Assembly (NCBI GenBank): GCA_014762625.1
Contig: JABURQ010000158.1
Coordinates: 2,501-46,586 of the forward strand
Direction of reading: 5' to 3'
Length of the DNA stretch: 44,086 nt
Source: Planctomycetaceae bacterium
GTDB taxonomy: Bacteria > Planctomycetota > Planctomycetia > Planctomycetales > Planctomycetaceae
Below are positions 1 through 44,086 of the stretch, in pieces. The position numbers were made by a program, and so were the translations under genes. Numbering within the stretch: the stretch's first letter is position 1; the number at the start of each line of letters is the position of its first letter. The notes under the pieces are model-generated. The model was given only the letters and a program-made list of their open reading frames with translations. It had not been told where the DNA came from and did no database searches.

Positions 1-844
1 ATAGTGGCTCAAGGCTAGCCCTAAAGCTATTTCGGAGAGAACGAGCTATCTCTAGGTTTGATGAGACTTTTACTCCTCCCCACAAGTCATCCCCTGATTT
101 TTCAGCACCAGTGGGTTCGGTCCTCCACGCGGTCTTACCCGCGCTTCAACCTGCTCATGGGTAGTTCACCTAGTTTCGCGTCTACCGCCACTGACAAACG
201 CCCTATTCAGACTCGGTTTCCCTATGGCTCCGACCCGGAAGGTCTTAACCAGGCCATTGACGGTAACTCGCCGGATCATTATGCAAAAGGCACGCGGTCA
301 CCCCGTCAAAGACATGGGGCTCCCACAGCTTGTAGGCATACGGTTTCAGGTTCTTTTAACTCCCCTAGCGGGGGTTCTTTTCATCTTTCGCTCGCGCTAC
401 TTGATTCACTATCGGTCGTCAGTACGTATTTAGCCTTGCGAGATGGGCCTCGCAGATTCAGACCGGGTTCCACGTGACCGGCCCTACTCGGGTACTGATC
501 GGGAGTCTGCACTATTTTCAAATACGGGACTGTCACCCTCTATGGTTTCGCTTTCCAACGAATTCTTCTAACAGGCAGATTTGTAACTCCACAATGATCA
601 GCCCCACGACCCCATCAAGCCGAAGCTTGATGGTTTAGGCTGTTACCAGTTCGCTCGCCGCTACTACGGTAATCGAGTTTTCTTTATTTTCCTACAGTTA
701 CTTAGATGTTTCAGTTCACTGCGTCTGCAAGGGTATTCCGGGATCAACGCTCGTTTGACAGCTTCCCCAGACTTATCGCAGCCTTCCACGCCCCTTTGCC
801 GACTGACGCCAAGACATCCCCCGTACGCCCTTTCATGCTTGACC
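1..844 (-). rRNA. rrl: 23S ribosomal RNA, 5' part (cut by window start)
   Basis: Read on the minus strand, this starts at about 844 with GGTCAAGCATGAAAGGGCGT, matching the position of the bacterial 23S 5' end. It continues into the recognisable GTACGGGGGATGTCTTGGC block. Near the window start it contains CCTAGAGATAGCTCGTTCTC, which corresponds to domain II around E. coli position 800. Only the first ~845 of about 2,900 bases are present; the 3' part and any 5S gene lie outside. Assemblies often break in rRNA, so the left edge is probably a contig end. The exact mature 5' end is estimated by alignment from memory, to within a few bases. Confidence 0.96.
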
Positions 845-1401
845 ACAGTGATTCTACACTCGCCAACCGCCGAAGCAGCTCGCTAGATTCAAATCATTGT
901 GACAAGGATGAGCAACAAATTTTTTACTCTTGAGAATGTTTCACTAATGAAAAATTCTATAAGAAATCGTTGCCTGAAATTTCGTCCGAAGACAAAACTT
1001 CAGACGCCGAGATCCAGATGCCACTCTAAACAATTTTCAAGTTGTCAAAGATCAATTGCGAAACTCTTACGAGCCTCACACTCAGCCGTGGGCTGAGGCC
1101 GAATCAGAAACATCTGAACCAGCCTCAAGTCACGACCTGCAAACGACTTACAAAACTCAGTAACTCGTTGCGAGCGGGCAATCATAGGGAGCTGTCTCAA
1201 TCTCGTCAAGCGACCGAAGAAAAGATTTTAGAAAATTTTTCGGTCCCGAAAAGACACTCCGTTTTTGCCCAGCTTTTCTTTCCGGATCGTCGATTGTATC
1301 GCGACTTCGCGAAACCGACAAGCATCCGTCTCCATCTTTTTCACCGATTTTTCAGTTTCCTGTCATCGGCTTCGTGTGCCTCGAAGATAGAGGCAGGGAA
1401 T
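845..1401 (-). other. tRNA-Ala to 23S spacer
   Basis: This is a transcribed spacer of about 557 bases between tRNA-Ala and 23S rRNA with no credible gene. It holds a boxA-like element (1034-1053) and a perfect 7-bp stem-loop at 1081-1097 (CTCAGCC, loop GTG, GGCTGAG), which could be a processing stem. The part next to the 23S gene is AT-rich. The small ORFs that cross it have no ribosome binding site or family resemblance. Confidence 0.7.
1034..1053 (-). promoter_or_regulatory. boxA-like antitermination element
   Basis: On the minus strand the sequence reads GATCTTTGACAACTTGAAAA, close to the TCTTTGACAA/TCTTTGAAAACT boxA element found in rRNA leaders and spacers of many bacteria. It lies about 190 bases upstream of the 23S 5' end, a usual place for a spacer boxA recruiting NusB/NusE. 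Assigned by resemblance. Confidence 0.6.
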
Positions 1402-1478
<77 letters not shown>

Positions 1479-1486
1479 AAACTCAC

Positions 1487-1549
1487 TCTCAGGTTTCAGC
1501 CATCAGCTCTCAGATTCACTGAAAGCTGATAACTGATCTCTGATTACTT
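1487..1549. repeat. Nine heptamer-periodic repeats in the tRNA spacer
   Basis: The spacer between the two tRNAs splits into nine 7-base units in perfect register: TCTCAGG, TTTCAGC, CATCAGC, TCTCAGA, TTCACTG, AAAGCTG, ATAACTG, ATCTCTG, ATTACTT. The first four carry TCAG and most of the rest carry CTG, so the halves are partly inverted. ATCAGCT (1502-1508) can pair with AGCTGAT (1524-1530). This resembles the short tandemly repeated heptamers known from cyanobacteria. Confidence 0.75.
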
Positions 1550-1554
1550 CAAAG

Positions 1555-1628
1555 TGGGCGTAGATGGACTCGAACCATCGACCTCAGCTTTATCAGAGCT
1601 GCACTCTAACCATCTGAGCTATACGCCC
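1555..1628 (-). tRNA. tRNA-Ile (GAT)
   Basis: The 74-base gene starts GGGCGTATAGCTC and ends CTACGCCC plus discriminator A. The anticodon loop CTGATAAAG gives GAT, and the T loop GGTTCGAGTCC is canonical. No CCA is encoded. In most bacteria this tRNA follows 16S rRNA. Here the next feature upstream is a protein gene starting at 3089, so the 16S gene is not linked. Confidence 0.97.
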
Positions 1629-1663
1629 TTCACTCATTTCCGCAGAAATACTGCGGAAAACGT

Positions 1664-1692
1664 ATTTTGCCGGATGCCTCCGAGCCTGTCCA
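1664..1692 (-). promoter_or_regulatory. Candidate promoter of the tRNA-Ile/tRNA-Ala/23S operon
   Basis: On the minus strand TGGACA (1692-1687) and CAAAAT (1669-1664) are separated by 17 bases. They match the -35 hexamer at five of six positions and the -10 hexamer at four of six. Just downstream, at 1637-1659, is a perfect 9-bp stem-loop (TTTCCGCAG, loop TATTT, CTGCGGAAA) that would sit at the RNA 5' end. The region is the only gene-free stretch upstream of tRNA-Ile. The assignment is an inference from position and sequence. Confidence 0.35.
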
Positions 1693-1787
1693 GTCTCCTG
1701 ACTCGATTTTTGGAGAGTGACTCATCTTTTCGTCGGATACCATCGCGGACTAGCTTCATCGACCAATCCTCAGAGGATCTTGAGTCT

Positions 1788-3089
1788 CTATGTGGACTCA
1801 CCGGGATCAGACACATCCCCCTCTTCAGGGTTCGCGGACGAGGAGTCGTTCTCAGAATCCGTGTCTGTTTCGTCATCCGGATTCACGATCGGTCGCTCGG
1901 TCACCTCTTCCTGATAGGCGGCCAACCCTCCCAGCGCCATCCCCTCATCACCCGCATTGCCCAACGGTTCCAGATACGCTTCGTTCATCGGGATTCGATC
2001 GGACGAAGCTCGCAACACCAGATAGATCAACAGAAACAGCACCCAGAAGAGACTCGCGCGATAACCGACAACCAGAGATTGAAGAACGCCGATCCAGAAT
2101 TCTCCGACCGCACTCGCCACGCGATAATCAGTGATGTCCACACCTTCTCCCGCCCCCCACATCAGTCCATTCTGTGAGATGAAATATACCCACTGGGCTA
2201 AGAGATCCACGAAGAACACAGTCGCCGAGGCATACATCATTGCCAACACAAAACACCACAAGTAATGCCACGGAACGTCGAAAATGTAGCTGTGCGCGCG
2301 ACTGAAGCCGTCAAAGCCGTCGCTATCTTCCGTACTGATCGCGGCCACCATCAGCGGCCAACCGGCACCGACCCCGATCAACAAGATGACAATGATCACT
2401 GAAAAGATCTGAGAGAACCCGATAAGCACCGACATAATCAACGGTCCCATTCCGGGGATCCGTCCCAGCAGACCGATCGCCGCACTCATCAGCATCAACA
2501 CCAGCGTTCCCCCCAACGGCAACAACGGAGCCGACAGGAACTGCGCAACCTTCGGACAGGAAAACTTGAGGCCTCCCACCACACTCAATTTCTCATCCTT
2601 GACGAACTGATGCACGGCCATCCGCGTAATCGCACCGCCGAAAATCCCCCATACAAACGCAAACCACAGCAAGCGGAGCAGGGCATCCACACTCGGCGCA
2701 AAGCCACTTTGATAGCTGTTGGCCAGCGTCAACGCCGGGTGCAACGCTCCCCTCAGGATCGGGTCGATCAAAGAATTCCAGTTCCCGAACAGCTCTCTCA
2801 TGGCTGACGGATCGGTCAACATCGATAACGGTTCAATCCCTAAACGGGTCGTCGGCTGATATTCCTCAGACCAGGGATAATCGTGTCGCGGCACGGGGGA
2901 AGCTTCCCGTATGATTCCTGACCTCAACCCAATCGCGTCGATGGCGTGATTCCCACCCGCCACGAAGCACAATCCCAGCACCGCCAGCAGAAGTTTCCGC
3001 GGATCGATGGCGATACGAAACGCGCCAAACAGATACAACCAGGGAAAGAGTTGACGCCATTCCACGCGGCGAAGAGTTGTCGCTTCCAT
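1788..3089 (-). CDS. Multi-pass membrane protein of unknown function
   Basis: I do not recognise a named family. From the ATG at 3089 the protein has 433 residues. An in-frame TTG lies six codons upstream, but the ATG has AAGG six bases before it and is preferred. There are about six hydrophobic segments, roughly at residues 33-52, 138-155, 185-210, 215-245, 285-310 and 350-375. The C-terminal ~50 residues are hydrophilic and acidic, rich in Asp, Glu and Ser. The stretch AFRIAIDPRKLLLA after an amphipathic N-terminus looks like a conserved planctomycete membrane protein, but that is from memory. It lies between the tRNA/rRNA operon (same strand) and a divergent PQQ-propeller gene. Confidence 0.75.
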   Translation of the reverse strand: MEATTLRRVEWRQLFPWLYLFGAFRIAIDPRKLLLAVLGLCFVAGGNHAIDAIGLRSGIIREASPVPRHDYPWSEEYQPTTRLGIEPLSMLTDPSAMRELFGNWNSLIDPILRGALHPALTLANSYQSGFAPSVDALLRLLWFAFVWGIFGGAITRMAVHQFVKDEKLSVVGGLKFSCPKVAQFLSAPLLPLGGTLVLMLMSAAIGLLGRIPGMGPLIMSVLIGFSQIFSVIIVILLIGVGAGWPLMVAAISTEDSDGFDGFSRAHSYIFDVPWHYLWCFVLAMMYASATVFFVDLLAQWVYFISQNGLMWGAGEGVDITDYRVASAVGEFWIGVLQSLVVGYRASLFWVLFLLIYLVLRASSDRIPMNEAYLEPLGNAGDEGMALGGLAAYQEEVTERPIVNPDDETDTDSENDSSSANPEEGDVSDPGEST

Positions 3090-3268
3090 CAGCCTTGCAT
3101 CCTGCAAAACACAGGGAAAATAAGTACGCGAGCATCATAACCAATCCTGTTGGCGAAGTCTGCCCTGATCGATCAACGCCCCCCTGCATCAATCTCGGAT
3201 CTTGCTTTTGCGAGACGTATCGACTCTGCTGAAACGATCCTGTTATTTGAGACACGAGGGAACGCATC

Positions 3269-4555
3269 ATGAAATCAGTCTTCACTCTCACTTTGCTGCT
3301 CGGCTCCTCCCTACTTCACGCCGCCGACTGGCCGCATTGGCGCGGTCCGAATCGCGACGGCACCGCTCCGCACGCCAATCCTCCACTCGAATGGTCGGCC
3401 TCGAAGAATGTCAAATGGAAAGTCAACATCCCAGGGGAGGGGAGTGCGACGCCGATCGTCTGGGGAAATCGCGTCTTCACCACATCCGCCATCCCCACCG
3501 ACAAGCTGCCCGAAAACCCCGTCGAGCCGCATCCTGAAGACCGCACCATCCCGCCGAAAAACATCTATGACTTCACAGTCTTCTGTTTCGATGCAGACAC
3601 CGGCCAACAACTCTGGAAACAAGTCGCCTGCTCGAAACAGCCTCCCTCCGGACGCCATAAAACCAACACCTTCGCCGCCGGTTCCCCCACCACAGACGGC
3701 CAACGACTCTACGTCTCCTTCGGCTCACTCGGCGTCTACTGCTATGACCTCGAAGGAAACTTTATCTGGAAGCGCGATCTTGGCACGATGAGGACTCGAC
3801 GCGGCTGGGGGGAAGCCTCCACACCGCTGCTGCAGGGTGACTCGCTGATCGTCCCCTGGGATCAGGAGGACCAGTCGAAAGTCTTTGTCCTCGACGCCGC
3901 AACCGGCAAAACTCGGTGGGAGAAGAAGCGTGACGAACCAACCGGCTGGGCCACGCCCGCCGCGGTGGAATTCAACGGACGTACCCAACTGATCCTCAAC
4001 GGCACCAACCGCGTCCGCAGTTACGACCTGAAAACGGGGGAACTGATCTGGCAAGCGGGCGGCATGACCGTCAACGCGATTCCCACGCCCATTATCCATA
4101 ACAACGTCGCCTACGTGATGAGCGGCTACACCGGCTCCATGGCGCTGGCAATTCCCCTCTCCGCCGAGGGAGACATCACCGATTCCGACACCATCCTCTG
4201 GAAACACACCCGCTCCACGCCGTACGTTCCGTCTCCGATCATTGTTGACGACCAGATCTACTTCACCGCCAGTAACACTTCGGTGTTGACGAGCCTCGAT
4301 CTGCAAACGGGAAAACCGATCTTCGGTCCCGAACGGATCGGCGAACTGGGCAACGTGTATGCGTCACCGGTTGCCACCGACGACCGCCTCTATCTCACCG
4401 GACGCGATGGGACAACCGTCGTCATCGAGCCGGGGAAAGAGCTGAAGATTCTGGCCGTCAATCACTTGGGCGAACCGGTCGATGCTTCTCCCGCCATTGT
4501 GGGCGATCGCCTCTATCTCCGCAGTGCAAGCTCGCTGTTCTGTATTGAGGAATAG
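3269..4555 (+). CDS. Exported PQQ-like beta-propeller protein
   Basis: The 428-residue protein has a signal peptide (cleavage probably after LLHA, residue 18), then WPHWRGPNRDG, a typical start of planctomycete PQQ-like (BamB-type) propellers. Several blades carry the PQQ-repeat signature DxxTGxxxW: DADTGQQLW near residue 110, LDAATGKTRW near 210, YDLKTGELIW near 253 and LDLQTGKPI near 345. GAGGGA precedes the ATG by a normal distance. The family includes quinoprotein-like scaffolds and BamB. No dehydrogenase-specific residues are evident, so a non-enzymatic propeller in the periplasm is more likely. It appears monocistronic. Confidence 0.9.
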   Translation: MKSVFTLTLLLGSSLLHAADWPHWRGPNRDGTAPHANPPLEWSASKNVKWKVNIPGEGSATPIVWGNRVFTTSAIPTDKLPENPVEPHPEDRTIPPKNIYDFTVFCFDADTGQQLWKQVACSKQPPSGRHKTNTFAAGSPTTDGQRLYVSFGSLGVYCYDLEGNFIWKRDLGTMRTRRGWGEASTPLLQGDSLIVPWDQEDQSKVFVLDAATGKTRWEKKRDEPTGWATPAAVEFNGRTQLILNGTNRVRSYDLKTGELIWQAGGMTVNAIPTPIIHNNVAYVMSGYTGSMALAIPLSAEGDITDSDTILWKHTRSTPYVPSPIIVDDQIYFTASNTSVLTSLDLQTGKPIFGPERIGELGNVYASPVATDDRLYLTGRDGTTVVIEPGKELKILAVNHLGEPVDASPAIVGDRLYLRSASSLFCIEE

Positions 4556-4717
4556 TGAAATCCTCCGCAGGATGTCTCAGCCAATTCAAGACCGTCGGTT
4601 CTCTGCCGAAGAGCGATGAGTGATACCATAGAGGCAATGAACATCGAAAACCTTTGCAATTGCCAGATCGTTCTTTATGGCATATGATTGCTTGACAATC
4701 ACTTTGTGGAGCCGATC

Positions 4718-5263
4718 GTGAGTTTCGTGAAATATCGGACATTTATGAGCCTGCTGCTGACTGCGGGGATGCTGTTCGCCAGCTTCACGCCGCCTGCACT
4801 TTTGCATGCGCATGAGGATGGTCATCAAACTCACGACCATTATTCCCAACAAGACATCGATACCGCCGGCGAACATCTGCACGAACATTCGCACGCTCAC
4901 GAAAACGAGCACACACACTGCCATCCGAAGCAACCGGCATCGCAATTCGTACCTTCGTTGGCCTCTCACATACATTTGACCCTGTTCGGCTTTGAATTTA
5001 CGCTCCCCAAGGGACAGACCCCTGGTGAGGATAATGAGAACGGCTCGGGAAGTTCTACAGTGATTCGGTGGCTCGACCGCGAAATCAATGCCCGTTCATC
5101 GATCAGCACGGATTATCTACTCAACAATCTCTTGGTTCTCGTTTCGGATGACCTCGAAAAAATCGATGCCGTTGCTTCCCAAGAAACTTCGGAAGTGACG
5201 CTCTCTTCGCTTCCATTGTGCGATTCTGCGCGCCGTGAACGCTCCGGCGCGTTGCTGATCTAA
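4718..5263 (+). CDS. His-rich exported protein of the metal-efflux locus
   Basis: I take the GTG at 4718 as start because GGAG lies six bases upstream; a TTG at 4688 has no such site. The 181-residue product has a signal peptide ending near ALLHA, followed by about 40 residues holding 13 histidines in HxH and HExH patterns. The rest (residues 75-181) resembles no family I know. Its position just ahead of an RND adaptor and CzcA-like pump suggests a periplasmic metal-binding or metal-sensing protein. This role is inferred from composition and context. Confidence 0.75.
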   Translation: MSFVKYRTFMSLLLTAGMLFASFTPPALLHAHEDGHQTHDHYSQQDIDTAGEHLHEHSHAHENEHTHCHPKQPASQFVPSLASHIHLTLFGFEFTLPKGQTPGEDNENGSGSSTVIRWLDREINARSSISTDYLLNNLLVLVSDDLEKIDAVASQETSEVTLSSLPLCDSARRERSGALLI

Positions 5264-5411
5264 CTGCTCAGACACGCTATTTCTGCTTCAAACGTGTCCG
5301 TAACCTGCTGAAATTTCGTATGTACTCATTGCGTGTGTCTATGCGCTCGGAGCTTATCGGCCACCAGTTCATACGAAGCTGTCATTCCTCCAGGATAGTG
5401 AGGTCCTCCAG

Positions 5412-6821
5412 ATGAAGAAATCCTCCAGTTTATTGAAAACGATCACACCGGTGGTCTTCACCGCGGTAATCATTGGAATAGGAATCATGACTCGCCAGCA
5501 ATGGATGCCCTGGTTCCAAACCGCTCAAACCGCGGAGGCTGCTTCTGAAAAAGCGGCCCCTGTTGAGGAACCCAAAATTCTCAAACTCTCCAAACAAGCT
5601 CGCAAAAACCTGGAGCTGGTTTCGAAACCAGCGATTCCAGAGACTTATTGGCGGGTGATTCAGATCCCCGGAAAACTTGTCGACCGACCGGGAGTGACCG
5701 ATCGAGGTGTGACTTCGCCGGCAGTGGGAGTCGTTTCCAATATCCACGCCTTTCCGGGGGACACCATTCGTCCGGGAGATCGTTTGCTGTCGTTGCGGTT
5801 GTTCAGCGAATATCTGCAAGCCACACAAAAAGAATTATTCGCAGCGACCAAAGAGATCGAAATCACCCGAGAGGAATTGAACCGTCTGATCCCGCTGGCG
5901 AAAAAGGGAGGTCTTCCACAATCAAAAATTATCGAGTTGCAAAATAAGCTTCGCCGCCAGGAAGCACTCATTCAATCACATCGACAGGATCTTTTGACGC
6001 GCGGTCTGGCCCCTCGGCAAATCGAAGACGTGGCTGGAGGGACCTTCGTCTCGGAGATTGATATTGTGGCTCCTCCCCTCAAGGATCAGGCGAAAAATGT
6101 CGTCACCATCCAGCAAACCGCACTTCAGGAAAAGGACTCCGACGAACCGTTCGCCTATGAAGTCCAGGAGCTGAACGCGGAATTGGGACAACAGGTCCAG
6201 GCGGGCCAATTACTGGCAACGCTCGCCAATCACGGCTCGCTCTATATCGAGGGGCACGCCTTCAAGCGAGAAGCTTCCTACCTCGAACAGACCGCGTCCA
6301 ATAGCTGGCCGATTCGCGTGGAGTTCGCGGAAGACGACGCTGGAAATTGGCCCAGCCTGAATCAGGAATTCGAGATTCGGCATCTCTCCAATTCGATCGA
6401 TCCCGACAGCCGGACGTTCGACTTTTACATTCCGCTCAGCAATCAATCCCGTGCTTATCGAAAGGACGGGCAGACGTTCGTGGTGTGGAGATTTCGCCCC
6501 GGTCAACGCGTCCGACTCTATGTTCCCGTCGAAGAAATGACGGATGTCATTGTGCTCCCTTCAGCGGGAGTGGTACGTGAAGGGCCGGAAGCCTACGTCT
6601 TTCAACAGAACGGCGATCTCTTCAACAGAATTCCGGTTCAGGTACTCCACGAGGACCGACTCAACATCGTCATCGCCAACGACGGAAGCATCACTCCGGG
6701 GCTATTTCTGGCTCAGAACGGTGCGGCTTCATTAAATCGGGTCATGAAGGCTCAGGCCGCCAGCGGTATGAAAGCCAACGTCCACGTGCATGCGGACGGA
6801 ACCGTCCACGAGAGCCATTAG
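5412..6821 (+). CDS. RND efflux adaptor, CzcB/CusB-like (HlyD family)
   Basis: The 469-residue periplasmic adaptor would link the inner-membrane pump encoded 9 bases downstream to an outer-membrane channel. An N-terminal membrane anchor lies at residues 9-27. A lipoyl-like half-motif (VSNIHAFPGDTIRPGDRL) is near 112-130, and a helical hairpin follows at ~138-195 (LFSEYLQATQKELFAATKEI onward). A second lipoyl half (LNAELGQQVQAGQLLA) is near 255-272, with beta-barrel and membrane-proximal parts to 430. The C-terminus ends in a short His tail (HVHADGTVHESH), matching the His-rich theme of the locus. Confidence 0.9.
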   Translation: MKKSSSLLKTITPVVFTAVIIGIGIMTRQQWMPWFQTAQTAEAASEKAAPVEEPKILKLSKQARKNLELVSKPAIPETYWRVIQIPGKLVDRPGVTDRGVTSPAVGVVSNIHAFPGDTIRPGDRLLSLRLFSEYLQATQKELFAATKEIEITREELNRLIPLAKKGGLPQSKIIELQNKLRRQEALIQSHRQDLLTRGLAPRQIEDVAGGTFVSEIDIVAPPLKDQAKNVVTIQQTALQEKDSDEPFAYEVQELNAELGQQVQAGQLLATLANHGSLYIEGHAFKREASYLEQTASNSWPIRVEFAEDDAGNWPSLNQEFEIRHLSNSIDPDSRTFDFYIPLSNQSRAYRKDGQTFVVWRFRPGQRVRLYVPVEEMTDVIVLPSAGVVREGPEAYVFQQNGDLFNRIPVQVLHEDRLNIVIANDGSITPGLFLAQNGAASLNRVMKAQAASGMKANVHVHADGTVHESH

Positions 6822-6830
6822 GAAAACAAA

Positions 6831-9800
6831 ATGTTAAATGCGATTATTCGATTTGCCTTGCGCTACCGTATGCTGGTCCTTGTGACGAGCATCGCGATGC
6901 TGGTGTACGGCTCATTTCTGGCGACGCGAATGCCCATCGATGTCTTCCCGGATCTCGATCGCCCACGCGTCATTATTCTGACGGAGTGTCCCGGACTCGC
7001 GACGGAGGAAGTCGAGACGCTGGTCACGCTTCCGATCGAGATCGCACTCCTCGGCGCCAATGGCGTGCAGGATGTGAGGAGTCAGTCCACGGCGGGACTC
7101 AACGTGATCTATATCGAATTTGATTGGGATACCGATATCCGCGCCGCTCGCCAAACTGTCCAGGAGCGATTGCGGACTTTGGGGAATACTCTGCCGGAAG
7201 GCATTGTCCCCCAAATGACACCTCCCTCATCGATTATGGGGCAAATTGTCGTTGCGGGAATCTATCGACGACAGGGCCCCGATAGCGGGGAACTTTATCC
7301 AATTGCCGATTCGGGGTTGCTGGCAGAAATCACGCCTGAAAAGCCGGACGACATCACTGTCTGGAACCCGATAGTGCGCAATTCTCCCGAACAGTGGGAG
7401 GAAGTTGCCGTCGATCAATGGAATTGGATCATCTCCACGTCCGACGAAGACTTCCTCGATCAGGGCGATTCGCGTCAGGCCCTGGTCACAATCAACGAGA
7501 ACGACTATCTCGTTGACTTTCCGTCCGATGAGTCCCGGCAGCTTTCTCTGCGGACCATGTCGGATTGGGTCATTCGGCCCCGGATTCTTAAAGTGACCGG
7601 TGTGGCAGAGGCCTTCATCCTCGGCGGCGATCGCAAACAATATCAGGTCCGCATCGATCCCACGGCGCTACTGGAATACGGCGTCAGTCTCCAAGAGGTC
7701 GAACAAGCTCTTGCAGAGAGCAATATCAATACCAGCGGCGGATTCGCCGTCAAAGGAGAAACGGAACGTCCCATACGCATTCTGGGACGACTGGGGCCGG
7801 AACCATATCGGGTCTTGAAGGAACTGCGTCAAATCCCCATCAAATACAATCGTGAACGCTCCATTCTCCTCGGACAGGTGGCTCACATTGTGGAAGGAGC
7901 CGAATTCAAACGGGGCGATGGTTCCGTTAACGGTCGCCCCGGCGTGGTGTTTACGATTGTCAAACAACCGCACGTCGATACTCGAAAGCTGACCGATCGA
8001 TTGGAGACGGTCTTTCGGGAGTCGGAAGAATCGCTCACAGCGGATATTGTGATCAACCCCGAATTGTTCCAACTCCGGAACTTCATCGATCGTGGGATTT
8101 TCAATGTCGGTGAGGCGCTCGTCATTGGGGCGACTCTCGTGATCATCATTCTGTTTCTGTTCCTGCTCAACTTTCGCACCACCTTTATCACGCTTACCGC
8201 GATTCCATTGTCGCTGGTGATCACGACGCTCGTCTTCCGCATCCTGGGCTATATCTCCGGCACAGCCCTTTCCATCAACGTCATGACGCTTGGCGGTCTG
8301 GCGGTAGCGATGGGAGAGTTAGTCGATGATGCGATTGTGGATGTCGAAAATATCTTCAGGCGTCTGAAGGAAAACAACGCTCTCGAAAAACCGCGTCCCG
8401 CCATTCAGGTTGTCTACGAGGCGAGTAAGGAAATCCGCAGCGCGATCGTTTTCGGTACCGCCGTCGTAATTCTGGTTTTTCTCCCGTTGTTTGCCCTCTC
8501 GGGAGTGGAAGGCCGCTTATTCACGCCGCTCGGAGTCGCCTATATCATTTCGATTCTCGCATCGTTGGCGGTCTCGTTGACCGTGACGCCGGTACTGTCC
8601 TACTACCTGTTGCCCCAGGCAAAATCAACACACGCCGAGCAGGACGGTTTACTTCTTCGCAGCATGAAGCGCGTGGCGAGCTACCTGATTCGGTTCAGTA
8701 TGGCGTGGCCGACATTTTTGCTCTTACTGACCTGGATCGCGGTCGCCTTCGCCGGCGTGCAAATGGCACAGTTAGGGCGAAATTTTTTGCCGGAGTTTGA
8801 TGAAGGAAGCGTGCAGATCAACGTCACTCTGCCCCCCGGCTCTTCATTGGATGCTTCCAATCGTTCGTCGGCATTGATCGACAGCAAGCTGCGCGACATG
8901 CAAAAAACAGAGAGCAATCCTGACGGAGCAATACTCAATTTTGTTCGCAGAACGGGACGTGCGGAAATGGACGAACACGCCTCGCCCGTTAACGCGGGAG
9001 AATACATACTGAGCATGAACCCCGCCAGCCATCAGGACCGCGATGAAATCATCAAACGCTTACTGGATGAGCTGACGGAAGAAGTCCCGGGAATTTCGAT
9101 CGAAGTCGAACAACCTCTCGCTCACCTCATCAGCCACATGGTCTCCGGGGTGTACGCGCAAATCGCCATCAAGATCTTTGGTGACGACCTCGACACGCTG
9201 CAACAACTCTCGGAAGAAGTGAAATCGACAATCCAGACAATCGACGGTATCACGCCCCCTGTGATCGAACCGATCCGCCAAACCGAGGAATTGCACATCC
9301 GCTTACGCGCCGACGATCTGGCCTTTTATGGTGTCACCCGTGCCTACGTGGCCAACGTCGTCCAAACTGCGTTGCAAGGAGAAGTTGTCTCGCAAGTGCT
9401 GGAAGGACAGCGACGATTCGATCTCCTGGTACGTTTGGAAGAAAACTACCGCACCGATTACGCCAATCTCGGTCGCTTGCGGATCGATCTGCCCGAGGAG
9501 CGTGGACAAATTGAACTCCGGGAACTGGCCGACATCGGCCCCGGTGCCGGACCGAACGCCGTCAATCGGGAAAACGCCCGACGTCGGATGGTGATTCGCT
9601 GCAATACCCAAGATCGGGATTTAGCGAGCGCCGTGAATGAGATCCAGAAACGCGTCAACGATCAGGTGGAGCTCCCGGAAGGGTATTTCATCGAATACGG
9701 CGGGCAATTTGAAAGTCAGCAGCGGGCAACCCGCACGATCATCGTTCTCGCCGGAGCTTCGGTGATCGGGATGTTCGTCGTCCTGATGATTCTTTTCCCG

Positions 9801-10277
9801 TCGGTCCGAGTTGTGCTACAGATTCTGAACGCCCTTCCGACGGCCTTTATCGGCGGCGTGATGGCCCTTGTCCTGACGAATCAATCGCTGACCGTGGCCA
9901 GTCTGGTCGGTTTTATCTCGTTGGGCGGGATTGCTGTTCGGAACGGAATTTTGCTGGTCACTCACTATTTCCATTTAATGCAACATGAAGGTGAAGAGTT
10001 CAACAAGGAGATGATCCTTCGCGGGAGTCTGGAACGACTGGCTCCCGTACTGATGACCGCCTTGACCGCGGGGATCGGATTATTGCCGCTGGTTGTTGGA
10101 GGACAGGAGCCGGGACGAGAAATTCTGTATCCGGTGGCGACGGTAATTCTCGGTGGGCTGGTGACTTCCACCTTCTGCGAATTTCTGATTCATCCCGGCC
10201 TGTTCTGGCAGTTCAGCGGACAGGACGCGGTGAAACTCACACAAATGGAAGATTCCGAAGAACACATTCACCCCTGA
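6831..10277 (+). CDS. Heavy-metal RND efflux pump, CzcA/CusA family
   Basis: The inner-membrane proton-driven transporter has 1,148 residues; the family is usually near 1,040. The start is typical (FALRYRMLVLVTS; MPIDVFPDLDRPRV), as is TM4 with GELVDDAIVDVEN near residues 495-507, whose acidic residues belong to the proton relay. The C-terminal half repeats the fold (RNGILLVTHY near 1035). Extra length comes mainly from residues ~146-237, between GQIVVAGIY and LRTMSDWVIRP, in the first porter domain. It overlaps no neighbour and forms an operon with the adaptor. Metal specificity (Co/Zn/Cd or Cu/Ag) cannot be read from the sequence. No outer-membrane channel gene is nearby. Confidence 0.93.
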   Translation: MLNAIIRFALRYRMLVLVTSIAMLVYGSFLATRMPIDVFPDLDRPRVIILTECPGLATEEVETLVTLPIEIALLGANGVQDVRSQSTAGLNVIYIEFDWDTDIRAARQTVQERLRTLGNTLPEGIVPQMTPPSSIMGQIVVAGIYRRQGPDSGELYPIADSGLLAEITPEKPDDITVWNPIVRNSPEQWEEVAVDQWNWIISTSDEDFLDQGDSRQALVTINENDYLVDFPSDESRQLSLRTMSDWVIRPRILKVTGVAEAFILGGDRKQYQVRIDPTALLEYGVSLQEVEQALAESNINTSGGFAVKGETERPIRILGRLGPEPYRVLKELRQIPIKYNRERSILLGQVAHIVEGAEFKRGDGSVNGRPGVVFTIVKQPHVDTRKLTDRLETVFRESEESLTADIVINPELFQLRNFIDRGIFNVGEALVIGATLVIIILFLFLLNFRTTFITLTAIPLSLVITTLVFRILGYISGTALSINVMTLGGLAVAMGELVDDAIVDVENIFRRLKENNALEKPRPAIQVVYEASKEIRSAIVFGTAVVILVFLPLFALSGVEGRLFTPLGVAYIISILASLAVSLTVTPVLSYYLLPQAKSTHAEQDGLLLRSMKRVASYLIRFSMAWPTFLLLLTWIAVAFAGVQMAQLGRNFLPEFDEGSVQINVTLPPGSSLDASNRSSALIDSKLRDMQKTESNPDGAILNFVRRTGRAEMDEHASPVNAGEYILSMNPASHQDRDEIIKRLLDELTEEVPGISIEVEQPLAHLISHMVSGVYAQIAIKIFGDDLDTLQQLSEEVKSTIQTIDGITPPVIEPIRQTEELHIRLRADDLAFYGVTRAYVANVVQTALQGEVVSQVLEGQRRFDLLVRLEENYRTDYANLGRLRIDLPEERGQIELRELADIGPGAGPNAVNRENARRRMVIRCNTQDRDLASAVNEIQKRVNDQVELPEGYFIEYGGQFESQQRATRTIIVLAGASVIGMFVVLMILFPSVRVVLQILNALPTAFIGGVMALVLTNQSLTVASLVGFISLGGIAVRNGILLVTHYFHLMQHEGEEFNKEMILRGSLERLAPVLMTALTAGIGLLPLVVGGQEPGREILYPVATVILGGLVTSTFCEFLIHPGLFWQFSGQDAVKLTQMEDSEEHIHP

Positions 10278-10350
10278 TTGTTGCCGCCAGAAGAGCGACT
10301 TCGGTCAGATTCACTATCGACTTTTTTTACTCAAATCGAAGGAGACAACC

Positions 10351-11247
10351 ATGAAGATGACACATCGGTTATCTACAACGTTTGCCATTCTGCTTTCTCT
10401 CGCACTCTTCACCGGGTGCAATGGCAGATCGGAGTCCACAACCTCGGATGGTTCCGGCGCACAGGCCGAATCGGAGCACGGTCACGACCACGAAGGGGAC
10501 GGAGGACATGGGCATGGCGCAGGTCCCCACGGTGGAACGCTGGCTGACTGGGGAGGCGGAGCGTATCACGTCGAATTCACCGTCGATCACGACAAGAAAC
10601 AGGCCACGGTTTACGTTCTCGGCAGCGACGAAAAAACCCCGGAGCCGATCAACACCGAGAAGATTTTATTGACCATCAAGGATCCACAACTCCAAACGGA
10701 ACTCATGCCCGAACCGTTGGACGGGGAAACCGAGGAGAATTGTTCGCGATTTGTGGGGACACACGACGGTCTCGCCACCGTGATGGAGTATGAGGGAACG
10801 ATCAGTGCCGCAGTTGACGGGACTCCCTACGCCGGGAATTTCAAGGAAGAAGCTCATGGAGGCCACGGCCATTCCCACGGCGACGGCGATGCCCTGGTCT
10901 GGGAAGGTGAGCCGAAAATGCACGCCGGTCTGGTCATTAAGCTCGGCCATCATGGCAAACATCTGCATGCAGGGGAAGAAGTGGAGCCAGCCGTATCGAT
11001 CACTCGTGACGGCGAAGCGGTCAGCGATGCGAAAGTCTTCAATGCCTTGGTTAGTGAAGACGGTAAGACTGTCCTCGCCGAGGAAGTCCCCACGGTTTAT
11101 GAGCCGGAAACCCCCGAAGAACCGGCTCATTACGCTCAAGGTGGATTGATGATTCCTGCCGATGCCGAAACCGTGGCCATTCGTTTTCGGATCATTGCTC
11201 CGGACGCTGAGGAAGTGACTTACGACGTGCCGATCGCCGTGGAATAA
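10351..11247 (+). CDS. His-rich lipoprotein of the metal-efflux locus
   Basis: The 298-residue protein has a lipoprotein signal with lipobox LFTGC (Cys at residue 23) and AAGGAG upstream of its ATG. Three His clusters follow: residues ~42-60 (HGHDHEGDGGHGHG), ~170-178 (HGGHGHSHG) and ~195-205 (HHGKHLH). Between them are beta-rich segments, and the last ~100 residues resemble an immunoglobulin-like periplasmic domain. It lies 73 bases after the CzcA-like gene, in the same direction. A metal-buffering or metal-donating role for the pump is inferred. I know of no named family. Confidence 0.78.
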   Translation: MKMTHRLSTTFAILLSLALFTGCNGRSESTTSDGSGAQAESEHGHDHEGDGGHGHGAGPHGGTLADWGGGAYHVEFTVDHDKKQATVYVLGSDEKTPEPINTEKILLTIKDPQLQTELMPEPLDGETEENCSRFVGTHDGLATVMEYEGTISAAVDGTPYAGNFKEEAHGGHGHSHGDGDALVWEGEPKMHAGLVIKLGHHGKHLHAGEEVEPAVSITRDGEAVSDAKVFNALVSEDGKTVLAEEVPTVYEPETPEEPAHYAQGGLMIPADAETVAIRFRIIAPDAEEVTYDVPIAVE

Positions 11248-11274
11248 TCTTCGACTACAGAGAGGAGAGACGCT

Positions 11275-11607
11275 ATGTGGTGGAGAGCAGTCATCGCGGG
11301 TCTGGTGGTGGCGGGTGTGTCGGAATTGGCCGACCGCCTGCCGCGACTCGGCGCGCTCCTGTTGACGTTACCGATTGTCAGCCTGGTAGCCTTCATTGCC
11401 GTCTGGCAAAAAGATCAGGATCTGTCGGTGGTGTCGCGTCTGGCCCGCGAGACTCTCATCCTTGTCCCCCTGGGGCTTCCGTTCTTCGTTCCGCTCGCCT
11501 TGAGCGACCGCCTCGGCATCAACTTCTGGGTCGCCTATCTTCTGGGACTCGCCCTCGCTGCGAGTACGATCGGCCTGTGGTTCTGGCTGGGACCGAAATC
11601 ATTGTAG
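11275..11607 (+). CDS. Small membrane protein, DUF3147-like
   Basis: The 110-residue protein has four hydrophobic helices with short loops (about 3-20, 27-45, 60-80, 86-106). GAGGAGAG lies just ahead of the ATG. The pattern of a GLVVAGVSELADRLPRLGALL start and a LPIVSLVAF segment fits the DUF3147 family of small inner-membrane proteins of unknown function. It is 27 bases after the His-rich lipoprotein and probably the last gene of the metal-efflux operon. The family call is from memory. Confidence 0.7.
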   Translation: MWWRAVIAGLVVAGVSELADRLPRLGALLLTLPIVSLVAFIAVWQKDQDLSVVSRLARETLILVPLGLPFFVPLALSDRLGINFWVAYLLGLALAASTIGLWFWLGPKSL

Positions 11608-11673
11608 TAACTCCCCTGTTTGACAACGAACCGGTGTCAGGTAGAGAGTTCGATCTATGGCAATTTGATTTTT

Positions 11674-11708
11674 GTGAGTCGTCAGTGGTTCGTGGTCAGT
11701 TGCTGGAA
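11674..11708. repeat. Heptamer-periodic tract, five units
   Basis: Five 7-base units lie in register: GTGAGTC, GTCAGTG, GTTCGTG, GTCAGTT, GCTGGAA. The first four share G-T at positions 1-2 and a G or T core, so the tract is degenerate but periodic. It differs in sequence from the second tract 120 bases further on. Confidence 0.55.
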
Positions 11709-11829
11709 ACAAATTTCGGTCCGTTCAAGACATAGGTGCGATTGCGCTCAACAGAGAATCGCAGAGAAAGGCTAAGCATCTTCTTAGCGCACTCGCTCTC
11801 GCGAGTTTGCTCGCCAAGCGGCTGATTTC

Positions 11830-11885
11830 GCCAACCAGCTAACGACCAGACAGCTAGTTGCTAATTGCCAGTTTCTAGTTTCTGA
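11830..11885. repeat. Heptamer-periodic tract, eight units
   Basis: Eight consecutive 7-base units in perfect register: GCCAACC, AGCTAAC, GACCAGA, CAGCTAG, TTGCTAA, TTGCCAG, TTTCTAG, TTTCTGA. The later units share T-T-N-C-T/C-A. The 7-base period with drifting sequence is the hallmark of short tandemly repeated heptamers. Confidence 0.7.
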
Positions 11886-12169
11886 CACCACTGACTTCAA
11901 GATGGCTACCGCCTTCGTCCTTGATCCTCGCTGACCGCTCGGCGGACTCAGTTGCTCCCTAAACAGTACACAAAAACAAATTCTGCGCAAGATGTGAAAA
12001 ATCGGGTCAAAAACGATCGTTTTCCACTCGCGTTTTGAACTTTGCAACTTGAGGTCTTGCAAAAAGCCAAAGTTCTAAAACCTCGGGAGTTTTCAACAAA
12101 ACAGCGGAATTCTTTCTGAACACGGAAAACATGTTTCGACACCCGATGGAGGGGCGTCAGCCGTGGGGA

Positions 12170-13801
12170 TCACGCGGCTTCCGGACTGACAGCGGGAGCC
12201 TCAACCTCGCCGGTATCGGCGAACCGATCGACGATCGCACAGCCGCAGGAATCGCTCCAGACGTTCACCGCCGTCCGGCCCATGTCGAGCACCCGGTCAA
12301 CCGCGATGATGATTCCCTGGGCTTCCAGCGGCAGGCCGACCGCCTGTAGCACGATCGCCATCATCACCAGTCCCGCGTGTGGAATTCCCGCCGCTCCGAC
12401 ACTCGCCAGCAGGGCAGTGATCGCCACCATCACTTGCTGCGCGAGTCCGAGTTCGGAACCGGGCATCGCCTGGGCAATGAACAGCACGGCGACCGCTTCG
12501 TAGAGAGCCGTACCGTCCATGTTGATCGTCGCCCCCAACGGTAACACGAACGAACTGGTTTGATTGGAGACGCCGGCCCGCTTTTCGACCGAGGTCATCG
12601 TGAGGGGGAGGGTGGCATTCGAGGAGGCGGTGGAAAACGCCGTCATCAGGGCCGGGGACATCGCGCGGGCAAACTCGAGGGGCGATCGTTTACCGACGAA
12701 CTTTACCAGCAACGGCAGGATGACCACCGCATGCACCAATAGCGCCAACGCGACCGCCAACATGTACCAGGCGAGGGTTTGAAAGATTTCCAGTCCCTGC
12801 GTCGAGGTGGCATACACCATAAACGCCAGCACGCCGATCGGAGCCAGCGCGATGATCGCCATGGTGAGGTTCATCATCACATCAAAAAAGGACTGGAAGA
12901 AGCTGCGGAGCGTCTCGGCGCTTTTCCCTCCCGTGAAGATGATGAAAACTCCGAACAGAATGCTGAAGGTAATGATCGAGAGAAAATCCCCGGCGGCCAG
13001 CGACTGCACCGGATTGGAGGGAATCATGTTATTCAATAAACCCAGGAACACTCCGGAGAGCGATTCGTTCTCTCCCGCCACCATCTCGCCACCGCCGGGG
13101 AGGACCGCCCCGACTCCCGGATTGATCAGATTAACCATCAAAATCCCGGTCGTGATGGCGAGGACGGAGGTCGAGAAATAATAGAGCAAGGTGCGACCGA
13201 ACATGCGACCGAAGCGGCTGGTTTCTCCTAAACCGGCCACCCCCGTCACGAGGGAGGAGACGATCAGCGGTATGGTGATCATTTTGAGCAGACGCAGGAA
13301 CAAATCCCCGACGTACTTCGACGCAGCCGTCAGTTTGCGTCCGGTTCCGCCCCCATGCTCCTCATACAATGGTTTCCATTGAAAGGGAAGCTCGGACGCG
13401 GAGGCCGCCGAGAAGGAACTGACCGCCGACCGCTGCGACTGATTTCGGGCATAGCGGACAATGATTTGCGTCGGCTCTTCGACGATATAAATACTCGGTT
13501 CGGTCACCTCGAACTCGAGCGGTTCGCCGGTCCATTCTTCCGCGAGTGACGGGAAACCACGTTTGAGTCGGTCGACGGAATCGAGAGTTTTTTGAAAATA
13601 GACGGTTCCGGATTCGCCCGTTTCGGTTAACACGATCGATTCCCCGTCACCGGGAACGAGCGTCCCGCGGATCGGATCGGAAATCGGAATTTCTCCCGGA
13701 TTGATCAACAGACCGATGACGGTTCCGATGATCAAAGCGATCAAAATCTGAATATGCAGAGGGATCTTTTTCTTGTCGTTCGTGTCCGGCGACTCATTCA
13801 T
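12170..13801 (-). CDS. Dicarboxylate/amino-acid:cation symporter (DAACS family)
   Basis: The 543-residue inner-membrane carrier belongs to the GltP/DctA family, usually ~420-440 residues. It takes up C4-dicarboxylates or acidic amino acids with H+ or Na+. Signatures are the serine-rich re-entrant loop with SSNATLPLTM (about 400-410) and the core GATINMDGTALYEAVAVLF (about 433-452). TM1 is at residues 13-34. It is followed by an unusual hydrophilic insert at ~36-155, before the normal TM2 segment (KYVGDLFLRLLKMITIPLIV). The ATG has GAGGGAAG upstream. The substrate cannot be told from the sequence. Confidence 0.93.
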   Translation of the reverse strand: MNESPDTNDKKKIPLHIQILIALIIGTVIGLLINPGEIPISDPIRGTLVPGDGESIVLTETGESGTVYFQKTLDSVDRLKRGFPSLAEEWTGEPLEFEVTEPSIYIVEEPTQIIVRYARNQSQRSAVSSFSAASASELPFQWKPLYEEHGGGTGRKLTAASKYVGDLFLRLLKMITIPLIVSSLVTGVAGLGETSRFGRMFGRTLLYYFSTSVLAITTGILMVNLINPGVGAVLPGGGEMVAGENESLSGVFLGLLNNMIPSNPVQSLAAGDFLSIITFSILFGVFIIFTGGKSAETLRSFFQSFFDVMMNLTMAIIALAPIGVLAFMVYATSTQGLEIFQTLAWYMLAVALALLVHAVVILPLLVKFVGKRSPLEFARAMSPALMTAFSTASSNATLPLTMTSVEKRAGVSNQTSSFVLPLGATINMDGTALYEAVAVLFIAQAMPGSELGLAQQVMVAITALLASVGAAGIPHAGLVMMAIVLQAVGLPLEAQGIIIAVDRVLDMGRTAVNVWSDSCGCAIVDRFADTGEVEAPAVSPEAA

Positions 13802-13824
13802 GGCATCGTCTTCCCTCTGTCAAT

Positions 13825-13856
13825 AAAAACGGCCCGCGAAGCGACTCCGCAGGCCG
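13825..13856 (-). terminator. Rho-independent terminator after the Gfo/Idh/MocA gene
   Basis: On the minus strand CGGCCTGCGGA pairs with TTCGCGGGCCG around loop GTCGC (stem about 11 bp, two G-U pairs) and runs into TTTTT. It lies 20 bases past the stop codon of the oxidoreductase gene and just before the symporter start, so it separates the two genes. Confidence 0.8.
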
Positions 13857-13876
13857 GTCGAATACATTCGTCGTGA

Positions 13877-15076
13877 TCAACTCCGACAGGCGTCGTGCTT
13901 GAGCGGCAACCAGGCACCGTTATCCGCACTCGACGCGACGGACTGCTGAATGAAGTTCATCCCATCCACACCATCATACACGTTGGGGTAAATCGTATCG
14001 CGAGTTTCGAAAGATTGTCCGGTGGCGCGTTTGATCATGTTGTCGTACGCAAAGCGATAGACGTTCGCAAAAGCCTCAAAGAAGGCCTCGGGATGTCCCG
14101 CCGGCAAGCGACAGGCCGCGGCTCCCATCTCATTCATATGAGGAGCATTCGGATCGCGCGTGTACAACGCATGCGGCTTGCCGTTTTGTCGAAAGACCAT
14201 CTGGTTCGGCTCTTCCTGACGCCACTGAATCGCGCCTTTGGTGCCGTCAACTTCGATGAAGAGGTCGTTTTCGCGACCGTGGGAGATCTGGCTCGCTGTC
14301 ACAGTTCCCAAGGCCCCGTTTTCATAACGGATGACGGCGTGTCCGTAATCGTCAAGAGAGCGACCTTCCACGAAGATCTTGAGGTTAGCGGAGATTTCGG
14401 ATGGGATCAAACCGGTCATGTAACGACCGAGGTTATAGGCGTGGGTTCCGATATCACCGAATCCGCCCGCTGCTCCCGACTTGGAGGGATCAGACCGCCA
14501 GGCGGCCTGTTTGTTGTCTTCCTGTTCGAGCCGCGAACGCAACCACCCCTGGATATAATTCGACCGAATCGCCTGAATCTCCCCGAGTTCACCGTTCATG
14601 ATCATCTCGCGTGCTTGTCGCACGAGAGGGTAACCGGTGTAATTATGGCTGACGGCAAATACCACTCCGGTTTCTTCCACAATCTTCGCCAACTCTTCCG
14701 CCTGAGCCAGATCGAATGTCATCGGTTTATCACAAATGACGTTAAACCCACCTTGTGCCGCTTTTTTCGCGATATCAAAGTGAGTGTGATTGGGAGTCGC
14801 TACAGAGACAAAATCGACTCGGTCACCTTCCGGACGGGCTGACTCCTTTTCGACCAGTTCGTCGATGGAGGTGTAAGCGCGGTCTTCCGGGATATCGTAT
14901 GATGGCGCGGAGGCTTTCGCGCGTTCGGGATTACTCGACAATGCACCCGCAACCAGTTCGGCTCGGTTATCGAGAATGGCGGCGGTCGCATGGACACGTC
15001 CGATGAACGAACCTTGCCCACCTCCCACGAGTGCCATTTTGAGTTTACGGTTCAGTTCCCCGTTGGTTGTCTCCAT
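13877..15076 (-). CDS. Gfo/Idh/MocA family oxidoreductase
   Basis: The 399-residue NAD(P)-dependent sugar or cyclitol oxidoreductase has an N-terminal Rossmann fold: MALVGGGQGSFIG at ~14-26, VDFVSVATPNHTHF near 87-100, and VICDKPMT near 113-120, the family's EKP-like motif in the form DKP. A C-terminal substrate domain follows, including GGFGDIGTHAYNLGRYMTG near 203-221, whose Asp and His are the usual catalytic positions. GAGGA precedes the ATG. There is no signal peptide, so it is cytoplasmic. The substrate is not predictable. It has its own terminator downstream. Confidence 0.93.
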   Translation of the reverse strand: METTNGELNRKLKMALVGGGQGSFIGRVHATAAILDNRAELVAGALSSNPERAKASAPSYDIPEDRAYTSIDELVEKESARPEGDRVDFVSVATPNHTHFDIAKKAAQGGFNVICDKPMTFDLAQAEELAKIVEETGVVFAVSHNYTGYPLVRQAREMIMNGELGEIQAIRSNYIQGWLRSRLEQEDNKQAAWRSDPSKSGAAGGFGDIGTHAYNLGRYMTGLIPSEISANLKIFVEGRSLDDYGHAVIRYENGALGTVTASQISHGRENDLFIEVDGTKGAIQWRQEEPNQMVFRQNGKPHALYTRDPNAPHMNEMGAAACRLPAGHPEAFFEAFANVYRFAYDNMIKRATGQSFETRDTIYPNVYDGVDGMNFIQQSVASSADNGAWLPLKHDACRS

Positions 15077-15338
15077 GTCTGATCATCCTCGTCTAGAAAT
15101 GCCAATCTGAGTGTGAAAGTCGTCCATCAACCTCACCAGGGCACAATGATTGGCCCCAGCGATGGACTGACTTAGGATAAACGGCAAGAATCGCAAAAAC
15201 AACCACCCGTTCACCGGACTGCACCGGGGTGAAACCTAAGTTTTCAGTCAATTCAAAGATGAATCTGGAACATTCGATAAACAGCGGATAGCATGAACCT
15301 GAACTTCGAAACTTCGGCGGGATCAAGGAGCTGAGACC

Positions 15339-15848
15339 ATGCAAAGTTCGAGCTTGACAAAAATCCTCTGTGCCGGGTTAGGAATGACCTTCGGTATCTT
15401 TGCGAGCCAATTCTGGCCCAGCGAAACTGTCTCGGGAGAGACCGCTGATCGCAACGACCACCTGACGATGTTGACCGTCCCGACCGGCACAAGAGAAGGG
15501 GATGTAGAAAGCATCTTCACTCTGAATTACCAAACCGGACAATTAGTCGGCGCGACGCTGGACCCTAATACCGGACGCTTCACCCGCTTCTACCGTCGGG
15601 ACATCAAACCCGACTTCGGCGTGAGTCCCCAAGCCAAACCGCTGTATACGATGTCTGCTGGAACGGTGCCGTTTTCCCGCACCGGAAAGATCCAGGCAGC
15701 CGATGGCGTCCTCTATATTTCGGAACTCAATTCAGGGCAAGTGGCTGCATACGCATATCCCTTTAGCCCTTCGGACAAAGTTCTCCCGACGATGCCGATC
15801 GGGCTGCTGGATGTTTTCGCTTTTCGGGAAGTGAATCCCGCGAACTGA
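15339..15848 (+). CDS. Small exported protein of unknown function
   Basis: The 169-residue protein starts at an ATG with AAGGAG eight bases upstream. An N-terminal hydrophobic segment (residues ~8-26) is a signal peptide or anchor. The rest is beta-rich: DHLTMLTVPTGTREGDVESI, TLNYQTGQLVGATLDPNTGRF and a C-terminal GVLYISELNSGQVAAYAYPF. The pattern of monitored quantity plus turn (YQTGQLVG, NSGQVAAYA) suggests a small single-domain beta protein, but I recognise no family. Its neighbours (divergent oxidoreductase, convergent sigma factor) give no functional hint. Confidence 0.75.
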   Translation: MQSSSLTKILCAGLGMTFGIFASQFWPSETVSGETADRNDHLTMLTVPTGTREGDVESIFTLNYQTGQLVGATLDPNTGRFTRFYRRDIKPDFGVSPQAKPLYTMSAGTVPFSRTGKIQAADGVLYISELNSGQVAAYAYPFSPSDKVLPTMPIGLLDVFAFREVNPAN

Positions 15849-15863
15849 TTGCGTCAGGCGAAT

Positions 15864-15896
15864 AAAAAAACTCCCTCGATCTGAAATCGAGGGAGT
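15864..15896 (-). terminator. Rho-independent terminator of the sigma-factor gene
   Basis: A perfect 11-bp stem ACTCCCTCGAT/ATCGAGGGAGT with a 5-base loop is followed on the minus strand by TTTTTTATT. It lies 32 bases past the sigma-factor stop. It also sits just past the convergent exported-protein gene, but the T-run is only on the minus side. Confidence 0.9.
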
Positions 15897-15928
15897 GATG
15901 AATCTGACTGAAACTTGAGGCAGACGAA

Positions 15929-16771
15929 TCAAACGAGTTCGCCGTTAAGACTGCGAGCCAATCGCTTAAGAATGGTAGCTTCGATCTGACGGACTCGCTC
16001 ACGTGTCAGTCCGAGTGTTTCGCCGATCTCCTTAAGCGTCATTGGTTCCGTGTCATCCAACCCGAATCGCATTTTCAGAATCGCCGCATCGCGAGGATCC
16101 ATTTCTTCCATCAATTGGTAGACATGTTTGAGATTGTCATTCTCGATCATCTCTTCCTGGGGGGCTTTCACACGCTCATCAGGGACGAGATCTCCGAGCG
16201 ACAGCCCCTCATCGGAATTATCAGACGATTTGGGAGTAGAATTATGAAGCTTGATCGCCTTCTTGATAATTCTCAGCTTCTTTTTGGAGATATCGAGCTT
16301 CTTGGCAATTTCTTCGTGGGTCGGTGTTCGTCCTAATTCGTCCTGCAGGTGGGCCGACATCTTCCGCCATTTCGACAATAACTCAACCATATAAGCGGGA
16401 ATACGAATCGTCTTGGCCGAGTTGACGATGGATCGCTTGATCGACTGTTTGATCCAGTAACTGGCGTAAGTACTGAAACGGGTATTCATCGTGGGATCAA
16501 ATCCCTCGACAGCACGCATCAGTCCAAGATTGCCTTCCTCGATCAGATCTTGAATCTGTAAGCCTCGACCTGTGTAAGAGCGGGAGATATTAACGACCAG
16601 TCGAAGATTCGCGCGAACCATACGGTCGCGAGCCTCCAGATCACCCGACTGAACTCGATAGGCGAGCTCTTTTTCCTCATCGGCTGTTAGCAGAGGAGTT
16701 TGATTGATCTCTCGAAGATAAGTCTCCATAGGGGATTGGACAGACTTCGAACGAGTTCGAGTTGCTTGCAT
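15929..16771 (-). CDS. RNA polymerase sigma factor, sigma-70 group 2
   Basis: The 280-residue primary-like sigma factor lacks region 1.1. Region 1.2 is at ~13-45 (METYLREINQTPLLTADEEK). Region 2 is at ~50-118 with LRLVVNISRSYTGRGLQIQD, DLIEEGNLGLMRAVEGFDP and the -10 recognition stretch RFSTYASYWIKQSIKR. Region 3 is at ~120-200 and region 4 at ~222-278, with LKEIGETLGLTRERVRQIEA as the -35-binding helix-turn-helix. Its length and lack of a non-conserved region make it an alternative (RpoS/SigB-like group 2) factor rather than the housekeeping sigma. A strong terminator follows. Confidence 0.95.
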   Translation of the reverse strand: MQATRTRSKSVQSPMETYLREINQTPLLTADEEKELAYRVQSGDLEARDRMVRANLRLVVNISRSYTGRGLQIQDLIEEGNLGLMRAVEGFDPTMNTRFSTYASYWIKQSIKRSIVNSAKTIRIPAYMVELLSKWRKMSAHLQDELGRTPTHEEIAKKLDISKKKLRIIKKAIKLHNSTPKSSDNSDEGLSLGDLVPDERVKAPQEEMIENDNLKHVYQLMEEMDPRDAAILKMRFGLDDTEPMTLKEIGETLGLTRERVRQIEATILKRLARSLNGELV

Positions 16772-17136
16772 GGATGTTCCGTTGCTGAAAGATTTTCGCT
16801 ATGAACCAATTTTTCTGTCGACAAAGCGGCAAACTCCGTGTTTACCTTTCCATCCTGTTGCTATTGTCTCCAGACGCAAACGGCCATCCATCCTGCGGCC
16901 TATTTCAATTATCGGATGATAGGTTTGCTATATCGAATCGAACTTTCAGGGAGTTTCTTCTTGACGAGAAAAAAAATTCCAAAGTTGTGATTTTAAGGGG
17001 AGTGCTGATCAGCCCGGATATACCCACCATTCTCCCTACATTACTTAACGATCAGATCTTTCTCAGCCTCGAAAATCTGTGCAACCTTGCTGGAAGAAAA
17101 AGTACATAAGTTATACAAAATTCACACTTTACAAAT
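16772..17136. other. 365-bp AT-rich intergenic region
   Basis: This region lies upstream of the sigma-factor gene and downstream of rpsA and must hold the sigma-factor promoter on the minus strand. I see no convincing -10/-35 pair. A plus-strand ORF of 102 codons (16801-17109) spans it but has no ribosome binding site and no family resemblance, so I leave it out. Confidence 0.5.
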
Positions 17137-17166
17137 AAAAAAGGGCTGGTTGACCAACCAGCCCTT
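17137..17166 (-). terminator. Rho-independent terminator of rpsA
   Basis: A perfect 11-bp stem AAGGGCTGGTT/AACCAGCCCTT around a 4-base loop is followed on the minus strand by TTTTTTATTTG. It lies 27 bases beyond the rpsA stop codon. Confidence 0.92.
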
Positions 17167-17193
17167 CGGGTCTTTGATCAATATAAAACGTGA

Positions 17194-19071
17194 TTATTCA
17201 GAGGCAGGTTCCTCTTCATCCTCATTATCAATATTTCCTTCGCCAGAATCATCAGGAGTTTCCTGATTTTCTGAAGAATCTGCTTCTTCTTCAGACTCTG
17301 ACTCAGCCTGCGGCATACTGAACAGTGGGCCAGCACCTCCGCCGGTTCCACCTTTCAATTCTTCCCGAGGAGCTCCCGACGTCGGCTCTCCTGCTGCCTG
17401 AGCGGCGATTTCTTCGGGAGTTGCATCGAGCTTGAGGCTCAACCCAATCTTCCGTTCTGCCGTATCGACCCGCAAAATCCGAACTTCGATCTCTTCACCG
17501 ACGTTCACTATTTCTTCGGGATTTTCGACTTCGTCCGTTCCCAACTCGGAAACGTGCAACAGTCCTTCGAGCTCTTCTTCCAATTCCACAAACACTCCAA
17601 AGTTCGTGATCTTGGTGACGGTCCCTTTGACAATCGTCCCTGGCTGATACTTCTCGGGGATACGGGTTTCCCAAGGGTCTTCGTCCATCTGCTTGAGCCC
17701 CAGAGCAATCCGTTTCCGATCTTCATCGACCGAAATCACAAGACACTCGATCTCGTCTCCTTTTTTCAACATTTCGTTGGCATGGGAGATTTTTCGGGTC
17801 CAGGACATATCGCTCACGTGCAACAGACCATCAACACCTTCTTCAAGCTCGATAAAGGCACCGTAGTTGGTCAGGTTGCGCACAGTTCCTTTGACCTTGG
17901 AGTCGGGCGGATACTTCTCGGCCACTTCGTCCCAGGGATTCGGTTGTGTCTGTTTCATACCGAGAGAAATCTCTTTCTTGTCGGTATCGATATTTAACAC
18001 AACAACTTCCACCTCATCGCCGACATTGACCATTTCACTCGGATGATTAATCCGCTTGGTCCAGGACATTTCGGAAATGTGAACGAGACCTTCGATGCCG
18101 TCTTCCAGTTTGACGAAGGCACCGTAAGACATAACGTTGACCACTTCGCCTTTGACGGTCGAACCGACCGGATATTTGGTCTCGACATTGTCCCAAGGTG
18201 ACGGGAATTTCTGTTTGAGCCCCAAGGCGATTTTCTCTTTGACGCGATCGATATTGAGAATCTTCACCTCGATCTCTTCATCGATTTTCACCACTTGGCT
18301 CGGATGGTCGATCCGTTTCCAGGACATATCGGTGATGTGCAGCAAACCGTCCAGTCCACCGAGGTCGACGAACGCCCCGAAGTCGGCGATGTTTTTGACA
18401 ACTCCCTTGCGCAAATCGCCTTCTTTGATCTCATCCAGCAATTTCGCTTTCAGTTTGTTGCGGGCTTCTTCGATCAGTTTGCGGCGAGAAACCACGATAT
18501 TTCGGCGGGATTCATCAATTTTCAGGATCACGCACTCGATTTCCTGTCCGATGTAGTCGCCAATATCGGGTGGTCGGCGAATATCGACCTGACTCGCCGG
18601 CAAGAAGACCGGGACACCAATATTGACCAGCAATCCGCCTTTGATTTTGCGAGTGACTTCCCCCACCACTTCGTCGCCTTCGGCGTGTGTGGAGATGATT
18701 TTTTCCCATTCGCGTTGACGATCGGCTTTACGCTTCGAGAGGAGAATGATTCCCAATTCATCCTCAAACTCTTCGAGCAGCACTTCGATTTTATCTCCCA
18801 CTTCGGGGAGTTCGTCGTCATTTTCCCATTCGTCCCGTTGGACGATGCCTTCGCTCTTATATCCAATATCGACGACGACTTCATCGTCATCGATGCGAAC
18901 CACGGTCCCTTCGACAATCTCGTTGATTTCGTAGGTTTCCGCGCGTTCTTCGTAAATTTGATCCATTTCAGAAGAGCTGGAGACATCCAACCCTTCCAAG
19001 CCACCTTCGATCTGCAAATCGAGCTCTTCGTCTCCGATTGCAAATTCGCGTTCTAACTGACGATCTACCAT
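17194..19071 (-). CDS. rpsA: 30S ribosomal protein S1
   Basis: The 625-residue protein binds mRNA on the 30S subunit and aids translation initiation. Six S1 (OB-fold) repeats can be seen: about residues 55-118, 132-202, 217-286, 302-373, 389-460 and 475-545. The last four carry the classical signature GxVxxxxxFGAFVxLxxxxGLLHxSxMSW. E. coli S1 has 557 residues. The excess is an acidic N-terminal ~45 residues and an acidic Ser/Glu/Asp-rich tail of ~70 residues after the last repeat. It is monocistronic with its own terminator. Confidence 0.97.
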   Translation of the reverse strand: MVDRQLEREFAIGDEELDLQIEGGLEGLDVSSSSEMDQIYEERAETYEINEIVEGTVVRIDDDEVVVDIGYKSEGIVQRDEWENDDELPEVGDKIEVLLEEFEDELGIILLSKRKADRQREWEKIISTHAEGDEVVGEVTRKIKGGLLVNIGVPVFLPASQVDIRRPPDIGDYIGQEIECVILKIDESRRNIVVSRRKLIEEARNKLKAKLLDEIKEGDLRKGVVKNIADFGAFVDLGGLDGLLHITDMSWKRIDHPSQVVKIDEEIEVKILNIDRVKEKIALGLKQKFPSPWDNVETKYPVGSTVKGEVVNVMSYGAFVKLEDGIEGLVHISEMSWTKRINHPSEMVNVGDEVEVVVLNIDTDKKEISLGMKQTQPNPWDEVAEKYPPDSKVKGTVRNLTNYGAFIELEEGVDGLLHVSDMSWTRKISHANEMLKKGDEIECLVISVDEDRKRIALGLKQMDEDPWETRIPEKYQPGTIVKGTVTKITNFGVFVELEEELEGLLHVSELGTDEVENPEEIVNVGEEIEVRILRVDTAERKIGLSLKLDATPEEIAAQAAGEPTSGAPREELKGGTGGGAGPLFSMPQAESESEEEADSSENQETPDDSGEGNIDNEDEEEPASE

Positions 19072-19300
19072 GGTGTCATAATCCCGAGCATTGCCGTAAC
19101 GGACCAGATTCCGAAAGGCGCTCTTCTGTCTGAAAAGAGGTCTCCCACTTCGAGGTACGGACCCTCCGCACCACCACCGAAAATGGGTATCCCGGTAAGG
19201 ATAGCAAAAGCCCGCCGGGATCTGCTAGCGAGATCGTCCCCGATTTCAGCAAAAACCGTAGGTTTCAAACATTTTTTGCCCCCTGTGGATGTCCCGCCGA

Positions 19301-20455
19301 TCAGAACGAAGGGGTGGGATGAATGACCGATTTGCTGCTTTTCTGAGCCTGCTGGATGACTTGCCAAACCGCATGAAGTTCGTCCGCATCTCGCGCCACA
19401 CGAAGCTGCAATTGATGAGTCACCGAGGCCCCCCCGTCTATCGACTTGAGGCGTCCCGCTTGACGCTCCTCAGAGCGATGGTTCGGAAAGTCGGTGCATG
19501 GCTCCATCCCGGTCACATAGCCATCCTGGTGGGGAAGTGTGTTCTTCCACAACGCCAGAAAAGGCAAAGTCTCTGTTTGGAAGGTCAGGTGCAAACCGAT
19601 GTTCTCAGCCTCATTTTGAAGCAGTATTTGCCCATTTCCATCGTCGTCTGAAGCAGGCTTAAAGAAGTAAACCTGCTCCGCGTAACCCATTTCAGGAGGT
19701 TGATAGCGATTCCAGGTCTCAACACCTTCAGCCCCCCGTTCATCTCGAGGAGACATTTCGGTAAACGGAACAAGCACTTCAGAATCATCTGACAAAAATG
19801 GAGCCCCTTGGTTGATATGATACAACAACTCGTATTCCTGAGGCACCGCTGCGCAATTCGTCACAGTGTCTTCGATCTGAATCGTCGGCTGACCGGCATA
19901 CAGGGTCACTTTGGAGGTTAAGCGAAGATTCGTTCCGAACATCGAGGATTCATCCACAACCCCCGTCAAAGTGAGACGCCCCGTTTCGTCATCGATTTCC
20001 AGGTGAACCTCATGAGCCGCCAGATTGGCAATCTTGCCGTGCAGTGTGAGTGGGCTGCCATCCTCATCCGGTCCCGGCGGCCCATTAAAAGCCAATCCAC
20101 AGCGGCAAATCCACTCACTGAATCCATCCAGCCAGCCGATCTGCCCTCGTCCTTCGAGGTTAACGAGGCTGGGGTGAACAGGCAATTTGACGGGAGAGTC
20201 CCATCCCAACCGGAGCCCATTGCATTCTCCCTTCCAGATGCCCATGCCTCGAGTCGGCAGGAGATCCAGTTCCAGCACCCCATTATTGATCGTCACCACA
20301 TCGATGCCGTCCGACATCCCTCCTCGCATTCGCCGCAACTCCACGAACCAACTCTCTGTTTCCGCTAACTGAGGACCAGTCTCTGCGGAAAGTTCCCAAG
20401 CGGGTTTTCCGACCTTTTGAGAGACATTGAGAAGTTCAAATTGATGCAAAGCCAT
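19301..20455 (-). CDS. DUF4432 family protein (aldose-1-epimerase-like)
   Basis: From the ATG at 20455 (GGAAAG upstream) the protein has 384 residues. An in-frame ATG 13 codons earlier lacks such a site. The order of motifs fits DUF4432, a galactose-mutarotase-like beta-sandwich family: VELDLLPTRGMGIWKGEC near 65-80, VNLEGRGQIGWLDGFSEWICRCGL near 95-125, LHGKIANLAAHEV near 137-150, YELLYHINQGAPFL near 210-223, and TGMEPCTDFPNHRS near 323-336. A sugar-epimerase or sugar-binding role is inferred. No signal peptide is seen. Confidence 0.85.
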   Translation of the reverse strand: MALHQFELLNVSQKVGKPAWELSAETGPQLAETESWFVELRRMRGGMSDGIDVVTINNGVLELDLLPTRGMGIWKGECNGLRLGWDSPVKLPVHPSLVNLEGRGQIGWLDGFSEWICRCGLAFNGPPGPDEDGSPLTLHGKIANLAAHEVHLEIDDETGRLTLTGVVDESSMFGTNLRLTSKVTLYAGQPTIQIEDTVTNCAAVPQEYELLYHINQGAPFLSDDSEVLVPFTEMSPRDERGAEGVETWNRYQPPEMGYAEQVYFFKPASDDDGNGQILLQNEAENIGLHLTFQTETLPFLALWKNTLPHQDGYVTGMEPCTDFPNHRSEERQAGRLKSIDGGASVTHQLQLRVARDADELHAVWQVIQQAQKSSKSVIHPTPSF

Positions 20456-20654
20456 AATCGAATCTTTCCGTTGCGAGCTGCTGTGAGGTCTCATCCGAAG
20501 ATCGGGGATGCTCCGGATCCGGATTTACAGATTTTGCCATCCTATCGGGCAAAAATTCCGGGATCCAATCCCCCATAGTCGCTTTTTTCACCGTAAATCT
20601 GATAAAACAGACACATAACACGATCTTATCCAACGAATTATCTGATAGGGCAAT

Positions 20655-21566
20655 ATGACGGAATCCGCTTCATCACCTACCCCACAGGATTCGGCTTCCC
20701 CTGCGACCGAGCAGGGCGGAGAACTCCACGACGGCTCAGCCTCCGTGGTCAAGGACCAACCTCGCCCCTTTTCGTCCGCATGGTACACCCACCTGAAATC
20801 AACCTTGGGTGAAGTTGCCTGTCAGCAACTTGGCTTTTACGCGATCCCCGATCACCTGACTCTTTCGGTCGTGATTCCGGTTTACAACGAAGAAGCCACT
20901 CTGGAAACCATCCTGTCTCGGGTTTGTGCCGTCCCCATCAAAAAGGAAATTGTTCTGGTCGATGATTACAGCCAGGACAAATCGGCCGAAATCATCGAAT
21001 CGCTCAAGCAGAAATACGCCGACGATCCGATGAATACCGTCCAATCCTACAATCACGGCCGCAATCGGGGAAAGGGGGCCGCCATTCGCACCGGTTTCGA
21101 AAGAGTGACCGGTGACATCGTCATCATCCAGGATGCCGACCTCGAATACGATCCTTCCGAATATCCGCGTCTGATCCAGCCGATCGTCGAAGACAAGGCG
21201 GATGTCGTCTACGGCAGCCGCTTTCTCGGAGATCAGCCTCACCGGGTTCTCTATTATTGGCATTATCTAGGAAACAAATTCCTGACGATGCTTTCCAACT
21301 GTTTCACCAATCTGAATCTGACCGACATGGAAACCTGTTTTAAGGTCTTTCGTCGGGAAGCCATCCAGAACATGCTCCCCACTCTGAAACAGGATCGATT
21401 CGGCATCGAGCCGGAGTTAACGGCAAAAATCGCTCGACGACATTATCGCATTTTTGAGATGTCCGTCAGTTACTCGGGCCGAACTTATGACCAAGGGAAA
21501 AAAATCGGCTGGAGAGACGGCTTCAAGGCGCTCTATTGCATCGTGCGGTACGGTTTCGCCGACTGA
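20655..21566 (+). CDS. Family 2 glycosyltransferase (DPM1-like)
   Basis: The 303-residue enzyme has an N-terminal ~70-residue leader and then a GT-A fold: [15 protein letters not shown] (about 71-85), [15 protein letters not shown] near 98-112, [13 protein letters not shown] near 137-149, and the metal-binding DAD in [11 protein letters not shown] near 156-166. VYGSRFLGD follows near 181-189. It resembles dolichyl/polyprenyl-phosphate mannosyl- or glucosyltransferases, which transfer sugar from a nucleotide sugar to a lipid phosphate at the membrane. No C-terminal transmembrane helices are present. It lies 143 bases ahead of ftsH. Confidence 0.92.
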
Positions 21567-21709
21567 CGGAAATCCACTACAATTCAAATCAATCCGCGAT
21601 GCGATCATCCGTCCCATGGAGAGATCGTATCCAGGCATCAATCGACTTCGAAATCGACGAGATCGCTGCGAATCTGAACTGTTCGCGGTGTTTATAGAAA
21701 ACTGAGAAT

Positions 21710-23761
21710 ATGGCATCGCAACCAGACTCCAATCCCACACCTCAAGATTCGCAACCTCCCAAGAAACCCTCGCGGAAAACTCCGGATCCTTCGGACGACG
21801 ATCAACGCCCGCCGTTTCCGATCCCCTGGGTCCTCATCATGGTTCTGGGGGTGATCCTTGTTTTTTACATGTTCCAGGAGAATCCGCGTTCCCACGGAAA
21901 TTCCGTCAGCTACGACTTCTTCCTTTCCCAGCTCGAAGAGGATAACGTCAAGTCGGCGACGATCTACAACGACAAAAACCTCCTCACGGGAACCTGGAAA
22001 AAAGCCCCCGTCAATCCCCAGAAGTCTTCCGAAAAGCTATCAGAAGACTTCAACGTCGATCTGCCCGCGTCAGTCACGCAAGACACCAAATTCGCGGACT
22101 CACTGGTCGCCAAAGGAGTCGAAACACGCGCCAAATCGAATCAGGACAGCGGAGGAGAACTCCTCTTCCTCTGGATGCTGGGACCGTTGATGATCATCGC
22201 GTTTTTCTGGTTCATGATGCGCCGCAACTCCGATCCGGTCGGAGGCGGAATGCTCGGGAACTTTACGCGCAGTCCCGCTAAGCGATTCCGCGCCGATGAC
22301 AAACAAACCACGTTCGACGATGTCGCCGGCATGGAACAGGCCAAAAAAGAACTCATGGAAGTGGTCGAGTTCCTCAAAAACCCAGAGAAATTTCTCAAAC
22401 TCGGAGCCAGCATTCCCAAAGGAGTGCTCCTGATGGGCTCACCCGGAACCGGAAAAACTCTAATGGCAAGAGCGACCGCCGGTGAAGCGGGAGTTCCGTT
22501 TTATTCCATCAACGGTTCGGAATTCATCCAGATGTTTGTTGGCGTGGGAGCCAGCCGGGTCCGCGATCTTTTCAAAACCGCCAAAGAAAACTCCCCCTGT
22601 ATTCTGTTCATTGACGAAATCGACGCTGTGGGTCGCGAACGCGGTGCAGGACTCGGGGGCGGCCACGACGAACGGGAACAAACGCTGAACCAGATTCTCA
22701 GTGAAATGGACGGTTTCGAGCAATCGGAAGCAGTGATCGTAATCGCCGCCACCAACCGGCCTGACGTTCTGGATCCCGCACTCCTGCGACCGGGACGTTT
22801 CGACCGTCATATCACGATTGATAAGCCAAGTCGAAAAGGTCGGGTCGGCATCCTGAAAGTCCATACGCGACACGTCCCTCTGGATGACAGTGTCGATCTG
22901 GAGAAAATCGCCGGATCGACGATCGGTTTTTCCGGCGCGGAACTCAAAAATCTGGTCAACGAAGCGGCTCTCTTCGCCAGCCGACGAAATTCCAGTCGCG
23001 TCACGCTTGAAGATTTTGAAGCGGCACACGACCGCGTCTTAATGGGAGTCGTACGCGAAGACACCATCAATGAAGACGAGCGGAAATATACGGCGTACCA
23101 CGAAGCAGGTCATGCTCTGATTGCCTGGTTGCTTCCGGAACTCGACCCGCTCCATAAAGTCACGATTGTGCCGCGAGGCCGCGCGCTCGGCGTAACCCAG
23201 TTGATGCCCAATGAAGAACGGTTCAATGTGGGCGAACGCAAACTCCACTCTCAACTCGCCATGATGCTCGGAGGCCGGGCGGCAGAAAAACTGGTGTTCG
23301 ATGAGTATTCCGCGGGCGCCGAAGACGATCTCAAACGCGCCACCAGTTTAACCCGAAAAATGGTGGCCCATTGGGGCATGAGCGACAAAATCGGGCCAGT
23401 CGCCTTCCGACAAGGCGAGGAGCATCCGTTCCTCGGCAAGGAAATTCACGAACATCGCCAATTCTCCGAAGAGACCGCGCGAGAAATTGACATGGAAGTT
23501 CAACGCGTCCTCCATGAAGCTCAATCGCGAGCCACTGAACTCCTGAAGGATAATCGCAATAAATTGGACGCCATCGCGAACAGCCTGCTGGAGGAAGAAT
23601 CCCTCAACAGCGAAGAGGTCACCAAGCTGATCGGTCAGTCCGCGCAGTCTCTGAAGGTCAAGGAACAGACTTCTCAGGAATCCGACGAGGCGGAAACGAC
23701 ACAAGAAGAATCTCAGCCCTCAGATTCCAACAATTCTCCCTCCAATTCGCAAGAAGAATAG
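21710..23761 (+). CDS. ftsH: ATP-dependent zinc metalloprotease FtsH
   Basis: The 683-residue membrane AAA+ protease degrades misfolded or regulatory membrane and cytosolic proteins. A Pro-rich cytosolic leader is followed by TM1 at ~37-56, a periplasmic domain, and TM2 at ~150-168 ([18 protein letters not shown]). The AAA domain has Walker A GSPGTGKT near 243-250, Walker B ILFIDEID near 302-309, and the second region of homology [20 protein letters not shown]. The zinc protease motif HEAGH is at residues 464-468. The tail after ~650 is Ser/Glu/Gln-rich. It is single-copy here; the genome may carry others. Confidence 0.98.
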
Positions 23762-23801
23762 TTCCACAAGCGAAACACACTATCCACCGGGAGGAGTCCT
23801 C

Positions 23802-24830
23802 ATGCATCAATTGACGAGACTTTCCATCGCGGGTTACCTCTTGCTCAGCCTCGCCCTCAATTGCAGCTCCGCGGCAGAAGCCGCAGAAACGTTTCTCGAC
23901 CTTCCCGACTCTTTTGAAGTGACTTTCGAGCCGACAGAACAAGAGAAGAATGTTCCCGAGCGTTTTCAGCTCCAGCGTCATACGTTCCCATCGCAAATCG
24001 AACCCGATAAAACACGCGGACCCGTCAGATCATTCAAGGTGACTTTCCCCTCTCCCGTCACGACTGAAAGTGAGGCAAACAATACTGTCCACGGAGAATA
24101 TTTTCTCCCCGCGGGAGAAGGACCGTTTCCGGCGGTTGTCGTCTTACACATTCTAGGTGGCGAATTCCCACTGTCGCAGGTGATGGCCAATTCGCTCGCC
24201 CACAAAAAAGTTGCCGCCCTGTTTATCAAGATGCCGTATTACGGCGAACGACGCGCACCCGACAATCGACGACGGATGATCTCGCGCATCCCGGAACAGA
24301 CCGTCGAAGGAATGACGCAGGCCGTTCTCGACATCCGCCGGGCAGCCGCCTGGTTGCGAGCCCGTCCGGAGGTAGACCAAACTCGCTTAGGGATCACCGG
24401 AATCAGCCTCGGGGGAATCATGTCCGCCTTGTCGGCCCCTGCCGAGCCCACTTTTCAAAAAGTTGCCATTTACCTCGGTGGCGGTAATCTGGCCGAGATC
24501 CTGTGGGGACTCGATCATTCGGAAGCACGTCAATTTCGCGGACAATGGAAAGAGCAGGGCGGAAGCCGGGAATCGTTCATCAATTTGATGCAACCGGTCG
24601 ATCCCGCTACCTACGGACACCTGCTCCGCGGTCGCGATGTCCTGATGGTCGCCGCGCGAGAGGACAAAGTCGTTCCTCCCGCCGCGACACTCGCCCTCCG
24701 TCAGGCAATCGGTCCGCACGCGAAACTGGTCTGGCTGAATGCCGGCCACCTCAGTTCGGCCAAGTTTCTCCTGGGAGAGATCGTCCGCATCCAGAACTTT
24801 TTCCAGAACTGGGACAACGAATCTGAATAG
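23802..24830 (+). CDS. Exported alpha/beta hydrolase (dienelactone-hydrolase-like)
   Basis: The 342-residue protein has GGAGGAG before its ATG and a signal peptide to about residue 26. The nucleophile is in the elbow GISLGG (Ser 202). A likely acid is in REDKVVPP (Asp about 288), and the histidine is in NAGHLSS (His about 316), so the full triad is present. HILGGEFPLSQ near 115-125 forms the oxyanion region. It probably acts in the periplasm on an ester or acyl substrate that cannot be named. It ends 10 bases from the convergent cyclophilin gene. Confidence 0.88.
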   Translation: MHQLTRLSIAGYLLLSLALNCSSAAEAAETFLDLPDSFEVTFEPTEQEKNVPERFQLQRHTFPSQIEPDKTRGPVRSFKVTFPSPVTTESEANNTVHGEYFLPAGEGPFPAVVVLHILGGEFPLSQVMANSLAHKKVAALFIKMPYYGERRAPDNRRRMISRIPEQTVEGMTQAVLDIRRAAAWLRARPEVDQTRLGITGISLGGIMSALSAPAEPTFQKVAIYLGGGNLAEILWGLDHSEARQFRGQWKEQGGSRESFINLMQPVDPATYGHLLRGRDVLMVAAREDKVVPPAATLALRQAIGPHAKLVWLNAGHLSSAKFLLGEIVRIQNFFQNWDNESE

Positions 24831-24840
24831 ACGTTCTAAG

Positions 24841-26076
24841 TTATTTGTCTTTTGACTCTCCGTCCTTCTTGTCTGCAGATTCTTCTTCCGCCGGCTTCTC
24901 CGCAGACGGATCGGGTGTCGTTTCCGGCTTGTATTCGTGATCTCGTTTCCGTAACACGACAGCCTTCTCGATCACATCATCCTGTTTGATGTCGCGAACG
25001 ACATCCAGCCCTTCGATCACGCGCCCGAACACCGTGTGATTATACTCTGTGCCATTGTTCGGATTGAGATGAACAGTCGGCCGATGGGTAATGAAGAATT
25101 GGGAACCTCCCGTATCTTTACCGGCGTGAGCCATACTGAGCGATCCGCCAAAATGCATACGGGCATTTTCATTGAAGCATTCGCATTTGATGGTATAGCC
25201 GGGACCGCCGAGACCGTCATCGCTGGGATCGTCGTTTTTGGAATTGGGGTCACCCGTCTGAACCATGAAGTTGGGTTCCACTCGATGAAACTTGATGCCG
25301 TTATAAAATCCGCTTTCCACTAAAGAGATAAAATTCGCAACGGTGTTGGGGGCTTCATTTTCGAACAGTTCGACGACAATTTTGCCTTTGCTGGTGGTGA
25401 GTTCAACACGAGGCAGCTTCTCCCCCTCGGGGGCATTCGCTTCCTGCTCGCGGATTTCCTGCTCTTTCTTCCACAGCTCGACACACTCTTTGGCATCGCC
25501 GAAGAACCGGCCTCCGGTATTGAAATCAAGAACTCCCTTTTGATCGGCCTGGCTCAGGAGTTCGACAGCCTTTTCAAAGTGATTGTCCGCAAAGTTGGCC
25601 GCTCCACCAAGATTCAGTACGAGGTCCGAAGTTATCCCCGCTTCCAGTAATTTGTCGGCAACGTTGACTGCTCTCGTATAGTCGCCACTCCGCCAGGCGT
25701 TTTGAAGGACAAACTCAGCGGCTTCCATGTTATCAGGATTCTGCTGGTAAATTTCGTCCGCCAGTTTGCTCATTTCCGGGGAGACCTCCAAGGCGAATTC
25801 ATCCACCAGACTTTGAAATTGAGCTCGAATTTGGCGTTTTTCTTCAACCGAGGCCGCAGAAAACGACTGACGCAACCCAGCCAGAGTTTCGGCGATTTCT
25901 TTCTTGCGAGCCGATAACTTCTCCCACTCGGCTTTGGGATCGGTGGAGGATTCTGGCGTCTCTGCGGCCGCTTCCGGCTTGTCGGAGTCTGTCTCCTGCA
26001 ATCCCCACGACCGACCTGAATTGAGCAAGAGAATACCGACGATAAGCAGAGCAAGAGAGTAAATCGGGCGACGCAT
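24841..26076 (-). CDS. Exported cyclophilin-type peptidyl-prolyl isomerase
   Basis: I choose the ATG at 26076 because AGGAGG lies just ahead of it and a signal peptide follows at once ([20 protein letters not shown]). An in-frame start 57 codons upstream lacks both. The protein has 411 residues. A helical region (~30-190) includes TPR-like segments ([15 protein letters not shown]). The cyclophilin domain (~200-375) has [15 protein letters not shown], including the catalytic Arg, and [11 protein letters not shown]. The tail after ~380 is Lys/Glu-rich. It would speed proline isomerisation during folding of periplasmic proteins. Confidence 0.93.
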
Positions 26077-26276
26077 AAGAATCCTCCTGATGGTGTGATG
26101 TTTTCCAGATTCTAGAGAACTGACTCGGGCGAGAAAAGGGTGGCCGCTGTCGTTTCCCATGAACCGAATGAAACCTGCCCGCTGTGGTTGCGGCATCAAT
26201 TTACAGCCCTCTATAATGGAAGCAAGCCTGAATCGTTCGCTGCTCACGTCCTGAAAACTATTGCGAGGAAAATGTC

Positions 26277-26684
26277 GTGCTCGTCCATATGGAACTCTCG
26301 CGGATCATCATCAGCGAAATCGGAGACAAACAGGCGATCTTTCTGAATGAGGTGGATGGCGACCGCACAATGCAGATCGTCATCGGCTTTTTCGAGGCGA
26401 CCAGCATTGACCGCCGCGTCTCCCAGGATCCGCAGCTCTCACTCGGTCGCCCCATGACACACGAATTGATGAAGTCGATCATCGATCAACTGGGCGGCGA
26501 AGCGCAGGACATCGTGATCAATCAGATCGTCGAGCACACCTACTACGCCGTCATCCGCATCAAGCAGGGGGACGAAACGGTCGAGATCGACGCACGCCCC
26601 AGTGACGCCGTCGCTCTCGCCATGCATTACGATCCGCCTCTCCCGATCTACGTGGAAGAGGAAGTCCTCGAACTGTCGGTCTGA
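26277..26684 (+). CDS. Bifunctional-nuclease (BFN/DUF151) domain protein
   Basis: The 135-residue single-domain protein covers the whole BFN fold: [21 protein letters not shown] near 5-25, [14 protein letters not shown] near 35-48, [17 protein letters not shown] near 59-75, and the family hallmark [13 protein letters not shown] near 103-115. GTG at 26277 is preferred over ATG at 26289 because GAGGA lies at a suitable distance from it. Members are found in many bacteria and plants; the nuclease activity is established only for a plant protein. It is convergent with the NagB-like gene, 9 bases away. Confidence 0.9.
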
Positions 26685-26693
26685 GGAACAACT

Positions 26694-27644
26694 CTAGTTG
26701 CACTCCGCGACCAGCGGCCCCGCGAGTTCCGTCAGGAAGAACAGACGCCCCGGCTGAGTCGGCATATAGGTCGAGGGAATCCAAGTGGACGGCTTATGCC
26801 GCAACGTCATCCAAAGTGACAAACCCTGCCATTGCATCCCGCGCGAAAGTGTCCCGTCCGCACCGCCGATGATCTTATCGACACCCAGGAAACATCCCGG
26901 ACCGATCGTATTCGCGTAAGCAGGAACCAGCGTGGTCCGGCTTTTGAAACTGGTGATCGCGTTCTGTTCGATGGTGAGGGGATGCAGTTTCGCACCGATG
27001 CGGTGCGTATCCGCTTTCCACGCTTTTTCGGAATCATACTCGGCGGCGAAATGCGGTTCCCAGAAGGCGATGTGACAGACGCGACCGATACCGAAAATCA
27101 CCGCATGCATCGCCCCTTTTGATTTCAGCTCCCCAATTTTGTCGCCGTAAGTGGGGAGATTCTTTTTGGTGGCGAAATTCCGTTGTTTCTTGGGGACGGT
27201 CAGTTTGCCGAGCGGGCCGTAAAACGCCTGCTCCATCGCGTATTGAAACGCTCCGGTGTTATTGGCGGGGAGAGTCTTCCCGTCAGCGTCCGACCATTCA
27301 TCCATATTGAAGCCATGCACGTGCTTGCAGGAGACGTTCCACTCGGTCAGAAAGTAAACCGCCCATCGATACATCCCCATCGGACCGACTGGCAGAATGA
27401 GCGCCAAGTCCCGACCTTCGTCGGCGGCCTGCTTGATCGTCATGGCAATCTCATGACCGAGCATCATGTCGAAATCGGTAACCGATTCGCAGGGGACCGG
27501 CTCAAACTTTTTATGCCACCACGTCTGCCGCTTGGTAATCGTGCTCGGATCGTCATCCACGCAGGCGTCAATCTTCGCCAGATCCCATCCTTCGGGAAAG
27601 AAATCTTCCATCAACGATCCAGACAACGTACTCAACAAATCCAT
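26694..27644 (-). CDS. Glucosamine-6-phosphate deaminase-like protein (NagB family), altered active site
   Basis: The 316-residue protein starts at the ATG preceded by AGGAGA; an upstream in-frame start has no such site. It keeps the NagB fold landmarks: [13 protein letters not shown] near 87-99 (phosphate loop), FNMDEW near 112-117 (Asp 115 matches E. coli NagB Asp72), and [13 protein letters not shown] near 185-197. In that last motif His 191 and the Glu correspond to NagB His143 and Glu148. The NagB catalytic Asp141 is Val here. E. coli NagB has 266 residues. It could be a divergent isomerase, a lactonase-like enzyme or a non-deaminating paralogue. No Nag operon partners are nearby. Confidence 0.82.
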
Positions 27645-28006
27645 CAGGGGCTCTCCTGGTTGTAACTCTCGGCGTTCGCGCGGCAGCACTGCGTGCAAAT
27701 CGCATATTGTATCAGTCAGACAAACAATACCCGTTCCGCGGGTATGAACGCTATCAAAATCGGAATGCATCGAATTTGCAAGACGTAGAAAATCGAAACG
27801 AGTGGATCTTCCGGGATTCCAGTTGCCCCGCTCGGTATCCGAAGCTTAAATAGAGGATGGTTGATTTGTCGACTTCGACATTCAGACTCCAACCTCAGAT
27901 ACCTGCCCAAGTTGATTAAACCCACGTGATTTTCCCACATTGACAAAGTCGATCTCTCCGGGAGTTCATCGACTTCAGCAACCGCTTCCCTAGGACATTC
28001 TTCTCC
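27645..28006. other. 362-bp divergent promoter region with inverted repeat
   Basis: This region separates the NagB-like gene from the divergent RND pump genes. At 27727-27745 lies a perfect 7-bp inverted repeat, ATACCCG, five bases, CGGGTAT, which is a possible operator or weak terminator. No other structure is clear. Confidence 0.4.
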
Positions 28007-29230
28007 ATGAACACGACTGTTAAAGCCTTTCTCATGATGCTATCGGTTGCCGTTTGTGCGGGTGTTTCCTACGCCGTCTATCAGTATAGCGAGCTGAAAT
28101 CTCAAACCGCGGAGACCAAACGGGAGAAAGTCCCTCAAGCGGTGGAAGTCATCACACTCCAGCAACAGCCGATCTCCGACCGGATCGAACTGGTGGGAAC
28201 CCTCCAACCGAATGCGGCCACCACGCTGCGTCCCAAAAGCAACGGCTACATCACCGAAATCCGTCACGACATCGGTGAATTCGTCGAGGCCGAAGAAGTT
28301 GTGGTGGAACTCGACAAATCACGTGCCCATGAAATGGTGGCTCAGGCGGAAGCGGCCTTGAAAGTCAGCGAAGCCCAACTCAAAGCCAGCCAGACACAAC
28401 TCAAGGAACAACAAGACAATCTGAGCCGCATTCAAAAACTGTACGAATCGAATGTGGTCACCAAACAGGAACTCCTCACTGCCGAATCGCAAAAGAAGCT
28501 TGCCGACGCTGAGGTCGAACTGAATCAGGCCATGGTCGATCAGGCGAAATCTGCGGTCCTCAGCGCCAAGATCGACTTGAAGGAATGTTCGATTGCTACC
28601 ACGATGCCGGGCTACGTCGCGGAACGTTTTGCCGAACCGGGCGACCTGGCCGACTCCGCCACCATTCTGATGCGTCTCGTCGATATCTCCTCGGTGTATA
28701 CCGTGGTGAACGTCACCGAGCGGGATTACGACAAGATTAAAGAAAATCAGACCGCCCGGATCGAAGTCGACGCCTATCCCGGCAAATCATTCGAGGGATT
28801 CGTCGAATCGATCGCGCCGCAAATCGATATCGAGACGCGCACCGCCGCCGTCAAAATTCGCATCGAGAATGAAGAATCGTACCTGAAGCCCGGCATGTAC
28901 GCCCGCGTCTCTTTGTTGTGCGGCGAACGTCCCGAAGCAAACGTGATTCCGCTGGCGACTGTTCTCGAAGAGAACGGCAAGCCGTACGTCTATGTAGTCG
29001 ATCCCAAAACTTCAACCGCGAACAAACAAATCATCGAAAAGGGAATCATCGACGGGAATCTGGTTGAAGTCAAACAGGGGCTCTCGACAGACGATCGGAT
29101 CGTCACTCTCGGCAATCGTCTGATCACCGACGGCGAAACCGTCACCGTCATGGAAAGTCCCGTCGAGCAGTATGCCTTTCGCGACGCGGAAGTCGATCAA
29201 GATCCCACCTCAGATTCCGCGGCGGAGTAG
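28007..29230 (+). CDS. RND efflux adaptor (membrane fusion protein)
   Basis: The 407-residue periplasmic adaptor has an N-terminal anchor (residues ~6-24). A lipoyl half follows (LRPKSNGYITEIRHDIGEFV near 73-92), then a long alpha-helical hairpin (~100-185, e.g. LKVSEAQLKASQTQLKEQQD). The second lipoyl half contains GYVAERFAEPGDLADS, and the barrel contains YLKPGMYARVSL near 292. It lacks the His-rich tail of the other adaptor. It overlaps nothing and ends 6 bases before the permease start, so it is co-translated with it. It would bridge the pump to an outer-membrane channel encoded elsewhere. Confidence 0.93.
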   Translation: MNTTVKAFLMMLSVAVCAGVSYAVYQYSELKSQTAETKREKVPQAVEVITLQQQPISDRIELVGTLQPNAATTLRPKSNGYITEIRHDIGEFVEAEEVVVELDKSRAHEMVAQAEAALKVSEAQLKASQTQLKEQQDNLSRIQKLYESNVVTKQELLTAESQKKLADAEVELNQAMVDQAKSAVLSAKIDLKECSIATTMPGYVAERFAEPGDLADSATILMRLVDISSVYTVVNVTERDYDKIKENQTARIEVDAYPGKSFEGFVESIAPQIDIETRTAAVKIRIENEESYLKPGMYARVSLLCGERPEANVIPLATVLEENGKPYVYVVDPKTSTANKQIIEKGIIDGNLVEVKQGLSTDDRIVTLGNRLITDGETVTVMESPVEQYAFRDAEVDQDPTSDSAAE

Positions 29231-29236
29231 ACACTC

Positions 29237-32200
29237 ATGAATCTCACTCGACTTGCCGTCAATCGCCCCATCACGACCTTAATGTCGTCGCTGTTGGTGA
29301 TCCTGCTGGGTGTCGTCGCGCTCCGTAAACTGTCGGTCGACCTGATGCCCGATCTGGAATTCCCGACTGTCTCCGTCTCCACGGTCTATCGAGGGGCCGG
29401 TCCGGAAGAGATCGAAAACCTGATCACCCGCCCGCTCGAACAGGTTCTCGGCTCGGTCAATGGGGCCGAACGACTCTCCTCCAGCAGTCTCGAAGGAAGC
29501 AGCAATATTCGGGTTCAATTCACCTGGGGGACCGATCTGGACGCCGCCATCGGCGATATGCGACAAGCGATCCAGAAAGTCACCCCCAATTTCCCCGAAG
29601 AAGTCGAAGAACCCTATATCCGACGTTACGACATCGCCGACCAGCCGATTCTCTATCTGGGACTCACCAGCGACAAACCGGCGCTCGAAGTGAGTCAGAT
29701 GGCGGAAGACACCATCCTGCCGCAACTGGAACGACTCGACGGTGTCGCTCGCGTCAGTCTGCGGGGGCACACGATTCGAGAAATCCAGATCAACATTCGA
29801 CGCGACAAGCTCGAAGCCCTCGACCTCGGCGTCAATGAAGTAATCCAGTCCCTGCAACTCGACAACGTCAACCAGCCCGCCGGCGATTTCGACGAAGGGC
29901 ACCTGCAACTGCTCGTTCGCAGTCGTGGGGAGTATCGCAGTCTCGAGGAGATTGAAAATACGGTCGTCCGACAGACTCCCGAGGCCGTCGTTCGGATCGG
30001 AGACATCGCCACCATCATCGACGGCGAGGAAGAGCGAACGGAACTGACCCGCGTCAACGGTGAGCCGGGAATCATGGCCTACATCTTCAAGCAGGCGGGA
30101 GCCAACACCATCGACGTCGCCGACAGCGTCCACGAAGCAGTCGCCCGCATCAACCAGTCTCTGCGGGGAGCGTTTCTCACGATTCGTTTCGACAAATCCG
30201 ACTACATTCGCGACGCCATCACGAACGTCAAAAAGTCCGCCGTGCTGGGGATGGGGCTGGCGGTGATTGTCCTGATCCTGTTCCTGCACAGCTTCCGCAG
30301 CACTCTGGTGATCGGAATTTCGATGCCCCTCTCGGTGCTGTTTACTTTTGTCCTGATTTACTTCAACGGTTTCACGTTGAACATGGTCTCCTTCGGAGGA
30401 CTGGCACTCGGCATCGGAATGCTGGTGGATAATTCGATCGTGGTACTCGAAAACATTTATCGGCGACGCGAAGAGGGAATCCCGATTCGGGAGGCCGCGA
30501 TCGTCGGCACGAACGATGTCTCCTCCGCCATCATCGCCTCCACCATCACCACTCTGATCGTTTTCGTTCCGTTGATGTTCATCGACGGAACGACGGGCTT
30601 ACTTCTCCATCAACTCGCGGCCGTCGTGGCGTATTCTCTCATCTGTTCTCTCATTGCGAGTTTGACGCTGACCCCGGTTCTGGCGGCGTACTGGTCGGCT
30701 GACGATTCACAACAGTCTCGAAAAACTCCCATCGCCCTTTTCCACGCGATGAATCGCGGAATCCTGCGGCGTGTGGAAGCGTCTTACGAAAAGTCCTTAT
30801 CGCTGTGCCTCAATCACCCCGGAGTGACCGGGTTTTTCCTGTTGCTGATATTCAGCATTGCTATCGGCTTGCGGCCGTTCGTAGGAACCGAATTCCTGCC
30901 GACCGCCGACGAAGGAGGACTCTTCGTCAACGCCACCATGACTCCCGGAATTCAGCTACCGACGCTCGACCGACAGGCCGCTCACGTCGAGCAGGCGATC
31001 ATTAAGACGGTTCCCGAGATGGTCATGATGTCGTCGTTTATCGGCGATGGAGCCGACGAGGCGGACGACTGGAACGAGGCCCGCGTGATCATGAACGTCT
31101 CCTCACGCAGCGAGCGCGACCGAACTATCGAAGACATCCGCAAAGTCGTCCAGGAGGAAATCGGCCAGCTTCCAGGAACGAAAGTCACCGTCCGCGCCCG
31201 GACCGACAACGGCATGGGACGACTGCTCCGGATGCGGGGAACCGGATCGAGCGAAGGAAATATGGTCGTTGAAATTCGCGGACACAATCTCGAAGCCGCC
31301 CGCGCCATCGCCGAGAAGATGTTCGCCGCCATGTCGGCCACCCCCGGTCTCATTAACGTCGAATTGGACCGTCGCAACGCTCGCCCCGAACTCTCCGCCA
31401 ATATCGATCGCTCCAAAGCCGGCTATCTCGGCATTCGCGTCGGCGATATCACACAAGCTCTCGAAACGACGATTCGCGGCACCGAAGCGACCGTCTTCCG
31501 CGAAGACGGCCACGAATATAATATCCTCGTCCGTCTGCAGGAAGACGACCGCAATCACATGGAAGACATCCAGATGGTCGGCGTCTCCACACCCGGCGGA
31601 CAGGTCATCCCGCTGAAAAGCCTCGTCGATTTCCAGAAAGAAGAATCCCAGGTTCAAATCGACCGCCTCGACCAGCAACGACTCATCAGCGTCTCCGCGG
31701 AAGTGGAGGAACGTCCGCTCGGCGATGTGGTGAAAGACTTGCAAGCGGAAATCGACGCGCTCGCGCTTCCGGATGGAATCACCGTCAATATCGCCGGCGA
31801 CTGGGAAGAACAGCAGGAAGCCTTCCAGTCATTGCTGTTCGGGTTCATTCTGGCAATCGTGATGATGTATATGGTGATGGCGTCGCAATTCGAATCGCTC
31901 ATCGATCCCCTGTTAATCCTCTGTTCGGTTCCGCTGGGAGCCATCGGAGTGATCGCTGTCCTCGTCTTCACCAACACCACTCTCAACGTCCAGTCCTACA
32001 TCGGCATCGTGATGCTCGCCGGAATCGTCGTGAATAACGCGATCGTACTGCTCGACTGCATCAACCAAATTCAACGCGACGAACCGCACCTCAGCCGCAA
32101 AGAAGTCCTTCTGAAAGCGGGGCGCCGTCGTTTCCGTCCCATCGTCATGACCTCGCTCACCACCATCCTCGCCATGCTGCCGATTTCGCTCGGCTGGGGA

Positions 32201-32338
32201 GAGGGGGGAGAGCTACAGGCTCCGATGGCCCGGGTCGTGGTGGGAGGACTCGCTTCCTCGGCCCTGATCACACTCATCGCCATCCCGATTCTGAGCCTCT
32301 CCTTTGGACAACAACCCAAGCCGGATGCCTCGGCCTGA
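29237..32338 (+). CDS. RND efflux permease, HAE1-type (AcrB/MexF-like)
   Basis: The 1,033-residue inner-membrane pump matches family length (~1,030). Marks are the N-terminus LAVNRPITTLMSSLLVILLG, VSTVYRGAGPEEIENLITRP near 46-65, and TM4 GIGMLVDNSIVVLENIYRR near 393-411. GSS-type helices of the second half include GIVVNNAIVLLDCINQ near 930-945. Unlike the CzcA-like pump at 6831, TM4 has the AcrB-type VDNSIV motif, so it probably exports hydrophobic or organic compounds, driven by protons. No outer-membrane factor gene accompanies it. Confidence 0.95.
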   Translation: MNLTRLAVNRPITTLMSSLLVILLGVVALRKLSVDLMPDLEFPTVSVSTVYRGAGPEEIENLITRPLEQVLGSVNGAERLSSSSLEGSSNIRVQFTWGTDLDAAIGDMRQAIQKVTPNFPEEVEEPYIRRYDIADQPILYLGLTSDKPALEVSQMAEDTILPQLERLDGVARVSLRGHTIREIQINIRRDKLEALDLGVNEVIQSLQLDNVNQPAGDFDEGHLQLLVRSRGEYRSLEEIENTVVRQTPEAVVRIGDIATIIDGEEERTELTRVNGEPGIMAYIFKQAGANTIDVADSVHEAVARINQSLRGAFLTIRFDKSDYIRDAITNVKKSAVLGMGLAVIVLILFLHSFRSTLVIGISMPLSVLFTFVLIYFNGFTLNMVSFGGLALGIGMLVDNSIVVLENIYRRREEGIPIREAAIVGTNDVSSAIIASTITTLIVFVPLMFIDGTTGLLLHQLAAVVAYSLICSLIASLTLTPVLAAYWSADDSQQSRKTPIALFHAMNRGILRRVEASYEKSLSLCLNHPGVTGFFLLLIFSIAIGLRPFVGTEFLPTADEGGLFVNATMTPGIQLPTLDRQAAHVEQAIIKTVPEMVMMSSFIGDGADEADDWNEARVIMNVSSRSERDRTIEDIRKVVQEEIGQLPGTKVTVRARTDNGMGRLLRMRGTGSSEGNMVVEIRGHNLEAARAIAEKMFAAMSATPGLINVELDRRNARPELSANIDRSKAGYLGIRVGDITQALETTIRGTEATVFREDGHEYNILVRLQEDDRNHMEDIQMVGVSTPGGQVIPLKSLVDFQKEESQVQIDRLDQQRLISVSAEVEERPLGDVVKDLQAEIDALALPDGITVNIAGDWEEQQEAFQSLLFGFILAIVMMYMVMASQFESLIDPLLILCSVPLGAIGVIAVLVFTNTTLNVQSYIGIVMLAGIVVNNAIVLLDCINQIQRDEPHLSRKEVLLKAGRRRFRPIVMTSLTTILAMLPISLGWGEGGELQAPMARVVVGGLASSALITLIAIPILSLSFGQQPKPDASA

Positions 32339-32341
32339 AGT

Positions 32342-33199
32342 CTACTTCACAATCTCCGCTCCGCGGGCTTTCATCCCGTGCCACGGACCGTGCGAATACT
32401 CTTTCGGATTCGTGTACCTGGATAAATCTCGCACCGCGATCACCCGACAATTCTGCGATTTTAGAAACCGCATGTAGATTAAGAACTGCTCCTCAGGTGT
32501 ATTCACCCAGGGATGCTCGGCTTCCGGGACGCCATGAAATTGCAGCACCACAAATTCGCCCGGCTTCCACTTCTTCACAGCCGCCATCACGTTGTCGAGT
32601 TTCCAGGTCGGTCGCGCATCGGCGGTCGTCGGGATGAATAACGGATGATCGAGATCCGGGTCATACGTCGGTCCGTCACCAATTTTGTACGGCGACTCCG
32701 GTTCGGTACCACGCCGCGCGAAGAGAATACCGTGCTGTTGGAGAATGGGAACCGCTTCTTCACAAATCGCATTACCGGGCCAGGCAAATGTCACCGGCTT
32801 GGGAATGCCGTGCTTCTGGCACTGCTGTTCGATGCCCGTGAGTTGCTCGTCGAGTTTCTTGTAGTTCTTCGGTCTGATGCCGAGATGATCGCGGGTGTGA
32901 TTGCCGATCTCGAAGCCGTCGTCGTGGAGTTGCTTGATCTCCTCCCACGTCATGTAGGCGTCTTTGTTCGTTTTGAACGTGAAGCCTTCAGTGATGTAGA
33001 ACGTCGCGCCGAAGCCAAATTCCTTCAGAATAGGCCGCGCGATGGTGTAATGCGACTTCACCGAGTCATCGAACGTCAGGACGACGACAGGACGCTGATC
33101 GTCGGCGGTCTCGGTACACGATGGCTTCCCGGCCTGAGCCGTCACCACGAACAAACAGAGCAGGGGAGTGAGCATGGTTTTGATGTATGAATATTTCAT
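32342..33199 (-). CDS. Exported polysaccharide deacetylase (NodB family)
   Basis: The 285-residue protein has a signal peptide to about residue 23. The NodB homology domain shows LTFDDSVKSH (Asp 44-45) as catalytic motif 1 and GNHTRDH (His 101, His 105) as the metal-binding motif 2. FAWPGNAICEEAVPIL and VVLQFHGVPEAEHPW follow, the last giving the motif 5 His. It would remove N- or O-acetyl groups from a glycan outside the cytoplasm. It converges on the RND permease gene with only 3 bases between the stop codons. I see no Shine-Dalgarno site; an internal Met at residue 9 is a possible alternative start. Confidence 0.9.
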   Translation of the reverse strand: MKYSYIKTMLTPLLCLFVVTAQAGKPSCTETADDQRPVVVLTFDDSVKSHYTIARPILKEFGFGATFYITEGFTFKTNKDAYMTWEEIKQLHDDGFEIGNHTRDHLGIRPKNYKKLDEQLTGIEQQCQKHGIPKPVTFAWPGNAICEEAVPILQQHGILFARRGTEPESPYKIGDGPTYDPDLDHPLFIPTTADARPTWKLDNVMAAVKKWKPGEFVVLQFHGVPEAEHPWVNTPEEQFLIYMRFLKSQNCRVIAVRDLSRYTNPKEYSHGPWHGMKARGAEIVK

Positions 33200-33207
33200 G
33201 CGGTTAT

Positions 33208-33242
33208 TTTAACCACGAATAAAGCGAATGACACGAATGATT
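33208..33242. repeat. Dispersed ACGAAT repeat, copy 1
   Basis: A 35-base element beginning TTTAACCACGAAT and ending ACACGAATGATT. It matches the element at 34576-34610 at 32 of 35 positions, in the same orientation. It lies just upstream of the polysaccharide deacetylase. The following sequence (GGCCACAAAAAACGCCAAAA) is part of the same degenerate region. Confidence 0.7.
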
Positions 33243-33329
33243 TTTGGCCACAAAAAACGCCAAAAGGCACGAAAAGAAAGAAAACAAAACGCTCATCTCC
33301 ACGAATCATCGCTAATGACTTTTGAACCT

Positions 33330-33359
33330 GATCAGTGAAGATGAGCGAAGATCAGTGTT
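33330..33359. repeat. Three tandem decamers
   Basis: Three 10-base units in register: GATCAGTGAA, GATGAGCGAA, GATCAGTGTT. They sit in the gap between the deacetylase and the small membrane protein gene. Similar ATCAGTG-type strings occur near degenerate intergenic repeats in related bacteria, as I remember it. Confidence 0.55.
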
Positions 33360-33388
33360 CCAAATATTTGCCTATTTTGCGCCCTCAA

Positions 33389-33787
33389 TCATTCCAGTTT
33401 CCCCGCGGTTTTGGTCAGAAGCAAAGTGACAATAAACAATCCGATGCCCGAGCCGGCCAGCAACCCCCAGTACACTCTCCCCCAATACCAGAAAGAGAGC
33501 AAACTGGACACCGATCTTAACTCTCCTGCAGACAGATAAGCAGCGATAAAGATCAGACAACCAGAAAAAAACGTTCCCAGATAGGCCCAAATGCGAACGC
33601 CCAACATCCCCGAGGATACTACCACCAATCCGAAGGAACTCAGAATCATGAAGAGGGCTGCACGGCCCTCCGACCTCTCCAGAAAATACGGGAATGGATC
33701 GAAAGCGAACATGACCCAAAAGCAAGCAGCTATCACATAGAACAGGATCAACCCCAGACGAAGGAAAAAATATCTCTGCCACAGCAT
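33389..33787 (-). CDS. Small membrane protein of unknown function
   Basis: The 132-residue protein has four strongly hydrophobic helices (about residues 9-27, 42-60, 65-88 and 105-124). GAGGAA precedes its ATG at good spacing. No family is recognised. An overlapping ORF in another frame (33372-33833) is less likely, having no ribosome binding site and no membrane pattern. It lies 70 bases downstream of, and on the same strand as, the next membrane protein gene, so the two may be co-transcribed. Confidence 0.7.
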   Translation of the reverse strand: MLWQRYFFLRLGLILFYVIAACFWVMFAFDPFPYFLERSEGRAALFMILSSFGLVVVSSGMLGVRIWAYLGTFFSGCLIFIAAYLSAGELRSVSSLLSFWYWGRVYWGLLAGSGIGLFIVTLLLTKTAGKLE

Positions 33788-33857
33788 AAAACGTTCCTCT
33801 GCTCACTCGGCGTTCTCTGCGGTGATACAACATTCCTTGAGAATACCCGAACCAGTT

Positions 33858-34520
33858 CTACTCATCGAACATCGTCTCGATGTCCGATTCAAACCAAGCC
33901 AGGAATGCGTCGCATTGATACGCTCCACCCACAAAACCATCGCCATTCGTTGGTCCCTCCATGGGAATCACCAGATGGGCGTTGCGTGTGCGTGAAGTTT
34001 TCTGATGAACGGCCAGAAAGACATCGGAACGCTGAGTCGCGGGACGAAACTCAAGCCGCAGCGAGTACCCATCGACGGGAGATTCATGATTGGAATGAAA
34101 CGGTTTGGATGAATCGAGTGTCTGCAAACCTTCCTGAATCTGTTGGGGATCGGTGAGTGAAATCACGGGCGAAAGCGGATCCAATTCCTGCCAACCAACA
34201 TCGTTATAGCCAAAACGTTGAATCTCCATTTCCACCACATCGCCAGGGTCAAATTGCAAAGAAAGTTCATTCCAAACCGACCACCAGACGAAAAGGAGAT
34301 GCGCTGCACCGACAGTCAAACCTACAATCCCAATGATCAACCACACACGCGGCGGCGTTTCATCGGGAAGCGGCTCATCGGAATCTCTGTTTCGCATTTT
34401 CCACCAGAACCAGAGAATGCCAATGGCGATACAGAGACAAATCGGCCCAGTGTATAAAAGCACGCCCCATCGACCAATCAGATCATTCGTCGTGGGGAAT
34501 ATGGTCAGACACACTGACAT
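33858..34520 (-). CDS. Membrane-anchored protein of unknown function
   Basis: The 220-residue protein has two N-terminal hydrophobic helices (about residues 18-40 and 58-82) with a short Asp/Pro-rich link (DSDEPLPDETPP). A soluble ~130-residue domain follows, probably periplasmic or cytoplasmic beta-rich, with DPGDVVEMEIQRFGY near 92-105. No family is recognised. No clear Shine-Dalgarno site precedes the ATG. Repeat elements lie on its upstream side (34576-34610) and beyond its partner gene (33208-33242). Confidence 0.65.
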   Translation of the reverse strand: MSVCLTIFPTTNDLIGRWGVLLYTGPICLCIAIGILWFWWKMRNRDSDEPLPDETPPRVWLIIGIVGLTVGAAHLLFVWWSVWNELSLQFDPGDVVEMEIQRFGYNDVGWQELDPLSPVISLTDPQQIQEGLQTLDSSKPFHSNHESPVDGYSLRLEFRPATQRSDVFLAVHQKTSRTRNAHLVIPMEGPTNGDGFVGGAYQCDAFLAWFESDIETMFDE

Positions 34521-34575
34521 CGTCGACGATCTTGTTGCGAGAATGGTGGGTAAACTGTCAGAACGATCAGTTCAC

Positions 34576-34610
34576 TTTAACCACGAATGAATCGAATTAC
34601 ACGAATGATT
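34576..34610. repeat. Dispersed ACGAAT repeat, copy 2
   Basis: The 35-base partner of the element at 33208-33242, with three differences. It lies between the two-gene membrane cassette and valS. The next ~45 bases (CTCTTCGCGTTTCTTCCCGC onward) are another low-complexity region. Confidence 0.7.
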
Positions 34611-34660
34611 CATGCTCTTCGCGTTTCTTCCCGCCTCCGCGTCTTCGCGTCGAAACTGAA

Positions 34661-34688
34661 TCCTACATCCTATTTCCTACCTCCTACC
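34661..34688. repeat. Four tandem TCCTA heptamers
   Basis: TCCTACA, TCCTATT, TCCTACC, TCCTACC in perfect register, ending one base before the valS stop codon triplet on the minus strand. It replaces any obvious terminator for valS. Confidence 0.75.
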
Positions 34689-34689
34689 G

Positions 34690-37600
34690 TCACTCCGACA
34701 GCTGTCGAATGATATCTTCGACGCTTTCGAGTTGTTTCTTGTAGCCGGCGAGTGTCTCTCGTGCTTGGGCGACCACTTCTTCAGGCGCTTTGCTGACGAA
34801 GTTCTCGTTCGAGAGTTTGCCTTCCGTCGATTTGATCAGCTTCGTCATTTTCTCCTGCTCCTTCTTCTGACGGGCCAGTTCTTCCTCTTTGTCGATCAAA
34901 CCTTCCAGCGGAATGTAGCCGTCGGCGTCATCCAGAGTGAAACTCGCGGAAGCGGGAGGCCGGGTGATGTCGGCACCGGCCGCTTCCAGAATGATGCGGG
35001 ACAAATTCTCAAACTGTGCCGAGACGTCGCTTAAGTCGCTGGCGACTTCGTCGTTGCACTTCATGTAGAGTTTCATCGGCGTCGACGGCGGGATGTTGTA
35101 GACCGCACGGACGTTCCGAATCGCGACCACCGTCTCCTGCAGACGACCGAACCGCGCTTCGAGAGAACGATCCTGCCACGACTTGGGAACGGATTCGCTG
35201 TCAGGCCAGGGGGCCAGCGTCACCGACTCGGCCGCATCACTCGGTTCGAGCAGACCGCGCGACGGGCAGAGTTCCGCCAGTCGATGCCACAATTCCTCGG
35301 CAATGAACGGCGTAAACGGCGACAACAGGCGGAGCAGGGTATCCAGCACACCGACGAGCACGCGTTGCACGACCGGTTTCTGTTCGTCGTCGCGGAGACG
35401 CTGTTTGATCATCTCCAGATACCAGTCGCAGAACTCGTTCCAGATGAAGTCCCGCAGCGAACGGGTCGCCCCGTCGAACTGATACCGTTCCAGATACTGG
35501 TCCACTTCCTGCACCGTCGATGACAGGCGACTCAGAATCCAGCGGTCTTCGAGTCGCAGGTCGGCTTCGTCAATCGTGCCCGGTGTGTAATCTTCGAGAT
35601 TCATCATCGCGAAGCGGGCCGCGTTCCAGAACTTATTGCAGAAGTTCCGACCATACTCAAACCGTTCCGAATCCATCGTCGCCATCGAGACATCGGGATC
35701 GGGGGTGTAGAGCGGTGTGGGAAACTGGCTTTCCTCTTTACACTTCGGGCAGACCATCGTCGGCTTCGGTTCGCCCTGCGGAATCGGGAACTCACCCTTC
35801 ATCGAACTCGGCACCACCACGGTGATCGTATCGAGTTCGTAAAGTTTCGGATCGACCAGCGTCTCGCAGTGCGGACACTCGTAATTGATCGGCAGGCGGA
35901 CATCCTGAGTCTCGCCGGCAAACGACGCAATCGTGAATCGAACCGCATCGGTCCCGTACTTGCCGATCAGATCGACCGGATCGACGCCGTTCCCTTTCGA
36001 CTTGGACATCGTCTGCCCGAAGCCGTCCAGAATTTTCGGATGGACGTGAACGTGATGGAACGGAATGTCGCCCATGTTGTACAGACCGGTGAGCACCATC
36101 CGCGCGACCCACAGCGTGATAATGTCGCGGCTGGTGACCAGCACACTTTTATCACCGGGATAGAAGTAGGGGAGGACCTTGTTTTCTCCATCGCCCGAAT
36201 CATCCGGTTCGCCATTGAGCGGCGGGTTGTGATCTTCATCGGGCCAGCCGAGCGTTTCATGCGGCCAGAGCGCCGACGAGAACCAGGTATCAAGAACGTC
36301 GGGGTCTTGCCTAATATCAAAGAACGTCTTGATTCCAAATGCAGCATCCGTAGCATCTTCAAATTCCGGAACCCTGTTCATTACAGGTGGGTTTTCCACA
36401 CCCGAAACTCGTTCCTTCATCCGATAGCTCTCTTTGAAATCCCTGAGAGCAGAAATCGCATCTTCTGCACGCTTGGAGCCCGTGCAACACCTTATTGTGG
36501 CGACTTCAACTTCAATACAATATTCGCCTTCACTAACACCAGCTGCTCTGAAGAACTCCGCAAGCTGTTTCTCGGCATCAACTCGAACCTGGTCAGTTCT
36601 GGCCTTATGCTTTTGATATTCTTCTTCATTAGAAAAGCTACCACTAACATCAAGTGTCGCAGACCACACCGGGATCCGGTGTCCCCACCAGAGTTGGCGG
36701 CTGATGCACCAGTCCCGCTTTTCTCCCAGCCAGTCCATATACGTCTTGGCATAGCGGCCGGGATAGAATTTCACGCGGCCATCCTCGACGGCATCCATCG
36801 CATTCTGTGCGAGATCGTCCATCTTGACGAACCACTGATCCGACAGGTAGGGCTCAACGGGAGTCTTGGAACGGTCGCTGTGTTTGAGCGGCACGACGCG
36901 GTCTTCCACTTTTTCGAGAACGCCGCTTTCATCCAACGCCGCGACCACCTTCTCACGGACTTCATAACGATCCAACCCTTCGTACTCACCCGCGTTTTCA
37001 TTGAACGTGCCGTCCGGGTTGAGGAGATTGATGATGCCGATCTCGTCCTCTTTGCCGACATGCCGGAGGTAACAGGCGTAGTCGTTCGGATCGTGAGCCG
37101 GGGTGACCTTCACCGCCCCGGTCCCTTTTTCCTTATCCGCGAGGAAGGCGTCTTCGATGATCGGAATATCGCGCCGGTCTTCAGGAATACCGTTGAGCGG
37201 AATGCGCACCTTCTTCCCGACCAGATCGGCGTACCGTTCGTCGCCCGGATAGACACAGACGGCGGTATCGCCGAGCATCGTTTCGGGACGAGTGGTCGAG
37301 AAGGAGATTTTCTTATTGGTTTCGTTGCCGTTCTCATCGACGACATAGTAGTGGAACGTCCAGAAGTGACCGTTCACGTCTTCGGAGAAGACTTCGTCAT
37401 CGGCGACGGCAGTCTGAAGGTGCGCATCCCAGTTGACGAGACGTTTGCCGCGATAGATCAGGCCATCTTTGAACAACTTGAAGAAGGTTCGGCGGACCGC
37501 TTTCTCGCAGACTTCGTCGAGCGTGAATCGTGTCCGTCGCCAGTCACAACTCGCCCCGATCGATTTGAGCTGTGAGAGGATCCGCTCTTCGTAGGTGTCT

Positions 37601-37965
37601 TTCCATTTCCAGATTCGATTGACGAGGGCATCACGACCGATGTCGTGGCGGGTGAGTCCTTCTTCTTCGAACATGCGCCGTTCGACAACCGCCTGCGTCG
37701 CGATGCCCGCGTGATCGGTCCCCGGCATCCAGAGAGCTTCGTACCCCTGCATCCGTTTGCGGCGGGTGATCAGATCCTGCAGTGTGCCGTTAAGCGCGTG
37801 CCCCATATGCAACGCACCGGTCACGTTGGGCAGGGGGATCATGATCGTGTGCGACGGCTTGTCCTCCTGGGGATCGGCGTTAAAGAAGCCGTTGGATTCC
37901 CAGTAAGGGTACCACTTCTGCTGGGCGTCCTGCGGGTCGTACTGCTTGGGAATGTCTTGGGTCAT
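34690..37965 (-). CDS. valS: Valine--tRNA ligase with two inserts
   Basis: The 1,091-residue class I aminoacyl-tRNA synthetase charges tRNA-Val and edits misactivated Thr. The HIGH motif appears as HMGH in [15 protein letters not shown], near residue 54. The KMSKS motif appears as TMSKS near residue 651. Other hallmarks are [11 protein letters not shown] near 420-430, [20 protein letters not shown] near 553-572, and a C-terminal coiled coil after ~1020. E. coli ValS has 951 residues. The excess is a ~95-residue insert between HRIPVW and DVLDTW, at markedly lower GC, and a segment with CPHC (~695) and CPKC (~738) after KMSKS. No Shine-Dalgarno site is evident. Confidence 0.97.
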   Translation of the reverse strand: [1091 protein letters not shown]

Positions 37966-37970
37966 AGTAA

Positions 37971-38006
37971 AAAAGTTTGAAAAGTGTGAAAGTTTTGAAA
38001 AGTCGT
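37971..38006. repeat. Four degenerate nonamers in the valS leader
   Basis: Four 9-base units in register directly upstream of the valS start: AAAAGTTTG, AAAAGTGTG, AAAGTTTTG, AAAAGTCGT. A related stretch (AAGTTTGGAGTGTTAGG) lies between the cimA start and its own repeat array near 40075-40097. The repeat unit that precedes both genes may therefore extend up to their start codons. Confidence 0.55.
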
Positions 38007-38019
38007 TTCATTTTGAGCC

Positions 38020-38454
38020 GCCAGCGCAAGCTGGCAGGGGACGCTATAGCTGATCGATCGAGGCACTGGCGAGACGCCAGTGGCACCCGTTGAATGTTTA
38101 TGTGTAGGGTCCGCTGTGAGGACCGTTCTGTTTGACGTTGTTAATCGAATATGCCGACACGGAGTGTCGGCTTACTATGAATGTCGAATATTAAATATCT
38201 CCTCCTCATCCAGCCTTCGGCCACCTTCTCCTCCCGAGGAGGAGAAGGATTTCATCAACGCTGTTCAGTTGTCAAATTATCTTACCAACATGCCCACGCA
38301 AGTGAGGGCATGACACCCGACATTGCCATTCATCGTCATCAGCCGGAACGCGCTAGCGTCCGGTTTCTTAAAACAACCGTGGGCTAGCGCCCAGCGGCTG
38401 ATTTCAACTGTTCACATTCAACTCGATTCTCTCTCGTGTCAGGCACAGCCTGAC
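38020..38454. repeat. Palindromic repeat array A (between cimA and valS)
   Basis: A string of short perfect or near-perfect inverted repeats. GCCAGC-GCAA-GCTGGC (38020-38035); CACTGGCG-AGA-CGCCAGTG (from 38064); GGTCC...GGACC (near 38108); GCCGACAC-GGA-GTGTCGGC (near 38153); CCTTCTCCTCC-CGA-GGAGGAGAAGG (near 38224); ATGCCC...GGGCAT (near 38290). A 65-bp unit with outer arms ATCAGCCG/CGGCTGAT follows (38338-38402), then GTCAGGC-ACA-GCCTGAC (38438-38454). Segments 38060-38285 and 38338-38419 match array B in the same order and orientation. No ORF is credible here. Confidence 0.85.
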
Positions 38455-38473
38455 CTACGGCTATTCGCTTTCG

Positions 38474-40054
38474 TCAATCTCCGTTCGATTCGAACGCTCC
38501 CTTATCCTTGTAAAGTTTGTATTCAACGCTATCGACCAGAGCGAGCCAACTCGCTTCAATGATGTTCTCGCTCACGCCGATCGTGCTCCAGACGTCATCC
38601 TCGTCCGCCGATTCGATGATCACCCGCACGCGGGCGGCGGTCCCTTCAGTCGAATTGATCACACGCACTTTATAGTCAACCAGATGCATGTCGGAAAGGC
38701 TCGGATAGTGGGGAAGGAGCGCTTTGCGGAGCGCCGTATCGAGAGCATTGACCGGGCCGTCTCCCTCACCCACCACGTGCTGCTCGAAATCGCCGACTTT
38801 GAGTTTGATCGTCGCTTCGGTCAGCGGCTCGGAATCCGCGGTCGTCTCGACGTTCACCCGATAGTGAATTCGTTGGAAATGCGGCGTGAAGGTGTCGGCC
38901 ACGCGACGCACGAGCAGATCGAAAGACGCCTCCGCGGCTTCAAACTGATATCCCAGATTTTCGTAATCCTGGACCGCCTGCAGAATGTTGGTCATCAAAT
39001 CCGGGTCCTGATCCATCCGCAGCTTGGTCGTCTTGGCGACAATATTGGAACGTCCGGAAAGTTCACTCACCAGAATGCGGCGCTCGTTACCGACCAGTTC
39101 GGGATCGATATGTTCGTAACTGTGGGCGATCCGATTGACGGCGTGGACGTGCATGCCTCCTTTGTGAGCGAAGGCAGAACGCCCGACAAACGGTTGTCCG
39201 TTCCGACCGCTCATGTTGGCCAGCTCGTAGACATACCGCGACAACTCGGTGAGATGTTGGACCCCTTCATCGTGAAGGACTTTGTAATTCTTCTTGATCG
39301 CCAGATTCGCGATCGCGCTGATCAGGTCCGCGTTGCCGCAGCGTTCGCCGATCCCGTTGATGGTTCCCTGCACCTGGATCGCCCCATGTTCGATGGCGGC
39401 CATCGTGTTGGCGATGGCGAGATCGCCGTCGTTGTGGGTATGGATGCCGACCGGAATATCGAGCGCTGCTCGGGCCGCGTCGACCGCTTCCGCGACCTGC
39501 TCGGGGAGACAACCGCCGTTGGTGTCGCAGAGGACGACAATCGAGGCGCCCCCCTCTTCGGCAGCTTTGATGGTTTTCAGCGCAAACTCGGGATTGTTTC
39601 GATAGCCGTCGAAATAGTGCTCGGCGTCGTAAACGAGCTCGCGGCCTTCGGAGACGAGGTAGGCAATCGAGTCCCGGATCATCGCCAGGTTTTCGTCTTC
39701 GTCAACCCGCAACACTTCGTGGACGTGCAGGTCCCACGTTTTGCCGACCACCGTGCAAACGGGAGCCTTCGAATCCCGCAACGCAATCATGCAGGTATCG
39801 TCTTCCGCAGCGACGCCCCGACGACGCGTCATTCCAAACGCACATACCTTGGCATTCTTCAAGTCCATGTCGGCGGCACGTTGAAAGAATTCCTCGTCCT
39901 TGGGATTGGAGAGGGGATACCCCCCCTCAATGTAGTCGAAGCCCAGTTCGTCGAGTTTGGCGGTAATCAGCAACTTGTCCTGTAAGGAGAAGTTGACGCC
40001 TTCACCCTGGCTGCCGTCTCGCAGCGTGGTGTCGTAGATCTGAATGCGACTCAT
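38474..40054 (-). CDS. cimA: Citramalate synthase
   Basis: The 526-residue enzyme condenses pyruvate with acetyl-CoA to (R)-citramalate, the threonine-independent entry to isoleucine synthesis. The start IYDTTLRDGSQGEGVNFS (about 5-22) is the LeuA/CimA signature. HTHNDGDLAIANT near 203-215 supplies metal ligands, and GTINGIGERCGNADL near 228-242 follows. The C-terminal ~140 residues are a LeuA-type regulatory dimer domain (LTEATIKLKVGDFEQHVVGEG onward). Length and motifs fit the ~520-residue CimA group rather than shorter isopropylmalate synthases. The nearest upstream minus-strand elements are repeat array B and an Ile/Val/Leu-rich leader ORF with terminator. Confidence 0.95.
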   Translation of the reverse strand: MSRIQIYDTTLRDGSQGEGVNFSLQDKLLITAKLDELGFDYIEGGYPLSNPKDEEFFQRAADMDLKNAKVCAFGMTRRRGVAAEDDTCMIALRDSKAPVCTVVGKTWDLHVHEVLRVDEDENLAMIRDSIAYLVSEGRELVYDAEHYFDGYRNNPEFALKTIKAAEEGGASIVVLCDTNGGCLPEQVAEAVDAARAALDIPVGIHTHNDGDLAIANTMAAIEHGAIQVQGTINGIGERCGNADLISAIANLAIKKNYKVLHDEGVQHLTELSRYVYELANMSGRNGQPFVGRSAFAHKGGMHVHAVNRIAHSYEHIDPELVGNERRILVSELSGRSNIVAKTTKLRMDQDPDLMTNILQAVQDYENLGYQFEAAEASFDLLVRRVADTFTPHFQRIHYRVNVETTADSEPLTEATIKLKVGDFEQHVVGEGDGPVNALDTALRKALLPHYPSLSDMHLVDYKVRVINSTEGTAARVRVIIESADEDDVWSTIGVSENIIEASWLALVDSVEYKLYKDKGAFESNGD

Positions 40055-40097
40055 GGGATGCTCGTGGATAAGTTTGGAGTGTTAGGTTTTCAGTTTT

Positions 40098-40512
40098 GAG
40101 GCACTGGCGAGACGCCAGTGGCACCCGTTGAATTGTTATTTGTTTGTAGGGTCCGCTGTGCAGACCATTCTGTTCGAGGTTTTTGATCAAATTTGCCGAC
40201 ACGGAGGGTCGGCCGACTGTGAATATCGAAGGTTTCTCACGCCTCCTCATCCGGCCTTCGGCCACCTTCTCCTCCCGAGGAGGAGAAGGATTTCATCAAC
40301 GCTATCCTGCTATCAAATGATCCTACCTGCATGCCACCCTCTCCTCCTCTGGAGGAGAGGGACGGGGTGAGGAGGAAATCTGTATCCGGCCGGTGGAACC
40401 GGTCCTACCACTCAATTTCTTTTCAGCAAAATCAGCCGGAACGCGCTAGCGTCCGGTTACTCACAATAACCGTGGGCTAGCGCCCAGCGGCTGATTTCGT
40501 CTGTTAACATTC
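40098..40512. repeat. Palindromic repeat array B (upstream of cimA)
   Basis: This repeats the modules of array A in the same order: CACTGGCG-AGA-CGCCAGTG (near 40103), GGTC...GACC (near 40150), GCCGAC...GTCGGC with one stem change (near 40195), CCTTCTCCTCC-CGA-GGAGGAGAAGG (near 40265), and the 65-bp ATCAGCCG/CGGCTGAT unit (40431-40495). It has its own extra modules, CCCTCTCCTCC-TCT-GGAGGAGAGGG (40337-40361) and CCGGT-GGA-ACCGG (near 40390), in place of the ATGCCC/GGGCAT hairpin of A. It lies between the attenuator terminator and the cimA start. Confidence 0.85.
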
Positions 40513-40529
40513 TGACCGGCTCAATCAAT

Positions 40530-40560
40530 AAAAAAACCCTCAGGCTTGCGGCCTGAGGGT
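40530..40560 (-). terminator. Attenuator terminator downstream of the BCAA leader ORF
   Basis: On the minus strand ACCCTCAGGC and GCCTGAGGGT form a perfect 10-bp stem with loop CGCAA, followed directly by TTTTTTT. It lies 27 bases past the leader ORF stop and about 475 bases upstream of cimA. Since no complete gene of ordinary size ends here, its natural role is termination of the leader RNA. Confidence 0.93.
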
Positions 40561-40614
40561 CTGAAAATTTCGATTTCTGTTATGACCTCACAGCCGCACC
40601 GTTTCCGACGGCAC
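40549..40614 (-). promoter_or_regulatory. Alternative RNA hairpins of the cimA attenuator
   Basis: Two further structures compete with the terminator. Hairpin 1:2 (40596-40614) pairs GTGCCGT with ACGGTGC around loop CGGAA, covering leader codons 17-23. The antiterminator 2:3 pairs CGGCTGTGAGGT (40585-40596, the last codons and stop) with ACCCTCAGGCCG (40549-40560, the 5' arm of the terminator), 11 pairs with one bulge on each side. A ribosome stalled at the Ile codons 15-16 would cover the 5' arm of 1:2 and favour 2:3. A ribosome reaching the stop would cover region 2 and favour termination. Paired by eye, not by energy calculation. Confidence 0.75.
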
Positions 40615-40662
40615 AATAATGCCGACCAGAATGTCAATAATGACGATGTTGTTGCGGTTCAT
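40588..40662 (-). CDS. Branched-chain amino acid leader peptide of cimA (24 residues)
   Basis: The ORF begins ATG AAC CGC AAC AAC and ends CGG CTG TGA. AAGGA lies 7 bases ahead of the ATG. Of 24 residues, six are Ile (codons 6, 8, 9, 11, 15, 16), four Val (7, 13, 17, 22) and two Leu (12, 24). The peptide is too short to form a protein domain, and its composition matches leader peptides of ilv and leu attenuators in other bacteria. Five of the six Ile codons are ATT. The next gene downstream on the same strand is cimA, which makes the precursor of Ile. The ORF would be translated to sense charged Ile-tRNA, and perhaps Val- and Leu-tRNA. Confidence 0.85.
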   Translation of the reverse strand: MNRNNIVIIDILVGIIVPSETVRL

Positions 40663-40682
40663 GAGTGAATCCTTGAGAAAAA

Positions 40683-40711
40683 ATAGTACCCGAGGGACCG
40701 GGGAGAGTCAA
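40683..40711 (-). promoter_or_regulatory. Sigma-70 promoter of the cimA leader
   Basis: TTGACT (40711-40706) and TACTAT (40688-40683) are separated by exactly 17 bases, matching consensus at 5 of 6 positions in each hexamer. The start point would be near 40676, giving a leader of about 14 bases before the ATG at 40662. Confidence 0.85.
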
Positions 40712-40765
40712 TTGAGCAGGAAAAACCGGGATTTTATTCGAAGACGCAGGAATCGCGGTCACCAC

Positions 40766-40781
40766 GACTGAGATTTCAGTC
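40766..40781. promoter_or_regulatory. Inverted repeat, possible operator
   Basis: GACTGA-GATT-TCAGTC is a perfect 6-bp inverted repeat lying between the leftward leader promoter and the rightward toxin-antitoxin promoter. Antitoxins often autoregulate through such sites. Only position and symmetry support this. Confidence 0.3.
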
Positions 40782-40819
40782 AATCGTTCAAAATTCCAAT
40801 TTTCGCGACACTCCAAGAA

Positions 40820-40828
40820 TGCTATACT
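40820..40828 (+). promoter_or_regulatory. Extended -10 promoter of the toxin-antitoxin operon
   Basis: TGCTATACT gives an extended -10 (TGn then TATACT, one mismatch to TATAAT). No good -35 is seen. The predicted start point, seven bases after the hexamer, falls on or next to the A of the antitoxin ATG at 40835. This implies a leaderless mRNA. Confidence 0.6.
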
Positions 40829-40834
40829 ATTGTC

Positions 40835-41095
40835 ATGTCACCAAAAATCACCGACGAACTGAATCAAGCACTGCATCAGCACCACGGCCTGATTGAAGCC
40901 GAAGGCGCGGATGGCAAAGTGGTCGTCATGACGATGCAAGTCTATCGCGAGTTGATGGGAGTTAGCTCGGACGAAGAACTTCAAGCCTCGGTCCAGGCAA
41001 TCGAAGAGGGCTTCGCGGACATCGAAGCAGGACGTACTAAACCAATGAATCAAGTCTTCCGCGAACTCGACGAGAAACATGAGCTTCAAGATTGA
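40835..41095 (+). CDS. Antitoxin of a type II toxin-antitoxin pair
   Basis: The 86-residue acidic protein overlaps the toxin gene by 17 bases, the usual antitoxin-first layout. A short N-terminal region contains HHGLIEAEGADGKVVVMTMQVYREL, a Phd/YefM-like or small planctomycete antitoxin pattern. The C-terminal half is helical and acidic (SSDEELQASVQAIEEGFADIEAG), suited to wrap the toxin. The family is not certain. No Shine-Dalgarno site lies upstream and the promoter's start point sits at the ATG. Confidence 0.8.
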   Translation: MSPKITDELNQALHQHHGLIEAEGADGKVVVMTMQVYRELMGVSSDEELQASVQAIEEGFADIEAGRTKPMNQVFRELDEKHELQD

Positions 41096-41396
41096 ATTTT
41101 CTCAGAGATCACAACACGATCTCGAGGAGATTTTCGAATACATTTATGCTAGCTCTCCCGAAAACGCCAGGCGCTGGCGGACTAAGCTAGAAGAAAAACT
41201 GATGTCGCTCACGACGCAACCTGAAGCCTGCGGACTGGCTCTCGAAAATGAATACTCGAGCGGCGAAGTGCGTCAGATGATATTTGGTCGCTACCGGGTT
41301 CTCTTCACAATTCGAGACCAAACGGTCTATCTACTGACGATCCGACACAGCGCGCGGAAAGAAATGAAAGAGGAAGAGCTCAATGAGATTGAGTGA
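41079..41396 (+). CDS. ParE/RelE-family toxin
   Basis: The 105-residue protein has the ParE/RelE fold pattern: an N-terminal beta strand (FKIEFSQRSQHDLEEIFEYI), paired helices to residue 50, then VRQMIFGRYRVLFTIRDQTV and YLLTIRHSARK. The terminal RHSAR resembles the RHGAR end of ParE toxins. Members poison DNA gyrase (ParE) or cleave mRNA (RelE); which applies here cannot be told. It is co-transcribed with the antitoxin and stops 6 bases before the convergent nuclease-like gene. Confidence 0.87.
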   Translation: MSFKIEFSQRSQHDLEEIFEYIYASSPENARRWRTKLEEKLMSLTTQPEACGLALENEYSSGEVRQMIFGRYRVLFTIRDQTVYLLTIRHSARKEMKEEELNEIE

Positions 41397-41402
41397 CTGT
41401 GA

Positions 41403-41798
41403 TCATAACTGGTGAAATGCCTTGAGAAACGCCGAACGAGTTTGCTGAAACTTAAGGTGTCCTTCCGCATTGAGTTTCCGACTCTTTTGCTTGAAAGCCG
41501 GAAAGACATAGCCCCAGTTGGAATTCTTGGCAAATAGGACGACCCAATCGACATACGAGCCTTCCCAGAGATTTTGAATATTCATCGAGTCTTTAGCTTG
41601 ATCAGACGTTTTCACCTGTATGCGATGAAAGTTCGGGCCATCAGAGATCAGAATGTCTGTTTTGTGAGCATGATCAAGAATCGGTTGAAAGACCTGCCAG
41701 CCGTCCTGCATTAACCAGCTGACGACGAGACTTTCATACGAGACATTTCGCATGGTTTTTCGTGTGCCCGGCTTCGTGCTCGTCGTACGTTTTGGCAT
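41403..41798 (-). CDS. PD-(D/E)XK nuclease-like protein
   Basis: From the ATG at 41798 (GAGAAG upstream) it has 131 residues. The order SYESLVVSWLMQDGWQVFQP, then KTDILISDG, then HRIQVKTSDQA resembles the conserved acidic residue, Asp and (E/Q)xK lysine of the PD-(D/E)XK superfamily, particularly the group I intron-associated or Holliday-junction-type branch. The usual Glu of ExK is Gln (QVK). A role in DNA cutting is inferred from this pattern. It lies 56 bases after the ftsK stop on the same strand. Confidence 0.6.
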   Translation of the reverse strand: MPKRTTSTKPGTRKTMRNVSYESLVVSWLMQDGWQVFQPILDHAHKTDILISDGPNFHRIQVKTSDQAKDSMNIQNLWEGSYVDWVVLFAKNSNWGYVFPAFKQKSRKLNAEGHLKFQQTRSAFLKAFHQL

Positions 41799-41854
41799 TG
41801 CAGATCTTCTCTCGCATATCATCAAGAAAGTCTAAGCTAGCTTTCCGTTTTGGC

Positions 41855-44050
41855 TCACACCCCCATCTCCGCTTCTTCGTTCTGAATCGCTTCCCATTGT
41901 TCCATGGTGTAATTCACATCGCGGGCCTGGGAACCGTTGTATTCACCGACCACGCCATCCTCGGCCATGTAGTCGATGAGCCGAGCCGCACGACCGTAAC
42001 CGATTCCAAGAGCGCGTTGCAGCAGTGAGACCGAACCCCGACCTTCGCGAATCACGACTTCAATCGCCGGTTTGTACATATCATCGTGAATACGTTCTCC
42101 GCCGGCGGAAGGAGCGGCTTCGTTATTCTTGCCGAGATCGCGGAGTTCTTCGGCGTAATGCGGTTCGTATTGCGAATAGAACTCGATGATTTCATTCACT
42201 TCATCGTCGCTGACGTACGTCCCTTGAGCGCGGGTGAGATTACTCGTCCCCGGTGCGAGGAACAGCATGTCCCCGTTGCCGAGCAGTTTCTCGGCTCCCA
42301 TTTCATCCAGCACGACGCGCGAGTCGGTCCGACTGGCGACCTGGAAGGAGATACGAGCCGGCAGGTTCGATTTGATCAACCCGGTGATCACATCGACGGT
42401 CGGCTTTTGAGTCGCCAGGACGAGGTGAATCCCCACCGCACGCGATTTCTGCGCGAGTCGAATGATATGCCCTTCGACATCCTTCCCGGACGTCATCATC
42501 AGGTCGGCCATTTCATCGGCGATGATCACGATGTACGGCATATGATCGGGAACATCGATCGCTTCCGCGGAATCAGCTTCGATCCCCAATCGATCGAGGA
42601 CTTCGTCTTTCCCCAGTTGATTGTAAGTATCGAGGTGACGCACGCCGGTTTTCGCGAGAAGCGTGTATCGCTCCTCCATCTTTTCGACGGCCCACTCGAG
42701 GGCAGCTTCCGCCTTCTTCATGTCGGTAATGACCGGGTGCATCAAATGCGGCACTTTTTTGTACGGACTCAGTTCGACCATTTTCGGGTCGATCATCAGC
42801 ATCCTGACATCGTCGGGAGTCCGCGTCATCAAAATGGAGAGGATCAGCGTATTCAAACAGACCGATTTCCCCGTTCCGGTCCGACCGGCAATCAGGAGAT
42901 GAGGCATCTTGGCCATGTCCATCGTGAGCGGATTGCCGCTGACATCCTTCCCGAGATAAACGGGAATGCTGGCCTTTTGAGTCTCCTCTTCACAAACGGC
43001 TAACAACTCCCGCAAGCGAACCATGGCGGTTTTCTCGTTGGGAACTTCGACGCCGACCGTATTCTTACCGGGAATCGGGGCCACCACGCGAACGGAAGGA
43101 ACGCGCAACGCGATCGCCAGATCGTCTGCCAGGGACGTTACCTTGGACAAACGCAAGCCCTTTTCGAGTTCCAGTTCGAACTGGGTCACGACCGGCCCTG
43201 TTTCAATTGAGACGACCTTGATGTTGAGTTTGAACTCCTCAAAGGTCTGTTCCAGCTTAGCGGCCATCGTCGCCGCCGCTTCAGTCAGAGTGTCGTACGG
43301 AATTTCGACCGGCTTGGCGAGCAACTCGTACTGAGGTAGATGGTAGGCATCCTCATCGTCATCCTCTTCCCACTGATCGTTGGCGAACGAAACGTGGGGT
43401 TGATCGACCACCATCGGAGTACGAACGGGCAGAGGAGCAGCCTCTTCTTCCGGTCGCTCAATCGGCATCGGCTGGCGATTCTTCATTGCCTCTTCGCGGG
43501 CCAGTCGCTCCGCCTGTAAACGTTTCTGTTCGGATTTCAGCCGCTTGCGTTCCAGTCGGGCGGCGCGACGCGCGGCCCATTTCTGCTGCATGCGGAGAAA
43601 GTAAGGATTCAGTCGTGCCGTCAGTTTTTTCATCGGAACCGAAAACACCGTCGCCAGCGCTCGCACCGCATAAGTCTCCGACGCCAACAGAAGGCCTCCC
43701 ACCAGCATCGAACCGATCAACGTCAAACTGCCTGCCCAAGAAAACTCGTGCAACAGGACCATCGCACCAATCGCCCCCAGATACCCGCCGCTGCCGTAGA
43801 CCGTTCCTGAGAACAGACCGGGAAGAATCATCTGCAATCCGACGCAAACCGAGAGGCCAATCAGCAAACCGCCCAACCAACGCGACAATCGATCTTTAAC
43901 CTCTTCTCGCTTGAACATGGCGTACGTCAGCGAAACCATCCCCGCCAGAATCAACCACGCCCCCACACCTGTGAACGCGAACAACGCATGCGCGACACCC
44001 GCCCCCACCCCGCCGCACAGGTTCGAACGTTCCGCGGGGGGAGGAAAACT
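41855..44050 (-). CDS. ftsK: DNA translocase FtsK/SpoIIIE (5' end cut by contig end)
   Basis: The visible part has 731 residues. The N-terminus is open and continues past the GTG at 44008 as SFPPPAERSNLCGGV, whose NLCG matches the loop before the first helices of the FtsK membrane domain. Transmembrane segments are followed by an Arg/Lys-rich linker and the motor, with Walker A GRTGTGKS and Walker B ending in YIVIIADEMADLMM. The C-terminal winged-helix gamma domain (GRGSVSLLQRALGIGYGRAARLID) reads KOPS-like sites. It pumps chromosome ends through the septum. The true start lies off the contig. Confidence 0.95.
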   Translation of the reverse strand, partial: SFPPPAERSNLCGGVGAGVAHALFAFTGVGAWLILAGMVSLTYAMFKREEVKDRLSRWLGGLLIGLSVCVGLQMILPGLFSGTVYGSGGYLGAIGAMVLLHEFSWAGSLTLIGSMLVGGLLLASETYAVRALATVFSVPMKKLTARLNPYFLRMQQKWAARRAARLERKRLKSEQKRLQAERLAREEAMKNRQPMPIERPEEEAAPLPVRTPMVVDQPHVSFANDQWEEDDDEDAYHLPQYELLAKPVEIPYDTLTEAAATMAAKLEQTFEEFKLNIKVVSIETGPVVTQFELELEKGLRLSKVTSLADDLAIALRVPSVRVVAPIPGKNTVGVEVPNEKTAMVRLRELLAVCEEETQKASIPVYLGKDVSGNPLTMDMAKMPHLLIAGRTGTGKSVCLNTLILSILMTRTPDDVRMLMIDPKMVELSPYKKVPHLMHPVITDMKKAEAALEWAVEKMEERYTLLAKTGVRHLDTYNQLGKDEVLDRLGIEADSAEAIDVPDHMPYIVIIADEMADLMMTSGKDVEGHIIRLAQKSRAVGIHLVLATQKPTVDVITGLIKSNLPARISFQVASRTDSRVVLDEMGAEKLLGNGDMLFLAPGTSNLTRAQGTYVSDDEVNEIIEFYSQYEPHYAEELRDLGKNNEAAPSAGGERIHDDMYKPAIEVVIREGRGSVSLLQRALGIGYGRAARLIDYMAEDGVVGEYNGSQARDVNYTMEQWEAIQNEEAEMGV

Positions 44051-44051
44051 C

Positions 44052-44085
44052 CAGTCTCATATACACATCTCCGGGCCCACGAGCC
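44052..44085. other. Nextera-like sequencing adapter, not genomic
   Basis: The bases match the Illumina Nextera transposase/read-2 adapter (starting CTGTCTCTTATACACATCT) at 30 of 34 positions; the window has CAGTCTCATATACACATCT and then a variant of the second half. It follows ftsK coding sequence without a break in frame. This is a library artefact left at the contig end. Confidence 0.93.
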
Positions 44086-44086
44086 G

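Follow-up and report, generated by a model that had tools for sequence, protein, structure and literature searches.

The cimA leader and its surroundings

The window, by which we mean the whole 44,086-nucleotide stretch of Planctomycetaceae DNA that was analysed, carries on its minus strand a citramalate synthase gene, cimA (38474..40054; TIGR00977, PF00682, PF08502). This is the proposed regulated gene, and its score against the equivalog model TIGR00977 (680 bits, cut-off 450) bears out the identity that an earlier sequence-only reading of the same DNA had given it. A valyl-tRNA synthetase gene, valS (34690..37965; NF004349 (PRK05729.1), 1031.8 bits), begins 508 nt after cimA on the same strand and is probably included in the operon as its second gene.

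The leader lies upstream of cimA, also on the minus strand. A promoter scan placed a sigma-70-type promoter (40683..40711) directly 5' of it, with the -35 box TTGACT at 40711-40706, a 17-nt spacer and the -10 box TACTAT at 40688-40683. The promoter is kept in two other genomes of the same genus (congeners L082 and L083), where it reads TTGACT-17-TATGAT and TTGACT-17-TATCAT. Over the whole scanned region promoter-like sites were not in excess (2 versus 2.5 in shuffles), and a simple scan of the 475 bases from the terminator's T-run to cimA gave no other such site on the minus strand. A Shine-Dalgarno sequence, AAGGA (40670..40674), stands 7 nt 5' of the ATG and is retained in both congeners as CAAGGA. 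The leader ORF itself, MNRNNIVIIDILVGIIVPSETVRL (40588..40662), has 24 codons followed by TGA, 12 of them for branched-chain amino acids (6 Ile, 4 Val and 2 Leu). When the 150 nt 5' of the terminator were shuffled, an ORF with as many Ile codons appeared in none of 300 shuffles, as would be expected of a short attenuator ORF enriched in control codons. The likely control codons are the tandem ATT ATT for Ile 15-16 (40615..40620), which end 16 nt 5' of the first paired base of the antiterminator.

Between the leader ORF and cimA lies an intrinsic terminator (40530..40562), whose stem (40562-40551/40545-40534) consists of 10 core pairs extended outward by a G-U and an A-U pair, with seven T residues at 40536-40530. 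None of 200 shuffles was as stable as this hairpin (-21.2 kcal/mol, z -6.15). A competing antiterminator (-22.1 kcal/mol; 0 of 300 shuffles as strong) can form between a left arm (40584..40598) that overlaps the last codons and the stop codon, and a right arm (40547..40561) common to the terminator 5' arm and loop. The sequence-only reading had described all of these elements, from the near-consensus promoter, the AAGGA site and the 24-codon ORF with 12 Ile, Val or Leu residues to the 10-bp terminator and the pairing of the ORF's end with the terminator's 5' arm, and each of them stood up to the present analysis.

Within the genus (the window, L082 and L083) the promoter, start codon, Shine-Dalgarno sequence and stems are conserved. 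The leader peptide is 87.5% identical in L083 and 81% identical over 21 residues in L082, and the leader Ile codons are kept except for codon 11, where ATT has become ATA in L083. The start of the L083 leader was set by hand to the ATG matching that of the window in the genus alignment and in the promoter, valS and codon-choice tests.

Two features of the neighbourhood were noted in passing. The spacers at 38060-38419 and 40098-40512 share a series of blocks (46-98 nt, 83-93% identical) whose order and orientation agree, and cimA therefore lies between two direct repeats of ~360-415 nt; L082 shares only parts of these repeats, some of them inverted. On the plus strand, between ftsK and the leader, there is a ParE-type toxin gene (PF05016; 41079-41396), overlapped upstream by a small ORF (40835-41095) that has no Pfam match and is perhaps its antitoxin. 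Since ftsK ends only ~125 nt before the leader ORF in L083, the ParE-type pair looks inserted.

Ile-rich leaders precede cimA in many planctomycetes

For comparison we used 83 loci, namely the best 80 of 587 cimA relatives (one genome per species), the two same-genus genomes and the window. The leader was taken as the best ORF ending 10-60 nt 5' of a terminator that lay at most 700 nt from cimA, and its Ile count was set against 300 dinucleotide shuffles of each locus and against 148 other terminators in the same loci. Such a terminator, with enough sequence upstream, was present at 67 of the 83 loci; the remaining 16, including the Isosphaeraceae L059, L061 and L062 and the Lacipirellulaceae L026 and L050, had no terminator or too little sequence. 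Over the 67 loci the best ORF contained 3.72 Ile codons on average versus 0.59 in shuffled sequence, and the control terminators had a mean of 0.24, with a single one reaching 4. Enrichment was found at 51 of the 67 loci at p≤0.05 and at 41 at p≤0.01, and 16 terminator-bearing loci fell short of p≤0.05. Ile-rich leaders are therefore found before the terminator upstream of cimA in many planctomycetes, where the sequence-only reading had expected conservation.

By our criteria a leader was judged present at 55 of the 83 loci. These 55 remained after 11 exclusions from 66 loci with a candidate ORF, and they were used for the antiterminator, geometry, helix, promoter, valS and codon tests; the exclusion list played no part in the Ile-enrichment test on 67 loci or in the cimA/leuA specificity test. 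L060, L067 and L070 were excluded by rule (fewer than 2 Ile codons, a weak terminator or unusual spacing). A list drawn up by eye took out L019, L041, L052, L057, L072, L073, L076 and L079; some of these fail the rule as well. The ORFs of the 55 leaders were chosen by their Ile+Val+Leu score, blind to valS. A promoter-like site matching at least 9 of 12 positions precedes 39 of the 55 leaders, against a shuffle expectation of 2.0, which extends the predicted conservation to the promoter; in three of these 39 (L004, L018 and L039) the start chosen for the ORF is probably wrong, since the -10 box lies across it or downstream of it.

The stop codon mostly lies 20-45 nt before the terminator stem across loci, and the peptides diverge between genera (for instance SIIIICKITGS, RIIVISIIGDV and IGVVVVITTG). 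Some clades share motifs beyond their Ile and Val codons, GIxIPA in L004, L007, L008 and L014 and AQGVR in L039, L044, L054 and L055, and these may stem from RNA structure or from some function of the nascent chain. A typical leader is lacking at six loci, which belong to Rhodopirellula, Stieleria, Novipirellula and Rubripirellula. In Rhodopirellula L067 and L070 we observed similar short ORFs ending in SPSII(N/S)RVSGIVGQH, ~70 nt before a hairpin and T-run upstream of cimA, and these are possibly divergent leaders.

The antiterminator varies together with the terminator

Both stems could be followed across leaders. In 29 leaders 96.6% of the terminator cells are paired, and 4 of the 10 pairs have changed on both sides. 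On the 29-sequence alignment the antiterminator has 83.1% of its cells paired versus 32-46% when the pairing is slid. Individually, the antiterminator was stronger than in shuffles for 38 of the 55 leaders at p≤0.05 and for 25 at p≤0.01; for 17 of the 55 it was not above shuffles at p≤0.05. The terminator core differs from group to group (CCCTCAGG, CCTGAGG, CCCCGGAG and others), and the leader arm varies along with it: an arm pairs with its own terminator at -18.6 kcal/mol versus -13.8 kcal/mol with other terminator classes, its own being the better partner in 49 of 55 leaders, and when the 55 arms and terminators were re-paired at random, none of 5000 permutations was as good. Covariation of the left arm within one family (MAFFT alignment) was modest (0.169 versus 0.138, sd 0.014; 11 of 500 shuffles), and pairs changed on both sides showed no excess in the same alignment (3 versus 2.1 in shuffles; 155 of 500). 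The re-pairing test indicates that the antiterminator is under selection.

The placement of the left arm is also conserved, with a median extent from -9 to +6 relative to the end of the stop codon. If the footprint of a ribosome at the stop codon is taken to reach 12 nt beyond it, half or more of the arm would be covered in all 55 leaders; the distance from the last Ile codon or tandem to the arm is 9 nt or more in 42 and shorter in 13. The antiterminator can thus be covered by a ribosome at the stop codon, and it excludes the terminator.

The model that fits best is a two-state switch in which a stop-codon ribosome would mask the antiterminator. RNA polymerase would start shortly after the -10 box, and a ribosome would begin to translate the 24-codon leader. 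With Ile-tRNA charged, and probably Val-tRNA too if valS belongs to the operon, the ribosome would reach the stop codon and cover the last codons and the bases that follow, which form the antiterminator left arm; with this arm masked, the terminator would fold and transcription would end near 40530. A ribosome stalled at Ile codons 15-16 would instead leave the left arm (40598-40584) free to pair with the terminator 5' arm, and once the antiterminator had formed, transcription would continue into cimA. Comparison between genomes thus supports the ORF, the promoter, the terminator, the antiterminator and a codon content that matches the downstream enzyme; from these we infer translation of the ORF, stalling, termination and Ile-dependent read-through. 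We regard the leader as a ribosome-mediated transcription attenuator of the cimA(-valS) operon with a probability of about 0.92. Given an Ile-rich leader joined to alternative RNA folds, the planctomycetes that carry it probably switch cimA on when the ribosome runs short of Ile.

A protector helix is not conserved

The sequence-only reading had proposed a third structure, a 7-bp hairpin over codons 17-23, and covariation in all three stems. Its terminator and antiterminator are upheld on both counts; the protecting hairpin is neither conserved nor covarying. In a classical three-structure attenuator, a 1:2 helix would protect the antiterminator arm, and the 7-bp hairpin (40614-40608/40602-40596) can indeed form in the window, two of its pairs being G-U. 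However, as we paired the alignment, L082 can no longer form three of the seven pairs and L083 lacks one; over the set, no significant pairing was seen between the upstream part of the leader and the antiterminator arm (8 of 55 leaders at p≤0.05, none at p≤0.01), which led us to reject a conserved trp-type protector helix. Between codon 13 and the stop codon (40588-40625) the RNA is not more stably folded than shuffled sequence (z -0.61; 50 of 200 shuffles as stable). More in line with the classical scheme, in the minimum-energy folds of the three genus members the regions of the start and stop codons are paired with each other, and an invariant 6-bp hairpin forms around Ile codons 15-16 (40624-40619/40614-40609). 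No covariation was seen for these two elements, each of which may act locally as a protector or pause structure. Taken together, we consider the three-structure scheme unlikely.

Leader codons match the downstream enzyme

A covariance model of the leader, searched against the window's own genome, recovered the cimA leader (E 6e-14) and a second, weak match (E 0.011) in the region before leuA. This region (L093:1500-1650) contains a Leu-rich leader, MQYLNLLSLLLPGLLLCGGA, and a terminator. A terminator is present at 29 of the family's 30 best leuA loci. The leader ORF is enriched in Leu at 26 of these 29 (mean 6.6 versus 1.8), in Ile at none and in Val at none; at cimA the enrichment is in Ile (52 of 67 loci), with Val enriched at 23 and Leu at 3. 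The leuA antiterminators resembled those of cimA in the permutation test (0 of 5000 as good), with 16 of 29 at p≤0.05. The control codons thus specify the amino acid made by the regulated pathway, Ile before cimA and Leu before leuA, and the likeness to leu attenuators suggested earlier has a direct counterpart in the leuA loci. No comparable leader was found at other loci: of 25 ilvB loci of the family, 22 had no terminator and the other 3 no matching ORF; of the 16 trpE loci used (those of 20 fetched that passed the family cut-off), 3 had a hairpin and T-run; and of the 13 ilvD loci used (those of 22 fetched that were complete and over the cut-off), 2 had one, in no case with a Trp-rich leader or one rich in Ile, Leu or Val. 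The best ORF in the trpE/ilvD scan, which covered 800 nt before the profile match with start codons unverified, had 3 Val and 2 Ile codons and lay at one trpE locus. Codon-specific leaders appear to control cimA and leuA in many genera, with ilvB, ilvD and trpE as internal controls.

The choice among Ile codons is equally distinctive. Leaders use ATT 166 times and ATC 82 times, versus 317 and 949 times in the cimA genes (odds ratio 6.1), whereas other NNT/NNC codons do not differ between leaders and cimA genes (odds ratio 1.05) and Val codons do so slightly (1.8). The expectation of free third positions in the control codons accordingly fails, as leader Ile is mostly ATT, the reverse of cimA. 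One model of attenuation demands that particular synonyms be chosen among the control codons (PMC1183508). Together, the ATT preference and the pathway-matched codon content point to decoding as the signal.

These data bear on two further explanations. The same terminator/antiterminator switch would serve an arrest peptide, or an aptamer or T-box working the terminator. The nascent chains of tnaC and speFL stall the ribosome by their sequence, and the clade motifs GIxIPA and AQGVR would suit such a role. Peptides differ between clades, however, and a codon content that follows the pathway, with ATT favoured, argues for decoding over both a stalling chain and a small molecule; in nine stretches scanned, no Rfam family matched at the leader, and the only hits were sub-threshold miRNA matches elsewhere, on which grounds a T-box or known riboswitch was rejected. 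We hold this group of mechanisms to be very improbable. Least probable of all, and close to negligible, is an ordinary small-protein gene that precedes cimA by accident, which would have its own promoter, Shine-Dalgarno sequence and terminator and a peptide conserved in the genus, but would explain neither why the peptide varies widely between genera while Ile codons and terminator distance are kept, nor the selection on the antiterminator, nor the Leu version at leuA.

Val codons accompany valS

At 55 of 82 loci cimA is followed on its own strand by a valS match, and some of the other sequences end soon after cimA. For the 55 leaders, valS is the next gene in 35 (median gap 145 nt, maximum 1439) and is not in 14; the other 6 were assigned to neither group. 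At least two Val codons occur in 33 of the 35 leaders with valS next versus 3 of the 14 without it (Fisher p 8e-7), an association that was noticed in the data first and tested afterwards; the number of Ile codons does not differ (4.3 with valS versus 5.0 without). Adjacency of valS changes 6 times on the cimA tree, and in independent pairs the difference was in the same direction in 4.4 of 5 and never opposite (median p 0.0625). By PGLS, valS adjacency adds 2.3 Val codons (p 4e-5), on a quick LG+G4 tree with a midpoint root and a small nugget that we chose.

A second set of 55 loci yielded 43 usable leaders, 41 of them with a known neighbour; the corresponding counts were 12 of 17 with valS versus 2 of 24 without (p 5e-5), 20 of the 24 rows without valS coming from one order and the comparison within the window's family (12 of 17 versus 2 of 4) not being significant. 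We found no Val leader in 12 regions upstream of a valS that lies apart from cimA (L191, where the match starts at residue 48, being unreliable), and 2 of the 14 genomes checked for a separate valS gave no valS match. From these sequence patterns the Val codons appear to be part of the signal, and the leader likely senses Val too where valS is in the operon. This would be a case in which regulatory leader codons seem to follow the tRNA synthetase gene content of an operon. In two loci of family f97 (L356 and L357), valS starts ~2 nt after the aligned end of cimA and no leader was found; the cimA-valS pair therefore exists without the attenuator as well.

Distribution of the leader and the Gemmatales

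Candidate leaders were found in Planctomycetales, Pirellulales, Gemmatales and Isosphaerales (L044), and also in families f2, f3 and f90 of the window's class. In another order 81 genomes were searched, and of the 28 with a cimA match at E≤1e-150, 22 carry a leader containing four or more Ile codons, for example MNTRIIGIIIIDEHPCW. Judged from the table of 20 further stretches, 6 of 7 from f2, f3 and f90 carry a leader before cimA, and none of 13 from the six families f91, f44, f76, f47, f97 and f101 does. The leader is thus widespread in the phylum and not universal. When 246 genomes were searched with the covariance model, 34 gave a match at E≤0.05. Thirty loci were fetched from this search: tblastn showed cimA in 15 of them, and the other matches are unverified or due to chance.

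The Gemmatales leaders are L032, L039, L055 and L065, the last from Gemmata sp. IIL30. Separated transcription and translation have been reported for Gemmata obscuriglobus, as cited in three papers (PMC6212462, PMC5287468, PMC5394234), and attenuators in this order, if true, would mean that ribosomes translate nascent RNA in a genus for which the two processes are reported to be spatially separated. The antiterminators of the four leaders are individually uneven (27, 4, 97 and 7 of 300 shuffles as strong, respectively), and we therefore treat them as a lead rather than as proof of coupling. The best cimA match to Gemmata among 392 sampled genomes was 71%. We see an even chance that one leader reads two amino acids, with Ile codons for cimA and Val codons added if valS is next (few or none otherwise), and that Gemmatales attenuators, including that of a Gemmata, imply translation of nascent RNA there. 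The leaders would offer a simple genetic test of transcription-translation coupling in planctomycetes, a matter debated in Gemmata.

Comparison with known attenuators

A 2010 survey states that beyond Proteobacteria and Actinobacteria no leader-peptide system had been shown to its authors' knowledge, the atypical ermC leader excepted (PMC2965389). Short leader genes close to genes have been counted in many phyla, including planctomycetes, in a paper whose text does not contain the words isoleucine, ilv or leu (PMC4833913). Among open PubMed Central papers we found no description of an amino-acid attenuator in planctomycetes.

The branched-chain attenuators of Proteobacteria are those of ilvL-ilvGMEDA, ivbL-ilvBN and leuL-leuABCD. 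The planctomycete leader resembles them in its short ORF with codons for the regulated amino acids, its terminator and its competing antiterminator; it differs in that its target is cimA and not ilvG or ilvB, with no leader found at the ilvB and ilvD loci of the family, and in having no conserved protector helix. Control of a terminator by a specific amino acid is also a property of T-box leaders, whereas Rfam found no T-box in the nine stretches scanned.

Attenuation was proposed for Actinobacteria ilvB leaders (PMC1262725) and for the Corynebacterium ilvB-II uORF (PMC10272879), on an ORF enriched in branched-chain amino acids. The planctomycete leaders share this enrichment; they belong to another phylum and precede another gene, and in them the competing antiterminator and the enzyme-specific codons can be demonstrated by comparison. 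Synthetase genes under leader peptides have likewise been described for hisS in bacilli (PMC2965389) and in aminoacyl-tRNA synthetase attenuators such as that of Streptomyces leuS (PMC1262725). In the planctomycete operon a synthetase gene would likewise come under a leader peptide, but valS would come second, behind a gene of biosynthesis, and a single leader would combine Val codons with Ile codons. Altogether, the anatomy is that of a ribosome-mediated attenuator, and what sets this variant apart is its target gene, its phylum, the absence of any protector helix conserved over the set and, probably, the reading of Ile together with Val.
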